Assembly (NCBI GenBank): GCA_945889495.1
Contig: CAMDBU010000016.1
Coordinates: forward strand, 1 to 58,200
DNA: 58,200 nt
Direction of reading: 5' to 3'
Source: Syntrophobacter sp. SbD2
GTDB taxonomy: Bacteria > Desulfobacterota > Binatia > UBA9968
Position numbers and translations under genes: made by a program
In this document: positions 1-58,200 of the stretch, one piece after another
Position numbering within the stretch: position 1 is the stretch's first letter
Layout of the letters: the number at the start of each line of letters is the position of its first letter
Notes under the pieces: generated by a model
Databases searched by the model: none
Seen by the model: only the letters and a program-made list of their open reading frames with translations
What the model was told of the DNA's origin: nothing

Positions 1-174
1 AAAAACTCCGCTGTGAACTCATCCGTTGTACGCTCATGAATTCAAATTAAAGTCTGCCGCTACCTTTATCAATGCTCACTGCGCTTTCGTTGCGCGAATA
101 CTAAATTTGCAATAGGGTTTTTCAGCAGAATCAGTAGTCAGGAGTCAGGAGATCGGCGACCGGACGAAGAGTTA

Positions 175-296
175 TCTCTCGCAAAGGCGCAAAGACGCTA
201 AGGTCGGAGGAGAGATGAAGATTTATGGGTCTAACAAATTTGCTCGAAATGACGGGTTCTGACCCGTCACTTTGCGTCTTAGCGCCTTTGCGAGAA
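175..296. repeat. Intergenic inverted repeat, family 1, copy 1
   Basis: The left arm (about 175-202) contains TCTCGCAAAGGCGC. The right arm (about 269-296) is its near-perfect reverse complement. Together they would fold into a long hairpin around a variable centre, which contains a second short palindrome (TGACGGG/CCCGTCA, 250-269). Related copies lie at 1506-1632, 2376-2462, 3056-3137 and 3500-3609, with single arms elsewhere. The rest of bases 1-355 shows no gene. Confidence 0.85.
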
Positions 297-355
297 AATA
301 ATCCGAATCCGAATCTCTTCGCTCCTGACTACTTACTCCTCACTCATATTCGACC

Positions 356-1471
356 ATGAATGCACCACCGAAAATACTCGTTGTCGACGACACGCCGCGC
401 AATGTGAAGTTGCTGGCCGATCTGCTGACCGTGAAGGGCTACGCGGTGATGACCGCGGAGTCGGGCAAAGAGGCGTTGACTAAGATCGCCACCGAGCTGC
501 CGGACTTGGTACTGCTCGACGTGGTCATGCCGGAGATGAGCGGCTACGAGGTCTGCCAGGCGCTGCGCGCGAACTCTTTGACGGCGATGCTGCCGGTGAT
601 CATGGTGACGGCGCTCGATCCGTCGGTGGAGCGGGTCAAGGGCATCGAGGCCGGCGCGGATGATTTTCTTGCCAAGCCGATCAATCAGGCGGAGCTGCTG
701 GCGCGGGTGAAGTCGCTGCTGCGGGTTAAGGAACTCCATGACATGGTGCAGGCGCAAGCCGCGGAGCTGGTCGGCTGGAACAAAAACCTGGAGCAGCGCG
801 TTCAGGAGCAAGTGGAACAAATGGAACGGTTGGGCCGGCTGAAACGGTTTTTCTCGCCGCAGCTGGCGGAATTGATCGTCGCCGGCGGTGCTGACGATCC
901 GCTCAAAACGCACCGCCGCGATATCACCGTGGCGTTCCTCGATCTGCGCGGCTTTACCGCGTTTGCCGAAAGCGCCGAGCCCGAAGAAGTCATGGGCGTC
1001 TTGCGTGAATACCACGCGGCCATGGGCCAAATCATTATGGAGCATGAGGGGACGCTGGAGTGCTTCATCGGCGACGGCATGATGGTGATCTTCAACGATC
1101 CGCTGCCGGTGGCCGATCCGCAGGAGCGCGCCGTGCGCATGGCGCTGGCGATGCGTGGCCGCTTCGCTCAGTTGTCCGGCGCCTGGCGCAAACTCGGCTA
1201 CGACATCGGCATGGGCATCGGTATCGCCCAGGGCTACGCCACCATCGGTGAGATCGGTTTCGAAGGACGGAAAGACTACGGTTCCATCGGCACGGTGTGC
1301 AATCTCGCGTCGCGCTTGTGCGGCGAGGCCAAACCGGGGCAAATTCTGATCCCGCAACGGTTGTTAGCAAGCATTGAGGATTTTGCTGAGTTCGAAGCCA
1401 TCGGCGAATTGTCGTTGAAAGGATTCCAGCGCGCGGTTGCCGCCTTTAACATTGTCGGACTCAAGGGTTAG
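356..1471 (+). CDS. Response regulator with C-terminal class III nucleotide cyclase domain
   Basis: This 371-residue cytoplasmic two-domain protein starts with a receiver domain (residues about 5-120): ILVVDDTPRN acidic pocket, phospho-acceptor Asp in LVLLDVVMPEMSG, and conserved Lys in LAKPINQ. A coiled linker (about 125-165) precedes a class III cyclase domain (about 185-365) with both metal-binding aspartates (FLDLRGFT and IGDGMM). The expected role is phosphorylation-gated second-messenger synthesis. The positions that normally choose the base are unusual: Cys236 replaces the usual Lys/Glu before FIGDG, and Thr313 replaces the usual Asp three residues before the NLA motif. ATP versus GTP therefore cannot be predicted. 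No histidine kinase is nearby, so this is an orphan regulator. The gene starts just after inverted repeat copy 1. Confidence 0.9.
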   Translation: MNAPPKILVVDDTPRNVKLLADLLTVKGYAVMTAESGKEALTKIATELPDLVLLDVVMPEMSGYEVCQALRANSLTAMLPVIMVTALDPSVERVKGIEAGADDFLAKPINQAELLARVKSLLRVKELHDMVQAQAAELVGWNKNLEQRVQEQVEQMERLGRLKRFFSPQLAELIVAGGADDPLKTHRRDITVAFLDLRGFTAFAESAEPEEVMGVLREYHAAMGQIIMEHEGTLECFIGDGMMVIFNDPLPVADPQERAVRMALAMRGRFAQLSGAWRKLGYDIGMGIGIAQGYATIGEIGFEGRKDYGSIGTVCNLASRLCGEAKPGQILIPQRLLASIEDFAEFEAIGELSLKGFQRAVAAFNIVGLKG

Positions 1472-1505
1472 GGACGTAAGGCGTGAGGGGTAATTGGAGA
1501 AGATT

Positions 1506-1632
1506 ATCTCTCGCAAAGGCGCAAAGGCGCAAAGTGACGGGCCAGAGCCCGTCATCCCGAGCGAAAGATTTCCGGCTTGTAGTGAAATCTATTTCCTTTT
1601 TCTTACCTTGGCGTCTTTGCGCCTTTGCGGGA
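1506..1632. repeat. Intergenic inverted repeat, family 1, copy 2
   Basis: The left arm at about 1507-1533 (CTCTCGCAAAGGCGCAAAGG) faces a right arm at about 1610-1632 (GGCGTCTTTGCGCCTTTGCG). A short internal palindrome, TGACGGGC/GCCCGTCA, lies at about 1535-1554. An open frame runs through this repeat into the Nudix gene, but the repeat is noncoding in character, so the Nudix start was placed after it. Confidence 0.85.
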
Positions 1633-1646
1633 TAAAAATCCGTATT

Positions 1647-2357
1647 ATGGTCCAACCGCGTAACGCTTCCACTGTTGTTTTGCTGCGGCCCGATGACAAG
1701 GGCGGGTTCGACATTCTCCTCACCCGCCGGCCGGAGTCGATGCGCTTTCTTGGCGGCTTTTATGTATTTCCCGGCGGTACGGTGCATCGCGGTGATTTTT
1801 CGCCGGCGATGTTGGCGCGCTGTTGCAACTTGGACGGCGCGCGGGCGCGGCAGATTCTTGGCGGTCATCACGATGCCGATGAAGCGATCGGTCATTGGGT
1901 GGCGGTGGCGCGGGAACTGTTCGAGGAAGTTGGGATACTGCTCGCGGTTGGCGAATCGGGTGAGGCTTTCATCCCGATTGACGCTGCGGCGCGTCAGCGG
2001 GTCGAAGTGAAGCGCCAGGCGCTGGTGAAGCAGGAGCTCGACTTCGCGGACTTCTTAGTTTCGGAAAGTCTTTACTGCGATCTGGCCCAGGCGGTTTATT
2101 TCGACCATTGGGTGACGCCGGATATGTACTCGATGCGCTTCGATACGCGCTTTTACGTCGCGACGCTGCCGCCCAAGCAGACGCCGCTCCTGCGCTCGGA
2201 AGAGGTGACCGATAGTTTATGGATCAAGCCGGCGCAGGCGCTGGCGCGCATGAACCGGCGCGACTTTCCGATCCTGCCGCCGACCACCACGGTGTTGAGC
2301 GAGCTGTCGCGCATTCCAACCTGGGAGCGGCTGCGTGAGCGGTTCGGTCTTGAGTGA
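1647..2357 (+). CDS. Nudix hydrolase (NUDT7/NUDT19-like)
   Basis: A predicted 236-residue cytoplasmic hydrolase of nucleoside-diphosphate-linked substrates. Visible landmarks are the early beta strands with ILLTRRPESMRFLGG, FPGGTV, and a Nudix-box core RELFEEVGILL whose acidic residues bind the catalytic metal. The spacing between the upstream glycine and RELFEE is longer than in the classic box, as in NUDT7/NUDT19-type and CoA-pyrophosphatase-like members, so a CoA or acyl-CoA substrate is possible but unproven. The ATG at 1647 is chosen because the earlier in-frame ATG (1494) would translate the intergenic repeat and add 51 residues with no family match. Confidence 0.85.
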   Translation: MVQPRNASTVVLLRPDDKGGFDILLTRRPESMRFLGGFYVFPGGTVHRGDFSPAMLARCCNLDGARARQILGGHHDADEAIGHWVAVARELFEEVGILLAVGESGEAFIPIDAAARQRVEVKRQALVKQELDFADFLVSESLYCDLAQAVYFDHWVTPDMYSMRFDTRFYVATLPPKQTPLLRSEEVTDSLWIKPAQALARMNRRDFPILPPTTTVLSELSRIPTWERLRERFGLE

Positions 2358-2375
2358 GGGATGATTCGGAATGAT

Positions 2376-2462
2376 TCTCTCGCAAAGGCGCAAAGACGCA
2401 AAGGTGGGAGAAGAGGAATTAGGTCTTTTCCGAACTTAGCGTCTTAGCGCCTTTGCGAGAGA
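2376..2462. repeat. Intergenic inverted repeat, family 1, copy 3
   Basis: This is the clearest copy. Arms of about 28 bases at 2376-2403 and 2435-2462 are almost perfect reverse complements around a short centre of about 31 bases. It sits between the Nudix stop and the peroxiredoxin start. Confidence 0.9.
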
Positions 2463-2566
2463 TATTCCTGATCTCGGCCGGATTATTGAAAAGCCGTCTT
2501 GATTGGGTATATTGACTCGGTCGTCGGTTCACGGCGATAAATTCTACGGAAAGAGGAAAAAGCATC

Positions 2567-3037
2567 ATGATTGAAGTCGGCAAACAAGCGCCTGATTTCG
2601 AACTGGTCAGCCATTTGGCTGGCACCAAGTTCACCTTGAATCAGTTCAAGGGGCAAAAAAATGTCATGTTGGTGTTCTATCCCCTGGATTGGACGCCGAC
2701 TTGAAGCAAGGAGGTCCCGGGACTCGAAGCTCTGAAGAGCGAGTTCCAGGCCTGTGACACCCAAGTGTTGGGTGTGAGCATCGATAGCAGATTTTCCCAT
2801 GACAACTGGGCGAAGTCTTTGGGCGGGGTGTCGTTCCCGCTCTTACAGGATTTCCATCCGAAGGGCGCCATGGCTGGGCAGTACGGCGCGTTCTTGGCGG
2901 AAAAGGGCATCACCGATCGCGCCACCGTGATCGTCGACAAGGCGGGCGTGGTGCGCTACGCGGTTTCCGTCGGCCCGGCCAGCGAGCGCAACCCGAAGGA
3001 TCTCTTGGCTGAGTGCCAGAAGGTCAGCAAGGGTTAG
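2567..3037 (+). CDS. Peroxiredoxin with in-frame TGA at the peroxidatic position (predicted selenoprotein)
   Basis: Reading from ATG 2567 (GAGG Shine-Dalgarno at 2553-2556) gives 156 residues with one TGA at codon 46 (2702-2704) and then an uninterrupted frame to TAG at 3037. The TGA falls exactly at the peroxidatic residue of the peroxiredoxin motif P-x3-T-x2-C, here FYPLDWTPT followed by TGA then SKEVPGLE. The rest is a normal thioredoxin-fold peroxiredoxin of BCP/AhpE size: N-terminal VGKQAPDFEL, then VLGVSIDS, SFPLLQDF and ATVIVDKAGVVRYA. Cys63 and Cys150 are the remaining cysteines and could act as resolving residues. A hairpin lies where a bacterial SECIS would be. Selenocysteine at this site is known for some peroxiredoxins. 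The alternatives are a TGC/TGT to TGA nonsense mutation or a sequence error. No sel genes are visible here. Confidence 0.85.
2720..2747 (+). promoter_or_regulatory. Candidate bacterial SECIS hairpin in the peroxiredoxin mRNA
   Basis: Sixteen bases after the TGA, the sequence can fold as an outer stem GGACTC (2720-2725) with GAG-TCC (2741-2747, one bulged U) and an inner stem GCTC/GAGC (2729-2732 with 2737-2740) closing a UGAA loop (2733-2736). The loop has a G within its first two bases and lies about 28 bases from the TGA. Both features agree with the loose bacterial SECIS description I know. The fold was drawn by eye. Confidence 0.6.
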
Positions 3038-3055
3038 GTAAATCGGAAAAAGAAT

Positions 3056-3137
3056 ATCTCGCGCGAAGAACGCGAAGAACGCCAAGTTCGGAAAACTTTT
3101 TTCGTCCTTTGCGGTCTTTGCGAGCTTTGCGCGAGGT
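3056..3137. repeat. Intergenic inverted repeat, family 1 variant
   Basis: The arms at about 3056-3091 (CTCGCGCGAAGAACGCGAAG) and about 3104-3137 (CTTTGCGGTCTTTGCGAGCT) are imperfect reverse complements. This is a diverged form of the family, placed between the peroxiredoxin and glutaredoxin genes. Confidence 0.75.
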
Positions 3138-3175
3138 GATCCGAACATTTGGTCGCGGCTTCGGTGGGTACCTCT

Positions 3176-3415
3176 ATGACGATGGAACTTTACTTCTACA
3201 ACGAATGCGGATTTTCCCAGAGCGTGCTCAACTGCATGACCAATCTTCACTGCGAAGATAAGATCGTCAAGAAGAACATCCGGGAAAAAGCCGAAAACGA
3301 AACCGAGTTGATTCAACTGACCGGCGCCAAGACCGTGCCGGTCTTGATCGTCGACGGCAAGCCGATCAAAGGCTCCGAGGAGATCAATCAGTTTCTCGTC
3401 GGTAAGTTCATGTAG
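3176..3415 (+). CDS. Glutaredoxin-like protein with CGFS motif
   Basis: A 79-residue thioredoxin-fold protein. The N-terminal strand MELYFYNE leads to CGFS, the active-site signature of monothiol glutaredoxins, at residues 11-14. A further Cys20 and Cys26 follow, then the cis-proline motif TVPVLIVDG and GSEEINQFL near the end. It is shorter than typical CGFS Grx4/GrxD and closer to small NrdH/Grx-like proteins, so an Fe-S carrier role should not be assumed from the motif alone. Its position just downstream of the TGA-containing peroxiredoxin suggests a redox pair in which it reduces the peroxiredoxin; this is inferred from context. Starts at 3176 and 3182 are both possible; an upstream ATG at 3149 has no strong support. 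Confidence 0.8.
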   Translation: MTMELYFYNECGFSQSVLNCMTNLHCEDKIVKKNIREKAENETELIQLTGAKTVPVLIVDGKPIKGSEEINQFLVGKFM

Positions 3416-3499
3416 CTATCGTTCCGCTAGATTGGTCAATTGAAGAGGAGAGGGAAGCTATTCCGTCTCCTTTTTGTTTTTTGAGGATTCGGATGGTTG

Positions 3500-3609
3500 G
3501 CCGCAAAGGACGCAAAGGGCACAAAATCGGATAGGAAAATTAACCACGAAAAACACGAAACACACGAAAAGTTGTTTCGATCTCTGCGTTCTCAGCGCCT
3601 CTGCGGTGA
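3500..3609. repeat. Composite intergenic repeat
   Basis: An A-rich left part reads CCGCAAAGGACGCAAAGGGC (3500-3519) followed by AACCACGAAAAACACGAAAC (from 3541). A right part, CTGCGTTCTCAGCGCCTCTG (about 3582-3601), is roughly complementary to the first. A similar AACCACAAAG-type stretch occurs at 47807. No gene is seen in 3416-3663. Confidence 0.6.
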
Positions 3610-3663
3610 GTCTTCCGAATCAAAGGCTTGCCTCGGGGGCGGCGCTGGCGTAACCAAGCTGCT

Positions 3664-4458
3664 ATGGCGTTTACCGCGGTCTCATACAACATTCTCGCCA
3701 CGGCCTATATTCAGCGCGCGTGGTATCCGCGCACGCCGGCGTTGATTTTGAATCCGGCGTGGCGCCTGCCGGCGTTGGTGCAATACCTCGCCAAGCTCAA
3801 CGCCGATCTGTTTTGTTTGCAGGAAGTCGAGCCGGAATCGTTCGTCGCCTTGCGGGTTTCGCTTAGCGACCTCGGTTATGCCGGCGAGTTCGTGCGCAAG
3901 TTGGCCGGGCGACCGGATGGGCTAGCGATCTTTTATCGGAGCGGAATCTTCGATTGGCTCGGGGCGCGGGTTGTCGCCTTCGCCGACGGCGGCGGCTTCG
4001 CGCATGATAGCGGCTACGTCGCTCAGCTGGCGAGGTTGCGGCATGGCGATAAAACTCTCGGCGTGATCAACACCCACCTGACTTGGGACCCGCCCAACAG
4101 CGCGCGGGAACTGCAACGGGGCTTGCGCCAAATCCAGCAGTGCGTGGCGGAATATCGGCTGACGGCGGGCGAAGCCGATGGCTGGATCGTCAGCGGCGAT
4201 TTCAATGTCGCGCCGGAGGGCGAACCGGTCGGGCTGCTGCGCCAAGCGGGTTTCGACTTCGCCCACCGCGAGTTCGCCGATGCCGTCACTTGCAACATGG
4301 GCGGCAGCGCGCGGATGATCGACTACTTGTTTCATTCAACCGCTTTGTCCGCCGCGCCATCCGCGCCGCGCCGTATCGACGATCAAACGATCTTGCCGTC
4401 GGCGGAAGAACCATCGGATCATATCCCGATCATGGCGCACTTCGATTGGCTGGATTGA
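3664..4458 (+). CDS. Endonuclease/exonuclease/phosphatase (EEP) family protein
   Basis: A 264-residue predicted metal-dependent phosphodiesterase or phosphatase of the DNase I-like fold. Family motifs appear in order: VSYNILA near the N-terminus, FCLQEVE (catalytic Glu), VINTHLTWDP, VSGDFNVAPEGEP (Asp-Asn pair), and the C-terminal SDHIPI with its catalytic Asp-His. The YNILA and LQEV wording resembles the CCR4/nocturnin branch. There is no signal peptide, so it should act in the cytoplasm. The ATG at 3664 immediately precedes the first beta strand; a TTG at 3628 would add a basic non-family leader. The substrate is unknown. Confidence 0.85.
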   Translation: MAFTAVSYNILATAYIQRAWYPRTPALILNPAWRLPALVQYLAKLNADLFCLQEVEPESFVALRVSLSDLGYAGEFVRKLAGRPDGLAIFYRSGIFDWLGARVVAFADGGGFAHDSGYVAQLARLRHGDKTLGVINTHLTWDPPNSARELQRGLRQIQQCVAEYRLTAGEADGWIVSGDFNVAPEGEPVGLLRQAGFDFAHREFADAVTCNMGGSARMIDYLFHSTALSAAPSAPRRIDDQTILPSAEEPSDHIPIMAHFDWLD

Positions 4459-4495
4459 ACCCGCATCGATGTTCAACCAACGGGTTTCGCGTTCC

Positions 4496-4567
4496 GTCAT
4501 TCCGGCGCAGGCCGGAATCCAGGTGTGGCGGAGTGGGGGAACGGATGCCGGTCTGCACCGGCATGAC
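4496..4567. repeat. Double-palindrome intergenic repeat
   Basis: Two perfect hairpins sit side by side: ATTCCGGC-GCAG-GCCGGAAT (4499-4518) and ATGCCGGT-CTGC-ACCGGCAT (4545-4564). The outer GTCAT...ATGAC ends make the whole unit an inverted repeat. This layout is typical of short mobile intergenic palindromes. It lies between convergent genes. Confidence 0.85.
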
Positions 4568-4618
4568 GCATAGGTGTTAGGCCAGCTGGTCGAGCTGCCA
4601 GGCGGCGCGGATGGCGCG

Positions 4619-4897
4619 TCATTTTATCCAGTAGCGGTTGGCGAACTCCACCAGGAACCAGAGGATGGCGTAGAAAAAGAGGGCGTAGGAGGCAACTTGA
4701 TCCTTGCTCGCGTCGGGTCTGGAATATTTCTCCACCGGCAGCGTCAGCGGCGCCGTGAGCACGCCGAGGAACCACAGCAGTTTGCTCTCCGGCTTGCGGC
4801 TCAAGCGGGTGACGATCTTATGCAGGGCGAGATAGAAAACCGCCATGGCACAGAGCAAACGGAGCAGCAAGACGATTTTCGCCAAACGATCGATCAT
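4619..4897 (-). CDS. Small integral membrane protein, unknown function
   Basis: A 92-residue hydrophobic protein with about three predicted membrane segments: residues about 8-27 (VLLLRLLCAMAVFYLALH), about 40-53 (LLWFLGVLTAPLTL) and about 70-87 (YALFFYAILWFLVEFAN), separated by basic and charged loops. I do not recognise a family. The opposite strand is also open but encodes only charged, low-complexity protein, so the minus-strand frame is preferred. It is convergent with the EEP gene, with the double palindrome between them. Confidence 0.6.
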   Translation of the reverse strand: MIDRLAKIVLLLRLLCAMAVFYLALHKIVTRLSRKPESKLLWFLGVLTAPLTLPVEKYSRPDASKDQVASYALFFYAILWFLVEFANRYWIK

Positions 4898-5087
4898 ATC
4901 TTGGACAGTGCGTTGGCGCGCATTGGCATTCTCGCGCCGATAGATTAGCCATACGCTAGTGCACGCTGGCCGGCAACTCGCGCCGGGCGTCGCGTAGAAG
5001 CGGTTGACGGTCTAACTTACCTGGCGTAGGTTATCCCCGCCGGACGCCGGAACGAAGCGGCGTGGCTTAAAGGAGTACAAAATAGCC

Positions 5088-5969
5088 ATGGACAACCGCC
5101 GCTACGACTATTCACCGATCATTCGCCGGCCGAAAATCGAATGGCCCAATCATGGCCGCATCGCTTTGTGGGTGGCGCCGAATATCGAGTATTTTCATTA
5201 CGACATGCCGATCCGCGGCACGGGCAGCAGTCATTGGCCCGATGTGCCGGGCTACACGCTGCGCGATTACGGATCGCGCGTCGGCGTCTATCGGATCATG
5301 GAGGTGCTCGATAAATACGCCATTCGTGCCAGCGTGTTGCTCAACGCCGAAGTATGCGCGCACCATCCGGCGATCATCGAAGAGGGCAACAAGCGCAAGT
5401 GGGAATGGCTCGGCCATGGTTTGACCAACAGCGTGTCGATGCTCGACTACGCGCCGGCGGAAGAGCGCGGCATTATTCACCAGGTCAAAGAGATCATCAC
5501 CAAGGCCACCGGCAAGGCGCCCAAGGGCTGGCTCGGACCCGGCCTGGGGGAAACTCACGACACGCCGGATCATCTGGCCGCCGAGGGGTTCGAATATGTT
5601 TGCGACTGGGGCAACGACGAACAGCCCACCGCGATGCGGGTAAAGAGCGGCCGCATGGTGGTGGTGCCCTACGAACTGGGCGTCAACGACATTCGTGTGT
5701 TTCAGCGCGAGAACCACACGCCGGAGCAGTATTACCGCATGCTCTGCGATCACTTCGACACGCTCTACAAAGACAGCGCGTCGGGCGGCCGGGTGTTATG
5801 CTTGCCGCTCCATCCCTTCGTCATCGGCATGCCGTTCCGCATCAAATATTTGGACATGGCGCTGGAATACATGTGCTCCCACGAGGGCGTGTGGCGGACG
5901 ACGGGATGGGAGATCGCTGAGTGGTACTACAAGAATTACTACAAGGATCCGGGGCGATTTGATGGATAG
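5088..5969 (+). CDS. Polysaccharide deacetylase-family (NodB-like) protein
   Basis: A 293-residue protein resembling the PuuE/allantoinase-like branch of the polysaccharide deacetylase superfamily. Landmarks are ALWVAPNIEYFHYD near residue 27, SRVGVYRIMEVLDKY followed by ASVLLNAEVCAHHP, EWLGHGLTNS (zinc-type His region), GWLGPGLGETHDTPDHLA, and LCLPLHPFVIGMPFR near the C-terminus. Such proteins hydrolyse C-N bonds in amides or ureides as often as they deacetylate sugars. No signal peptide is seen, which favours a cytoplasmic small-molecule substrate. The start is an ATG preceded by AAGGAG at about 5070. The M20 amidohydrolase gene follows after about 50 bases, suggesting one catabolic unit. 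Confidence 0.8.
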   Translation: MDNRRYDYSPIIRRPKIEWPNHGRIALWVAPNIEYFHYDMPIRGTGSSHWPDVPGYTLRDYGSRVGVYRIMEVLDKYAIRASVLLNAEVCAHHPAIIEEGNKRKWEWLGHGLTNSVSMLDYAPAEERGIIHQVKEIITKATGKAPKGWLGPGLGETHDTPDHLAAEGFEYVCDWGNDEQPTAMRVKSGRMVVVPYELGVNDIRVFQRENHTPEQYYRMLCDHFDTLYKDSASGGRVLCLPLHPFVIGMPFRIKYLDMALEYMCSHEGVWRTTGWEIAEWYYKNYYKDPGRFDG

Positions 5970-6020
5970 TTGTCAGTGGCCAGGAGCCAGAATTCAGTAG
6001 TCGGAAATCGGAGGGCGAGT

Positions 6021-7466
6021 GTGAATCATAGCAGCGAAAAGAAATTTATCTTTAACACCGTCGAGCGCAACGGCGCGGCGATCGCGACGCTGTGCGATAA
6101 TATTTTTTACTTCGCCGAGTTGGGCATGCAGGAGTTCGAGACTTCCGGCTTGATGATGGAGTTGTTGGAGAAGGCGGGCTTCTCCATCGAAAGAAATCTT
6201 TCCGGCATGCCGACTGGGTTTGTTGCGACTTACGGCTCGGGTAAACCGGTGCTGGCTTTGCACACCGAGTACGACGCGACGCCGGGGTGCTCGCAGCAGG
6301 CGGGCGTCACTGAACCGACGCCGATCATCGACGGTGCGCCGGGACATACGGAAGGCCACAACGTCAACGCTGCGGTAATGATCGGCGCGGCCATTGCGAT
6401 CAAGCAGGCGATGGATCGCTTCGGTCTCAAGGGGACGCTCAAAGTATTCGGCGCGCCGGGCGAGGAGCAGTTGGTCAGCCGGCCGTACTTTGTCCGCGAC
6501 GGCCATTTCAAAGACGTTGACGTGGCGTTGCACGATCATATTGGCACCGGCTTCGGCACGGTCTACGGCTTGCGCCAGTACGCGCTGATCTCTGCTGAGT
6601 TTACTTTCAAAGGGCAGTCGGCCCATGCCGCCACCGCGCCGTGGAATGCGCGGGATGCCCTCGACGCGGTGGTGTTGATGGACATCGGCTGGGATAAATT
6701 GCGCGAGCATTTGGAACCCACCCAGCGCAGCCACCGGGTGATCACCAACGGCGGCGACCAGCCCAACGTGATTCCCAACAAGGCGGCGATCTGGTGGTTC
6801 TTCCGCGAAGCCACCGCCGAGAAAACCCGCGCGCTGTTCGACAAAGCCAAACGCATCGCCGAAGGCGCGGCGATCATGACCGACACCTCCTATTCCGTCA
6901 ACGTGCTGAGCGCGGTGTGGCCGACGCGGGCGAACCGGACCCTGGCGGAAGTCATTCAAGCCAATGTCGAACAGATCGGCATGCCGCGTTGGGGCGAGGG
7001 AGAGCAGAAGCTCGTCTGCGAGCTCCAGGCCAAGATTAATAAAAAAGCCGTCGGCATGCCGACGCAAATCATGCCGCTCAAGGAATGCGTGCAGTCGGTG
7101 TCAGCCAACGACTCGGGCGAAGTGTCTTGGGTCGTACCGACTGGGTTGATTACTTTCCCGTCGAACATTCCAGGGGTTTCCTACCATCACTGGTCCGCGG
7201 GTGTGTCGTTGGCGACGACCATCGCCCATAAGGGTGCGGTTGCCGGCGCCAAGGCGATGGCGGCGTCAGCACTCGATCTGTTCATGGATGCAAGATTGGT
7301 CGCCCAGGCCAAAGAAACTTTCAAAGCGGAGATCGGCGACACGGAATACCGTCCGCTACTGCCGCCGGATCAGAAACCGCCGCTTCAATTGAATCGCGAT
7401 TTGATGGAGCGCCACCGGCCGGCGATGCGCGCGCATTATCTGAAAGATAAGCCGGTGTTTAGCTGA
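6021..7466 (+). CDS. M20-family amidohydrolase (AbgB/aminoacylase-like)
   Basis: A 481-residue predicted dinuclear-metal amidase, close in layout to AbgB (p-aminobenzoyl-glutamate hydrolase subunit B). Visible motifs: LALHTEYDATPGCSQQ (Asp ligand), GHTEGHNVNAAV, FGAPGEEQL with the catalytic Glu pair, the dimerisation-domain strand QSAHAATAPWNARDALDAVV, and a C-terminal SYHHWSAG carrying the last metal His. The usual HxCGHN Cys ligand is Glu here (GHTEGHN). The GTG at 6021 is preferred because GGAGG lies at about 6010; the frame further upstream translates low-complexity spacer. It probably acts with the preceding deacetylase-like gene on an amide substrate. Confidence 0.85.
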   Translation: MNHSSEKKFIFNTVERNGAAIATLCDNIFYFAELGMQEFETSGLMMELLEKAGFSIERNLSGMPTGFVATYGSGKPVLALHTEYDATPGCSQQAGVTEPTPIIDGAPGHTEGHNVNAAVMIGAAIAIKQAMDRFGLKGTLKVFGAPGEEQLVSRPYFVRDGHFKDVDVALHDHIGTGFGTVYGLRQYALISAEFTFKGQSAHAATAPWNARDALDAVVLMDIGWDKLREHLEPTQRSHRVITNGGDQPNVIPNKAAIWWFFREATAEKTRALFDKAKRIAEGAAIMTDTSYSVNVLSAVWPTRANRTLAEVIQANVEQIGMPRWGEGEQKLVCELQAKINKKAVGMPTQIMPLKECVQSVSANDSGEVSWVVPTGLITFPSNIPGVSYHHWSAGVSLATTIAHKGAVAGAKAMAASALDLFMDARLVAQAKETFKAEIGDTEYRPLLPPDQKPPLQLNRDLMERHRPAMRAHYLKDKPVFS

Positions 7467-7502
7467 GTCGGATCGACGAATCGCTAATCGACTCGTGCCA
7501 GT

Positions 7503-8222
7503 TTACCGTTCGCTGACCTCCGCCACCAACGATACCGTCGAACGCACATCCACCGTGCCCGGCTCCACCGGCGTCGGCGCCGCAGCCGCCATTGCTTCGC
7601 CGCGCGCCATGGGGGCGGCGCGGTAGACCGGTTGGAAGCTGCGCTCGCCTTCGGTCACTGAGGCGATTCTGACGATTTTTAGTCCTAGTGACGCGGCGAT
7701 CGCTTCGGCTTTGGCTTTTGCTTTGGCCGAGGCTTGTTTGAGGGCGTCCAAGCGGGCGGCTTCTTCGTCTTTCAACGTGAATGCCAGCCGGTTGATGTTG
7801 TTCGCTCCCGCCTGCATGGCGGCGTCGATGACTTTGCCGACGTCATCGAGTTTGGCCATCTTGATGCGCACGGTGTTGTTGGCTTGGTAGCCGACGATTT
7901 CCGGCTTGCCGCCTTGGGGATAGCGATATTGCGGGTTGAGCGCGTAGCCGCTGGTTTTTACTTCATCGCCTTTGCCCAAAAGCTTTTTCACTTCGGCAAG
8001 GACGCGGGAAATTCGTTCGGCATTTTCCCGAGACGCGTCGGGCGCGGTGCGCGCTTGGGTGGTGACGCCGATGTCGATCTGCGCTTGGTCGGGCTCGGCG
8101 GCGATGGTCGCTTCGCCGCTCACCGAGATCGACGGCGGCCGGGGCCGGTCCGGCGGTTGTTGGGCATGGGCAGCAACGCTGAACGACAAAATGAACAGAG
8201 TAAAAAACAATGATGGTTTCAT
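7503..8222 (-). CDS. SIMPL domain (DUF541) periplasmic protein
   Basis: A 239-residue secreted protein. The ATG at 8222 opens a classic signal peptide (MKPSLFFTLFILSFSVAAHA, cleavage before QQ). The SIMPL domain follows, with ISVSGEATIAAEPDQAQIDI, GYALNPQYRYPQG, YQANNTVRIKMAKLDDVGKV and NINRLAFTLKDEEAARLDAL; it ends in a VDVRSTVSLVAEV strand. Members are oligomeric periplasmic or outer-surface proteins (BP26/YggE type) linked to oxidative stress, with no known enzymatic activity. It is divergent from the M48 protease gene, with about 108 bases shared between the starts. Confidence 0.85.
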   Translation of the reverse strand: MKPSLFFTLFILSFSVAAHAQQPPDRPRPPSISVSGEATIAAEPDQAQIDIGVTTQARTAPDASRENAERISRVLAEVKKLLGKGDEVKTSGYALNPQYRYPQGGKPEIVGYQANNTVRIKMAKLDDVGKVIDAAMQAGANNINRLAFTLKDEEAARLDALKQASAKAKAKAEAIAASLGLKIVRIASVTEGERSFQPVYRAAPMARGEAMAAAAPTPVEPGTVDVRSTVSLVAEVSER

Positions 8223-8330
8223 CTGCGATCCTTTCGCTTCGACCGGTGCTTTAAAGGCTACCGCAATATCTCCGTGGCCGCTAGACTTGACGCGCGCCAA
8301 CGATCAAGTCAAAAATTAGACGCAAACGCG

Positions 8331-9113
8331 ATGAAATCGTTCATTGGCATATTCTTGCTCTTGGTTGTCGCCGGTTGCGCGACCCAACGCGATAAGCTCG
8401 TCTGGCGCGTGAGGGATGTCGTGGTCTCGCCGAGTTCGGAAGTCGGCTTGGAGGGACCGGATGGCAACCTGGTTGTGACGGTGCCGACCCGGACCATGCA
8501 GGAAATCTTTTTGGCGCATAGCCGCATCAGCCGGACCGCCAACGTGCAGAGCGAGCTTTATATCGCCGCCGGCGACGACCCCAACGCGTTTGCCGGACCG
8601 GACGAGAGCGGTCGCGATATCATTGGCATCAACGTCGGCATGGTGAAGTTGGTGGGCGGCGACGCCGCTGTGTACGCAGCACTGATCGGCCATGAAACGG
8701 CGCATTTGGCCAAGGGACATGGAGTATCGGGACGGCTGCGTTCCAGCACCTTCGATCTCATCGGCACCATCGTCGGCGCCGGTTTGAGCCTGGCCGGCGT
8801 GCCGGGCGGCGGTTTGATCAGTGGGCTGGCATTCGATGCTATCGATTCGGCCTACAGCCGCGATCAGGAACGCGAGGCGGACGCCCTGGGCATCGACTAT
8901 TTGATCGCCAACCAATACGATCCCCAGGGCGCGATCCGGTTGCACGAGCTATTGATCAAATCCCAAAGCGGCTTTCCCATCCCCTTTCTTTCTAGTCATC
9001 CGAGTAGCGATGAGCGGATTGAAAATCTCCGCGCGTTGATCGAGGCGAAGCAGCCGAAGGACAAGGCGGCGCCGTCGGCTTCCGCCCTCGATGGCGAGAG
9101 CGCCAAAGAATAG
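8331..9113 (+). CDS. M48-family metalloprotease lipoprotein
   Basis: A 260-residue predicted lipoprotein: signal MKSFIGIFLLLVVAGC with a lipobox ending at Cys16. The zinc-protease motif HETAH lies in IGHETAHLAKGHG, and the third ligand region is READALGIDYL. This is the BepA/LoiP/YggG-like pattern of periplasmic M48 proteases that degrade misfolded outer-membrane proteins. A glycine-rich hydrophobic stretch (LIGTIVGAGLSLAGVPGGG) lies between the metal motifs. Start 8331 was chosen because the lipoprotein signal begins there. Confidence 0.88.
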   Translation: MKSFIGIFLLLVVAGCATQRDKLVWRVRDVVVSPSSEVGLEGPDGNLVVTVPTRTMQEIFLAHSRISRTANVQSELYIAAGDDPNAFAGPDESGRDIIGINVGMVKLVGGDAAVYAALIGHETAHLAKGHGVSGRLRSSTFDLIGTIVGAGLSLAGVPGGGLISGLAFDAIDSAYSRDQEREADALGIDYLIANQYDPQGAIRLHELLIKSQSGFPIPFLSSHPSSDERIENLRALIEAKQPKDKAAPSASALDGESAKE

Positions 9114-9138
9114 CGCCGCTCGACTATGCGATTCCAAG

Positions 9139-9190
9139 GTTCAGCGAAGAATCTCGTCTTAAGGCGAGATCTCTCACTTCGTTCGAGATG
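9139..9190. repeat. Short intergenic palindrome-containing repeat
   Basis: The stretch contains CTCGTCTTAAGGCGAG and ends in TCGTTCGAGATGAC. The ending resembles TCGAAATGAC at about 244-252, suggesting a dispersed spacer element. It lies between the M48 and MFS genes. Confidence 0.4.
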
Positions 9191-9272
9191 ACTATGTGGC
9201 TGAATCTCAGTTGCAGCGTTTCGGCCGATCGTTCAATTGCTAGTCCGCCGCTTTTCCTGCTACACCAAACGG

Positions 9273-10571
9273 GTGGAATCTTCAGCCGAGTTGGCCCGCA
9301 GCCCCGCCAAGCCAAAAATATTTTACGGTTGGTACATCGTCGCCGTCGGTTTTCTCTCCAATGTCGCGTCGTCCTTCGCGCTGGCGAGCACCATGAGCAT
9401 CTTTCTCAAGCCGCTGACCGCCGATCTCGGCGTGTCGCGCGGCGTGTTTTCCTTGCTGCGCTCGGGCGAAGGGATCATCGCCGCCTGCATCGCGCCGCTG
9501 GTCGGCACCATCGTCGACCGCCATGGCGGCCGCTGGTTGATGGTGATCGGCACGGCGATCGTCGGCGTCGGCTATTTTTTTCTGTCTCACGTCGATAGTT
9601 TTACCCAGTTCGCCGCCATTCGCCTGACGCTGGTGACCTTGGGCGATTCGATGATGGGTTACATGGTGGTCAACGTCGTCATCGCCCAGTGGTTCGTGCG
9701 CCAGCGCGGTCGCGCTCTGGCGTTCTCCAGCATGGGCGTGGGCTTTGCCAAAGTTTGCATGCCGGTGTTGGCCGCCTGGCTGATTCTATCCTTCGGCTGG
9801 CGCCATACCTGGTTTATCTTCGGCATCCTCACCATCGTTTTGCTGGTGTTGCCGGCGTTATTGATCATTCGCCGGTCGCCGGAGTCCATGGGGTTGGCGC
9901 CCGATGGCGCCAGCGCGGCGGTGGGCGATGTTGACGATTCAAAACCCGACCCACGGGCGAGCGAATTCGGTTCGCAGGACGAGCTCTGGAGTCGCGCCGA
10001 GGCGATGCACACCTCGGCGTTCTGGCTGCTGGTGTTTACCTTCGGCATCTCCAGCATGGGCGTCACCGGTTTGAACCTGCATGTCTATTCCTACGTCACC
10101 GATATCGGCTACTCGCCGGTGATCGCGGCCACGGTGATGAGCCTGATCGCGTCGATGCAGTTGGCGTCGCCGCTGGCTTGGGGCGTGCTCGCCGAACGGA
10201 TCGGCGCCAAGCTCGCCGCCACGCTGCGTTTCGTGATTCAAGGCATCGGTTTGGCGATAGCGATTTTGACCGGGAACTTAGTTTGTCTCTACGCCGGCTT
10301 TTTGATCTACGGCATCGGTCTCGGCGGTAATATGGTCTTGCCCGACACGCTCTGGGCCGGTTACTTTGGCCGCCGTTCGCTCGGCAAGATTCGCGGCTTA
10401 GGTTTGTTGATCTCGCATTTCGTCTCCGCCATCGGGCCGCCGTTTTTCGGTTTTCTATTCGACATCACCGGCGGCTACGGGCTGTCGTTTGCGATCTTCG
10501 GCGCGGTGCTAGCGATCTCCGCGGTGCTCAGTCTGATGTTGCAGCCACCGCGGAAGATGGCCCGGGAGTGA
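9273..10571 (+). CDS. MFS transporter (OFA/monocarboxylate-like)
   Basis: A 12-segment major facilitator of about 432 residues. It opens with KIFYGWYIVAVGFLSN, typical of the oxalate/formate antiporter (OFA) and monocarboxylate branch. It carries the inter-helix basic motif region DRHGGRWLMVIG after helix 2, a variable central loop (about residues 215-255), and LWGVLAERIG-like wording in the second half. The likely role is inner-membrane transport of an organic anion; the substrate is not predictable. The start is uncertain: GTG 9273 or TTG 9237, neither with a strong ribosome site. The stop overlaps the edge of a hairpin repeat. Confidence 0.85.
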   Translation: MESSAELARSPAKPKIFYGWYIVAVGFLSNVASSFALASTMSIFLKPLTADLGVSRGVFSLLRSGEGIIAACIAPLVGTIVDRHGGRWLMVIGTAIVGVGYFFLSHVDSFTQFAAIRLTLVTLGDSMMGYMVVNVVIAQWFVRQRGRALAFSSMGVGFAKVCMPVLAAWLILSFGWRHTWFIFGILTIVLLVLPALLIIRRSPESMGLAPDGASAAVGDVDDSKPDPRASEFGSQDELWSRAEAMHTSAFWLLVFTFGISSMGVTGLNLHVYSYVTDIGYSPVIAATVMSLIASMQLASPLAWGVLAERIGAKLAATLRFVIQGIGLAIAILTGNLVCLYAGFLIYGIGLGGNMVLPDTLWAGYFGRRSLGKIRGLGLLISHFVSAIGPPFFGFLFDITGGYGLSFAIFGAVLAISAVLSLMLQPPRKMARE

Positions 10572-10638
10572 TGGAGTGTTGGAGTAATGGGTTCCTGAAA
10601 TTCTGAAACCCAATACTCCATCACTCCAGTACTCCATT
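10571..10638. repeat. Intergenic inverted repeat, family 2, copy 1
   Basis: GGAGTAATGGG...CCCAATACTCC-type arms flank a short centre. The motif TGGAGTG/CACTCCA recurs in both halves. A related element follows the next gene at 11709-11785. Confidence 0.8.
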
Positions 10639-10708
10639 CCCCCGTCGCCTTGCCCCACCGTGGGTTTCTCTGGTAGGTAATTGGCTACTTTGTTGCGAAA
10701 GGAATTCT

Positions 10709-11704
10709 ATGGTTATCGATATTCACAATCACGTGGTTGCCGGCGAGCAACTGCTGAGCTTTCAAGCCGGCTTGATCAATAGCGCGGGGTTTCACAAACC
10801 GCGCGGCAACGTCGTCACCGAAAAACATATTGAGCAAGCGCGATGGAACGGCCATAAGCACGCCGATGTGCTGTCGGAAGTCGGTACCGACTTCGCGTTT
10901 ATCTCGCCGCGGCCCTACACAATGATGCATTCGGCGAAACCGGAAAAGATCGTTCATTGGTATTGCCAGGCGGTCAACGATGCGCTGGCGCTGCAAGTGA
11001 AGATGGAACCCAACAAGTTTCGCGCCATCGGCGGTTTGCCGCAAAACGCCGGCGTGTCGCCGACGAACACGTTCGATGAAATCGACCGTTGCATCAACGA
11101 TCTCGGCTTCGTCGGTATCATGATCAACCCCGATCCCGGCGAGGGCGACGGCCAAACTCCGGCGATGGGCCAGGAGTATTGGTACCCGCTCTACGAAAAG
11201 ATGTGCAAGATGGACATCCCCGGCCTGGTCCATGGCGCGAGCTGCAAGAATCCGCGGGAGTCGTTCCACGGCCACTTCATCACCGAGGAGAGCATCGCGA
11301 TTCTTTCCCTGGTCGACTCCAATGTGTTCAAGGATTTTCCCAAGTTAAAACTAATCATCTCCCATGGCGGCGGTTCGGTGCCTTATCAAGTCGGCCGCTG
11401 GCGCTCCCAGCTGCGCGGACCCAACGACACCGAGACATTCGACCAGCGCTTGAAGCAGCTCTATTTCGACACCGCGCTGTATAATATCGAGTCTTTGAAG
11501 CTGCTGTTCCGCATCTGCGGACCGGAGCGCTGCCTGTTCGGCACCGAACGGCCCGGCGCCGGCTCGAAGACCGACCCGCGTACCGGCAAGTGGTACGACG
11601 ATGTGAAGCCCAATATCGACAGCATCTCTTGGCTCAGCGCCGACGACAAGGCGAAGATCTTCGACCAGAATGCGTTGTCGGTGTTCACGCGGTTTAAGAA
11701 GTAA
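10709..11704 (+). CDS. Amidohydrolase (amidohydrolase_2 / ACMSD-LigJ type)
   Basis: A 331-residue TIM-barrel metal-dependent hydrolase or decarboxylase. It begins MVIDIHNHVV, the first metal HxH. GIMINPDPGEGDG and PGLVHGASCK follow, then LKLIISHGGGSVPYQVGRW with a metal His, and RCLFGTERPGAGS near the C-terminus, where the family usually has a metal-ligand Asp (GTD/GSD). That position is Glu here. Relatives include ACMSD-like decarboxylases and 4-oxalomesaconate hydratase, enzymes of aromatic ring breakdown. A good ribosome site (GAAAGGA) precedes ATG 10709. It is flanked on both sides by family 2 repeats. Confidence 0.85.
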   Translation: MVIDIHNHVVAGEQLLSFQAGLINSAGFHKPRGNVVTEKHIEQARWNGHKHADVLSEVGTDFAFISPRPYTMMHSAKPEKIVHWYCQAVNDALALQVKMEPNKFRAIGGLPQNAGVSPTNTFDEIDRCINDLGFVGIMINPDPGEGDGQTPAMGQEYWYPLYEKMCKMDIPGLVHGASCKNPRESFHGHFITEESIAILSLVDSNVFKDFPKLKLIISHGGGSVPYQVGRWRSQLRGPNDTETFDQRLKQLYFDTALYNIESLKLLFRICGPERCLFGTERPGAGSKTDPRTGKWYDDVKPNIDSISWLSADDKAKIFDQNALSVFTRFKK

Positions 11705-11708
11705 GTCG

Positions 11709-11785
11709 AGGGAGTAATGGAGTGGTGGAGTAGTGGAGTGATGGGGTTCGGAAGGCCCCGCACTGCGCTACTTCATCGCTCCATT
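11709..11785. repeat. Intergenic repeat, family 2, copy 2
   Basis: Tandem GGAGTAATGGAGTGGTGGAG units on the left face CTTCATCGCTCCA on the right, giving an imperfect hairpin related to 10571-10638. Confidence 0.65.
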
Positions 11786-11793
11786 TTCATTTA

Positions 11794-13053
11794 ATGCCCG
11801 CCAATATCGTTGCGCTCGATCTTTCCGCACTCACCGTCGACCGCCAGGTCGACGAGCTTAAACGCCAATACTTATCGCTGCGCGGCAAGGACGCCGAGAT
11901 TCGCGCCCGCGTCGGTGCGCTGCCGGTGCGCCAGTATGTTTCGCTGCTGGAGCGCGGCTACCGGGTGCGGCTTGCCCGCGACGGCGACGGCTATTTATTA
12001 AAACTCTGGCCCGATGGTTCGACGCCGCGCTCGGGGCTGCAGGGCGCCCATTCGATCGCCTGCCATTCGGATGGCCGGGTTTACACCAATACAACCGACA
12101 ATCGCGTCGTGGTGATCGACGGCTCGACGCGCAAGGTGAAAAAACATATCGCCGTGGGCGCCGAGCCGTCCCATTTGGAACTGTCCCATGACGGCCAGCG
12201 GCTCTACGTCGCCAATAGCGGCTCCGACAACGTGACGATCATCGACACGGCGAGCGACCGAGTGATCGCCACCGCGCCGACGGGCAAGCGACCGCTGCTG
12301 CCTTGCGTCGCCGCAGATGGTGCGTTGGTTTACCTACCGAGCGGGCCGGATCGAAGTGTTACAGTTCTCGGTGCCACTGGCGAATTTAAGAAAACTGTTC
12401 CGGTTGGTTTGGCGCCCCATGATGTGGCGGTGTCGCCGGACAGCCGTTGGGCCTACCAGCCCAACTCGGCATCGCACTCCGTGACTGTGATCGATGGCCG
12501 CGACTTCTCCGTCGCCGCCGAGGTCAAAGTCGGCATCGGCCCTGGCCATATCGTTTTCGATGCCGAGAGCCGGTTCGCCTACGTTGCCAACACGCTTTCC
12601 GACGATGTCACCGTGATTCGCACTCAGGACCACCAAGCGGTGGCGACGATCGCTGCTGGCGCCGGCGCGCACTTGCCGGCGCTCAGTCCCGACGGCCGCC
12701 ATGGTTACGTCGCTAACTTCGCCGCGGACAGTTTGACGGTGTGGGATTGCCGGACCTATCAAGCCGTCGCGACCATTCCAGTGGGAATTTATCCGCACTT
12801 CTTCGCCCCGAGTCCGGACGGCAAATGGCTGGTGGTCTCTCACACCGGTGAAGCGAGCATTTGCATTGTCGACGCCCACGAACACGAGCCACGTGCACGC
12901 TTATCCGTCGGCGGCGCGCCGGCCCATATCGGCTTCAGCCCCGATGGGGCATTGGCGTTCGTTGGCTGTGAGAGCACGGATCAGGTGGCGGTTGTCGATT
13001 TGCGGCGCCAGGTGGTGATCGAGCGCGTGCGCGCCGGCACCGCGCTGCTTTGA
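11794..13053 (+). CDS. YVTN-family beta-propeller protein with N-terminal DUF2249/TusA-like segment
   Basis: A 419-residue protein. Residues about 5-75 look like a small alpha/beta sulfur-carrier-like (DUF2249/TusA) segment (VALDLSALTVDRQVDELK, then GYRVRLARDGDGYLLKLWP). Residues about 85-415 are seven propeller repeats, each with a pattern such as LYVANSGSDNVTIIDT or FAYVANTLSDDVTVIRT. There is no signal peptide, unlike most YVTN proteins, so a cytoplasmic location is likely. The function is unknown; propellers of this class often ride with redox or metal systems. The fused N-terminal segment is a tentative assignment. Confidence 0.8.
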   Translation: MPANIVALDLSALTVDRQVDELKRQYLSLRGKDAEIRARVGALPVRQYVSLLERGYRVRLARDGDGYLLKLWPDGSTPRSGLQGAHSIACHSDGRVYTNTTDNRVVVIDGSTRKVKKHIAVGAEPSHLELSHDGQRLYVANSGSDNVTIIDTASDRVIATAPTGKRPLLPCVAADGALVYLPSGPDRSVTVLGATGEFKKTVPVGLAPHDVAVSPDSRWAYQPNSASHSVTVIDGRDFSVAAEVKVGIGPGHIVFDAESRFAYVANTLSDDVTVIRTQDHQAVATIAAGAGAHLPALSPDGRHGYVANFAADSLTVWDCRTYQAVATIPVGIYPHFFAPSPDGKWLVVSHTGEASICIVDAHEHEPRARLSVGGAPAHIGFSPDGALAFVGCESTDQVAVVDLRRQVVIERVRAGTALL

Positions 13054-13065
13054 GCCGGCTTCGGT

Positions 13066-14337
13066 TTACTTCCCGCAGATCTCCAGCGCCACCAGTGCGT
13101 ACATTTTCGCCGCGTCGACGATGTCGTCGATCTCGACGAATTTTTCCGGTGCGTCGTCGGCGCTCTTGCGCGGCATGCCGAAGGTCGCCGCCGGTATTCC
13201 TACTTCGTTAAATATATTGATGTCGCGCCACATGCTGGTTTCCGCGGTGTTGATTGGCGGCGTCGGCGCGCCGCGCACCGCTTGGTGCGCCTGATTGATG
13301 GCGGCCACCAGCGGCTCGACGTTTTTCCCCTCATAACCTTTGCGGAACATGAAGCATTCCACCTTGGCACCGAAGCCGACGCTGCCCACCACCTGGCGCA
13401 GCTCGCGCTCGACCTGCGACAGTGAAACCGGCGGTGGCACGCGGACATCCATATAGATGCTGCAATCGTGGGGCGTGGTGCTGGGCTTGTAGGGCCAGCC
13501 GGCGCGGATCGAACCGATGCTGACTTTGGGTACCATCTTTCCGACCGGATAATCGATCGTATATTTTTTCTGGTACTCCACCGCCCAGCGTTCGATGGCC
13601 TGGATGATCGGGATCATTTTGATGATCGCGTTGGGACTGTCTTCCACCGCGCCGCGGTCGGGTAGGCGCGGCGTGTAGAAACCTTTGCCTTCCAGGGAGA
13701 TTTTAAAATAGGCCGCGCCGGCCTCGATCCAGGTGACGCCGAAGTCGGTGGTCTCGGCGATCAGCGCGAAATCGCCGTTGATGCCATGGGCGACGGCGTG
13801 GCGGCTGCCGTAACCTTTGCCGACATATTTGGCGCCGCGGAATTCGTCCACCGGTCCCATGCCTATTTCACCCACGACCATGGTCATGACGATGTCACCG
13901 GCGAGTTCGATGCCGCTGTTCTTGATCGCCTTGGTGGCGATCATGAAGGCGGCCATGGGGCCGCGGTCGTTTTGCACCGCCTGGCCGAACAGCCGGCGCT
14001 TGTTTTCGTCCACCCAGGCGCGCGGTCCCGGTGGTAACTCTTCGCCGACCCGGGTCGGCATGCCTTGCTCGGAGTCCATGTGGCTGTTGAAAATAAATTT
14101 CCGCCCGGCACGGCTGCCGGGCAAGACGCCGATGGTGTTCGAGCGCCCCTCGGACACCAGTTGCTGAAATGAATTTTCAAAACCGTTGTCCTTGAGCCAG
14201 CGCAGCACATAATCCGCCATCGGCTGTTCGTAACCCGACGGCGCGGTGATGCCGGCCATGGCGACGGCCAGGTCGACCAGCTCTTTTTCGTCGATCAAGT
14301 CGACGACTCGTTGTTGTTGGGCGGTCAATGATGCCAT
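13066..14337 (-). CDS. M20-family peptidase/deacylase homologue with altered active site
   Basis: A 423-residue M20-like protein: catalytic domain, dimerisation insert (about 190-310) and catalytic C-terminal part. It keeps His86 and Asp88 (NSHMDSE) and Asp124 (QNDRGPMAAF). However, the usual Glu-Glu pair is Gly156-Glu157 (VVGEIG), removing the catalytic base. The C-terminal His of the usual AHxxDE motif is Asp394 (SADDAPEKF). Either the chemistry differs or this is a non-hydrolytic branch. It is convergent with the propeller gene and divergent from the toxin-like gene. Start ATG at 14337, in front of a normal M20 N-terminal helix. Confidence 0.8.
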   Translation of the reverse strand: MASLTAQQQRVVDLIDEKELVDLAVAMAGITAPSGYEQPMADYVLRWLKDNGFENSFQQLVSEGRSNTIGVLPGSRAGRKFIFNSHMDSEQGMPTRVGEELPPGPRAWVDENKRRLFGQAVQNDRGPMAAFMIATKAIKNSGIELAGDIVMTMVVGEIGMGPVDEFRGAKYVGKGYGSRHAVAHGINGDFALIAETTDFGVTWIEAGAAYFKISLEGKGFYTPRLPDRGAVEDSPNAIIKMIPIIQAIERWAVEYQKKYTIDYPVGKMVPKVSIGSIRAGWPYKPSTTPHDCSIYMDVRVPPPVSLSQVERELRQVVGSVGFGAKVECFMFRKGYEGKNVEPLVAAINQAHQAVRGAPTPPINTAETSMWRDINIFNEVGIPAATFGMPRKSADDAPEKFVEIDDIVDAAKMYALVALEICGK

Positions 14338-14450
14338 GGTGTCCTCCGTGAAAAATTCGCTATGCTTCGATCTAGCACATCTCGATGCGGCGATGCACGG
14401 GTTGCCTGGATAACTTTGCGCAGCGACGCAAATGCGCTATTGTCAGGCCG

Positions 14451-15107
14451 ATGGTTTTCAATCCGATTCTGAGCGGCTTGCCAACCGCGCAGCGAACCCT
14501 CTGGTTAGAGCTCGGCGCGACGCCCGAGCAGTTTACGTTGTACGGCGGCACGGCATTGGCTTTATATCTCGGTCACTGGACTTCGGTGGACTTCGATTTC
14601 TCTTCCAACGCCGCCTTCGATCCGGAGGTTTTAGCGAGCACTTTGGCTTATTTGAAAGATGCCGAGTCCATTCAAGTCGCACCCAACACGCTTACCTGCC
14701 GTGTCGACCGCGGTGGACCGGTGTTGGTCTCATTTTTTGGTGATTTAAATTTAGGCCTGGTGGCCGAGCGAGAGCAAGTGGCGGGAACGGGGTTGCATGT
14801 TGCTTCGTTGCTCGATCTTGCCGGCACCAAAGCCGCGGTGGTGCAGAAACGAGCCGAGGTCAAAGATTACCTCGATATCGACGCGCTGTTACGCCATGGC
14901 ATGGACTTGCCGACGATGCTTGCCGCCGGCGCGGTGGTCTATGGGCGGCAATTCAATCCGCTGGTCACGCTCAAGGCGCTGAGCTATTTTGACGATCTGC
15001 CCGAACTACCCAACGACGTGCGTTCGCGGCTCCTTGCCGCGGTGGCGACCGTCGATGTTACGCGACTGCCGGTGTTGGCGCCGCACCATCAACGGCTTGG
15101 TGGGTGA
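14451..15107 (+). CDS. AbiEii/AbiGii-like nucleotidyltransferase (toxin-type)
   Basis: A 218-residue protein with the signature of the AbiEii/MenT nucleotidyltransferase toxins: YGGTALALYLGHWTSVDFDF (GG-T/S loop plus D-x-D metal site) at about residues 32-51, followed by the LLDLAGTKAAVVQKRAEVKDYLDI segment with conserved Lys, Arg and Asp. Relatives attach nucleotides to tRNA or other targets and arrest growth or abort phage infection. The next gene overlaps its end by four bases, giving a two-gene cassette. ATG 14451 is used; the upstream in-frame ATG at 14385 would add a Cys/Arg-rich leader. Confidence 0.8.
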   Translation: MVFNPILSGLPTAQRTLWLELGATPEQFTLYGGTALALYLGHWTSVDFDFSSNAAFDPEVLASTLAYLKDAESIQVAPNTLTCRVDRGGPVLVSFFGDLNLGLVAEREQVAGTGLHVASLLDLAGTKAAVVQKRAEVKDYLDIDALLRHGMDLPTMLAAGAVVYGRQFNPLVTLKALSYFDDLPELPNDVRSRLLAAVATVDVTRLPVLAPHHQRLGG

Positions 15108-15403
15108 GCACGATGACCCCCTTACCAATTACAAATGAATTGCTGGAAGTGGCAAGCCGCGTGGTGTGGTACAAAGACCCCGTCGAGGCACTGGCCGATC
15201 CCATACATTTCCTTGCCCATGTGATGACCTATGGTACCGTCGAAGATTTACGCGCGGTCACCGACGTCGTCAGCGATCAGGAATTTCGCGAAGCCTTGGA
15301 GCGCGCGCCGGCAGGAGTCTTCGATTGCCGCTCTTGGGCCTATTGGCATTTAAAGTTGGGGCGGCTCCCGGTGCCCGAATTACCGGCGCGGCGGTTCGCA
15401 TAG
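15104..15403 (+). CDS. Small partner of the AbiEii-like gene (possible antitoxin)
   Basis: A 99-residue soluble protein starting at GTG 15104 with a four-base overlap with the upstream stop (GTGA), the hallmark of translational coupling. Features: LLEVASRVVWYKDPVEALADPIHFLAHVMTYG, a helical centre, and FDCRSWAYWHLKLGR near the end. I recall similar short proteins next to AbiEii-type genes in other genomes. They lack a recognisable DNA-binding domain, so the antitoxin label rests on position. The alternative is an accessory or target-recognition subunit. Confidence 0.7.
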   Translation: MSTMTPLPITNELLEVASRVVWYKDPVEALADPIHFLAHVMTYGTVEDLRAVTDVVSDQEFREALERAPAGVFDCRSWAYWHLKLGRLPVPELPARRFA

Positions 15404-15546
15404 ATCGAGTCAAACCTCCAAGAAATTTCCTTCACCGTTTCCATGGTTCAAAAGTTCAAAAGCTTCCGAGCGCCACCGGCCAATGTAGTTGTGACTTCGC
15501 CGGCTGAACGGTACGAGCGGTTTCGTCGGGCACGAGTTGGGCGGCG

Positions 15547-17007
15547 ATGAGTATTGCTGCCGCCTCCGCTAAGCCGCGCAACCGTTGGTGGTCGCTGTCG
15601 GTGGCGTCGATCGCGACGTTGATCGTCACCGCCGACACCGGGCAGTTGAGCATCGCGCTGCCGCTGATCATCACCGAGTTCGGCGCCGATTTGACGTTGG
15701 CGAGCTGGATCGCGCTGGTCTATGCGCTAATTACCGCTTCACTCTATCTTCCTTGCGGCCGGTTGTCGGATCTGCTCGGCATCGGCAATTTGTTTCTCGC
15801 CGGGTTTATTCTCTACGGCTTGAGTTCCATCGCCGCCGGTTCGGCGCAAAATGCCGTGCAGTTGGTGATCTTCCGCGCCTTGCAGGCGGCCGGCAGCGCG
15901 CTGATCATGGCGAATAATTTCGCCCTGGTGACGGCGCTGTTTCCGCCCGAGGAGCGCGGCCGGGCGATGGGGATCGCCGGCGGCGCGATCTCGGCCATCG
16001 GCTACACCATGGGGCCGGTGATCGGCGGCTTGCTCACTCACAGCTTCGGCTGGCGCTCGAATTTTTTCGTCTCGGCGGTGTTGGCTTTCTGTGGCTTCGC
16101 CGCCGCTCGGGTGTTGTTGCCGCCGGAGAGTTTCAAACCGGCGGCGGTGCAGAAGGAGCCCTTCGATCTGGTCGGCGCACTGTCCTTCGCCTGCGCCATT
16201 TCCTTGATCCTCTTCGGTCTCGCCAGCGCGCAGAAAACTGGCTGGCAGGCGCCGCTGGCGCTTTTCTCTTTGGTCGGCGGCGTTGCGCTGCTGCTTTTCT
16301 TCATCCGCTGGGAGGGGCGCGTCGGCGCGCCGCTGCTCGACTTGGGATTGTTTCGCATCCCGGCGTTCACTCTCGGCAACGGCGCGCGCTGGATTAGTTT
16401 TATCGCCATGAGCGTGAGCATTTTGCTGATGCCGTTCTATCTGCAGTTCGCCCTCGGGTTGGATCCGCTGCACGCCGGATTTCTGGTCGTGCCGACGCCG
16501 TTGGCGATGGCGCTGTTGGCGCCGATCATTGGCTGGATGTCGGAAAAAGTTGCCTTCGAGCGGCTTTGCGCTTCCGGCATGGCGGTGAGCGGCGGCGCTT
16601 TTTATCTGATGAGTCTGCTTACGCCCAAGTCGTCGTCGCTGGAGATCATGGTTTGCTTGGGGCTGGTCGGCGTCGGCATGGGACTATTTCAAACGCCAAA
16701 CAACAATCTGCTCATGACCGCCGTGCCGCGCCACCGCTTGGGCGTCGGCTCGGCGTTTCTATCCATCGTGCGCAGCCTGGGCTATTCCACCGGCGCGGCT
16801 CTGGCGACGACCATCGTCGGCGCGCAATTGACCGCCACCGGCGCGTCGTCGTTACAGTCCTTCGCCAAGCAGGTCGGGACGGCGGCTGGCGATATCGGCT
16901 TAGCGGCCTTCATGCGCGGCTTTCAGTTCGCCTGCCTGACCGCGGCGGTGTTGTGTATCGTCGGCGCGGCGATTAGCGCGGTGCGGGTGTCGCGGGATGC
17001 GAGCTGA
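15547..17007 (+). CDS. MFS transporter, DHA2 (14-helix) drug-efflux type
   Basis: A 486-residue protein with about 14 hydrophobic segments. It opens with an early helix carrying DTGQLSIALPLIITEFGADL. LPCGRLSDLLG (motif A region) follows helix 2, then FRALQAAGSALIMANNFALV and GYTMGPVIGGLLTHSFGWR, the motif C-like stretch of drug/H+ antiporters. The likely role is proton-driven export of a toxic compound. Its last 35 bases overlap the convergent DUF2029 gene on the other strand. The short upstream spacer (15404-15546) has GTTCAAAAGTTCAAAAG low-complexity sequence and no gene. Confidence 0.88.
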   Translation: MSIAAASAKPRNRWWSLSVASIATLIVTADTGQLSIALPLIITEFGADLTLASWIALVYALITASLYLPCGRLSDLLGIGNLFLAGFILYGLSSIAAGSAQNAVQLVIFRALQAAGSALIMANNFALVTALFPPEERGRAMGIAGGAISAIGYTMGPVIGGLLTHSFGWRSNFFVSAVLAFCGFAAARVLLPPESFKPAAVQKEPFDLVGALSFACAISLILFGLASAQKTGWQAPLALFSLVGGVALLLFFIRWEGRVGAPLLDLGLFRIPAFTLGNGARWISFIAMSVSILLMPFYLQFALGLDPLHAGFLVVPTPLAMALLAPIIGWMSEKVAFERLCASGMAVSGGAFYLMSLLTPKSSSLEIMVCLGLVGVGMGLFQTPNNNLLMTAVPRHRLGVGSAFLSIVRSLGYSTGAALATTIVGAQLTATGASSLQSFAKQVGTAAGDIGLAAFMRGFQFACLTAAVLCIVGAAISAVRVSRDAS

Positions 17008-18253
17008 GCCGCCAGAGCAAGGCAAAGAACAGCAGTGCTAAAATTATTTCGAGGATTAGCGGGATCATTTTCGAACTGCTAAAAGCCAACATCGGCACGA
17101 GAAAGGCGCTGACGACGATCCAGCAAAATATCGCCATGCGCCGCCGGTCGCTATCCTGAGATCTAGCCATCAGCAGCGCGCCGGCGGGAATCAAGACGCA
17201 GAGATCGTAGTAGAGCAGGTGCGGCAGCGTGATGGCGCATAGGCAGCTGCCGATGATCATGGCGGCGGCGAGAGTGCGTAAATAATCGGCTTCTCGCTTG
17301 GCGATCCTAATCGCGTAGTAAAAGCCCACCCCCCACAGCATGGTGGCGCCAAAGTAGAGCGGCCATTTCACCGCGGCGCGCTGCTCAAGCGGAAACAAGA
17401 TCATCAGATTGGCCGGTAAGCCGGTGATCAGATGGCTCGGCACCGTTTGCTGGCCGCTCCAATACATGGCGTCGCTGACTTCATGGCTGCGCAGCCAATG
17501 GAGAGTCAACTCCGGTCCGAACAGCAGCAAGGTCGCGAGCAACAGGCCAACGACGCCCAGGCTCATGCCGATAAATGGCCGATAGCGCCGGCCCAAGACT
17601 AGCACCAGAGTGACGAAGGCGGCGGCGAGAAAATATTGCGGCTTGAGCAGCAAGAGCGACCAGACCATGCCAGCGGCGAGCGGGCGATGGTTGACCAGCA
17701 GGCTGAAGCCCAAACATAACGGCAGCAAGCCGAAAGCCAGTCCTAACTGGCCGGCCCATAGGGTCAGGAAGATCGGCAGGAACAGAAACGCCAAAAAAAA
17801 CATTTCGCTGGTCTTGGTTTCAGTGATGCTGCCGAGCAGCTGGCAGCACCAGAGCAGCGCCAGCACCGAGATGATCTGCCAGAGCAGCAATGCGACATTA
17901 GGATCGAGCCAGCCGAAGGGAGTGAAAAATCCCGCCACCAGCGGAATGTACATGTAGGCGCCGGCGGACTGTTTCGGCAGCTTGGGGAGAAATTCGTGGG
18001 TGGCTTTGTCAAAGGGCGAGTTGACGAAGCTTTTGGCGCCGACGTCGGGATAGAGTTCGCCCGCTCGACCTTCGCCGACCAGCCGGCCGGCGATGTAGAA
18101 GGTCATGATGAAGTCCGATTCTTGGAACTGCTCGGACTGGGAGAAGAGATTCTTATCGACCAGGAATATCAACACCGCGACGGTGAACGCGGTGGCGAGA
18201 AAGATGCCGGCGCGGTAGAGCTTCATGCGGTGGACCGGTCGGGCATTCTGCAA
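16973..18253 (-). CDS. Glycosyltransferase family 87 / DUF2029-like membrane protein
   Basis: A 426-residue polytopic membrane protein with about ten hydrophobic segments. An N-terminal helix (IFLATAFTVAVLIFLVD) is followed by a large periplasmic loop with SDFIMTFYIAGRLVGEGRAGELYP. In DUF2029/GT87 mannosyltransferases this region begins with a catalytic Asp, consistent with SDF here. They use polyprenyl-phosphate sugars at the outer face of the membrane. The specific acceptor is unknown. The convergent 35-base overlap with the MFS gene shows tight packing. Confidence 0.75.
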   Translation of the reverse strand: MQNARPVHRMKLYRAGIFLATAFTVAVLIFLVDKNLFSQSEQFQESDFIMTFYIAGRLVGEGRAGELYPDVGAKSFVNSPFDKATHEFLPKLPKQSAGAYMYIPLVAGFFTPFGWLDPNVALLLWQIISVLALLWCCQLLGSITETKTSEMFFLAFLFLPIFLTLWAGQLGLAFGLLPLCLGFSLLVNHRPLAAGMVWSLLLLKPQYFLAAAFVTLVLVLGRRYRPFIGMSLGVVGLLLATLLLFGPELTLHWLRSHEVSDAMYWSGQQTVPSHLITGLPANLMILFPLEQRAAVKWPLYFGATMLWGVGFYYAIRIAKREADYLRTLAAAMIIGSCLCAITLPHLLYYDLCVLIPAGALLMARSQDSDRRRMAIFCWIVVSAFLVPMLAFSSSKMIPLILEIILALLFFALLWRLSSHPATPAPR

Positions 18254-18278
18254 GTTCCGTGAACCGGCTGGCGGGCGG

Positions 18279-19025
18279 CTAGTTTTCGCCGAAACCGAGC
18301 CGGCCGACGAAGGGTAGCTTGATTGCCGGCTTGTAGAAATCGACGCCGAAGCTCAAGCCCAACAGATTGAGCTCGATGCCTTCCTCACGCGCCATGGTCA
18401 CGCCGAGCACGCCCAGCATCGAGACTTGATAGCCGGTGCCGCTCGGGGCGCGGTCGACGATTGAGCCGTTGATCGGATAGTCCTTGCCGATCGCCGTCGA
18501 CGGCAGATCCATGCGCAGTTCCGGCACGGCGCGGCCGATGTAGGCGACAAAGGTATTACTGTTGGGGCCGGGCCAGAGCGTGTATTCATTGGGATAAGGA
18601 TAATTGGCCACCGCTTCGGCGATCTTCGGGATCGCTTTGGCGGCGCCGTCGCCGCGCAGGTCGGCGATCAGTGTCGGCTCGTTGCCGAACCAGCGGCCGT
18701 CGGGGATGCCCGGCGCCGAGTAAACGGCTGGCAGATCGCGATAGATGCGCCAGCCGATTACTTGATGGACGGTGTACTCTTTAGCGTTGGCCGATTTGGT
18801 GGCGATCCAGGTGTGGACGCCGAAGATGCCGCGCCAGTTGAGCGCGCGGGCGAAATAGACTTGCACCACCGCTTCGGGGGTCGACTCGGCCTGGGGTGCC
18901 AGACCGGCGCTGGAGCGGTCGGCGGTGCGAAAGTCGCGCCCCTGGGGCGCTTGACCCGACAGCACGGTGTAAAGCGGCAGAGCGACGAAGATCAGCAAGC
19001 AGATGATTAGCATTGGCGATCGCAT
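18279..19025 (-). CDS. DUF3750 domain protein
   Basis: A 248-residue membrane-anchored protein. ATG 19025 gives a hydrophobic N-terminal segment (MLIICLLIFVALPLYTVLSG) followed by a periplasmic domain that matches DUF3750 in wording: WRGIFGVHTWIATKSANAKE, YTVHQVIGWR, and NPNEYTLWPGPNSNTFVAYI-like sequence. The HxW, TxxANA and GPNSNTF motifs suggest a thiol- or cysteine-protease-like NlpC/P60-type fold, but no activity is known. It lies just downstream of the GT87-like gene on the same strand. Confidence 0.8.
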   Translation of the reverse strand: MRSPMLIICLLIFVALPLYTVLSGQAPQGRDFRTADRSSAGLAPQAESTPEAVVQVYFARALNWRGIFGVHTWIATKSANAKEYTVHQVIGWRIYRDLPAVYSAPGIPDGRWFGNEPTLIADLRGDGAAKAIPKIAEAVANYPYPNEYTLWPGPNSNTFVAYIGRAVPELRMDLPSTAIGKDYPINGSIVDRAPSGTGYQVSMLGVLGVTMAREEGIELNLLGLSFGVDFYKPAIKLPFVGRLGFGEN

Positions 19026-19225
19026 GGCCGTCGAACTTGCCGCGGAGTATAACGGATAGCGCCGGTGAACACCATAACAGCGCTTTGGCTGATGGTGGTT
19101 GTTGCGCGGGCCTGCCGATTCCAGCGAAAAATTTGAATGCGCCGCCATTGTTTTACGACTCCGCCAGTAATTCGTTTGAATGTCGCGGCGGTTCGGGCGA
19201 TGATGCCGACACCGACGGAAAAGCG

Positions 19226-19708
19226 ATGGCAATACAGTTTCGCATCGGTCATGGTTTTGACGTGCACCGTTTGCGCCGCGGCCGAAAATTGGTTCTTGGC
19301 GGCGTCGAGATCCCGTCGGCCATCGGCCTGCTCGGCCATTCCGACGCCGATGTGGTGTTGCACGCGGTGATTAACGCGCTGCTCGGCGCCATGGCCGAAG
19401 GGGATATCGGCACCCATTTCCCCGATAGTGATCCGCGCTACAAGGGGATCGCCAGCGCCAAGCTGTTGGCCCAGGTGCTGGCGCTGATGCGCCGCAAGGA
19501 TTTAAAGATCGTCAATGTCGATGTGACTTTGGTGGCGCAACGGCCCAAGCTGTCGCCGCACTATCCAGCCATGCGCAAGAGCCTTGCCGGCCTGCTCAAA
19601 CTCGCGATCGGCGCGGTGAGCATCAAGGCCGCCACCACCGAGAAGCTCGGTTGGCTCGGCAAAGGCCAGGGGATCGCTGGAACCGCGGTGGTTTTGCTCA
19701 GTCGTTGA
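19226..19708 (+). CDS. ispF: 2-C-methyl-D-erythritol 2,4-cyclodiphosphate synthase
   Basis: A 160-residue enzyme of the MEP isoprenoid pathway. It cyclises CDP-ME 2-phosphate to MEcPP with loss of CMP. Diagnostic motifs are RIGHGFDVHRL (Asp and His zinc ligands), LLGHSDADVVLHAV (third zinc His), GDIGTHFPDSDPRYKG, NVDVTLVAQRPKLSPH, and the C-terminal ATTEKLGWLGKGQGIAGTAV. The length is normal for the family. The ATG at 19226 is used because upstream in-frame sequence is non-homologous. It stands alone without ispD; the respiratory operon follows. Confidence 0.97.
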   Translation: MAIQFRIGHGFDVHRLRRGRKLVLGGVEIPSAIGLLGHSDADVVLHAVINALLGAMAEGDIGTHFPDSDPRYKGIASAKLLAQVLALMRRKDLKIVNVDVTLVAQRPKLSPHYPAMRKSLAGLLKLAIGAVSIKAATTEKLGWLGKGQGIAGTAVVLLSR

Positions 19709-19730
19709 CGCGACAAGAAGGGCTAAATTG

Positions 19731-19759
19731 TTGACAAAGAATATTTTCTATAATAATCA
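19731..19759 (+). promoter_or_regulatory. Possible sigma-70-type promoter for the bc-complex operon
   Basis: A perfect TTGACA at 19731-19736 lies in an unusually AT-rich island between ispF and the first operon gene. The strong TATAAT (19749-19754) is only 12 bases away, which is too short; a weaker TAATCA at 19754-19759 has 17-base spacing. It may instead be two overlapping partial promoters. Confidence 0.35.
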
Positions 19760-19775
19760 ACAATCCTAATCTTTG

Positions 19776-20126
19776 GTGACATCCGATACGCCCAATCTAG
19801 CGCCGGAAGCGCGCGAACAAGAGATCGAAAGGTTGGCTCAAGAGCTTGGTCGTCTGATTCAGGGCGCCGATCCTGAGCGACGCCACGATCTTAAGGAGTT
19901 GGCCATTGCGCTGATGCGCGAGGAGTTCATCCACAAGGTTGAACCGGTGGCGGATGTCGGAGCGGCGCCGGCGCCATTCAATCCATTGGGCACCGGTGTG
20001 CTGCTGTTTTTCCTGGGCGCGGGGTTATCGTTCGTATTCGGCCCGGTGGGGCTGCTTCTGATGTTAGGCGGCGTAGGATTTGTCATTTGGGGCGGATTGA
20101 TCAGCTGGCTTAAGAAAGCGAAATAG
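19776..20126 (+). CDS. Small membrane protein, first gene of the bc-complex operon
   Basis: A 116-residue protein with a charged, helical N-terminal half (REQEIERLAQELGRLIQG, about residues 14-31) and two closely spaced hydrophobic segments at the C-terminus (LGTGVLLFFLGAGLSFVFG and VGLLLMLGGVGFVIWGG). Its function is unknown. It lies two bases from the Rieske gene and is presumably co-transcribed, so it may be an assembly or accessory subunit. The start is GTG 19776 or TTG 19773; no convincing ribosome site is seen, consistent with a short leader. Confidence 0.7.
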   Translation: MTSDTPNLAPEAREQEIERLAQELGRLIQGADPERRHDLKELAIALMREEFIHKVEPVADVGAAPAPFNPLGTGVLLFFLGAGLSFVFGPVGLLLMLGGVGFVIWGGLISWLKKAK

Positions 20127-20128
20127 AT

Positions 20129-20647
20129 ATGGCAGAAGCGGAAAAGAAAAAAGGCGGTATTTGGTCGCGGCGGGATTTTTTCACTCGCTTAGGCTGGGGC
20201 GGATTCGGCGTCTTCGGCGGTTTGGGGCTTCTCGGTTTCATCCGCTCGGCGTTCCCGAGGGTGTTGTTTCAACCGCCGGCAACCTTCAAGGCCGGTTTGC
20301 CCTCGGACTACGCGGTCGGCGAAGTCAGTGAAAAATACAAACAGGATCAGCGCGTCTGGATCATCCGCGAAGAAACCGGGGTCTACGCGATTTTCGCCAA
20401 GTGTACCCATCTCGGCTGCACGCCGCGCTGGCTCGCCTCGGAAAACAAATTCAAATGTCCCTGTCATGGCAGTGGCTTTTACAAATCCGGCTTGAATTTC
20501 GAAGGGCCGGCGCCGCGGCCGCTGGACCGGTTCAGACTCACCGTCGGCGACGACGGCCAGCTGGTGGTCGATAAGAACAAGATTTTCCGCGGTACTGCGG
20601 GGGCCGATCCGGACGAGCAGTATCCCGATAGCATTCTCAAAGCCTAA
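20129..20647 (+). CDS. Rieske [2Fe-2S] subunit of a bc/b6f-type complex
   Basis: A 172-residue iron-sulfur protein. Its twin-arginine anchor SRRDFFTRLGWGGFGVF (residues about 12-28) indicates Tat export and N-terminal membrane anchoring. The cluster motifs CTHLGC and CPCHGSGF provide two Cys and two His ligands plus the disulfide pair. In the complex it accepts an electron from quinol and swings to the cytochrome c partner. It is the second gene in the operon, followed by split cytochrome b. Confidence 0.95.
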   Translation: MAEAEKKKGGIWSRRDFFTRLGWGGFGVFGGLGLLGFIRSAFPRVLFQPPATFKAGLPSDYAVGEVSEKYKQDQRVWIIREETGVYAIFAKCTHLGCTPRWLASENKFKCPCHGSGFYKSGLNFEGPAPRPLDRFRLTVGDDGQLVVDKNKIFRGTAGADPDEQYPDSILKA

Positions 20648-20658
20648 CGGAATAGATC

Positions 20659-21429
20659 ATGAGCCCACTAGAAAAGATCAAAAACGATATCGTCGAGAGC
20701 CAGGTTTGGAAGGCGATCTTCCGTCACGGTTACGATGACACGCCGCGTAACCGGGTGATGATGGTGACCTCCAACGTGTTTCTCCATCTCCATCCGGCCA
20801 AGGTGCGGCGTCATGCGGTGCGCATGCGCTTTACCTGGTGCATGGGCGGCCTCACCTTTCTGATGTTTCTGATGACGGCGATCACCGGCATCTACCTGAT
20901 GTTCTACTACCGGCCGGTGGCGGAGTACGCCTACGCCGACATGAAATATTTGGAATTCGACATGCCCTTCGGCATGCTCATGCGCAACATGCACCGCTGG
21001 GCGGCCCATGCCATGATCGTGTTCGTCTGGCTGCATATGTTCCGCGTTTTCCTCACCGGCTCCTACAAGCCGCCGCGGGAGTTCAACTGGATCGTCGGCG
21101 TGTTGCTGCTGGTGCTGACTCTATTATTGAGCTTCACCGGCTACCTGCTGCCCTGGGATCAGCTGGCGATCTGGGCGGTCACCGTCGGTTCCAACATGGC
21201 CCGCGCGTCACCGCTGTTGGGTTATGAAGGCCCATTCGCGGAGTTCGTCGGCGTCAATCCGATCTACGATGCGCGCGCCTTTCTTTTCGGCGGCGGCGAG
21301 ATCGGTCCGCATACGCTGCTGCGCTTCTATATTCTCCATTGCATTTTCATTCCGCTGGTGGCGAGCATTTTGATGGCGGTGCATTTCTGGCGGATTCGGC
21401 GTGACGGATTTTCCGGTCCGTCTTTATAA
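20659..21429 (+). CDS. Cytochrome b N-terminal subunit (b6-like)
   Basis: A 256-residue four-helix haem-binding subunit. Two His pairs spaced by 14 residues coordinate the b haems: the His in HRWAAHAMIVFVW with the later His in WLHMFRVF, and the His in HTLLRFYILH with the His in MAVHFWRIRRDG. The Q-site turn LPWDQLAIWAVTVG is present. It corresponds to cytochrome b6 or the N-terminal half of cytochrome b, so the complex is a split-b type. It sits in the inner membrane and oxidises quinol. Confidence 0.93.
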   Translation: MSPLEKIKNDIVESQVWKAIFRHGYDDTPRNRVMMVTSNVFLHLHPAKVRRHAVRMRFTWCMGGLTFLMFLMTAITGIYLMFYYRPVAEYAYADMKYLEFDMPFGMLMRNMHRWAAHAMIVFVWLHMFRVFLTGSYKPPREFNWIVGVLLLVLTLLLSFTGYLLPWDQLAIWAVTVGSNMARASPLLGYEGPFAEFVGVNPIYDARAFLFGGGEIGPHTLLRFYILHCIFIPLVASILMAVHFWRIRRDGFSGPSL

Positions 21430-21453
21430 GCGACGCGAAAACGAGGCTGAATT

Positions 21454-22221
21454 ATGGCAGAGAGCGCGCAAGAGCGAAAGCTACCGGTCGACGATAAGAT
21501 TCATACCTGGCCCCATCTGGTGCGCATGGAGTTCCTGGTGGCGTTGTTCGTTTTGATCGGACTGACGATCTGGTCGCTGACCATCGACGCGCCGCTGGAA
21601 GAGCCGGCCAATCCCACCAAGACGCCGAACCCGTCCAAGGCGCCTTGGTACTTTCTCGGTTTGCAGGAAATGCTCGTCTACTTCGATCCCTGGCATGCCG
21701 GCGTGGTGCTGCCGACCTTGATCATCGTCGGTCTAGTGGTGATTCCGTTCATCGATACCAATCCCAAGGGCAACGGTTATTACTGCTTCAAGGATCGCAA
21801 GTGGGAGATTCTGACTTTTATCTTCGGTTTCCACATCCTCTGGGTGGTGACGATCATCATCGGCACGTTTTTCCGCGGTCCAGGCTGGAATCTTTTCTGG
21901 CCTTGGCAGTTCTGGGATACCCATAAGGTCGTCGCCCTAACCAACGTGGATTTGCCTTATTTGCTGGGCATTCGCAGCTACTGGGTTGCGGCGGCGTTTG
22001 GTTTATTTGCCATCGGTGCATACTTCATCGGCTGGATGGGATTTTTCTATTGGTTCGTTCTCAAGGTTAAAGGCAAAGATTTTCTTGAACGTTGGGGCAT
22101 GGTGCGATTCAACATCACCGGTGTGATTCTTGCGGTGATGATGTCGCTGCCGGCGAAAATGTTTTTGCGCCTGGCGTTCAACGTCAAGTACATCTTGGTC
22201 ACGCCGTGGATTAATATCTAG
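21454..22221 (+). CDS. Cytochrome b C-terminal subunit (subunit IV-like)
   Basis: A 255-residue membrane subunit. It carries the NPTKTPNPSKAPWYFLGLQEML segment, including the PxWY-type Qo-site motif of cytochrome b C-terminal domains (PEWY in most, PWYF here). Several helices follow, including an extended C-terminus (WMGFFYWFVLKV and a further helix) longer than b6f subunit IV. It overlaps none of its neighbours and is 24 bases from the b6-like gene. The missing Glu of PEWY is a point to note for the Qo mechanism. Confidence 0.88.
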   Translation: MAESAQERKLPVDDKIHTWPHLVRMEFLVALFVLIGLTIWSLTIDAPLEEPANPTKTPNPSKAPWYFLGLQEMLVYFDPWHAGVVLPTLIIVGLVVIPFIDTNPKGNGYYCFKDRKWEILTFIFGFHILWVVTIIIGTFFRGPGWNLFWPWQFWDTHKVVALTNVDLPYLLGIRSYWVAAAFGLFAIGAYFIGWMGFFYWFVLKVKGKDFLERWGMVRFNITGVILAVMMSLPAKMFLRLAFNVKYILVTPWINI

Positions 22222-22223
22222 CG

Positions 22224-22391
22224 ATGTTTTACTTGGCGAAAATTCTCCAGGCCTTTGGGCTCGCGGATATCGGCTATGCGTTGTTCGTCGGGGTTATGAG
22301 AAATTCGTCCATGGCTGAGGAAATAGTTTTGACGCTCATCGGTCTCGGAGTGTTTTCACTGGGCCGTGCGCTGGAGCGCAAGGTAGCGTAA
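22224..22391 (+). CDS. 55-residue membrane peptide within the bc-complex operon
   Basis: The ORF is ATG 22224 to TAA 22391. It starts three bases after the cytochrome b C-terminal stop and ends ten bases before the multihaem gene, filling the gap exactly. The peptide begins MFYLAKILQAFGLADIGYAL and ends in a second hydrophobic stretch (IVLTLIGLGVFSLGRALE) with a basic tail, giving two membrane segments. I recall similar short peptides beside bc complexes in other uncultured lineages. It may be a small structural subunit, comparable in size to Pet-type peptides of b6f. The function is inferred from position. Confidence 0.7.
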   Translation: MFYLAKILQAFGLADIGYALFVGVMRNSSMAEEIVLTLIGLGVFSLGRALERKVA

Positions 22392-22401
22392 GGGAGTCGG
22401 G

Positions 22402-25098
22402 ATGGCGGAACGAGGAGTCGACCAAAAAGAAGAGAAGAAGTCCTACGGCAGTGTTTTCGTCCTCGGTGCGGGCATACTGGCTGCGTTGTCGCTGTGGGCT
22501 TTCCTAGACGACAACATCACCCGGCGCCCGTGGAAAGGTTTCCAGGCGAAATTCTACCGGCTTGACTACAACAAGGCCCAGGCCGCTTACGACGAAGAGG
22601 ATAAGAAGCTTCAGGCGGACGACAAATATAAAGAGCTGAGCCAGAAACTGGCGGCGTTTCAAGCGAGCTTGGCCGACGGCGAGGTCGGCAAGAAGCTCAA
22701 CTCACAGATCGCCGAAGAAGCCCGGGTCACCGTCAAGTTCCAAGAGGCCGACCAGAAAGTCAAAGACGTCAAGAGCGAGCTCGAAGAGGCCTGGTACGAA
22801 CACGATCACGCGGTGCAACAAAAGCGCAAGATCGAACCCTACCTCGAAGTCATCGCCGCGCTGGACAAGAAGAAAGCGGTCCTCGACAAAGAACTCGAAC
22901 CGATCCGGGAAAAGCGCAACCAGCTCAAAGACGAGATCAAAAAAATCCAATCCGGCGCCAAGGAGATCGAGACCGAGCTGGTCAAGATGACCGGCGAGCG
23001 CGACAAATGGATTCGGGTCATGGAGAACGTGACCTTCAAGCTCGGTCCATTTACCTTTCCCAAGATCCCCAAGATTCAGCAGGTCTCTCTCGACGAGTTC
23101 GACCGTAACCGTTTCGATCAGCCGGTGGCGCGGGTCGACCGTTGCCAGACCTGTCATTTGGCGATCAATCGACCGGGCTTCGAAAAAGAAGCCAACCCAT
23201 ATAAGACTCATCCGCGCCGCGAAGTGCTGCTGGCGGATAGCGCCCATTCACCGGACAAAATCGGCTGCACCGGCTGTCATGAAGGCCAAGGCATGGCGGT
23301 CAACGGCGTCAAGCAGGCCCATGGTGATGTCCATCTGTGGGAGTTTCCGCTGTTGCGCGGGGCCAAGGTGCAGTCGAGCTGCACCTCTTGCCATCAGGAC
23401 GTGCAGAAATTCGCCGAGGATGCACCGCTCTTGGCCGAAGGCCAAAGATTATTCGAGCAGGTCGGCTGCACCGGCTGCCATCTGGTCAAGGGCTACGAAA
23501 ATATTCCCAAGATCGCGCCGAGCTTGAAAAAGATCAGCGCCAAAGTAGATCCCGGCTGGATGGTGCGCTGGATCGAGAACCCGCATAAGTTTCGGCAGCG
23601 CACGCGCATGCCCAACTTCGACTTGAAGCCGGACGACGCGCTGGCGGTGGCCGCCTATATCTGGTCGCAGTCCAAGGAAGAGGCCGATCAGTGGACGCAG
23701 ACGCATCCGGCGCCGGCGGGTTTCCGCGAGGGTGATCCCAACGATATCGCCAAGGGTAAAAAGCTCGTCGAGACCATCGGCTGCAAGGGCTGTCATGGAT
23801 TTGCCGATGGCGAATTTTCCACGCCGCTCGGCAAGTCCAAGGATTTGGTGCCCAACCTCAAGGATATTGCCGCCAAAGTCGTCGGTCCGCAGTGGATCTA
23901 TCACTGGATCAAAAACCCGCGCGGTTTCGAACCTGAGACGCGTATGCCGAGCCTGCGTCTATCCGACGACGAGGCGCTGTCGATTACCAATTATTTGATG
24001 AGCCTGGGGGGCCGGCCCGATCCGGTCGCTGGGATCCAGGAAAAGCTCGCCGACGCGAAAAACATCAAACGCGGTGAAGTCTTGGTGCGCAAGTGGGGCT
24101 GTTTCGGCTGCCATGACATCAAAGGCATGGAGAAAGAATCGCGCATCGGCGCCGAATTGACCACCTTCGGCTCAAAAACGGTCGAAGAACTTGGCTTTGG
24201 TAACCGTACCGATGTTAAGCATACGTGGGACGATTGGACATACTTTAAGCTCAAGACGCCGCGGGGCTATGCTACTGAGCGGATCGAACAGCTGATGCCG
24301 CAGTTCAATCTTCATGACGACGACATCAAGGCGTTACGAACTTTGCTCGGCGGCTTCCGCGAGCGCAAGGTCGGCCAACGGTACCTAGCCGATCAAGGAC
24401 TGCGCGTCCAGCAGGTGGTCGAAGGGCGACGTTTGATGCAGCAGTATAACTGCGTCGGTTGCCATGAGATCGAAAAGCAGGGCGGCTTCGTGCGCAAGTA
24501 TTATCAGGAGAACGTCGCTCTAGCACCGCCGCCATTGAACGGCCAGGGTGAGAAAGTGCAGTCATCTTGGTTTTATAGTTTCTTGAAATCGCCGACTACC
24601 TTGCGGCCCTGGTTGGAAATCCGCATGCCGACCTTCGGCTTTTCCGATGAGCATACGACCCAGTTGGTGAATTATTTCAACGGCCTGTCGAAGGTCGAGC
24701 AGCCGTACCATTATATCGACGACCGCAAATTCCCGGCGGAGAATCTCGAAGCGGCCAAAATCTTGGCTTCGGCGGAGTACTTCAACTGCTTTAGCTGCCA
24801 TGTCCAGGGCGGCAAGAATCCCGAAGGGCCGAAGGAAGGCTGGGCTCCGGATTTAGCCATGGCGCGTCAGCGCTTGAACCCCAACTGGATCATCAAGTGG
24901 CTGAAAGATCCGCAGAAAATCCAGCCTGGCGCCAAGATGCCGTCTTTCTACCCCGGTGGTCCGGACAACATCCTGGGCGGCAAGGAAGACCGGCAAATTG
25001 AAGCCTTGCGCGATTACCTGATGTCGATTGGCCGAGGCGCGGCACCGGCGGCCGCGGCGGCACCGCAGGTGCCGGCTAAAGCAAAACCCGCGAAGTGA
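22402..25098 (+). CDS. Octahaem-type cytochrome c subunit with N-terminal anchor and coiled coil
   Basis: An 898-residue protein. A membrane anchor (about 16-35) is followed by a long charged coiled coil (about 55-205). Eight CxxCH haem-binding motifs have their first Cys at about residues 248, 289, 327, 356, 461, 567, 684 and 796. Several belong to mono-haem class I-like modules with a distal Met motif of the type RMPxF (RTRMPNFDL, ETRMPSLRL, EIRMPTFGF, GAKMPSFYP). The tail is Ala/Pro-rich. As a bc-operon member it probably receives electrons from the Rieske protein and wires them to periplasmic acceptors. Large fused haem subunits of this kind mark non-classical bc complexes. Confidence 0.9.
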   Translation: MAERGVDQKEEKKSYGSVFVLGAGILAALSLWAFLDDNITRRPWKGFQAKFYRLDYNKAQAAYDEEDKKLQADDKYKELSQKLAAFQASLADGEVGKKLNSQIAEEARVTVKFQEADQKVKDVKSELEEAWYEHDHAVQQKRKIEPYLEVIAALDKKKAVLDKELEPIREKRNQLKDEIKKIQSGAKEIETELVKMTGERDKWIRVMENVTFKLGPFTFPKIPKIQQVSLDEFDRNRFDQPVARVDRCQTCHLAINRPGFEKEANPYKTHPRREVLLADSAHSPDKIGCTGCHEGQGMAVNGVKQAHGDVHLWEFPLLRGAKVQSSCTSCHQDVQKFAEDAPLLAEGQRLFEQVGCTGCHLVKGYENIPKIAPSLKKISAKVDPGWMVRWIENPHKFRQRTRMPNFDLKPDDALAVAAYIWSQSKEEADQWTQTHPAPAGFREGDPNDIAKGKKLVETIGCKGCHGFADGEFSTPLGKSKDLVPNLKDIAAKVVGPQWIYHWIKNPRGFEPETRMPSLRLSDDEALSITNYLMSLGGRPDPVAGIQEKLADAKNIKRGEVLVRKWGCFGCHDIKGMEKESRIGAELTTFGSKTVEELGFGNRTDVKHTWDDWTYFKLKTPRGYATERIEQLMPQFNLHDDDIKALRTLLGGFRERKVGQRYLADQGLRVQQVVEGRRLMQQYNCVGCHEIEKQGGFVRKYYQENVALAPPPLNGQGEKVQSSWFYSFLKSPTTLRPWLEIRMPTFGFSDEHTTQLVNYFNGLSKVEQPYHYIDDRKFPAENLEAAKILASAEYFNCFSCHVQGGKNPEGPKEGWAPDLAMARQRLNPNWIIKWLKDPQKIQPGAKMPSFYPGGPDNILGGKEDRQIEALRDYLMSIGRGAAPAAAAAPQVPAKAKPAK

Positions 25099-25161
25099 CG
25101 ATGAATATAGGAACAGCTTGGTCGTCCAACCGATGACCAACTAGATCGAAGGAGAAAAAAC

Positions 25162-25869
25162 ATGAATAAATTTGGTTCGTTAGTTTTAGCGATGTCTTTG
25201 GTGGCCGCACCTGCCATGGCTGCCTATGAGGGCGGCGATGTGAAGGACGGCGGTTCGATTTCCGGTTCGGTTAAGTTCAAAGGCACCGCGCCGGCGCCCA
25301 AGAAACTCGATGTTGGCAAAGACAAAGAGGTTTGTGGCAAAACCGCGAAGATGGATCAATCGTTGATCGTCGAGGGCGGCAACTTGGTCAACGCGGTGGT
25401 CACCATCACCGATATCAAGAAGGGCAAAAAGATCGAACTCAAGAAAGTCCAGTTCGACCAAAATGGCTGCGAATACACCCCCCATGTGGTCGCTTTCCCA
25501 GCCGGCACCACGGTGGAAGTGATCAACCCGGACGGCATCCTGCACAACGTCCATTCCTACAGCAAGGTGAACACCGCTTTTAACCAGGCTCAGCCCAAGT
25601 TCAAAAAGACTTTGGAAGTGAAGATCGAGAAGCCGGAAGCGGTGGAAGTTAAGTGCGATGTCCATGGCTGGATGCATGGCTGGCTGGTCGCGACCGAGAG
25701 CCCCTATGTCGCGGTGACCGACAAGTCCGGCAGTTTCAAACTAGACAACGTTCCGGCCGGCAGTTACACCGTCGAAGTCTGGCATGAAAAGCTCGGCAAG
25801 AGCACCCAGAAAGTGACCGTCAAGGCGAAGGAAGACGCCAAGGTGACCTTCGAAGTCGCTGGCAAGTAA
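25162..25869 (+). CDS. Periplasmic cupredoxin-like protein with carboxypeptidase-regulatory-like domain
   Basis: A 235-residue secreted protein: signal peptide MNKFGSLVLAMSLVAAPAMA, strong AAGGAG ribosome site. Its middle part resembles a type-1 copper fold with candidate ligands His128 (ILHNVH), Cys165, His168 and Met171 (CDVHGWM). The C-terminal 60 residues (SGSFKLDNVPAGSYTVEVWH) form a carboxypeptidase-regulatory-like beta sandwich. It may be a copper electron carrier for the upstream cytochrome complex, or a structural protein with a vestigial site. A terminator follows, so it closes the operon. A separate promoter in the 63-base gap is possible. Confidence 0.85.
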   Translation: MNKFGSLVLAMSLVAAPAMAAYEGGDVKDGGSISGSVKFKGTAPAPKKLDVGKDKEVCGKTAKMDQSLIVEGGNLVNAVVTITDIKKGKKIELKKVQFDQNGCEYTPHVVAFPAGTTVEVINPDGILHNVHSYSKVNTAFNQAQPKFKKTLEVKIEKPEAVEVKCDVHGWMHGWLVATESPYVAVTDKSGSFKLDNVPAGSYTVEVWHEKLGKSTQKVTVKAKEDAKVTFEVAGK

Positions 25870-25895
25870 ACAGTTACAAATTCACTGAAAAAAAG

Positions 25896-25925
25896 GCGCG
25901 GCATCCTTTGGGTGCCGCGCTTTTT
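25896..25925 (+). terminator. Rho-independent terminator of the bc-complex operon
   Basis: GCGCGGCA (25896-25903) pairs perfectly with TGCCGCGC (25913-25920), with two further C-G pairs near the loop, followed by TTTTT. The upstream A-run (AAAAAAA) makes it potentially bidirectional, serving the convergent aldolase-like gene too. Confidence 0.92.
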
Positions 25926-25937
25926 GCGTTTTCGGAC

Positions 25938-26627
25938 TTACCTACTCTCGCGCTCGACTTTATTTTTGAAAAAATTCCATGCCCGCTCCATGTCCACTGG
26001 CGGCAGAGCTTCGATCTGGCGCTGCTTCGATTCGTCGATGGTCAGCGGGATCGGCGTGCCGATCTGCAACGCGCCGTAGAGCACTTCGGCGGCCTCTTCG
26101 AGATAGATCGCCATCATCACCGCTTCGGGAATGGTTCGGCCCACCGTCACCTGGCCGTTGCCGCGCAGCAGGGCAGCCGGGCGGTCGCCCATGGTGTTAC
26201 TGACGTCAGTTCCGAGCTTCTCAGTCGAGATCAGATCGGGCGGCGTGAACACCGGTACGCCGCCGGCGAAGAAGCTGCCGTGATTGTGCACCGGTTCGAG
26301 GCGGCGCTCGGTGACCGAAAAGATATTCGCCACCCGGGCGTGGATGCGGGTGATGGCGTTGACCCGCGGTTTGGTCTTCATGATCGCGGTGTGGAGCCAG
26401 GTTTCGAAGGGCGCCGGGTGGTTGCCTTCGACCACTTCGCCGTTCAGGTTCAGGGTCAGCAACTGATCTTCTTGCACCAGCGCCAAACTGATGCGCGGCG
26501 TGATCAGGAAGCGGTCGCTGTTGGGAATCCGCGCGCTGACATGGCCGAAGCCTTCGACCAGTTTCAAGTGCGACAGGATGCGGCTGGCGCTGACGATATC
26601 TTTCTTCAGTTGGTCGATGGGACTCAT
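25938..26627 (-). CDS. Class II aldolase/adducin-family protein with altered metal site
   Basis: A 229-residue protein with the adducin fold: GHVSARIP at about 28-35, the catalytic-type Glu75 in HPAPFETWLHTAI, then AITRIHARVANIFS and LLRGNGQVTVG. FucA-type enzymes use three His ligands. Here the equivalents appear to be Arg94, His96 and Asn157, so two are replaced. HNHG at about 115-118 supplies other His residues. The activity (aldol cleavage, decarboxylation or isomerisation) cannot be named. It is convergent with the bc operon across the terminator. Confidence 0.85.
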   Translation of the reverse strand: MSPIDQLKKDIVSASRILSHLKLVEGFGHVSARIPNSDRFLITPRISLALVQEDQLLTLNLNGEVVEGNHPAPFETWLHTAIMKTKPRVNAITRIHARVANIFSVTERRLEPVHNHGSFFAGGVPVFTPPDLISTEKLGTDVSNTMGDRPAALLRGNGQVTVGRTIPEAVMMAIYLEEAAEVLYGALQIGTPIPLTIDESKQRQIEALPPVDMERAWNFFKNKVERESR

Positions 26628-26699
26628 GCGGCTCCTTTAAAGTTGGAAAAATTTCGGCTATATTACGTCGTTCCAAACGCTGGGTTAAGTGTGTCAACG

Positions 26700-26969
26700 A
26701 TGAAAGTCAAAGTCGAATCCCAAGCCGACGCCAAGGGGCAGGAAAGTCCCACCCAGTTTATGCTCGGAACGCGAGCGATCAAGGTCGAGGCCTGCGTGGA
26801 TCGCTGGTACGGCGAGCAAGCTTGTTATTTTCGGGTTCTCGGCAGCGACGAGAACTCCTATATCCTCAAGGGTCCCCTTGAAGATGGCAGCTGGGAACTG
26901 GTTTCCTTTACCCATAAGGACTCCCGCGGTACCGAGTTGGAATACGAAGGCAAACGGGAACTGCAGTAG
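26700..26969 (+). CDS. Small conserved beta-rich protein, unknown function
   Basis: An 89-residue soluble protein read from ATG 26700 (or GTG 26691). Its pattern of alternating strands is MKVKVESQA, PTQFMLGTRAIKVEACVDRW, ACYFRVLGSDENSYILKG and GSWELVSFTH. Short proteins of this shape, with a DRWYG motif and an aromatic pair, recur in uncultured lineages but have no assigned role to my knowledge. It is divergent from the aldolase-like gene, sharing a 72-base intergenic promoter region, and about 90 bases before the ferredoxin reductase. A longer frame upstream is antisense to the aldolase gene and is not used. Confidence 0.7.
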   Translation: MKVKVESQADAKGQESPTQFMLGTRAIKVEACVDRWYGEQACYFRVLGSDENSYILKGPLEDGSWELVSFTHKDSRGTELEYEGKRELQ

Positions 26970-27058
26970 TCTCTAGCTGCCGTTTTGCCTCTCCGGTTTT
27001 ATCTGCAATTCATCTCTCAACGGCGAGAGAAATACAATTTAGGTTAAGAGGTAAGGCG

Positions 27059-28402
27059 ATGTCTAATCAACATTTGGTTGCGGTGGTCGGCGCGGGACCG
27101 GCGGGAATTTACGGCGCGCGCAAGTTGACCGAAGCGGGTCATCGGGTGGTCTTGATCAACCGCGATATCAAGCCCGGCGGCTTGGCTGAGTACGGCATCT
27201 TCGTCGACAAGGAAAAGATGAAGACCGGCCTGCGCAAGCAGTTCAAGCGCATCCTCGCCGATCCCAAAGTATTTTATCTGGGCCATGTGATGGTCGGACA
27301 AAACCAGCCGCTGTCGCTGAAAGATCTCCAGGACATGGGCTTCGGCGCGGTGGTAGTGACCGCCGGCGCGCAGGGGACCAAGAAGTTAGGCATCGAAGGC
27401 GAGGAAGCCGTCGGTGTGTACCATGCCAAAGATGTCGTCTACCACTTCAATTCGCTGCCACCCTTCGCGGAGCGCCAATTCGAGATCGGCCGGCGGGTCG
27501 CCATCATCGGCATGGGCAATGTCATGGTCGATATCGCCAACTGGCTGCTCAATCTGAAAAAGATCGACGAAGTGGTCGTGGTCGCGCGCCGCGGGCCCTT
27601 GGAAAAAGCCTACGACGACAGTGAGTTCGAATATATCGATATGTACCTCGACAACGCCGATATGAAGCAAGAGATCGAGCGCATCAGCGGCTCGCTCACC
27701 GCGGTCGGCCAGGATGTCGCGGCGATCACGCAGAAAATGGTGCGCCAGGGCGAACCTCTCGAAGGACGCCGGCTGACCTTCCGCTACCTCTGCTCCCCCA
27801 ACAAAGTGGTCGCCAACGCCCAAGGCCGGGTCGCGGTCCTCGAGGCGGAAGAAAACGAAATGGTTCTACAAGACGGCAAGACCGTCGCCAAGGGCACCGG
27901 TAAGACCCGGCGTATCGAAGTTGACTGCGTGATCTACGCCATCGGCGATCAGGTCGACGCATCTCTCGGACTGCCGTTTTCGCGCGGTGCGTTTGTCACC
28001 AATCCGGAAAAGCTAGCGGGCGAGCCCAATCCCGCCGTCTACCAGCCCTACGATCCTGAACAGAAAAAAGCCCTCGACGGCATCTTCGTCGCCGGCTGGT
28101 CGCGCAACGCCAGCGTCGGTCTGGTCGGTGTCGCCAAAAAAGACGCCGAGTTGGGCATGAAGGTGGTCAACGAATATCTCGCCAACAAGGCTGGCCTCAG
28201 CGCCGGCGAGATGGAAGCGAAGATCGAAGGTTTGATCGGCACCCTGAAGCAAAAGGGCGTGACCGTCGTCACCAAACCAGGCGTCGAACTCTTGGAAGGT
28301 GCCGAACAGGAAGCCGCCAAAGCGCGCAAGACCTGGGACTTCAAATACACCAGCGATGAAAAAATGTTGGAAGTGATCGCGGCGCGGCGGGCAGGGAAGT
28401 AG
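27059..28402 (+). CDS. Ferredoxin-NADP+ reductase, adrenodoxin-reductase type
   Basis: A 447-residue FAD- and NADP-binding flavoprotein. The first Rossmann motif is VVGAGPAGIYGARKL (residues about 8-22, GxGPAG). PGGLAEYGIFVDK matches the adrenodoxin reductase/FprA family. The second Rossmann motif for NADPH is AIIGMGNVMVDIANWLL (about 150-166) with RRGPLEKA, and the C-terminal FAD contact is GIFVAGWSRNASVGLVGV. It should move electrons between NADPH and ferredoxin. An AGAGG-like ribosome site and ATG 27059 support the start. It is followed by a strong terminator, so it is probably a one- or two-gene unit. Confidence 0.88.
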   Translation: MSNQHLVAVVGAGPAGIYGARKLTEAGHRVVLINRDIKPGGLAEYGIFVDKEKMKTGLRKQFKRILADPKVFYLGHVMVGQNQPLSLKDLQDMGFGAVVVTAGAQGTKKLGIEGEEAVGVYHAKDVVYHFNSLPPFAERQFEIGRRVAIIGMGNVMVDIANWLLNLKKIDEVVVVARRGPLEKAYDDSEFEYIDMYLDNADMKQEIERISGSLTAVGQDVAAITQKMVRQGEPLEGRRLTFRYLCSPNKVVANAQGRVAVLEAEENEMVLQDGKTVAKGTGKTRRIEVDCVIYAIGDQVDASLGLPFSRGAFVTNPEKLAGEPNPAVYQPYDPEQKKALDGIFVAGWSRNASVGLVGVAKKDAELGMKVVNEYLANKAGLSAGEMEAKIEGLIGTLKQKGVTVVTKPGVELLEGAEQEAAKARKTWDFKYTSDEKMLEVIAARRAGK

Positions 28403-28432
28403 TACCGGGATCGAAATAGTATTCTTGAACGA

Positions 28433-28471
28433 GGGTCGGCTGGGCGATAACGCTTAGCCGGCCCTTTTTTT
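28433..28471 (+). terminator. Rho-independent terminator
   Basis: GGGTCGGCT (28433-28441) pairs with AGCCGGCCC (28456-28464, one G-U pair), with an inner GCG/CGC stem, followed by seven T residues. It ends the ferredoxin reductase gene. Confidence 0.9.
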
Positions 28472-28567
28472 CGTCCCGAAAAGCCTAGATGGCCAGCTCC
28501 GTGTCAGTGGCGTCTGATCGGTCGATCATGATAAAGATTATCAGTCCGATTGTTACGGGAAAATTAT

Positions 28568-30301
28568 ATGCTCACAAAGCTAACGGTCGTTAATTTTAAG
28601 AAGTTCGGCACGGATGAAATTGAACTGGGAAACCCTGTCATATTCGTCGGGCCGAACAATTCAGGAAAAACGTCGGCACTGCAAGCACTCGCCCTGTGGG
28701 ACATTGGCCTTAAACGTTGGAACGCGGAGTACAAGGATAGGACGGCGCCAGTAAAGCGGTCCGGCGTCACAATCAACCGACGGGATCTCCTCGCGATACC
28801 GATTCCCGAAGCCAATCTGCTTTGGCGCGACCTCCATGTGCGAGATGTTCGAAGAGTAAACGGTCGGCCCGATACAAATAACATTCGCATCGATATCATC
28901 GTGGAAGGTATTACGGAGGACAAGCCTTGGAAATGTGGCTTGGAATTCGATTATGCGAACGTCGAGTCCTTTTATTGTCGTCCTCTCCGGCTTTCAGGGG
29001 ATCAAAGTCCCTCGCGCATGACAATCCCTGACGAAGCTGGCGGTATTCAAATCGCATTCTTGCCGCCGATGTCCGGTTTGGCTGCTAACGAGATTCGTCT
29101 AGATCCCGGAACTATTAATGTGCGAGTCGGTGAAGGCCGCACGGCAGAGGTACTTCGTAATCTCTGCTACAAAATCAATGCTGATAAAGTAGATTTTTGG
29201 GACAAGCTGGTTTCTCACATAAAATCTCTCTTTGGTGCCGAACTGAAACCTCCCGAGTATATTCGTGAACGAGGCGAGATCACGATGTGCTACGAGGAAA
29301 AAGGAGTGCTGTTCGACCTCTCATCTTCTGGAAGAGGATTACAGCAAACCTTGCTTCTTCTTTCCTACATGTATGCGAACTCTGGCGCGGTTCTCTTGCT
29401 TGATGAACCGGACGCGCACCTAGAGATCTTGAGGCAACGTCAAATTTACCAACTTCTCGTCGATGTTGCCCGAGACAACGGTAATCAAGTGATTGCTGCC
29501 AGCCATTCGGAAGTGATGCTTAACGAAGCCGCCGATCGCGATCTTGTAATCGCGTTCGTGGGGAAACCTCACAGAATTAATGATCGCGGAAGCCAAGTGC
29601 TCAAAGCGTTACGAGAGATAGGATTTGAACACTATTATCAGGCCGAGCAGACCGGATGGGTTCTGTATCTCGAAGGCTCCACGGATCTTGCGGTTCTCCG
29701 GGCATTCGCGCAAAAGTTGGATTATCAAGAAGCCATTGAGGCTTTGGAGAGACCGTTTGTCCACTATGTGGGTAATCAGCCAAACGAGGTCCGAAAACAT
29801 TTTCACGGAATTCGTGAAGCTGTGAGTAACCTGCTTGGGGTAGCGATTTTCGACCGCCTTGACCAAGACTTGCTACCGGATATTGGCGCTACTGGGCTGG
29901 CTTGGAGGCGAAGGGAAATTGAGAATTACTTTTGTTACCCAGATACTCTAGAAGCATTTGCAACTGCGCAAGCGGAGCAAGCCAGCGCTGGGCCGCTATT
30001 TGCAATGAGTGAAAGCGCTCGTCGGATTGATGCGATGCGGGATGCCATCACAGAGGTCAGCGAGGCTCTAGAAACGTTGGGAAAGGGTTCGCCATGGGAT
30101 GCCAACACTAAAGTTAGCGACGATTTTCTAACTCCACTCTTTGATAAATATTTTAAAAAGCTTGGACTTCCGAATGTCATGGCTAAGAAGAACTTCCACG
30201 AACTTGCCCGGCTTGTATCCAAGGAAAAGATCGACTCTGAGGTCCGGGAGAAGCTAGACGTGATCGTTGGAGCCATGAGGCGCGCAAAGCCGCGTCAATA
30301 A
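28568..30301 (+). CDS. OLD-family ATP-dependent nuclease (ABC ATPase plus TOPRIM), putative phage defence
   Basis: A 577-residue protein. The ABC-type ATPase half has Walker A GPNNSGKTSA (about 33-42), the signature region SSSGRGLQQTLLLLSY and Walker B AVLLLDEPDAHLEI, with the switch His in AASHSEVML. The TOPRIM half begins near residue 365 (LYLEGSTDLAVL, catalytic Glu) and continues to the FDRLDQD acidic cluster near 425. This is the plan of class 1 OLD nucleases and related single-gene defence proteins (GajA and PARIS are cousins). No UvrD-like GajB or other partner is adjacent. Base composition is visibly AT-richer than flanking genes. The start is ATG 28568; an upstream TTG at 28550 is possible. 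It sits alone between two terminator-like hairpins. Confidence 0.85.
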   Translation: MLTKLTVVNFKKFGTDEIELGNPVIFVGPNNSGKTSALQALALWDIGLKRWNAEYKDRTAPVKRSGVTINRRDLLAIPIPEANLLWRDLHVRDVRRVNGRPDTNNIRIDIIVEGITEDKPWKCGLEFDYANVESFYCRPLRLSGDQSPSRMTIPDEAGGIQIAFLPPMSGLAANEIRLDPGTINVRVGEGRTAEVLRNLCYKINADKVDFWDKLVSHIKSLFGAELKPPEYIRERGEITMCYEEKGVLFDLSSSGRGLQQTLLLLSYMYANSGAVLLLDEPDAHLEILRQRQIYQLLVDVARDNGNQVIAASHSEVMLNEAADRDLVIAFVGKPHRINDRGSQVLKALREIGFEHYYQAEQTGWVLYLEGSTDLAVLRAFAQKLDYQEAIEALERPFVHYVGNQPNEVRKHFHGIREAVSNLLGVAIFDRLDQDLLPDIGATGLAWRRREIENYFCYPDTLEAFATAQAEQASAGPLFAMSESARRIDAMRDAITEVSEALETLGKGSPWDANTKVSDDFLTPLFDKYFKKLGLPNVMAKKNFHELARLVSKEKIDSEVREKLDVIVGAMRRAKPRQ

Positions 30302-30484
30302 CTGCTCATGAAACTGTTTCCGAGGCAACATTCCAAGGGGTGGAGTCTCGGCAGGCTTCTCTCCTCCCCATCGGCGGTTGCGAGGGTTGATCTAATAGAG
30401 CAAGTCGAACACTCGTTGAGCGTGCGTCGAGTCGTTCGTCATGGTATCGGCAAAAGTTCAAATCTCGAAGGTGCGTATGTTTCG

Positions 30485-30507
30485 CCTTTTTGATTCGATC
30501 AAAAAGG
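30485..30507. terminator. Perfect AT-rich palindrome between convergent genes, possible bidirectional terminator
   Basis: CCTTTTTGAT-TCG-ATCAAAAAGG is a perfect 10-base stem. It lies between the OLD gene (plus) and the SDR gene (minus). It has T-runs inside both arms but no T-tract after the stem, so a terminator role is plausible rather than certain. No convincing gene is seen in 30302-30522. Confidence 0.5.
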
Positions 30508-30522
30508 TTCGCTTAATATCTC

Positions 30523-31263
30523 TCAGTGCATAATCCGCCCGCCGTTCACATGCATGGTTTGCCCGGTCACATGTTTGGCGCCGTCGCTGGCTAGGTAGGC
30601 GACGGCCTCGGCGACATCCTCGACGGCGCCAGGGTGGCCGAGCGGGATGCGTTCGTTGGACTTTGTCCATTCTTCGTCGGTGTAGTGGCTACGCACTTTG
30701 GTTGTTTCGATTCTTCCTGGCGCGACCGCGTTGACGCGGACGCCGGCGGGCGCCAGTTCCAACGCCAGGGTTCGGGTCAGGCCCAGGATGCCGGCTTTGG
30801 CGGCGGCGTAGGCGGAACGGTTTTCGCCGCCGCTGTAGGCGATGTCGGACGAGATGTTGACGATGGTGCCGGCCTTTTGGTTTTTCATTAAGACGGTCAC
30901 CGCGCGGCAGCATAGAAAGGTCGCGGTTAAATTCGCGTCAATAATCGTGCGCCAGTGGTCGAGCGGGAAGTCTTCGAACTTGTGGCGGTAAAAACTGCCG
31001 CCGGCGACATTGACCAACAAATCGACGCGGCCATGCTTGGCGATAATCGCCGCGAAGGTGGCTTTGACGGCGGCTTCGTCGGACAGATTGGCGCAATGAA
31101 AGTCGAGATCGACACCGCGCTTGGCGAAATCACCGACCACGGCTTTGCCCGCGTCCGGGTTCATGTCGAGGATGACGATCCGATAGTTGTCCTTGGCCAG
31201 GCGGGCGACCACCGCTTGGCCGATATTGCCCGCGCCGCCGGTGACGATGGCGAGTTTATTCAT
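30523..31263 (-). CDS. Short-chain dehydrogenase/reductase (SDR)
   Basis: A 246-residue classical SDR: cofactor motif TGGAGNIGQ at residues 8-16, LDMNPD (acidic residue after beta2, favouring NAD), NVAGG (structural NAG-like), Ser in NISSDIAYSG, the YAAAKAG catalytic Tyr-Lys pair, and VNAVAPGRIET after beta6. The C-terminal GQTMHVNGGRIMH is typical of FabG-like members. The substrate is unknown; it could be 3-oxoacyl or a hydroxyacid. It lies convergent to the OLD nuclease and divergent from the acetyl-CoA synthetase, with a hairpin repeat in the spacer. Confidence 0.9.
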   Translation of the reverse strand: MNKLAIVTGGAGNIGQAVVARLAKDNYRIVILDMNPDAGKAVVGDFAKRGVDLDFHCANLSDEAAVKATFAAIIAKHGRVDLLVNVAGGSFYRHKFEDFPLDHWRTIIDANLTATFLCCRAVTVLMKNQKAGTIVNISSDIAYSGGENRSAYAAAKAGILGLTRTLALELAPAGVRVNAVAPGRIETTKVRSHYTDEEWTKSNERIPLGHPGAVEDVAEAVAYLASDGAKHVTGQTMHVNGGRIMH

Positions 31264-31334
31264 AATAACTCCTTCCCAATGATTCTCTTGAGACCTATCC
31301 TAACCTTGGAACGAGCGTCAAGGGTGGTAGAACA

Positions 31335-31400
31335 GTTGCGGGTTACGAGTTTCGGGTTTCGAGTTGAACCCGAAACTCTAAACCCGAAACGCGTAACAAC
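31335..31400. repeat. Intergenic inverted repeat, family 3
   Basis: GTTGCGGGTTACGAGTTTCG (31335-31354) continues to 31363. It is separated by TTGA from its imperfect reverse complement (31368-31400, ending CGCGTAACAAC). Each arm also contains two copies of a GTTTCGGGTTT-like unit. Confidence 0.85.
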
Positions 31401-31487
31401 TATCCTCCTCTTGCCAACCCCTTGGGGCTCACATAGAATCCACGCAATTTAGCGCCTGGCGATTTATTTTTCTGGAGGGATCACAAC

Positions 31488-33446
31488 ATGGCAAACAAGG
31501 CCCCAGACAAAGCCATCGAGGTTTTACTGAGCGAGAAGAGAACTTTCCCGCCGCCCAAAGAATTCAAAAAATCCGCCAATCTGAAAAGCGCCGCGGTGTT
31601 CAACCAGGCGCGCAAAAATCCCCAGGCGTTCTGGGCCAAGGCGGCCAAGGATCTGCACTGGTTCAAGCCCTGGAAAAAAGTTCACGAGTGGAAGTTGCCT
31701 TGGGCCAAGTGGTTCATCGGCGGCAAGTTGAACGCTTCGTACAATTGCCTCGACCGCCATGTGCTGTCGGGACGGAAAAACAAAGCGGCGATCATCTGGG
31801 AGGGCGAGCCCGGCGACGAGCGGGTGCTGACCTACCGCGATGTTTGGCGCGAGGTCAACAAATTCGCCAACGTGCTGAAAAAACTCGGCGTCAAAAAAGG
31901 CGACCGAGTCTGTCTCTACATGGGCATGGTGCCGGAATTACTCATCGCTATGCATGCCTGCAACCGTATCGGCGCGCCGCACAGCGTGGTGTTCGGCGGC
32001 TTTAGCGCCGAGGCGCTGCGCGACCGGATCAACGACGCCCAGGCGAAGATTCTGGTCACCGCCGATGGCGGTTACCGGCGCGGCACCATCGTACCGCTCA
32101 AAAAAAATGCCGACGACGCCATGACCGACACGCCGTCGATCACCCACTGCGTGGTCGTCCAGCGGGTCGGCGCCGAGTCGGGCGCGCAGATGACAGCCGG
32201 GCGCGATCTGTGGTGGCATGAAGCGATGGCCGATGCGCCGCAATGGTGCGAGCCGGAGAAGATGGACAGCGAAGACATGCTGTTCATCCTCTACACCAGC
32301 GGGACGACGGGCAAACCCAAAGGCATCGTCCACACCACCGGCGGTTATCTCACCGGCGTCAATCTGATCAACAAATGGGTCTTCGACATGAAGGAAGACG
32401 ACGTCTTCTGGTGCGCCGCCGACATCGGCTGGGTCACCGGCCATACCCATATCGTTTACGGCCCCATGGCCAACGGCGTCACCCAGGTGATGTACGAAGG
32501 GACGCCGGACTGGCCGGACAAAGACCGGCTGTGGAAGATCATCGCTAAGTACGGCGTGACGATTTTTCACACCGCGCCGACGGCGATCCGCACCTTCATG
32601 CGCTGGGGCACGGAATTTCCCGCCAAGCATAATTTGAAATCTCTGCGTTTGCTCGGTTCGGTCGGCGAACCGATCAATCCGGAAGCCTGGATGTGGTATC
32701 ACAAGTTCATCGGCGCCAGCCGCTGCCCGGTGATGGACACCTGGTGGCAGACCGAGACCGGCCATCCGCTGATCTCGCCGCTGCCGGGCATTACCAAATT
32801 GAAACCCGGCTCGGCGACCATGCCGCTGCCCGGCATCGAAGCCGATGTGGTCGACGAAAACGGCAAGTCGGTGCCCAAGGGCGGCGGCGGTTATTTGGTC
32901 CTGACCAAACCCTGGCCGGCGATGATGCGGACGATCTACGGCGATCCCGATCGTTTCGTGTCGACTTACTGGAGCCGCTTTCCGGGAAAGTATTTTGCCG
33001 GTGACGGTTGCAAGCGCGACAAGGACGGTTACTTCTGGCTGCTCGGCCGGGTCGACGACGTGATGAACGTCGCCGGTCATAGAATAAGCACCATGGAAGT
33101 GGAAAGCGCGCTCGTCGATCATCAGAAAGTCGCCGAGGCCGCGGTGATCGGCAAAGAGCATGAGATCAAAGGCCAAGCGATCTGCGCTTTCGTGTCGCTC
33201 AAGGCGGGAGTCGATGGCAATAGCGCGTTGATAGACGAGCTGAAAGCTCACGTCGCCAAGAAGATCGGCGCCATCGCCCGGCCCGACGAAATTCTTTTCG
33301 CCGCCGAGCTGCCGAAAACCCGCAGCGGCAAGATCATGCGCCGCTTACTGCGCGACATCGCCGACGGGCGGGCATTGGGCGATACCACAACGCTGGCCGA
33401 CCCGACGGTGGTGGCGAAGTTGAAAGAGCAGTATGGGGATGAGTAG
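31488..33446 (+). CDS. acs: Acetyl-CoA synthetase (AMP-forming)
   Basis: A 652-residue adenylate-forming enzyme that converts acetate, ATP and CoA to acetyl-CoA. Motifs: P-loop-like [47 protein letters not shown] with the Trp that limits the acyl pocket to short acids, the hinge [13 protein letters not shown], and the C-terminal acetyl-acceptor lysine motif [17 protein letters not shown]. The length is that of Acs rather than medium-chain synthetases. A GGAGGG ribosome site lies just upstream. The five binding-protein genes follow directly, suggesting scavenging of small organic compounds, though co-regulation is not shown. Confidence 0.93.
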
Positions 33447-33453
33447 GTTTGGA

Positions 33454-33488
33454 CCAGGCAAAAGGCATCAGGCAATAGGCAATAGTAA
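33454..33488. repeat. Degenerate short tandem repeat in spacer
   Basis: AGGCAAAAGGCATCAGGCAA and following AGGCAATAG form loosely repeated AGGCA units between acs and the first binding protein. Comparable stretches occur at 35515, 36569, 37603 and 43227. Confidence 0.6.
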
Positions 33489-33506
33489 GAGATCGGAAGG
33501 GAACCC

Positions 33507-34499
33507 GTGAGTCGTCGTAAAATAATTCTCGTTGCGTTTTTAGTGCTTATTCCGCAGCTCGTTGTGGCCCAGACGCGCGAGAAGATTCGCGTCGCCTTGG
33601 GCTCGATCTCGGTCAACTCCAGTGTGATTCCCATCGGCGCGCAGCAGGGCTTGTTTGCGAAGTACGGCGTGGACGTTGAGCCGATTTATTTCGGCGGCGG
33701 GATGAATTCCATCGCCGCGGTTACATCCAACTCGGTGCAGTTTCTTGCCGCCGGTTCCACCGCCACCATGAGCGCGCGTTTGGGCGGCGTCGATTTGACC
33801 ATGCTGTCGGTGCAATCCAATAAGCTCGATTATTCGGTGATGGTCGCGCCGGATATCAAGTCGGCGCAGGACTTGAAGGGCAAGATCGTTACCGGCACAC
33901 GCCCCGGAGCGGCGGCGGACACGGCGTTGCGGCTTTACTTGCGCAAGAACAATCTGGAACCCGATAAGGACGTGATCTTTGTCTCGGTGGCCGAGAGTGT
34001 GCAGGGTCGCTACAACGCCTTGGTCCGGGGCACGGTTTCCGGGACGACCTTGCCGCCGCCTTACAGCACCATCGCCAAGCAGCAGGGCATGCGGGAAATC
34101 GCCGATCTGCGCAAAACCGATATCGAATATGCCGGCACCTCCATCGCCGGCACGACGGCCTACATCAAAAGCCATCCGGCGGCGATCGAGAACTTTTTCA
34201 AAGGGTACATCGAGTCGCTGTATTTCTTCCGCGCGCAAAAAGAGAAGACTCTGGCGGGCATCATGAAATTCTTACGCATCACCGACCGGGCGCGCGCCGA
34301 AGAGGGCTATGACTACTACGTCGACATGATGCCGGTGATCCCTTACGCCAGCGTGCCGGGCGTACGTGCCGTGCTCCAGTTCCTGGCAGCGCGCCAGCCC
34401 AAGGCCGCCAGCGCCAACGCCGAAGAGTTTTACGACAATTCTTTTCTCAAGAAGATCGATGACAGCGGGTTTGCCAAGCAGTTCGCGATTCGCAAGTAA
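33507..34499 (+). CDS. ABC substrate-binding protein, NMT1/THI5-like (array 1, member 1)
   Basis: A 330-residue periplasmic binding protein. GTG start with GGAAGGGA upstream, signal peptide IILVAFLVLIPQLVVAQ. The fold shows the NMT1/SsuA pattern: IRVALGSISVNSSVIPIGAQ, PIYFGGGMNSIAAVTSNSV (ligand-loop region), DLKGKIVTGTRPGAAADTALR, and RYNALVRGTVSGTTLPPP. The C-terminus carries the array-wide signature EEFYDNSFLKKIDDSGF. Ligands of this family range from pyrimidines to sulfonates and aromatic acids; none can be assigned. It forms a close pair with the next gene. No permease or ATPase is adjacent. Confidence 0.88.
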   Translation: MSRRKIILVAFLVLIPQLVVAQTREKIRVALGSISVNSSVIPIGAQQGLFAKYGVDVEPIYFGGGMNSIAAVTSNSVQFLAAGSTATMSARLGGVDLTMLSVQSNKLDYSVMVAPDIKSAQDLKGKIVTGTRPGAAADTALRLYLRKNNLEPDKDVIFVSVAESVQGRYNALVRGTVSGTTLPPPYSTIAKQQGMREIADLRKTDIEYAGTSIAGTTAYIKSHPAAIENFFKGYIESLYFFRAQKEKTLAGIMKFLRITDRARAEEGYDYYVDMMPVIPYASVPGVRAVLQFLAARQPKAASANAEEFYDNSFLKKIDDSGFAKQFAIRK

Positions 34500-34517
34500 T
34501 CGGTCACGAAGTTGTTC

Positions 34518-35513
34518 ATGTCTTTACCGCGCACCATTATTCTTTGCTTCGCGCTAGCGTTGTTCAGTAATTCAGTCCAAGCTCAGCAGCGCGAGAAAGT
34601 CCGCGTCGCCCTGGGTTCGGTGTCGGTGAACTCGGCGATGTTTCCGATCGCCCAGCAGGTGGGGATTTACGCCAAGTACAATATCGACATGGAGCCGATT
34701 TATTTTGGCGGCGGCATGAACTCCATCGCGGCGCTGACTTCCAACGCGGTGCAGTTCCTCGCCGCCGGCGCCACCGCCACGGTGGGCGCCCATGTCGGCG
34801 GCCTCGACATCGTGATTCTCGCCGTGCAGACCAATCGAATCGAGTATTCGGTGTTTGGCGCGCCGGACATCAAAACCGTGCAAGATCTCAAAGGCAAGGT
34901 GGTTACCGGCACGCGGCCGGGGGCGTCCGCCGACAGCGCGCTGCGGCTTTATCTGCGCAAGCACAATCTGGAGCCGGACAAGGACGTGATTTTTATCTCC
35001 GTGGCCGACAGCCAGCATGGCCGCTACAACGCGCTCACCCGCGGCACGGTGTCGGCGACGGTGTTCTCGCCGCCGTTCAGCAACATCGCGCGCCAGGCCG
35101 GTTATCGCGAGCTCGCCGACCTGCGCAAAGTCGATATCGAGTACGCCGGCAATTCCATCGCCGCCATGGGCTCGTTTATCAAGAGCCGGCCGCAGGTGGT
35201 GGAGAACTTTCTCAAGGGCTATATCGAATCGCTTCATTTCTTTCGCACTCAGCGCGAGCGCACCATCGCCGGCATTGGTAAGTTCATGAAACTCAACGAC
35301 CGAGCGCGCGCCGAAGAAGCCTACGACTACTATTCCGAGCTGCTGCCGGTGATTCCTTACTCGACGCCGCCGGGATTTCGCGGCGTCCTGCAAAACTTGG
35401 CGCCGCGCCAGCCCAAGGCGGCCAATGCCAACCCGGAAGAGTTTTATGACAATAGTTTTCTTAAGAAGATCGACGACAGCGGCTTTACCAAGCAGTTTGC
35501 GGCGCGCAAGTAG
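34518..35513 (+). CDS. ABC substrate-binding protein, NMT1/THI5-like (array 1, member 2)
   Basis: A 331-residue near-parallel of member 1, sharing EKVRVALGSVSVNSAM, PIYFGGGMNSIAALTSNAV, KGKVVTGTRPGASADSALR and the C-terminal EEFYDNSFLKKIDDSGF, so the two arose by tandem duplication. Signal peptide TIILCFALALFSNSVQAQ. Differences concentrate after the ligand loop (LDIVILAVQTNRIEYSVFG versus LTMLSVQSNKLDYSVMV), hinting at divergent ligands. Starts at ATG 34518 or TTG 34512. Confidence 0.88.
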   Translation: MSLPRTIILCFALALFSNSVQAQQREKVRVALGSVSVNSAMFPIAQQVGIYAKYNIDMEPIYFGGGMNSIAALTSNAVQFLAAGATATVGAHVGGLDIVILAVQTNRIEYSVFGAPDIKTVQDLKGKVVTGTRPGASADSALRLYLRKHNLEPDKDVIFISVADSQHGRYNALTRGTVSATVFSPPFSNIARQAGYRELADLRKVDIEYAGNSIAAMGSFIKSRPQVVENFLKGYIESLHFFRTQRERTIAGIGKFMKLNDRARAEEAYDYYSELLPVIPYSTPPGFRGVLQNLAPRQPKAANANPEEFYDNSFLKKIDDSGFTKQFAARK

Positions 35514-35514
35514 G

Positions 35515-35548
35515 CGCGAGGCATGAGGCATGAGGCATGAGGCGTGAG
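35515..35548. repeat. Tandem AGGCATG heptad repeat
   Basis: The run GAGGCATGAGGCATGAGGCA, then TGAGGCGTGAG, contains about four copies of a seven-base unit directly after the member 2 stop. The sequence is low complexity and noncoding. Confidence 0.8.
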
Positions 35549-35570
35549 TCAGACCGGGAGTAACACATTA

Positions 35571-36569
35571 ATGCAACTTAAGCTTCTACGATTGAACGTT
35601 TTCGCCGTGGCTGTTCTGCTGTTGGCGCAATGGCCTGTGCAAGCCCAGGGGCTGAAAAAAATTCGCTGGGGGCAGACATCCATCGGCGCGTCGCAGTGGA
35701 TTCCGTGGATCGCCAAGGACGTAAAGTTTTACGAGAAAAATGGCTTGGATGTCGAGATCATTTTACTGCGCGGTTCGGGGCAGACTTCCCAGGCGATGAT
35801 CGGCGGCAGTATCTTCGCTTCGCCGGTGACTACGGCGACGTTGATGACGGCCAATCTGAGCGGCGCCGATCTGACCACGGTGGCCCATACCGTCGGCGCG
35901 GTGCAGGGCAAGATGTTGGTCAAGCCGGAGATTCGTAAGCCGGAGGATCTCAAGGGCAAGAAGGTCGCCAGTTCGGGTTTAGGATCGCTGGGCGATTTCA
36001 TGTACCGCGTGGCGATGCGCAAGTATGGTCTCAACCCTGACAAAGACGTGGTTTGGATCACCGTCGGCTCGCCGCCGGAACGGCTCCAAGCGCTCGCTTC
36101 AGGCGTCGTCGACGCGGCCGATCTTTCCTATCCGTCGGACGCCCAGGGCGAGCGCATGGGGTTTCGCATTATGTGGGATGCGCGAGTGGAAGTTCCCTAC
36201 CCCTCCATGTCGGTGGTGACGCGGCGCAAAACCATTCAAGAAGACCGCGACGGCGTCATGCGCATGCTGCGCGCTCATGTCGAAGGTATTCATTTTCTCA
36301 AGACCCAGAAAGAGGCGAGCCTGAAGATTCTCGCCAAGTATTTACGCACCAACGATCGCGAGCTGCTCGAAGGCTCCTACGAAATCTACAATCGCGATTT
36401 TATTCCCACGCCCTATCCGATCGTCAGCGGGCTCAAGCTCGCCTACGAGCAGGTGGCGCAGCGCCGGCCGGAAATTTACAACCACAAGCCCGAAGAGTTC
36501 GTCGATCCGAGTTTCATCGCCGAGTTGGACAAGAGCGGGTTTATCAAGAAATTGTACGGGCAGAAGTGA
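35571..36569 (+). CDS. ABC substrate-binding protein, NMT1/THI5-like (array 1, member 3, subgroup B)
   Basis: A 332-residue secreted protein of a second subgroup, marked by KKIRWGQTSIGASQWIPWIA, EIILLRGSGQTSQAMIGGS, LKGKKVASSGLGSLGDFMYR and VTRRKTIQEDRDGVMRMLR. The signal peptide is LNVFAVAVLLLAQWPVQAQ. The C-terminal EEFVDPSFIAELDKSGF is the subgroup B form of the signature seen in members 1 and 2, so all five share ancestry. ATG 35571 was preferred because the upstream in-frame ATG at 35544 lies in low-complexity repeat. Confidence 0.88.
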   Translation: MQLKLLRLNVFAVAVLLLAQWPVQAQGLKKIRWGQTSIGASQWIPWIAKDVKFYEKNGLDVEIILLRGSGQTSQAMIGGSIFASPVTTATLMTANLSGADLTTVAHTVGAVQGKMLVKPEIRKPEDLKGKKVASSGLGSLGDFMYRVAMRKYGLNPDKDVVWITVGSPPERLQALASGVVDAADLSYPSDAQGERMGFRIMWDARVEVPYPSMSVVTRRKTIQEDRDGVMRMLRAHVEGIHFLKTQKEASLKILAKYLRTNDRELLEGSYEIYNRDFIPTPYPIVSGLKLAYEQVAQRRPEIYNHKPEEFVDPSFIAELDKSGFIKKLYGQK

Positions 36570-36604
36570 GTAATGGATAGTTGAGAATGGATAATGGAGA
36601 ATTG
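36569..36604. repeat. Degenerate GATAATGGA-type spacer repeat
   Basis: GTAATGGATAGTTGAGAATG followed by GATAATGGAGAATTG gives loose repeats of a GAATGGATAATGG unit. The same wording recurs at 37609-37636 and 43227-43259, showing a dispersed spacer element. Confidence 0.65.
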
Positions 36605-36608
36605 TCCG

Positions 36609-37605
36609 ATGTCGATCCATTTAAGGTTGGTCGTTGCCTTTGCGTTGGCCTTGTTACCTCTGCTTGCGCAGGCGCAGGACAAGCCGCTCAAGAAGATTAC
36701 TTGGGGGCGTGACTTCGCTGTCGGCGGGCAACTGGATTCCTTGGATCGCCAAGGAGGCGAAGATTTATGACAAGCATGGGCTCGATGTCCAGTTGGTTTT
36801 GTTGCGCGGGTCGGGGCAGACTTCGGCGGCGATGTTGGGTGGCAGCATCATCGCGTCGCCGGTGACCTTGACGACCATGATCATGGCGGATTTGAGCGGC
36901 GCCGATTTCGTCAACGTCGCCCACACGGTCTCGGCGGTGGCGACCAAGCTCTTGGTCCGTCCGGAGATCAAGCGGGTGGAGGATCTCAAGGGCAAGCGCG
37001 TCGGCATTACCAGCCTGGGCTCGCTGAGCGACTTTCTCCTTAAACATACCTTTCGCAAGTACGGCCTCGATCCCAACCGCGATGTCACCTGGTTCATGAT
37101 GGGCACGCTCACCGAGCGGCTCCAAGGATTGCTCGCCGGCACGGTGGACGCGGCCGAGGCTTCTTACCCGATCGATGCCCAAGGTGAGAAAAAGGGCTAT
37201 AAGGTTCTACTCGACCTGCGCAAAGAGGTTAGCTACCCGTCCATGTCGGTGGTGACCCGGCGCAAAACCATCGTCGAAGACCGCGACACCATCGCTAGAA
37301 TGGTCCGCGCCCATGTCGAAGGCATCGCGTTTTTTAAGCAGAACAAAGAATTCAGCATGCGTGTGCTGGGCAATCAGTTGAAGCTCAACGACCGCGAGAT
37401 GCTGGAGAACTCCTACGAGATCTACAAGCAGGATTTCATTTCCGTGCCCTATCCGATCACCAAAGGACTGGAGGCGACCTACGACTTCATCGCCCAGACC
37501 CGCCCCGAGGTGCGCAGCCGCAAGCCAGAGGAGTTTGTCGATAACAGTTTCATCTCGGAGTTGGATAAGAGCGGGTTTATTAAACGGCTCTACGAGCCGA
37601 AATAA
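36609..37605 (+). pseudogene. NMT1/THI5-like binding protein, member 4, interrupted by a +1 frameshift
   Basis: ATG 36609 opens a good signal peptide (LVVAFALALLPLLAQAQ) and then KPLKKITWG. Here the frame breaks at a run of five G residues (36703-36707). Removing one G restores GVTSLSAGNWIPWIAKEAK, which matches siblings 3 and 5, and gives a 331-residue product ending EEFVDNSFISELDKSGF. The rest of the gene is intact and well conserved. It is either a recent loss-of-function mutation, a phase-variable homopolymer, or a sequencing/assembly error. The single-base event in a homopolymer makes error a serious possibility. Confidence 0.85.
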
Positions 37606-37640
37606 TCGATAATGGAAAATTGATAATGGATAACTAACTG
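37603..37640. repeat. Degenerate GATAATGGA-type spacer repeat
   Basis: TAATCGATAATGGAAAATTG followed by ATAATGGATAACTAACTG repeats a GATAATGGA unit, as at 36569 and 43227. Confidence 0.6.
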
Positions 37641-37656
37641 CCTCCGGATGGGTACC

Positions 37657-38664
37657 ATGAAAACTTCACTGACTCCAAGAGCAATAGTCGCTGCCATTAT
37701 TTGCCTTCTGGTTTTTTCTTCCTACGCTCAGGCGCAGAACCCGCCGCTCAAGAAGGTCAATTGGGGCATGACGGCGTTGTCGGCGGCCATGTGGATTCCG
37801 TGGATCGCCAAGGACGCGAAGATTTACGAGAAGAACGGCCTCGACGTCGAGATCGTTCTGCTGCGCGGATCGGGCCAGAGTTCCCAGGCGCTCTTGGGCG
37901 GCAGCTTGTTCGCCGCGCCGGTGGCGCTGCCGCAGTTGATGCTCGCCAACCTAAACGGCGCCGATATGGTCAACGTGGCCCACACGATCGCCTCGGCGAG
38001 CAGCAAGCTGCTGGTGCGGCCGGAGATCAAAACGCCGTTGGATCTGCGCGGTAAGAAAGTTGCCACGTCCAGCATCGGCTCGCTGGGCGATTTTCTTTTT
38101 CGCTACGCGTTGCGCAAATACGGCATCAACCCCGACCGGGAAATTACCTGGCTTTCCATCGGCACCAACGCCGAACGTTTACAGGCGCTGTTGACCGGCG
38201 TGATCGACGGCGCCGACGTGACCTATCCCGCCGATATCCAGGCCGAGCGCAAAGGTTTCCGTGTGCTGATCGATGCGCGCAAGGAGATCACCTTTCCAAC
38301 AACGTCGGTTGTCACGCGCCGTAAGATCATTCGCGAAGACCGAGACACGGTGATGCGCTTCGTGCGCTCCCACGTCGAAGCCATCGCCTTTCACAAACTG
38401 AACAAAGACTTCGCCCTCAAAGTTCTGACCAAGTACGTCAGAACCACCGACCCGGAATTTCTCGAAGGCTCCTACAACCTGTTCAAACAGGACTTCATCG
38501 CCGCGCCCTACCCGATCACCAAAGGCCTGGAACCGACCTACGACTACGTCGCGCAAACCCGACCCGACATCCGCAACCACAAACCGGAAGAGTTTGTCGA
38601 CGCGAGTTTTGTCAGCGAGCTGGATAAGAGCGGGTTTATTAAACGGTTGTACGAAAACCGTTAG
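37657..38664 (+). CDS. ABC substrate-binding protein, NMT1/THI5-like (array 1, member 5, subgroup B)
   Basis: A 335-residue secreted protein with signal VAAIICLLVFSSYAQAQ. Subgroup B wording: KKVNWGMTALSAAMWIPWIA, EIVLLRGSGQSSQALLGGS, LRGKKVATSSIGSLGDFLFR, and the tail EEFVDASFVSELDKSGF. ATG 37657 is used (37648 is an alternative nine bases upstream). It ends the first array; the following 458 bases have no convincing gene. Confidence 0.87.
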   Translation: MKTSLTPRAIVAAIICLLVFSSYAQAQNPPLKKVNWGMTALSAAMWIPWIAKDAKIYEKNGLDVEIVLLRGSGQSSQALLGGSLFAAPVALPQLMLANLNGADMVNVAHTIASASSKLLVRPEIKTPLDLRGKKVATSSIGSLGDFLFRYALRKYGINPDREITWLSIGTNAERLQALLTGVIDGADVTYPADIQAERKGFRVLIDARKEITFPTTSVVTRRKIIREDRDTVMRFVRSHVEAIAFHKLNKDFALKVLTKYVRTTDPEFLEGSYNLFKQDFIAAPYPITKGLEPTYDYVAQTRPDIRNHKPEEFVDASFVSELDKSGFIKRLYENR

Positions 38665-39122
38665 TTATCTCCTGGTCCAACTTGCTACGCCGTCAGTTTC
38701 CGCTCCGCCACAACCCACCCAACGCGGCCGCATCGTTGGAGTTGTAGCAACGTCGCTGGCATCGACGCTAGCGAGCTTCGGCGAGCATCGGTATCGCGCC
38801 GTGGCACTTGCTGGTTTGCGATTGAGATCTGCATGGTACAGAGAATTTCTCCTGCGTAGGCGGTGGTTGACTCAGAATTATTTTCCGATATGAGTTGCAC
38901 TCTCGGTGCGTCACGGTGGCGGCGTGGTTAAAGCTTCGTAAGCTACTAGTGTAAGAAAACCTGACAGTATGTAGCGCGCGCAGCGAGCCAAAACCGACCA
39001 GTCCGCGATGCTGGTTTTTTGGTGCGCTACTTGCGGTGTCTCGGACGCAGCGAAGATAGAACATCGATAAACAAGGTTCTAAATGATTCAGTTGCTCGGC
39101 CAAATCGGCCATTGATGCAGTT
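38665..39122. other. Gene-free spacer with two imperfect hairpins
   Basis: No credible coding frame is seen. One inverted pair is TTGCTAC (38682-38688) with GTAGCAA (38744-38750). A stronger one spans 38971-39030: outer GTAGCGC/GCGCTAC, middle CCAAAA/TTTTGG and inner ACCAG/CTGGT around a nine-base loop, with a T-run in the 3' arm. The second could be a terminator-like or structured leader upstream of asnB, or another mobile palindrome. Confidence 0.55.
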
Positions 39123-41144
39123 ATGTGTGGAATTGCGGGAATAATTGGAAAGGAAGGACAGGAAGAGACAACCTCGCGTCTCCTCCGGATGCTGCAGCCC
39201 CTGGAGCACCGCGGACCCGATGACCGAGGTGCTTATGTCACATCCGGCAAAGACGCCCGGACGGTCGCCCTCGGTCATCAACGGCTCAGCATTATCGACC
39301 TCACCTCCGGCCATCAGCCAATGTCCAATGAAGACGATCGTCTGTGGATCGTCTTCAACGGCGAGATTTACAATCACCGCGAACTTCGACAAGAGCTCAA
39401 GGCCCGTGGTCATCGCTACCGGACCGATAGCGACACGGAGACCGTCATTCATGCCTTCGAGGAATATGGCGCGGATTGCGTGCATAAGCTGCGCGGCATG
39501 TTTGCATTTGCGATTTGGGACGAGCGAAAGAAACAATTGTTCGCCGCGCGCGACCGGCTGGGCATCAAGCCTTTTTACTATGCTTTTAAAAATGGCACTT
39601 TCCTGTTTGCCTCGGAGATCAAGGCGATTCTTGCCAGTGGTCTAGTTCCAGCCGCGGTCAATCACGCCGCGCTGCCGGAATTTTTCACCATGGCGCAGAC
39701 CATCGAGGAGTCGACACTCTTCGCCGACGTCAAGCGGCTCATGCCGGGCCATTTACTGCGCGTTGACGGCAGCGAAATCACTACCGAGCGTTATTGGGAT
39801 TGGCAGTTCACCGAGCAGGAGTCGCCGCGGCCTGACAGTTACTACGTCGAACGCTTCACCGAGTTGTTCGATGATTCCGTGCAGGCACATTTGTTGAGCG
39901 ATGTGCCGTTGGGGATTTTTTTGAGCGGCGGCTTGGATTCGAGCTTGATCGCCGCCGTCATGGCCAAGCATATGAGCTCGCCGGTGCAAACCTTCTCGGT
40001 CGGCTTTGAGGATCGGTACTACAATGAATTTGACTATTCGCGCATCGTCGCTCGCCATATCGGCGCCGAGCATCATGAGGTGACGCTGACACCGCGGCAA
40101 CTGTTCGACTCCTTACCGAAGTTGATCTGGCATGAAGACGAGCCGCTTAAAGGCGCGGCCAGTGTGGCGCTTTATTTTGTCGCGGAGTTGGCGCGGCGCC
40201 ATGTGAAAGTGGTGCTCACCGGCGAAGGCAGCGATGAGTTGTTCGCCGGCTACAACGATCGCTATTGGGGTGCTCGGATTGCGCGTCGGCTAGCGCGCTG
40301 GGGTGGGGGAGTTATCCCCGAGGCCGCCAAGCGGCGTCTCCTGCGCAAAGTGTTATGGCAACTGCCGCTACCGCTGGCGGTCAAGAAAAAAATCAGCCAC
40401 ACGCACTTATACCTACAGGAGAACCTGGAAGGGCTGTTCTTCGACAATTTTCACAGCGTCTTCACCCGTGACATGCAGGGAGAACTGTTGGTGGCGGAGT
40501 TGGCGCGCGGACTGGCGGCCCATGATCCCTACGCCAACTCGCTGGAGTATTTTCACCGCACTAAGAGCGATACCTTTTTACATCAAATGCTCTATACGGA
40601 TCTCAAGACCGATCTGGTGGAGTTGCTCATGAAGCAAGATCAGATGAGCATGGCGGCTTCGCTGGAGAGCCGGGTGCCGTTCTTGGATCATAAATTGGTC
40701 GAATTCGCCGGCACCCTGCCGGATCGTCTGGCGCTGCGTGGCCGTGCCGGCAAGTGGCTGGTCAAGAAAGCCGCCGAGCCTTACTTGCCGCGAGAAATTA
40801 TTTACCGTCCCAAGATGGGCTTCCCGGTGCCTTTTGAAGCGTGGATCAAGGAAGATCAGAGCGGCTTTATTCGTGACGCTCTGTTGGGGTCAAAGGCGAA
40901 GGGTCGCGGATTCTTCAATCACACCTACGTCGAAAAATTGCTCACCCTGCACCGCTCCGGCCAGCGCGATTGTCACAGTCAAATATGGATGCTGCTCAAC
41001 TTCGAACTATGGCAGCGCGAGTTTTTTGACCGACGGGCCGACGATCGGAATGGCCACGCACCGATCGCGCTATCCTGCGGCGACCCTCAGACCTTGGCCC
41101 ATGGAATTCTCTACCATGGCAATGGTGCTCTCGATTATCACTGA
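39123..41144 (+). CDS. asnB: Asparagine synthetase (glutamine-hydrolysing)
   Basis: A 673-residue two-domain enzyme that makes asparagine, or an asparagine-like amide, from aspartate, ATP and glutamine. The glutaminase domain starts with the Cys nucleophile directly after Met (MCGIAGIIG) and has RLSIIDL and NGEIYNHRELR. The synthetase domain has the PP-loop LSGGLDSSLIA (about residue 268), FSVGFEDRYYNEFDYSR and LTGEGSDELFAGY. It is longer than E. coli AsnB, with a C-terminal extension, as in the AsnB-like proteins of exopolysaccharide and secondary-metabolite loci. No such locus surrounds it here. The ATG is fixed by the Cys2 requirement. Confidence 0.93.
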   Translation: MCGIAGIIGKEGQEETTSRLLRMLQPLEHRGPDDRGAYVTSGKDARTVALGHQRLSIIDLTSGHQPMSNEDDRLWIVFNGEIYNHRELRQELKARGHRYRTDSDTETVIHAFEEYGADCVHKLRGMFAFAIWDERKKQLFAARDRLGIKPFYYAFKNGTFLFASEIKAILASGLVPAAVNHAALPEFFTMAQTIEESTLFADVKRLMPGHLLRVDGSEITTERYWDWQFTEQESPRPDSYYVERFTELFDDSVQAHLLSDVPLGIFLSGGLDSSLIAAVMAKHMSSPVQTFSVGFEDRYYNEFDYSRIVARHIGAEHHEVTLTPRQLFDSLPKLIWHEDEPLKGAASVALYFVAELARRHVKVVLTGEGSDELFAGYNDRYWGARIARRLARWGGGVIPEAAKRRLLRKVLWQLPLPLAVKKKISHTHLYLQENLEGLFFDNFHSVFTRDMQGELLVAELARGLAAHDPYANSLEYFHRTKSDTFLHQMLYTDLKTDLVELLMKQDQMSMAASLESRVPFLDHKLVEFAGTLPDRLALRGRAGKWLVKKAAEPYLPREIIYRPKMGFPVPFEAWIKEDQSGFIRDALLGSKAKGRGFFNHTYVEKLLTLHRSGQRDCHSQIWMLLNFELWQREFFDRRADDRNGHAPIALSCGDPQTLAHGILYHGNGALDYH

Positions 41145-41170
41145 GCCGGCCGCAGCCGCAGCTGGGCGGG

Positions 41171-43225
41171 TCATTTTCTCGCCGCGAATAGTTTTACCTG
41201 CGCCGCCTCGGTGATCATTCTCTCGGCATCTTCCTGAAGCAGATATCGGTCATCGACTAAGCTCCGCGCCGCCTGGCTGATGCGCTGGACGTAGTCGGCT
41301 TGGTCTTTATAGCGCTCTTCAATCGACAAACGCGGATCGCCGGACTTTCTGCGTTGCGCTTTGGTTTTGGCGAAGGGGATGAAGGAGCCGAGCAAGCCCG
41401 ACAGATCTCCCTCCGCCAAGCCGCGCGGCCGCAGGTTCCAGCCGGTGTAGGTGCCGATGGGGACTTCCACCGCCGGCAGGCGAATGCCGTCGATGTCGTT
41501 GCCGTCGGCGTCGACTTTCGGCACCAGGATTTCATAGGCTCTGCCAAGCGGCCGTGGCGGATGGAATTCCATCTTGCCGCGCAGGATATTTTTGCCGTAG
41601 TCGAGAAACAGTTGGCGGTTGTGCAGGGCGGCGAAGTTGACGCCGGGGATTTTCGGGAAGCCGTTGCGCGCCGGTGGCGCCAGCGTGCGGCCGCGCACCG
41701 TCGGATAGCGGCTCGGTGGCGGTTCAATATTTTTCGTCGCCCATAAGTCCATTGCCACCATCAGCGCGCGCAGCACATCGCCGGCGGGCAGCGGATTGAC
41801 CAGCAACTGGCTATCGTCTTTGGCCGGTTCGGAGCCGAAGGGGCTGTTGTGCTGGGCGCTGGCGATGACGTAGAGACGGACCTTGTCGGGAAGTTGGAGA
41901 TCGTTGCCTTTGCCGTCGGTGTGGGCCAGGCAGCCGCGCTTTTGCCAGTATTCCGTCGACGTTTGCGTGTGGAAAATCAGCGGATCGGTTTTCGGCCGCT
42001 TGAGAATGCCGTCGCGCCGGCTGGTCTGCGCGTCGGCGATGATGTTGTAGGCGTGGGGAAATAGTTCCGGGTCGAGTTGGTTGGTGTGCTGCTGGGACGA
42101 GGTCACCGGCCGGGCGAACTCGTAGTTCATATACAACCGGCCGCCGCCGCCGACATGGGGCGCCATGGCGTCGAAGACTTTACGGCCCGACTCGTCTTGG
42201 TTGAAGCCGTGATAGATGAAGTCGCGCAGGTAGCGGCCGCTCTGCGAGCGGCCCCAGGCGTAGGCGTGGGTGATGTGCCCCCCTCTGTATCTCCCCCCGG
42301 GGCGGGGGGAGAGAGAGAAAATGGAACCGCCGCTTCGGGTGGAGATTTTAAGATTGGGAATGAGCGGGTTGGGTTTTCCCGTTTGGTCCTTTGATTCGAA
42401 GCGCAGGAATGAAACTAGATCGCGCACGGCGGCGAAGCCGAGGCCGAGCACCAGCGGGTTTTTCGCCGGATAGATGAACTCGTAAATATGGCCGGGTTTG
42501 AAGCCGGCGCGCAGGTAGAGATCGGTGGCGCTCGGCGTGATTACCTCGTTGCCGCTGCGCGGGTCTTTCACGCAGGCGGCAAATTCCCACTCGCTTGCCG
42601 GCACGAGAATTCTTTCGCCATAGGATTTCTCGCGTACGGTGAGCGTGGCTTGGGATTTGTCGAGCGTCGCGGCTGAGTAACTCTTCACCCGCTCGTCGCC
42701 GCTTAGCGGTTGCGACTTGACGCCCTTCTCATCAACGACGATTTCGCTGCGCGCCTGGGCGACGATCGGTTTACCGTTGTTGGTGGCGACGGGAACGTTG
42801 AGCACCAGCCAGTTCTTGAGCGCCATCAGGTCGCCCTGCCAGCCGCACCAGACGATCGTGTAGCCCTGGCGCATGAGAAAGCCGTTGCCGGCGTGTTCCA
42901 ACGTGGTCGGATCGTTGGCTTCGGGGCCGTCGTTCAAGAAACCGAGAATCCGTTTGCTGCCGCGGTTGGGCGCGTCGAAAAAGATCTTGCCGTTGCCGCG
43001 CGCCATGTCGAGCGGCTTCAAGATGCAAAAGTTGCTCGAATACTCGACCCGGCCGCGCTGGTTGCGCGGCGCTTTGTTCAAGTTGACGATGATCTGGTTG
43101 AGCCGGTGTTTGGCATCGACCTCGCCGTGGATCATACCGGTGAGTTTTTCATAGGCGCCGGTGATAGCGAACTCGTGACCGTTGGCGAAGGGTTCTCTTT
43201 TTTGGATGATGAAGCGGCTTAGCAT
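41171..43225 (-). CDS. Alpha/beta-hydrolase-domain protein (Abhydrolase_10-like), with palindromic insertion
   Basis: A 684-residue protein with the pattern of large alpha/beta-hydrolase-domain proteins: VEYSSNFCILKPLDMARGNG, IFFDAPNRGSKRIL, GYTIVWCGWQGDL, and the nucleophile elbow in AYAWGRSQSGRYLRDFIYHG (G-x-S-Q-S-G, Ser nucleophile). ASAQHNSPFG and a C-terminal VEVPIGTYTGWNLRP follow. No signal peptide is seen from ATG 43225. About 13 residues just before the elbow (SLSPRPGGRYRGG) are encoded by a GC-rich palindrome that looks like an inserted repeat. The substrate is unknown. It is convergent with asnB. Confidence 0.82.
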   Translation of the reverse strand: MLSRFIIQKREPFANGHEFAITGAYEKLTGMIHGEVDAKHRLNQIIVNLNKAPRNQRGRVEYSSNFCILKPLDMARGNGKIFFDAPNRGSKRILGFLNDGPEANDPTTLEHAGNGFLMRQGYTIVWCGWQGDLMALKNWLVLNVPVATNNGKPIVAQARSEIVVDEKGVKSQPLSGDERVKSYSAATLDKSQATLTVREKSYGERILVPASEWEFAACVKDPRSGNEVITPSATDLYLRAGFKPGHIYEFIYPAKNPLVLGLGFAAVRDLVSFLRFESKDQTGKPNPLIPNLKISTRSGGSIFSLSPRPGGRYRGGHITHAYAWGRSQSGRYLRDFIYHGFNQDESGRKVFDAMAPHVGGGGRLYMNYEFARPVTSSQQHTNQLDPELFPHAYNIIADAQTSRRDGILKRPKTDPLIFHTQTSTEYWQKRGCLAHTDGKGNDLQLPDKVRLYVIASAQHNSPFGSEPAKDDSQLLVNPLPAGDVLRALMVAMDLWATKNIEPPPSRYPTVRGRTLAPPARNGFPKIPGVNFAALHNRQLFLDYGKNILRGKMEFHPPRPLGRAYEILVPKVDADGNDIDGIRLPAVEVPIGTYTGWNLRPRGLAEGDLSGLLGSFIPFAKTKAQRRKSGDPRLSIEERYKDQADYVQRISQAARSLVDDRYLLQEDAERMITEAAQVKLFAARK
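42278..42320. repeat. GC palindrome inserted in frame within the hydrolase gene
   Basis: CTCCCCCC (42291-42298) pairs perfectly with GGGGGGAG (42304-42311) around a GGGGC loop. Flanks CCCTCTGTAT and AGAGAGAAAATGG resemble widespread intergenic palindromes. The frame is kept through it, adding about 13 to 15 residues ahead of the nucleophile motif. Confidence 0.75.
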
Positions 43226-43226
43226 A

Positions 43227-43259
43227 AAATTGATAATGGATAATTGAAAATTGATAATG
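43227..43259. repeat. Degenerate GATAATGGA-type spacer repeat
   Basis: AAATTGATAATGGATAATTG followed by AAAATTGATAATG, the same unit as at 36569 and 37603, upstream of the hydrolase gene. Confidence 0.6.
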
Positions 43260-43270
43260 ATCGGATTCGA

Positions 43271-44215
43271 TTAGTATTCGTTAAACATTCGTTGCAGGTC
43301 TTTTGGGTCTTTGGTTTTGGTCAGGCCTAGCATGAGTAGGATTCTTGCCTTGTGCGGGATTAAACTATCGCCTTGGATGAAGGGGTCGGTCCAGATTACT
43401 GGGATGCGGCCTTGGCCGCCGCGGCTGGCGAGGACCACGGGGATGCCGGCGGCGGCGATTTTTTCTATTCCATTCAATTGATCGGCGGAGGGGCGGCCGT
43501 TGTAGGCGTAGCCGCTCACCACCAGCCCTTGGGCGCCGGCGGCGACGCAGGCTTGCGCCGCTGTGTCGTCACCGCCGACGTAGGCGGCGATGACATCGGT
43601 GCGCGGCAGTTCGGTGATTTCCCGGATGTCGAACTCGGAGTGCGCCGTGTGGCGCCGGGTTGGCGTGGCGTAGAAAGATACCTGGTCGTCTTCGATGTGG
43701 CCCAGCAGGCCGCGCCCCAGGGAGTGGAAGCCGCCGGGGCGCTGGTTGGTTTTGACCACTTCGCGCGCCGAATGAATCTCTTCGTGCAAGGTCACCAGCA
43801 CGCCTTTGCCGCGGGCTTCCGGCGTCAAGACCAGACGGATGGCGTCGAGCAGGTTGCGGTCGCCGTCGTTGCCGACTTCGTCATGCTTGCGCTGGGAAGC
43901 AACTACCACCAGCGGTTTCTCCGTGTGGACACAGAGGTGGAGAAAGTAGGCGGTCTCTTCGGTGGTGAAAGTCCCGTGGGTGACGATGATACCGTCGACC
44001 CTCGGGTCTTGCGCCGCCGCGCTGGCGGCGCGGGCGACGTCGAGCCACTGGGTCAAGCGCATCTGGCCGCTGCGCACCCTGGTGGCTTCGAAGATTTCAA
44101 ACTCCGCCATCGCCTTGGCGCGTGGAATGTCCTTTAGCACGTCGTCGATGGCGATCAGACCATGGCCGGTGTTGGCGATGGTTCCGCCGGTGGCGATGAT
44201 TTTGATCAGTGGCAT
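43271..44215 (-). CDS. Asparaginase-family protein with altered substrate pocket
   Basis: A 314-residue protein (ATG 44215, GAAGGAAG upstream). It keeps the first catalytic threonine motif IIATGGTIANT and a later Lys in EIHSAREVVKTNQRPGGF. The second signature, normally THGTDT with the Asp that holds the substrate alpha-amino group, reads THGTFTTEETAYF: Phe83 replaces that Asp. The usual SxDGxxN region is GNDGDRN. The fold is therefore L-asparaginase-like, but asparagine is probably not the substrate; an amide lacking the alpha-amino group would suit. There is no signal peptide. Its position close to asnB may be coincidental. Confidence 0.85.
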   Translation of the reverse strand: MPLIKIIATGGTIANTGHGLIAIDDVLKDIPRAKAMAEFEIFEATRVRSGQMRLTQWLDVARAASAAAQDPRVDGIIVTHGTFTTEETAYFLHLCVHTEKPLVVVASQRKHDEVGNDGDRNLLDAIRLVLTPEARGKGVLVTLHEEIHSAREVVKTNQRPGGFHSLGRGLLGHIEDDQVSFYATPTRRHTAHSEFDIREITELPRTDVIAAYVGGDDTAAQACVAAGAQGLVVSGYAYNGRPSADQLNGIEKIAAAGIPVVLASRGGQGRIPVIWTDPFIQGDSLIPHKARILLMLGLTKTKDPKDLQRMFNEY

Positions 44216-44343
44216 GGACTTCCTTCTCGATAATCGCTTCCTGGCCATACCATCGGAGGATTCCGAGCGTCAACCATGGCGCGAAATGAATTGCGTCACC
44301 GGCGCTAAGTTGGTAAGAGAGCTTGCTAATGGAGACGAGTGTC

Positions 44344-45459
44344 ATGAAACGATTACTTATTTTACTGGCGGCGCTGTTATTGGCCGGCTTCTGGGCGTCG
44401 CTGACCGTGGCCGCCGAGGCCCGGCGGCCAGCGGAGTGGGACAAGACCGTCGAGGCGGCCAAGAAAGAGGCCAAGATCGTCATCGCCATCCCGCCGTCCA
44501 ACGATCTGCGTAAAGAACTGGAAATCGTTCTCAAGCAAAAATTCGGCATCGAAGCGGAGTTGGTTGCGGCGCCGGGGCCGAAGAACGCCAGCCGCATCGC
44601 CGCTGAGAAGAAAGCCGGAGTCAATTACTTCGACGCGATCATTTGCGGCACCGGCACCGCGGCGGGGCTGACCCATGACGGGATGCTGGAGCCGCTGGAA
44701 AGTTTTTGGCTGCTGCCCGAGGTGAAAGATCCCAAGCAATGGTGGGGTGGCCATATCTGGGAAGACAACGTCAGCACGCATAAATTTTTATATTCGTTCC
44801 TCGCCGACGTGGCGACCCATGGCATCTGGTACAACACCAGCTTGGCCAAAGCCGACGAGTTGAAAGCCTTCGACGACTATCTGAATCCCAAGTGGAAGGG
44901 CAAGATCGGCTTCAGCGATCCGCGTATGCCAAGTTCCGGGCAATCGATCTGGTCGTTTATGTGGGAACTCAAGGGCGAGGAGTTTCTCAAGAAACTGGTG
45001 CAGCAAGACTTGTTTCTCACCCGCGATCTACGCCAGCTCGCCGACGCGCTCGCCAAGGGCAAGGTTGCCATCGCCTTCGGCCTCGGGCGCAGCCAGGCCG
45101 ATCCCTTCGTCGATGCCGGCTTACCGCTCAAGCCGATACCGGCGCCCAAGGAGGGTTTGCCGGCGAGCAATGCCTTCGGTGTCATCGGCGTCATCAAGAG
45201 TCCGCCCAATCCCAACGCCACCAAGGTATTTCTCAATTGGTTTCTCAGCCGCGAAGGGCAGGATTGGTATGGTAGGCTTATGGAGAACGGCTCGCGCCGG
45301 CTCGACGTCGAGACCAAGTGGTTAGGCAAGATCGGCGTCAGCGCGGCCAAGGACACGATCACCGTGCAAGAGTATCATCGGCTGCGCAATCATTTGGAAG
45401 ACAAGTATACCAAGGTTCGAGTGCCGGCGGGTCGGTTTGCCGAGTCGATACTCAAATGA
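44344..45459 (+). CDS. ABC iron-type extracellular solute-binding protein (array 2, subgroup A, member 1)
   Basis: A 371-residue periplasmic protein; signal peptide LLILLAALLLAGFWASLTVAA. It has the FbpA/SBP_bac fold pattern, starting with RRPAEWDKTVEAAKKEAKIV, then GPKNASRIAAEKKAGVNYFD, GHIWEDNVSTHKFLYSF and FNWFLSREGQDWYG-like C-terminal wording. The FbpA-style paired Tyr ligands are not obvious, so the ligand may be an organic anion rather than ferric iron. Starts at 44344 (GGAGACG upstream) or 44329. The next gene starts inside its stop (ATGA), and the two are close copies. Confidence 0.85.
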   Translation: MKRLLILLAALLLAGFWASLTVAAEARRPAEWDKTVEAAKKEAKIVIAIPPSNDLRKELEIVLKQKFGIEAELVAAPGPKNASRIAAEKKAGVNYFDAIICGTGTAAGLTHDGMLEPLESFWLLPEVKDPKQWWGGHIWEDNVSTHKFLYSFLADVATHGIWYNTSLAKADELKAFDDYLNPKWKGKIGFSDPRMPSSGQSIWSFMWELKGEEFLKKLVQQDLFLTRDLRQLADALAKGKVAIAFGLGRSQADPFVDAGLPLKPIPAPKEGLPASNAFGVIGVIKSPPNPNATKVFLNWFLSREGQDWYGRLMENGSRRLDVETKWLGKIGVSAAKDTITVQEYHRLRNHLEDKYTKVRVPAGRFAESILK

Positions 45460-46622
45460 CCGCTGCAAGGCCGAATATGCAAGGCACAATGGCCATTGGT
45501 AGATTTCGCAAGTTCCTCGGCGTGACGGCGTCGGTCGTCGCGCTAATTGTTGTCACCGGCGCGGTTGGATTGACCGCCGAGTCGCGGCGACTGGCCGAGT
45601 GGGACAAGGTCGTCGAGGCAGCGAAGAAGGAAGGCAAGGTGGTGATCGCCATCCCGCCGTCCAATGAACTGCGCCGGGATCTAGAGCCACTACTCAAGCA
45701 AAAGTTCGGCATTGACGCCGAGTTGGTGGCGGCGCCGGGGCCGAAGAACGCCAGCCGCATCGCCGCGGAACGCAAAGCTGGAGTCAGTTACTTCGATGCG
45801 ATCATTTGCGGCACCGGCACGGCCAAGGGGTTGACCCACGATGGCATGCTGGAGCCGATGGAGAGTTTTTGGATTCTTCCCGAAGTAAAAGATCCCAAGC
45901 TATGGTATGGCGGTCATATTTGGGAAGACAATATCAGCACGCATAAGTTTCTTTATTCGTTTTTCGCCGACGTCAGCACGCAAAACGCCTGGTACAACAC
46001 GACGGCGGCCAAGGCGGAGGATTTTCGCGGCTTCGACGATTATCTGCATCCCAAGTGGAAGGGCAAAATCGGTTTCGCCGATCCGCGCGTGCCGGGCTCT
46101 GGGCAAGGTATCTGGTCGTTCATGTGGGAGATCAAGGGCGAAGAGTTTCTCCGCAAACTGGCCCAGCAAGAGTTATTTCTCACCCGCGATCCGCGCCAGT
46201 TGGCCGACGCGCTGGCGAAAGCGAAAGTGGCGGTCGCCTTCGGCCTGGGACGCGTGCCGGTCAGTCCCTTCGTCGACGCTGGACTGCCGCTCAAGCCGGT
46301 GCCGGCGCCCAAAGAAGGTCTGCCGGCGAGTAACGGCTTCGGCGTGCTCGGCGTGATCAAGAATCCGCCGCATCCCAACGCGACCAAGGTTTTCGTCAAC
46401 TGGTTTCTCAGCAAAGAAGGGCAAGACTGGTATGGCCGGACGTTGGAAAACGGCACGCGCCGGCTCGACGTCGATACCCGGTGGTTGAAAGATCTCGGTA
46501 TCAACGCCGCCAAGGACGCCATCGCCGTGCAGGAATATCACCGGGTGCGCAATCATTTGGAAGACAAGTATACCAAGGTGAGACTGCCGGCGGGCAAGTT
46601 CGCCGAGACGATTTTGCAATAG
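45456..46622 (+). CDS. ABC iron-type extracellular solute-binding protein (array 2, subgroup A, member 2)
   Basis: A 388-residue tandem copy of the previous gene, starting at ATG 45456 with a four-base stop-start overlap. The signal lies about 20 residues in (FLGVTASVVALIVVTGAVGL). Shared segments include RRLAEWDKVVEAAKKEGKVV, GPKNASRIAAERKAGVSYFD, GHIWEDNISTHKFLYSFFAD and NHLEDKYTKVRLPAGKFAE. It is clearly a duplicate. Internal ATGs at 45477 and 45489 could be the true start. Translation is probably coupled to member 1. Confidence 0.86.
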   Translation: MTAARPNMQGTMAIGRFRKFLGVTASVVALIVVTGAVGLTAESRRLAEWDKVVEAAKKEGKVVIAIPPSNELRRDLEPLLKQKFGIDAELVAAPGPKNASRIAAERKAGVSYFDAIICGTGTAKGLTHDGMLEPMESFWILPEVKDPKLWYGGHIWEDNISTHKFLYSFFADVSTQNAWYNTTAAKAEDFRGFDDYLHPKWKGKIGFADPRVPGSGQGIWSFMWEIKGEEFLRKLAQQELFLTRDPRQLADALAKAKVAVAFGLGRVPVSPFVDAGLPLKPVPAPKEGLPASNGFGVLGVIKNPPHPNATKVFVNWFLSKEGQDWYGRTLENGTRRLDVDTRWLKDLGINAAKDAIAVQEYHRVRNHLEDKYTKVRLPAGKFAETILQ

Positions 46623-46632
46623 CGATTTGGGA

Positions 46633-46667
46633 TTCTCTCTTTCAGGCGCCAAGACGCAAAGGTTAGG
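46633..46667. repeat. Single arm of family 1 repeat
   Basis: TCTCTTTCAGGCGCCAAGAC followed by GCAAAGGTTAG resembles the left arm of the family 1 inverted repeats, but no matching right arm follows. Confidence 0.5.
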
Positions 46668-46692
46668 AAGAACGATTACGAAAGCTAGGGGC

Positions 46693-47781
46693 ATGTATAT
46701 GACCAAAAGAACTTGCAAAACATTCTTAGTCGGCGTGTTGCTCGTCTTATCGACAGCGCTAACATCGCTTAATGCCGCCACGGTGGACGAGATCATGCTC
46801 TACAACAAGCCCGACCGGATGAAAATGCTGGTCGACGGCGCGCGCCAGGAAGGGAAGATCACTTGGTATACTTCGTTGATCGTCAGCCAGGTTGTGCGGC
46901 CGATCACCGAGGCCTTCGAAAAGAAGTATCCCTTCATCAAGATCGATCCGTTCCGCGGCAACTCCGAGCAAATCGTCCAAAAGATGTTCACCGAGTACCA
47001 GGCGAAACGTTACGAGGTCGACATCATGGATGGTACGGTGACCGCGCCGATGGTGAAGAAGGGCGGGTTCTTGCAACGCTTCTATTCGCCCCATTTGGCT
47101 GACTATCCGGCCGAGTTGAAAGATCCCCAGGGTTACTGGGGCGTGAGCAACGTCTATTACTTCGCCGTCGGCTACAACACGCGCATGGTGAAACCCAACG
47201 AAGTGCCGAAGAGCTACGAAGACCTGCTCCATCCGCGCTGGAAAAACCAGATGATGTGGTCGACCAGCCGCGGCTCGGGGGCGCCGATGATGATCGGCAA
47301 CGTTTTTCAAAACATGGGACAAGAAGCGGGCAAGGCCTATCTGCAAAGATTGAAAGGGCAAAACGTCGCCAAATCGACGGCGAGCAACCGCCAGCTGTTA
47401 GACTTGGTCATCGCCGGCGAATATCCGCTGGCGCTGCATATTTTTCACCACCACGCCCATATAAGCCGTAGCGCCGGCGCGCCGGTGGACTGGGCGCCGC
47501 TGGAGCCCTTGTCGGCGACCATTAACACGATCTCGCCGGTGACCCGCTCGCCCCATCCCCACGCGGCGATGCTGCTGCTCGATTTCATCCTGTCCGAAGA
47601 AGGGCAGAAGGTGATTCAAGCGCAGAACTACTTGCCGTCCCACCCCAAGGTGCCGGCCAAACAGGTGGACTTGAAGCCCGGCGGCGGCAGATTCAAGCGC
47701 GCGCTTTACTTCACGCCGGACTCGCAGCTTAACGAAGGCGACGGCTGGGTCGACTATTTCGAGAAGAACTTTTTGAAGTAG
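46693..47781 (+). CDS. ABC extracellular solute-binding protein (array 2, subgroup B, member 1)
   Basis: A 362-residue secreted protein; signal TFLVGVLLVLSTALTSLNA. Subgroup B wording: MLVDGARQEGKITWYTSLIV, QVVRPITEAFEKKYPFIKID, YSPHLADYPAELKDPQGYWG, GYNTRMVKPNEVPKSYEDLL and HPRWKNQMMWSTSRGSGAP. The tail is LPSHPKVPAKQVDLKPGGGR. It belongs to the Fe(III)/spermidine-type binding proteins by fold; the ligand is unknown. Starts at 46693 or 46699. Confidence 0.87.
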   Translation: MYMTKRTCKTFLVGVLLVLSTALTSLNAATVDEIMLYNKPDRMKMLVDGARQEGKITWYTSLIVSQVVRPITEAFEKKYPFIKIDPFRGNSEQIVQKMFTEYQAKRYEVDIMDGTVTAPMVKKGGFLQRFYSPHLADYPAELKDPQGYWGVSNVYYFAVGYNTRMVKPNEVPKSYEDLLHPRWKNQMMWSTSRGSGAPMMIGNVFQNMGQEAGKAYLQRLKGQNVAKSTASNRQLLDLVIAGEYPLALHIFHHHAHISRSAGAPVDWAPLEPLSATINTISPVTRSPHPHAAMLLLDFILSEEGQKVIQAQNYLPSHPKVPAKQVDLKPGGGRFKRALYFTPDSQLNEGDGWVDYFEKNFLK

Positions 47782-47806
47782 ACGGAGCAGATTCGGATTC
47801 GGAGAT

Positions 47807-47838
47807 TTAACCACAAAGAGCACAAAGGGCACAAAATA
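47807..47838. repeat. Spacer repeat arm, AACCACAAAG type
   Basis: TTAACCACAAAGAGCACAAA followed by GGGCACAAAAT matches the left part of the composite repeat at 3500-3570. No opposing arm is seen. Confidence 0.5.
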
Positions 47839-47921
47839 AATTCACAGATGACAATCTGACTCGCATCCGCTGGCGCGGCGGCATCGCCGCTGCGCGTTTC
47901 TCACTGGCAAGGAGAACTTGG

Positions 47922-49004
47922 ATGATGGTTACAAAAGTTCCGCTTGGGTTCGGCATCGTCATTTTATTGCTAGCCGCCGTGATTTCCTCATCCTTGGCGG
48001 CGTCGGTGGAAGACGTCGCGCTGATCAAATCACCGGAGCGGCAAAAGATCCTCGTCGAGGGCGCCAGGAAAGAAGGCAAGGTTAGCTGGTATACGACCTT
48101 GATCGTCGACCAGGTGGTGCGACCGCTCAAAGAGGCCTTCGAAAAGGAATATCCGTTCATTCAAATCGAATATTACCGAGGCAATTCCGACAATGTCGTC
48201 CAGCGGGTGATCGCCGAGTATCAGGCCAAGCGCTTCGCCGTCGACATCGTCGACGGCAGCAGCTCGCCGACCATGCTGCGGCGGGCGGGCTTGATGCAGC
48301 GCTACTTCTCGCCGTATCTCGCTGAGTATCCGGCGGAGCTCAAGGACCCGCAAGGATATTGGGGCGTCGCCAATCTTTATTTTTTCGCCCTGGGTTACAA
48401 CACGCGCATGGTCAAAGCCGCGGAGGTACCCAAGAGCTACGAGGATCTGCTCAACCCGCGTTGGAAGGGGCAGATGATGTGGTCCACCGCGCGCGGCGCC
48501 GGCGCTCCGGTGTTTATCGGCAATATCCTGCAAACCATGGGGCAGGAGCCGGGCAAGGCCTATCTGCAAAAACTCAAGCTGCAAAACATCGCCAAGACCA
48601 CGGCGAGCAATCGCCAGGTGCTCGACCTGGTGATCGCCGGCGAGTTTCCCATCGGCTTGCAAATCTTCGCGCACCATCCGGTGATCAGCAAGAACGCCGG
48701 CGCGCCCACCGACTGGCAGCCGCTGGAGCCGCTGCCGGCGACGATCCACACCATTGGACTGACGAAAAATTCGCCGCACCCGCACGCGACCATGCTGCTG
48801 ATCGACTTTCTCCTGTCCAAGCGCGGTCAGAAGGTGATTCAGCAGGCCAACTATCTGCCGGCGCATCCGGAAATACCGGCGCTGCAGGCCGACTTGAAGC
48901 CCGGCGGCGGGCGCTACAAGCGGGCCAACTATTTCAATCCCGATGTGCTCTACGACAAGAACAACGAGTGGAGCGATTATTTTCAGAATCAGTTCGTCAA
49001 GTGA
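47922..49004 (+). CDS. ABC extracellular solute-binding protein (array 2, subgroup B, member 2)
   Basis: A 360-residue secreted protein; signal FGIVILLLAAVISSSLAA. It is a close paralogue of member 1, with ILVEGARKEGKVSWYTTLIV, YRGNSDNVVQRVIAEYQAKR, GYNTRMVKAAEVPKSYEDLL, MMWSTARGAGAP and ADLKPGGGRYKRANYFNPD. Alternative ATGs at 47922 and 47925 are equivalent. The next gene begins 26 bases after its stop. Confidence 0.87.
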   Translation: MMVTKVPLGFGIVILLLAAVISSSLAASVEDVALIKSPERQKILVEGARKEGKVSWYTTLIVDQVVRPLKEAFEKEYPFIQIEYYRGNSDNVVQRVIAEYQAKRFAVDIVDGSSSPTMLRRAGLMQRYFSPYLAEYPAELKDPQGYWGVANLYFFALGYNTRMVKAAEVPKSYEDLLNPRWKGQMMWSTARGAGAPVFIGNILQTMGQEPGKAYLQKLKLQNIAKTTASNRQVLDLVIAGEFPIGLQIFAHHPVISKNAGAPTDWQPLEPLPATIHTIGLTKNSPHPHATMLLIDFLLSKRGQKVIQQANYLPAHPEIPALQADLKPGGGRYKRANYFNPDVLYDKNNEWSDYFQNQFVK

Positions 49005-49030
49005 GCCGCCGCGGCCAAGGAGCGCTGAGC

Positions 49031-50116
49031 ATGGTCGATTTCGCCAGAAACATATTTGTCACTGCGCTGACCGCGATTTGCTTCGCAGTTCCGCTTGGCA
49101 TCGGCCAAGCCGCCAGCGTCGAGGATGTCGCCTTGCTCAAGTCCGCCGAGCGCCAGAAAGTTCTCGTCGAGGGCGCCAAGAAAGAGGGCAAGCTGACCTT
49201 TTACACCACCCTGATCATCGATCAGGTGGTGCGGCCGATGAAAGAGGCTTTCGAAAAAGAATACCCGTTTATCCAGATGGATTATTTCCGCGGCAACTCG
49301 GATCGCATCACGCAAAGAGTGTTCGCCGAGTATCAAGCCAAACGCTACGCCGTCGATGTCGTCGACGGTAGCTCGACCACGACCATGATCAAGCGCGCTA
49401 GTTTGTTGCAACGATTTTATTCGCCGCACTTGGCCGAGTATCCGGCGGAGCTCAAAGATCCTGAAAGTTATTGGGGCGTGAGCAATCTTTATTTTCACAC
49501 CATCGGTTACAACACGCGCATGGTGAAGCCCAACGAAGTGCCCAAGACTTACGAAGACCTGCTCCATCCGCGCTGGAAGGGGCAGATGATCTGGTCCACT
49601 GGGCGCGGCGGCGGTGGGCCGGTGTTGATCGGCAATATGTTGCAAACCATGGGCGAGAGCGCGGGCAAGGCCTACCTGCAAAAACTACGCGGCCAAAATA
49701 TCGCCAAGAGCACCGCCAGCGCGCGCCAGGTGCTCGACATGGTGATCGCTGGCGAGCAACCGATCGTGCTGGTCATCTTCAACCACCATGCGTACATCAG
49801 CAAGAGCGCCGGCGCGCCGTCGGAGTGGCAGCCGCTGGAGCCGGTGCCGGCGACCATCAGCACCATCGGCATTCCCAAGTTCGCACCCCATCCTCACGCC
49901 GCCATGTTGTTCATGGATTTCGTCCTGTCTAAGCGCGGCCAGAAGGTCATGCAGCTGTCGAATTATCTGCCGGCCCATCCGGAGATGCCGGCGCTGCAAG
50001 CCGATCTCAAGCCCGGCGGCGGCCGCTTCAAGCGGGTCAATTACATGAATCCGGAGAGGCAGTTCGATCAGGGCAACGACTGGGTCGACTATTTCCAGAA
50101 AAATTTCGTGCAATAG
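49031..50116 (+). CDS. ABC extracellular solute-binding protein (array 2, subgroup B, member 3)
   Basis: A 361-residue paralogue; signal IFVTALTAICFAVPLGIGQA. Shared segments: VLVEGAKKEGKLTFYTTLII, YFRGNSDRITQRVFAEYQAK, GYNTRMVKPNEVPKTYEDLL, MIWSTGRGGGGP and ADLKPGGGRFKRVNYMNPE. ATG 49031 is correct because an apparent longer frame upstream translates member 2 out of frame. Confidence 0.87.
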   Translation: MVDFARNIFVTALTAICFAVPLGIGQAASVEDVALLKSAERQKVLVEGAKKEGKLTFYTTLIIDQVVRPMKEAFEKEYPFIQMDYFRGNSDRITQRVFAEYQAKRYAVDVVDGSSTTTMIKRASLLQRFYSPHLAEYPAELKDPESYWGVSNLYFHTIGYNTRMVKPNEVPKTYEDLLHPRWKGQMIWSTGRGGGGPVLIGNMLQTMGESAGKAYLQKLRGQNIAKSTASARQVLDMVIAGEQPIVLVIFNHHAYISKSAGAPSEWQPLEPVPATISTIGIPKFAPHPHAAMLFMDFVLSKRGQKVMQLSNYLPAHPEMPALQADLKPGGGRFKRVNYMNPERQFDQGNDWVDYFQKNFVQ

Positions 50117-50226
50117 GCGCCACACACAAAGTTTTTGCCCGGCCAATTACCTTGACAAGCGAAGGGTAGTCAGACTAGCTTCGCAGCGATATGGCTAAAC
50201 TTGGCTTGCCGCCGAGAGGTATTGTG

Positions 50227-51309
50227 ATGACGCCACGACTTGGAAGCTTCTCTATTCTATGCGCGCTTCTCGCGGTTTTGGCGGGCAGCCATCTGGCACC
50301 GGCGGCTTCGGTGGAAGAGGTCGCGCTCATGAACCGCGCCGACCGGCAGAAAATCCTCGTCGAGGGCGCCCGCAAAGAAGGCAAGGTGAGCTGGTACACT
50401 ACCTTGATCGTCGATCAGGTGGTGCGGCCGGTGAAAGAGGCTTTTGAAAAAGAATATCCGTTCATCCAAGTAGAATATTTTCGCGGCAATACCGAGCGCA
50501 TCGTTCAGAAGATGATCGCCGAGTATCAAGCCAAACGTTACGAGGCCGACTTGATCGACGGCACGGTGTCGCCGACCATGGTGCGGCGCGCCGGCTTATT
50601 GCAACGGTTTTCATCGCCGCTGTTCGCCGAGTATCCCGCCGAGCTCAAGGATGCCCAGGGCTTCTGGGGCGCGACCAATCTGTATTTTTTCGCCACCGGC
50701 TATAACACGCGCATGGTCAAGCCCAACGAGATTCCCAAGACCTACGAAGATCTGCTCAACCCGCGCTGGAAGGGTCAGATGATGTGGTCCACCAGCCGGG
50801 GCTCGGGGGCGCCGATGTTCGTCGGCACGATCCTCAACACCATGGGCAACGAGGCGGGCAAGGCTTATTTGCAAAAATTGAAACAACAAAACGTCGCCAA
50901 GACCTCGGCGAGCAACCGCCAGGTGCTCGACTTGACCATCGCCGGCGAATATCCGCTGGCGCTGCAGATGTTCAACCATCACGCCTATATCAGCAAGGCG
51001 GTGGGCGCGCCGGTGGATTGGATCGCCCATGAGCCGGCGACCGCGACGATCAACAACATCGGTCTCGGCAAATACGCCAGCCATCCCCACGCGGCGATGC
51101 TGCTGATCGACTTCATCCTGTCGGAAAGGGGCCAGAGAGTTTACCAGCAGTCGAATTATTTGCCGGCCCATCCCAAGGTGCCAGCCAAGCAGGTCGACCT
51201 CAAACCCGGCGGCGGGCGCTTCAAGCGGGCGTTTTACATCAATCCCGATCAACAGTATGACAAGGGTAACGATTGGACGGAGTATTTTGAAAATCTGTTC
51301 ATGAAATAG
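50227..51309 (+). CDS. ABC extracellular solute-binding protein (array 2, subgroup B, member 4)
   Basis: A 360-residue paralogue and the last binding protein before the permease; signal FSILCALLAVLAGSHLAPAA. Shared segments: ILVEGARKEGKVSWYTTLIV, YFRGNTERIVQKMIAEYQAK, GYNTRMVKPNEIPKTYEDLL and LKPGGGRFKRAFYINPDQQY. ATG 50227 has GAGAGG upstream; the ATG at 50191 is an alternative adding 12 residues. Because it abuts the permease by 15 bases, it is the best candidate for that transporter's own receptor. Confidence 0.87.
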   Translation: MTPRLGSFSILCALLAVLAGSHLAPAASVEEVALMNRADRQKILVEGARKEGKVSWYTTLIVDQVVRPVKEAFEKEYPFIQVEYFRGNTERIVQKMIAEYQAKRYEADLIDGTVSPTMVRRAGLLQRFSSPLFAEYPAELKDAQGFWGATNLYFFATGYNTRMVKPNEIPKTYEDLLNPRWKGQMMWSTSRGSGAPMFVGTILNTMGNEAGKAYLQKLKQQNVAKTSASNRQVLDLTIAGEYPLALQMFNHHAYISKAVGAPVDWIAHEPATATINNIGLGKYASHPHAAMLLIDFILSERGQRVYQQSNYLPAHPKVPAKQVDLKPGGGRFKRAFYINPDQQYDKGNDWTEYFENLFMK

Positions 51310-51323
51310 CCTAGGAATCAGAC

Positions 51324-53096
51324 GTGGCCAAACAACCAACCAGCGAATCCCTCGACCTGGCGCTCAAAGGCGGTCAAGCGCGCGCCGGCTTTTCTCTCGA
51401 CATGGCGTCGCGCTTCGACGTCGCCAGCGTGGTGATGATCTGCGTCTCCATCGTCACCGGCTACTTGGTCTTACCGCCGCTCTATTCGGTGATTCAAACC
51501 AGTCTGTTCACCACCAAGCTCACCGGTGAGATCGATCAGTTCACCTTGCGCTACTACCAGGATCTGTTCCGCGAGCTGCAAGTGATCGGCCCGTTCCTCA
51601 ATACTTTTTACTTTTCCATCGGTAGCGCGCTGTGCGCCACCATCCTCGGCGGCTCCATCGCCTGGATCGTCGTGCGCACCGACAGCCCGCTGCGCGGCCT
51701 GGGTTACTTCACCGCCTTCGCTTCGTTCGGCACGCCTTTCATTCTCTACACCATCGGTTGGCTGCTGCTGCTCGGTAAGGCCGGACCGGTCAACTATTGG
51801 CTGAAAATTATTTTTGATCAGACCACGCCGGTGTTCAACGTGTACTCCATGTTCGGCATGATTCTCATCGAGTCGCTGCTCTGGTCGCCGTTTGTCTTTC
51901 TCATGCTCGCGGCGGCGTTTCGCTCCATGGACCCATCCCTCGAAGAAGCCTCGGCGGCCTGCGGCGCGCGGATGTGGCAGACCATGCGGCGGATCTCCCT
52001 GCGCTTGATGCTGCCGGCGTTTTTCTCGGTCATGCTTTTAATATTTATCCGCACCTTTGAATCCTTCGAGATTCCCGCTTTGGTCGGACTGCCCGGCGAT
52101 ATCCGCGTGCTGACCACCTCGATCTATCTCGACGCGCAGAAACTGCCGCCGCGTTACGGCAGCGCCGGGGCGTTCTCGGTGCTGCTGATGGTTGTCGTGG
52201 CGGCGACGCTGTATTTTTATTTTCGTCTGACCCGCGAGGGCGATCGTTATCAAACCGTCACCGGTAAAGGCTACCGGCCGACGCTGATCAATCTCGGCCG
52301 CTGGCGCTATCTCACCGGCGCCGGGCTGCTGACCTATTCGATCGTATTGCTCGTGCTGCCGTTCCTGATCATCCTCTGGGCCTCGGTATTGCCGTATTAC
52401 ATGCAGCCGGGACTCGAGGGACTGACTAAGTTGACGTTGAAAAACTACGTCACCGCGCTGCACTTTCCCAAGATCACCGACGCGATCAAAAATAGCGTGC
52501 TGCTTGGTCTCGGCAGCGCCAGCTTCGTCATGGTGCTGACGTTGCTCGCGTCCTGGCTCTTGGTGCGTACCAAAATTCGCGGCCGCTGGCTGCTCGATCT
52601 CATGACCACGCTGCCGTTATTGTTCCCTGGCATCGTCATGGGTCTGGCGATTCTACGCTTCTATCTATTCGTGCCGATTCCGGTGTACGGCACGTTGTGG
52701 ATTTTACTTATCGCGTTTGTCACCCGCTACATTCCCTATGGCATTCGTTACACCCACTCGGGCTTGTTGCAGTTGCACAAAGAGCTCGAAGAGGCGTCCT
52801 ACGTCTCCGGCGCGTCCTGGTTCAGCTCCATGCGGCGGATTATCTTGCCGTTGATGACACCGTCGTTTCTCGGCGGCTGGATTTTTATTTTTCTGCTCTC
52901 GGCCAAAGAGTTGTCCATGTCGGTTTTACTCGTCAGCCCGCAAACCCCGGTGGTGTCGGTAGCGATCTTCGAGCTTTGGGAAAACGCCCAGGTCGGCGAG
53001 CTCGCCGCCTTCGGCGTGATCTGGACCGCCATCCTGGTCACCGTCGCGATCGTCTACTACGCCTTCGCGCGCCGCTACGGGATTCAGCAGAACTGA
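51324..53096 (+). CDS. ABC transporter permease, double-length (FbpB-like)
   Basis: A 590-residue polytopic protein with about 12 membrane segments arranged as two fused permease halves. Each half has the EAA loop that docks the ATPase: EEASAACGARMWQTMRRISL (about residue 206) and EEASYVSGASWFSSMRRIIL (about residue 487), with the conserved Gly. This is the FbpB/ThiP-like architecture for ferric or polyamine/thiamine-type importers. GTG 51324 start, AGGAATC upstream. The expected ATPase gene does not follow; a sterol desaturase gene does. The ATPase must be encoded elsewhere or be shared. Confidence 0.9.
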   Translation: MAKQPTSESLDLALKGGQARAGFSLDMASRFDVASVVMICVSIVTGYLVLPPLYSVIQTSLFTTKLTGEIDQFTLRYYQDLFRELQVIGPFLNTFYFSIGSALCATILGGSIAWIVVRTDSPLRGLGYFTAFASFGTPFILYTIGWLLLLGKAGPVNYWLKIIFDQTTPVFNVYSMFGMILIESLLWSPFVFLMLAAAFRSMDPSLEEASAACGARMWQTMRRISLRLMLPAFFSVMLLIFIRTFESFEIPALVGLPGDIRVLTTSIYLDAQKLPPRYGSAGAFSVLLMVVVAATLYFYFRLTREGDRYQTVTGKGYRPTLINLGRWRYLTGAGLLTYSIVLLVLPFLIILWASVLPYYMQPGLEGLTKLTLKNYVTALHFPKITDAIKNSVLLGLGSASFVMVLTLLASWLLVRTKIRGRWLLDLMTTLPLLFPGIVMGLAILRFYLFVPIPVYGTLWILLIAFVTRYIPYGIRYTHSGLLQLHKELEEASYVSGASWFSSMRRIILPLMTPSFLGGWIFIFLLSAKELSMSVLLVSPQTPVVSVAIFELWENAQVGELAAFGVIWTAILVTVAIVYYAFARRYGIQQN

Positions 53097-53156
53097 TCGA
53101 TCCGCCGCGATCGCGTTTGCTTGCCATTTCACTCATCGGCCGCGCAGCATCCGTTT

Positions 53157-53951
53157 ATGATTTCTCTTGTCATCGGCTTGGCGGTTCTCAGCGTGGTGAT
53201 GATTCCGCTTGAAGCTAGATGGCCCGCCTTGCCAAACCAGCCGCGCTTTCGGCGCGGTTGGCCCTTGGATCTGGTCTACTGGTTTTTTACTACATTGATA
53301 ACTAAACCGGTTTCGCGGGTTGTCGTGGCGATCGTGCTGTTTCCGGCGCTCAAGCTCAGCGGCGCGGGAACTTATGCCAAGCTCCTCGAAGGCTTCGGCC
53401 CGCTTGGCGATCAGCCGCGTCTCGACCAAGCTCTACAAATGATTGTTCTTATCGACTTCGTCGGTTACTGGCTGCATCGCTGGTTTCACAGCCCTCGGCA
53501 CTGGCGATTTCATGCGGTCCACCACAGTTCAGTCGACTTAGATTGGCTGTCGGCGGGGCGGGTTCATCCAGTGAACGATATCGTAAACAAGGCGGTCGAA
53601 GCGGCGCTGGTTGTTTCCCTCGGCTACTCGCCGCTCTTGCTCGCGGGGGTGCTGCCGTTTTTTCTCTTTTACGCGATCTTGCAGCATGCCAATGTGACTT
53701 GGGATTTCGGCCCGCTCAAAAAAGTTTTCGCCAGTCCCAAATTCCACCGCTGGCATCACACCTCGGCGCAGGAAGGCCAGGACAAAAACTTTGCTGGACT
53801 GTTGCCGCTGTGGGATATTCTCTTCGGGACTTACTATATGCCGGAGCATCAGCCGAGTAAGTTTGGCGTCAATGACGCCGTACCCGAAGGGTTAGTCGGG
53901 CAGATGGTTTGGCCGTTCCGCAAGCCAGCAGATTCCAGCGAAGCCTTATGA
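53157..53951 (+). CDS. Sterol desaturase/fatty acid hydroxylase-family membrane protein
   Basis: A 264-residue integral membrane di-iron oxygenase of the ERG3/SUR2/alkylglycerol-monooxygenase family. Its His clusters, in order, are HRWFH (HxxxH), HAVHH (HxxHH), a further His in HPVNDIVNK, and HRWHH (HxxHH). Together they supply the di-iron ligands. N-terminal and central hydrophobic stretches form the membrane helices. The substrate (lipid or hopanoid-like) is unknown. ATG 53157 is used; TTG 53121 is an alternative. The following gene overlaps it by four bases (ATGA). Confidence 0.88.
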   Translation: MISLVIGLAVLSVVMIPLEARWPALPNQPRFRRGWPLDLVYWFFTTLITKPVSRVVVAIVLFPALKLSGAGTYAKLLEGFGPLGDQPRLDQALQMIVLIDFVGYWLHRWFHSPRHWRFHAVHHSSVDLDWLSAGRVHPVNDIVNKAVEAALVVSLGYSPLLLAGVLPFFLFYAILQHANVTWDFGPLKKVFASPKFHRWHHTSAQEGQDKNFAGLLPLWDILFGTYYMPEHQPSKFGVNDAVPEGLVGQMVWPFRKPADSSEAL

Positions 53952-54598
53952 GCGATAAAAGCGCGATATGGGTGCTGTTAATCCTGCTTTGCCTCTCTCT
54001 GGCGCAGGGCTCGAGTTGGGCCGATAGTTGGCCGGGGGCTCGGCCTGTTCAGGTATTTAGCGAATCGGCGAAGTATTTTGTCCGGGTGATTCCCGGTGAC
54101 AGCATCGGTGACACGGTTGGTTTCGCTGGGGCGCGCAAGGGGAAATACGCCCAGGCTTTGTATTATGCGCTGCAAGGGGATCGTTCTTACAAGTTGCTGC
54201 ATGAGATCACGCTGCAAAATCCCGTCGCGCCGGTGGACCTGTTGTTGTCGGATCACGGATACTTCATCGCTTTCGATAATTGGCACAATCTGGGCTACGG
54301 CAAAGTGGCGGCGATCTACGCGCCCACGGGAAGACTTGTGCGCAGCTACGAGCTCAACCAGCTTTATGCCGCGGCGCTGATCGAGAAGATTCCCACTTCG
54401 GTCTCGTCGCGCCATTGGCGTTGCCAGCCGATCCATTTTGTCGAGCCCAAGGAGCAAAAAAGTGTCTATGTGCCGGAGGCGCTGGGCGGATATTTTGTTT
54501 TCACGTTAGCCAGCGGTGCAATGAACTATGCCGCCGGCGGGCGCAAGGAGTGCGTGGCGCCGGCGGGGCCGATGTCGCAAACGCGCCATGGATCGTAA
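53948..54598 (+). CDS. Secreted protein of unknown function
   Basis: A 216-residue protein with signal AIWVLLILLCLSLAQGSSWA. The remainder is beta-rich: YFVRVIPGDSIGDTVGF, KYAQALYYALQGDRSYKLLH and VDLLLSDHGYFIAFDNWHNL, then FVEPKEQKSVYV. The repeating DHGYFIAFDNWH/GRLVRSYEL phrasing resembles periplasmic propeller-like or YVTN-type single blades, but I do not assign a family. It overlaps the sterol desaturase by four bases, suggesting a linked membrane-lipid function. Confidence 0.65.
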   Translation: MSDKSAIWVLLILLCLSLAQGSSWADSWPGARPVQVFSESAKYFVRVIPGDSIGDTVGFAGARKGKYAQALYYALQGDRSYKLLHEITLQNPVAPVDLLLSDHGYFIAFDNWHNLGYGKVAAIYAPTGRLVRSYELNQLYAAALIEKIPTSVSSRHWRCQPIHFVEPKEQKSVYVPEALGGYFVFTLASGAMNYAAGGRKECVAPAGPMSQTRHGS

Positions 54599-54683
54599 CT
54601 CTCGCGACGCTTTTTGCTGGCGATTCCGGTTGCAATTGACGAGCCTCTTCGCATAATCACTTTCGATAAACAGGGGAGGTCTT

Positions 54684-55682
54684 ATGGACGGACCGCGGCG
54701 TTGGGAAATGATCATCCTTATTGCGTGTATTGCGCTTGGGCTTGGCTGGCAGAACGCGGGCGCGCAGCAGGTCTCGCTCGCCTTCAGCTCGGTGGATTCG
54801 CCCAACGCCAATTGGTACATCGCCAAGGAACGGCAGCTCTTCAAAAAGCACGGCCTCGATGTTGAGCTGATCTACATTCCATCGTCGACCACGACGATTT
54901 CGGCGGTGGTTGCCGGTTCTGTAGCGGTGGGCAACATTTCGGGCGGCGCCACCGCCAATGCCGCGGTGGGCGGCGCCAACGTGGTGGCGGTGGGCTGTTT
55001 CATCAACACGTTGCCCTACGATCTGGTGGTCCATGAGTCGATCCGCTCGGCGCAGCAGCTCAAGGGCAAGGCCATCGGCATCAGCCGGGTAGGCAGCTCT
55101 TCCGACGTGGCGGCGCGGGTGTTTCTCAAGGAGTTGAAGCTCGAGCCGGACAAAGACGTGGCGATTCTCCAGGTCGGTGGCTCGACGGAAAGAGCGGCGG
55201 CCTTTCGCACCGGGCGCATCATCGCGTTTCCGGCGCCGCCTGGGGTGATTCATCTCACCCATGGCATGCCGCACCGGATTCTCGCCAGCATGGCGGATTT
55301 CCCCAAGGGATTTCCCTTTCCCTATGTCTGTCCGACGGCGTCAAAAAGCTTCGTCAAAAGCCAACGCGACACCATGAAACGAATCCTGATGGCGCTGATC
55401 GAGGCGACGCACTTTTACAAGACGCGCAAGGAGGAAGCCAAGAAGGTCATGGCGAAATACACCCGCCATAGTAATGAAGCATTTTTGGAAGCGGCCTACA
55501 TGAGCAGCGCCAAGCTGTTCGAGCAGGTGCCGCTGGTCAACCGCGAGGGCATGGATGTGCAAGTGAAGGACGCGGTGTCGCGCAAACCGGGCAGCCCGCT
55601 GAAAGTCGACGATCTCATCGACGACAGTTTGGTGTTGGAGTTGGAGAAGGAAGGATTCATCGGCCGGATTTACAAACAGTGA
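54684..55682 (+). CDS. ABC substrate-binding protein, NMT1/THI5-like (solo)
   Basis: A 332-residue secreted protein; GGGGAGG ribosome site before ATG 54684, signal MIILIACIALGLGWQNAGAQ. Family wording: VSLAFSSVDSPNANWYIAKE, DVELIYIPSSTTTISAVVAG, LKGKAIGISRVGSSSDVAAR and ALIEATHFYKTRKEEAKKVM. The C-terminal DDSLVLELEKEGFIGRIYKQ is a diverged form of the tail signature of array 1. It has no adjacent permease or ATPase. Confidence 0.86.
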   Translation: MDGPRRWEMIILIACIALGLGWQNAGAQQVSLAFSSVDSPNANWYIAKERQLFKKHGLDVELIYIPSSTTTISAVVAGSVAVGNISGGATANAAVGGANVVAVGCFINTLPYDLVVHESIRSAQQLKGKAIGISRVGSSSDVAARVFLKELKLEPDKDVAILQVGGSTERAAAFRTGRIIAFPAPPGVIHLTHGMPHRILASMADFPKGFPFPYVCPTASKSFVKSQRDTMKRILMALIEATHFYKTRKEEAKKVMAKYTRHSNEAFLEAAYMSSAKLFEQVPLVNREGMDVQVKDAVSRKPGSPLKVDDLIDDSLVLELEKEGFIGRIYKQ

Positions 55683-55705
55683 AACATTGACCGTCGCGCT
55701 CACTT

Positions 55706-56101
55706 ATGGATCGCCGATATTACTTTGTATTCTTGATCGCTATCGCCGCGCTTGCTTGGCGCATCGTCATGCATTTCGTCGACAAGGGACGGATCAAAGA
55801 CGAGGTCGAGACCAGGTTGGGCCGGATTGTTTCGATTTCCTGGAATCCCTTCGGCCGCGGTTGGTTCTTTGAAAAAGGCGAGCGCCATTACGACGTGACC
55901 TACATAGATCGCGCCGGCAAAACCATCGCCACCGGATGTAAGACCAGCCTCGTCACCGGCGTCTATTGGGCCGAGGCGCCGCAAGTCGCTGAGCCGCAGA
56001 CGCGCCTCATCTCGCGCCACCGCTGTTCCAAGTGCGGCTACACGCTGCAAATTGATTGGCGCGCCTGCCCCAACTGCGGCAAGGCGACGGAGTTCGCGTG
56101 A
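55706..56101 (+). CDS. Membrane-anchored zinc-ribbon protein, unknown function
   Basis: A 131-residue protein with one N-terminal membrane segment (YYFVFLIAIAALAWRIVMHF), a beta domain (ISWNPFGRGWFFEKGERHYD and VTYIDRAGKTIATGC), and a C-terminal zinc ribbon of two CxxC knuckles (CSKCGYTLQIDWRACPNCGK). The ribbon is probably cytoplasmic or structural. The next reading frame overlaps its stop if its GTG start is used. Confidence 0.7.
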   Translation: MDRRYYFVFLIAIAALAWRIVMHFVDKGRIKDEVETRLGRIVSISWNPFGRGWFFEKGERHYDVTYIDRAGKTIATGCKTSLVTGVYWAEAPQVAEPQTRLISRHRCSKCGYTLQIDWRACPNCGKATEFA

Positions 56102-56127
56102 GCCGCGGCGATCTGGGGTTTCCCACC

Positions 56128-56721
56128 ATGCGCAATCCGCGACGAAAAATCCTGCTGCTGACGCTTGGCTTGGTGCTCTTCAACCTCGCTTGCACTGCAA
56201 ACACGCCGCCGCCCGGCGGCGACAAACTCACGTTGCCGCGGCAGGTATTCCTCGTGCGCCACACCGAGCGCGAAGTGGACGGCGAAGATCCGCCGCTGGT
56301 GGCGGCCGGCGAAGCGCGCGCCCAGGCGCTGGCTGAAGCGCTGCGCGACGCCGGCATCACGCGCATCGTTACGACGCAGTGGCGGCGCACCCGCGACACA
56401 GCGCAGCCGCTGGCGAAGTTGCTGCGGATCATGCCGCAAGTGATTCCGGTTCATGACGGCAAGGCGCGCGAGAATATTGACGAGACCGCCGCGGCGGTGC
56501 GCCGCTACCCAGGCGAGACGGTGCTGATCGTCGGCCATATCACCGTCACCGGCGTGATCGCCGCACTCGGCGGGCCGCGGCTACCGACGATCTGCGATAA
56601 CGTGTATTCCGATTTGTTCTTGTTCACGCCGGCGGCGGGCGATGGCGGCTTGACTCACATGCATTATGGCGCGGCGGAGGATATCTCGCCGCGCTGCCGA
56701 ATTAGCCGGCCGATGGATTGA
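56128..56721 (+). CDS. Histidine-phosphatase (phosphoglycerate mutase-like) lipoprotein
   Basis: A 197-residue protein. ATG 56128 opens a lipoprotein signal (KILLLTLGLVLFNLAC, Cys22 as lipid anchor). The RHT/RHG motif LVRHTERE carries the phospho-accepting His, and the second His lies in VLIVGHITVTGVIAALGG. The acidic residue and Arg contacts (WRRTRDTAQPLAKLL) are also present. It is probably an outer-membrane or periplasmic phosphatase. A GTG at 56098 overlapping the previous stop is an alternative that adds ten residues before the signal. Confidence 0.85.
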   Translation: MRNPRRKILLLTLGLVLFNLACTANTPPPGGDKLTLPRQVFLVRHTEREVDGEDPPLVAAGEARAQALAEALRDAGITRIVTTQWRRTRDTAQPLAKLLRIMPQVIPVHDGKARENIDETAAAVRRYPGETVLIVGHITVTGVIAALGGPRLPTICDNVYSDLFLFTPAAGDGGLTHMHYGAAEDISPRCRISRPMD

Positions 56722-56761
56722 GCTGGCGGCGGTTCAGGCGATACGGTCACGGACTCGGATT

Positions 56762-56797
56762 TTCTCCCGCAAAGGCGCAAAGGCGCTAAGTTCGGAA
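56762..56797. repeat. Single arm of family 1 repeat
   Basis: TTCTCCCGCAAAGGCGCAAA, then GGCGCTAAGTTCGG, matches the left arm of the family 1 elements at 175, 1506 and 2376. No facing arm is seen before the APC gene begins. Confidence 0.6.
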
Positions 56798-56826
56798 AAC
56801 TTGATATCTGAAGCCTTCGCGTGCGA

Positions 56827-58122
56827 TTACGCAATCGGCGCGGTTCTGATCTCCGGCGCCGCGCGGGCTTGCCAGCGATAGAGAATCAAACCCACCGCGA
56901 TGCCGGTCAAGCTCACGTACTTGGTCGCTAGGCTCGATATCGCGATGCTGAGTAGACAGAGCAGCACCGGTGCAACGCATAGCGCGATGACGCCGGCGGT
57001 GCCGTGGGGAATGCGATAGGGCCGGGGCATCTCTGGTTGCTTGATGCGCAGCCAGACCAGGGCGGCGAACTCGAGCAGCAGGGCGGCGGCGTAAAGAAAC
57101 ATGTCGACTTCGATCAGCTCCTGAAAAGAAAAAGGCACGAGCAAAGCGACGCCGGCGCTGTTGATGAGGATGGCGCGCCAGGGCGTGTCATAGCGCGTAT
57201 GGCTTGCCGCCAACGCTGGTGGCAACATTCGCCGCCGCGCCATGGCGAAGGCCACCCGCGCTGAGGTGCAGAGCAGCGCGCTGAACATGCCCGCGGCGCT
57301 GATCAACGCCGCTACCGTGAGCCAGATGCCCAGCCATGAGCCGCCGACCTGGGCGGCGATTTTCGGCAGGTAGCCTTCTTTCCACTGCGACCAATCTGAA
57401 GCGACGCCGGTGCCCACCGCCATTGGCAGCAAGTAGGCCGCGGTGACCACGATTACTGTTAGAATCATGGCGCGCGGGTAGACGCGAGTGGGCTGGCTGA
57501 CTTCGCCGGCGCAGCAGCCGGCGTTGTCCCAGCCCGAGGTGTTCCACAACAGTACGCTCAGTAGCAGCGGCCAGTCGGTGCTGGCGCTACGCTGGAGCCA
57601 GTTGGCCGGCGCCACTTGCGGCAACCCGAGGATCACCATGGCGGCGAAGGGCGCCAGCACCAGCGCAGTGAAGACAATTGACGTGGCGCCGACCAAGCGG
57701 ATGCCGCGAATGTTCACCCAGGTGATGACGCCGATCAGCGCGGCGGCGATGAGCCAGCGCTCGAAGGGGCCCATGTCGCCGCGCAGGTAGGCCAGATAGT
57801 CGACGAACATCACCGGATAGAGCGCGTTGTCGGCGAAGCTGCATAGCCAGCTCAACCAGCCTTCCTGAAAGCCCCAGAATCGGCCGAAAGCTTTTTCCAC
57901 CCAGACGACGTAACCGCCGTCCTCGGGCATCGCCGTGGACAGCTCGGCGGTCATTAGCGCGGTTGGCAGACTCCAGATCCAGGGCAGAATGATAATGCCA
58001 AGCAGCACGAGGAGCGGGCCGGCGGCGCCGACACCGTCTTCCAGGCCATAGCAGCCCGTGGTAAAAGTCCGAATTTTACAAAACGCACGGGGGCAGTGCG
58101 AAGCGGCGACTTTGGATCGCAA
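56827..58122 (-). CDS. APC-superfamily amino-acid/polyamine permease (5' end uncertain)
   Basis: At least 431 residues with about 11-12 membrane segments. Strong family wording is YGLEDGVGAAGPLL, PWIWSLPTALMTAELSTAMP, EDGGYVVWVEKAFGRFWGFQ, EGWLSWLCSFADNALYPVMF, LLWNTSGWDNAG and SALLCTSARVAFAMARRRML. Before YGLED the expected helix-1 wording (FFxVSGGPYGLED) is disturbed to RTFTTGCYGLED, and the preceding residues (SKVAASHCPRAFCKI) are not hydrophobic. The frame stays open to the window edge without an ATG; the TTG at 58122 is only nominal. The start either lies beyond the edge or the edge sequence is faulty. Confidence 0.8.
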   Translation of the reverse strand: MRSKVAASHCPRAFCKIRTFTTGCYGLEDGVGAAGPLLVLLGIIILPWIWSLPTALMTAELSTAMPEDGGYVVWVEKAFGRFWGFQEGWLSWLCSFADNALYPVMFVDYLAYLRGDMGPFERWLIAAALIGVITWVNIRGIRLVGATSIVFTALVLAPFAAMVILGLPQVAPANWLQRSASTDWPLLLSVLLWNTSGWDNAGCCAGEVSQPTRVYPRAMILTVIVVTAAYLLPMAVGTGVASDWSQWKEGYLPKIAAQVGGSWLGIWLTVAALISAAGMFSALLCTSARVAFAMARRRMLPPALAASHTRYDTPWRAILINSAGVALLVPFSFQELIEVDMFLYAAALLLEFAALVWLRIKQPEMPRPYRIPHGTAGVIALCVAPVLLCLLSIAISSLATKYVSLTGIAVGLILYRWQARAAPEIRTAPIA

Positions 58123-58200
58123 ATAGTCCCAGAGCGAGGCCTCGGCAGCAAATAGCGGTTGCTCGGTCGCGCCGTAGCACCCACAGCGTAAAATAATCAG

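Follow-up and report, generated by a model that had tools for sequence, protein, structure and literature searches.

An AhpE-like peroxiredoxin gene with an in-frame TGA at its peroxidatic codon, and its glutaredoxin-like neighbor, in Syntrophobacter sp. SbD2

Can a peroxiredoxin gene that is interrupted by TGA at the very codon of its peroxidatic cysteine be a working gene and, if it is, what returns its product to the reduced state? The question is raised by a locus near the start of contig CAMDBU010000016.1 from Syntrophobacter sp. SbD2. We analyzed the first 58 200 nucleotides of this contig as a single stretch, referred to here as ‘the window’, together with the rest of the host genome (5.64 Mb in 239 contigs, 95.62% complete; designated G000) and related loci in other genomes. 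With high confidence, we regard the gene as a working selenoprotein gene encoding a selenocysteine (Sec) peroxiredoxin, a judgment that leaves the electron donor aside. Sec insertion and peroxidase activity are what we infer for it from the comparisons described below.

The features of the locus are collected in Table 1. The preliminary description of this DNA placed the TGA exactly at the Cys of a P-x3-T-x2-C motif, in a frame that is open on both sides and runs to a normal stop, and on both points it was right. The TGA is the sole break in the 156-codon frame (2567–3037, + strand). It is codon 46, and the residues leading up to it, Y-P-L-D-W-T-P-T-U, spell out the motif. When U is written as C, the Pfam AhpC-TSA match spans the TGA (residues 4–131; 6.8e-35). 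Thirty-six frames in the window meet loose read-through criteria; we judge the peroxiredoxin to be the one convincing case among them, by its motif and by its Pfam match, the Pfam scan having covered this frame only. From the whole of the frame, the mechanical list of open reading frames (at least 80 amino acids) holds only 2765–3037, a stretch of 90 amino acids with a GTG start and the same truncated fragment that had been foreseen for standard gene callers. The list clips the gene in this way, and the same is to be expected of any caller for which TGA is a stop, so that this enzyme, like its relatives, can easily go unnoticed.

Table 1. Positions of the features of the peroxiredoxin locus within the window
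Feature	Position	Strand	Remarks
AGAGGA, probable ribosome-binding site of the peroxiredoxin gene	2552..2557	+	read from the sequence
Sec-peroxiredoxin gene, AhpE-like	2567..3037	+	ATG at 2567 to TAG at 3037; 156 residues
TGA at codon 46, the peroxidatic-cysteine position; read as selenocysteine	2702..2704	+	P39-x3-T43-x2-U46
SECIS-like folding stretch 3' of the UGA	2705..2756	+	the bounds mark the stretch that was folded and do not delimit an element
Glutaredoxin-like gene, probable peroxiredoxin partner	3176..3415	+	79 residues; C11-x-x-S14; Pfam Glutaredoxin

Upstream of the gene, a sigma-70-like site at 2486–2513 is at chance level (1 found versus 0.5 expected). A dispersed, intergenic-looking repeat, CGCAAAGGCGCAAAG, lies at 180–292, 1512–1629, 2381–2457, 46647–46661 and 56768–56790 of the window. 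It has 14 matches at up to two mismatches, versus 0.47 expected, and its copies often face one another. The genome has 382 copies of CGCAAAGNCGCNAAG and none of its reversed control. At positions 356–1471 of the window, a response-regulator receiver domain is combined with an adenylate/guanylate cyclase domain.

Relatives of the peroxiredoxin were found at an E-value of 1e-20 or better in 87 of 297 genomes of the phylum, and a search of the class found relatives in 64 of 148. All 11 of the internal-TGA rows among the phylum-search matches listed have the codon at TxxU, and U occupies this position in each of the 29 new loci fetched from the higher-ranking rows of the class search. In a quickly built tree with several long branches, the window gene belongs to a clade of 13 members from 13 genomes (SH-aLRT 98); the tree took 91 of 140 rows, namely all 40 Sec loci, those Cys loci that came from the first search and one in three of the Cys loci from the pattern search. 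Besides the query, the clade comprises members from eight genomes that share its genus or family (70–93% identity) and the loci L162, L163, L164 and L022 (54–61%). Across this span, 54–93% identity to the query, the TGA at TxxU is kept in all 13. Among the nine closest orthologs, purifying selection is strong on both sides of the codon (median dN/dS 0.035 before it and 0.087 after), and mean synonymous differences per site are 0.655 before and 0.674 after. Plasmid records with a match number 318, all of them below 60% identity. The host genome also holds a second TxxU peroxiredoxin with a TGA (L051, 996–1472 of contig C30), which has a counterpart, L053, in genome G198. A separate group of Sec-peroxiredoxins, with the motif FTGGU, is made up of 17 loci (L041 and L167–L182) from the same family or order.

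A selenoprotein requires a host that can make and insert Sec, and the preliminary description had staked its reading on the presence of selB and selC. The host genome has selB and a tRNA-Sec, and selA and selD as well. The tRNA scores 73.1 bits, above the Rfam cut-off, and is called by ARAGORN as tRNA-SeC with anticodon tca. The three proteins score above the curated cut-offs (selA 614 bits, selB 411 bits and selD 377 bits), and their genes lie in the order selA, selB, selD on one strand of contig C26. The selD frame (L018, about 1500–2530) contains one in-frame TGA near its start, within K-S-A-G-U-A-A-K, which we take to be the catalytic Cys or Sec site of SelD; the SelD of this organism is thus probably a selenoprotein too. 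Of the 40 genomes with TGA relatives that were tested for selA (8 from the phylum search and 32 from the class search; G418, G422 and G425 are known from rows only), 38 have it. This agreement is weak and non-discriminating evidence, since selA is carried by 269 of the 297 phylum genomes. No selA match was found in the remaining two, G198 (source of L041 and L053) and G424 (source of L157). Genus mates of these two (G421, G422, G423, G425 and G426) have the gene, and so assembly gaps, with selA on missing contigs, are the likely explanation, real loss being the other. Seven genomes were tested for selB; six had it above the cut-off, and G198 did not. No tRNA-Sec was found in G077, where 150 of the 1357 candidates were scored, or in G198, where 150 of the 473 were, and these misses mean little.

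Other readings of the TGA have to be set against this evidence. TGA is one base away from a Cys codon, and an error of sequencing or assembly could have made an ordinary Cys peroxiredoxin look like this gene. The presence of the TGA in 12 other clade genomes, at 54–93% identity, makes a base error very unlikely, and synonymous differences of about 0.65–0.67 per site in the nine orthologs mean that the shared TGAs are not copies of one mistake; we give this explanation almost no credence. The gene might instead be a pseudogene, or the TGA a true stop, with a peptide of 45 residues or the 90-residue fragment as the product; a GTG-started open reading frame for the latter does exist, from 2765. 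Neither sits well with dN/dS values as low as those on the two sides of the codon, nor with a sole interruption that falls at the one codon expected for Sec, nor with four relatives that continue in frame past the TGA into a glutaredoxin-like domain. This too is highly improbable, if by a hair less so than an error. The frame would be open with any residue at the TGA, as it would be in an organism with a changed genetic code that generally reads TGA as an amino acid other than Sec. Against this, tRNA-Sec, selA, selB and selD are all in the genome; the frames recovered for SelA and SelB are free of internal stops and that of SelD has a single TGA; and ordinary genes of the window, such as 1494–2357, stop at TGA. 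A changed code is consequently as hard to credit as a base error. That the gene is a probable selenoprotein, as originally proposed, is now backed by the conserved TGA of the clade, by selection on both sides of it and by the Sec machinery of the genome.

The RNA just 3' of the UGA has also been examined for a bacterial SECIS, a check that the preliminary description had proposed. The comparison sets derive from 67 fetched loci, consisting of best hits and of loci fetched partly for having a TGA; one, L027, was dropped because its motif missed the search pattern, and the sets are thus of 40 Sec loci and 26 Cys loci. Over the 52 bases that follow the codon, the mean z-score against dinucleotide shuffles is −2.12 in the Sec loci versus +0.17 in the Cys loci, and against synonymous-codon shuffles −1.74 versus −0.07. 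In the synonymous shuffles, p is at or below 0.05 for 19 of 40 Sec loci versus 2 of 26 Cys loci (Mann–Whitney 3.9e-7, relatedness ignored). For the Sec genes as a group the signal is strong and supports a SECIS. For the gene in the window taken alone it is modest and the support weak: z is −2.18 with dinucleotide shuffles, −1.55 (p 0.07) with synonymous shuffles and −0.87 for a shorter stretch. At minimum energy this gene's RNA folds with UGAA as the apical loop, several orthologs have no G in that loop, and a strict hairpin score that requires G at the start of the loop gives p 0.59 for the window gene. RNAalifold found no structure shared by the nine orthologs. A SECIS 3' of the window UGA is likely, its exact form not being pinned down by these folds. 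For the FTGGU group, 14 of its 17 rows yielded a 7-pair hairpin, in which one pair has changes on both sides. The Rfam model RF00031 has no match in the host genome or in 14 control genomes; we take this model to be the eukaryotic SECIS family, which makes its null result uninformative for the window gene.

What kind of peroxiredoxin is encoded? The fold is predicted with a mean pLDDT of 95.9 and places residue 46 near the start of a helix (44–55). Its best fold match is 4x0x_B, AhpE of Mycobacterium tuberculosis (TM 0.94 by query length; 36% identity), and AhpE (Rv2238c) is also the best PDB sequence match. AhpE has Cys where the window protein would have Sec. Alignment with homologs, one of the checks originally proposed, puts Cys at position 46 in 22 homologs and TGA there in all 13 members of the clade. 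In the alignment with the 22, P39, T43, position 46 and R118 are invariant; these homologs were collected with a pattern that holds T43 and position 46, so those two are invariant partly by construction, and R118 lies outside the pattern. The pattern ended in Cys and could return Cys relatives only, never Sec forms. No Cys residue of the peroxiredoxin is common to all 13 clade members, and there is therefore no universal resolving Cys; a Cys at 149/150 occurs in 10 of the 13. Being closest to AhpE and having no conserved resolving Cys, the protein belongs with the AhpE-like, one-Cys type. The NCBI model for PrxU, NF040737, gives it 78.9 bits, below the curated cut-off of 270. A Sec form that passes this model is L057 (1034–1633; genome G044), at 367 bits.

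The preliminary description covered the peroxiredoxin only, and the gene that follows is an addition to it. This gene starts 138 bases past the peroxiredoxin gene on the same strand, and its product scores 29.4 bits with Pfam Glutaredoxin (cut-off 22.9). It also passes GST_N_3 (25.3 versus 22), GST_N_2 (25.3 versus 25) and GST_N (21 versus 20.9), and reaches 21 bits with TIGR00365, the Grx4 monothiol family, below the cut-off of 117.1. A glutaredoxin-like gene adjoins the Sec-peroxiredoxin gene in eight of the nine closest loci. The exception is L161, which has no such neighbor and in which, by eye, a stem and a T-run follow the peroxiredoxin gene. In all four of the others (L162, L163, L164 and L022), a glutaredoxin-like domain is fused in frame to the peroxiredoxin, with a single internal TGA. 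Every one of the 12 partner copies has C-x-x-S, and C11 is the sole invariant Cys in the eight of them that were aligned. By its sequence, then, the partner appears to be of the monothiol CxxS kind, with a single conserved Cys.

Peroxiredoxins with Sec at TxxU are an established family (PMC1794560, PMC1088965, PMC2398784 and PMC13188914, portions of each), in keeping with the statement in the preliminary description that Sec replaces this Cys in some bacterial peroxiredoxins, and a Sec-peroxiredoxin from Eubacterium acidaminophilum is cited in the reference list of PMC9312934, in the portion available. The window protein resembles this family in its AhpC-TSA fold, its predicted Sec within PxxxTxxU, its in-frame UGA and the Sec machinery of its genome; it differs in falling short of the PrxU cut-off and in being accompanied by a CxxS glutaredoxin-like gene. 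Peroxiredoxin–glutaredoxin fusions of proteobacteria, like the four fused loci, have both domains in one chain. In those fusions the glutaredoxin is of the CPYC class (PMC2679010, in the portions covered), whereas the clade has CxxS together with Sec, and the window has two separate genes. Sec-peroxiredoxin has likewise been found joined to a second domain in a fusion with a PP2C-type phosphatase (PMC2398784), but there the partner is not a glutaredoxin, and the portions of that paper covered name no glutaredoxin fusion. Among the matches listed in a search of open-access titles and abstract openings, no Sec-peroxiredoxin with a glutaredoxin partner was recognized, which is weak evidence of absence. 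The Sec-peroxiredoxin core is therefore a new member of a kind already known; what novelty there is lies in the paired or fused CxxS partner.

With selenocysteine as our reading of the codon, SelB and tRNA-Sec would decode the UGA, aided by the RNA fold just downstream, and the product would be an AhpE-like peroxiredoxin in which Sec replaces the peroxidatic Cys. The selenolate would attack a hydroperoxide and become a selenenic acid, and the neighboring CxxS glutaredoxin-like protein would probably regenerate the enzyme, with or without a small thiol. We cast the partner in this role because AhpE, the closest solved relative, is a one-Cys peroxiredoxin whose reductant is a glutaredoxin homolog, Mrx1 (PMC4360819, in the portions covered). 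By this analogy, and given the in-frame fusion in four genomes and the adjacency in eight of nine loci, we lean toward the partner as electron donor of the oxidized selenoenzyme. The lean is a moderate one. The selenoprotein could be real and draw its electrons from thioredoxin, from a small thiol or through its own Cys at 149/150, leaving the neighbor to some other redox or Fe–S role. That Cys could resolve the enzyme in the 10 members that have it, L161 manages with no glutaredoxin-like neighbor, and with the Grx4 monothiol model the neighbor falls far short of the cut-off; class II glutaredoxins, moreover, typically bind Fe–S and are inactive as oxidoreductases (PMC7138851, in the portions covered). 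We hold a reductant other than the partner to be a serious possibility, and the less probable of the two.

Whether this clade forms a distinct lineage, an AhpE-like, one-Sec peroxiredoxin with a CxxS glutaredoxin-like reductase of its own, encoded by adjacent genes in one family and fused in others, is to our minds evenly balanced. If it does, the lineage would amount to a selenoperoxidase complete in itself, for which thioredoxin need not be required. The conserved partner offers a testable idea of how a peroxiredoxin with no universal resolving cysteine may be recycled, and the natural fusions provide a one-chain construct with which that idea could be tested.
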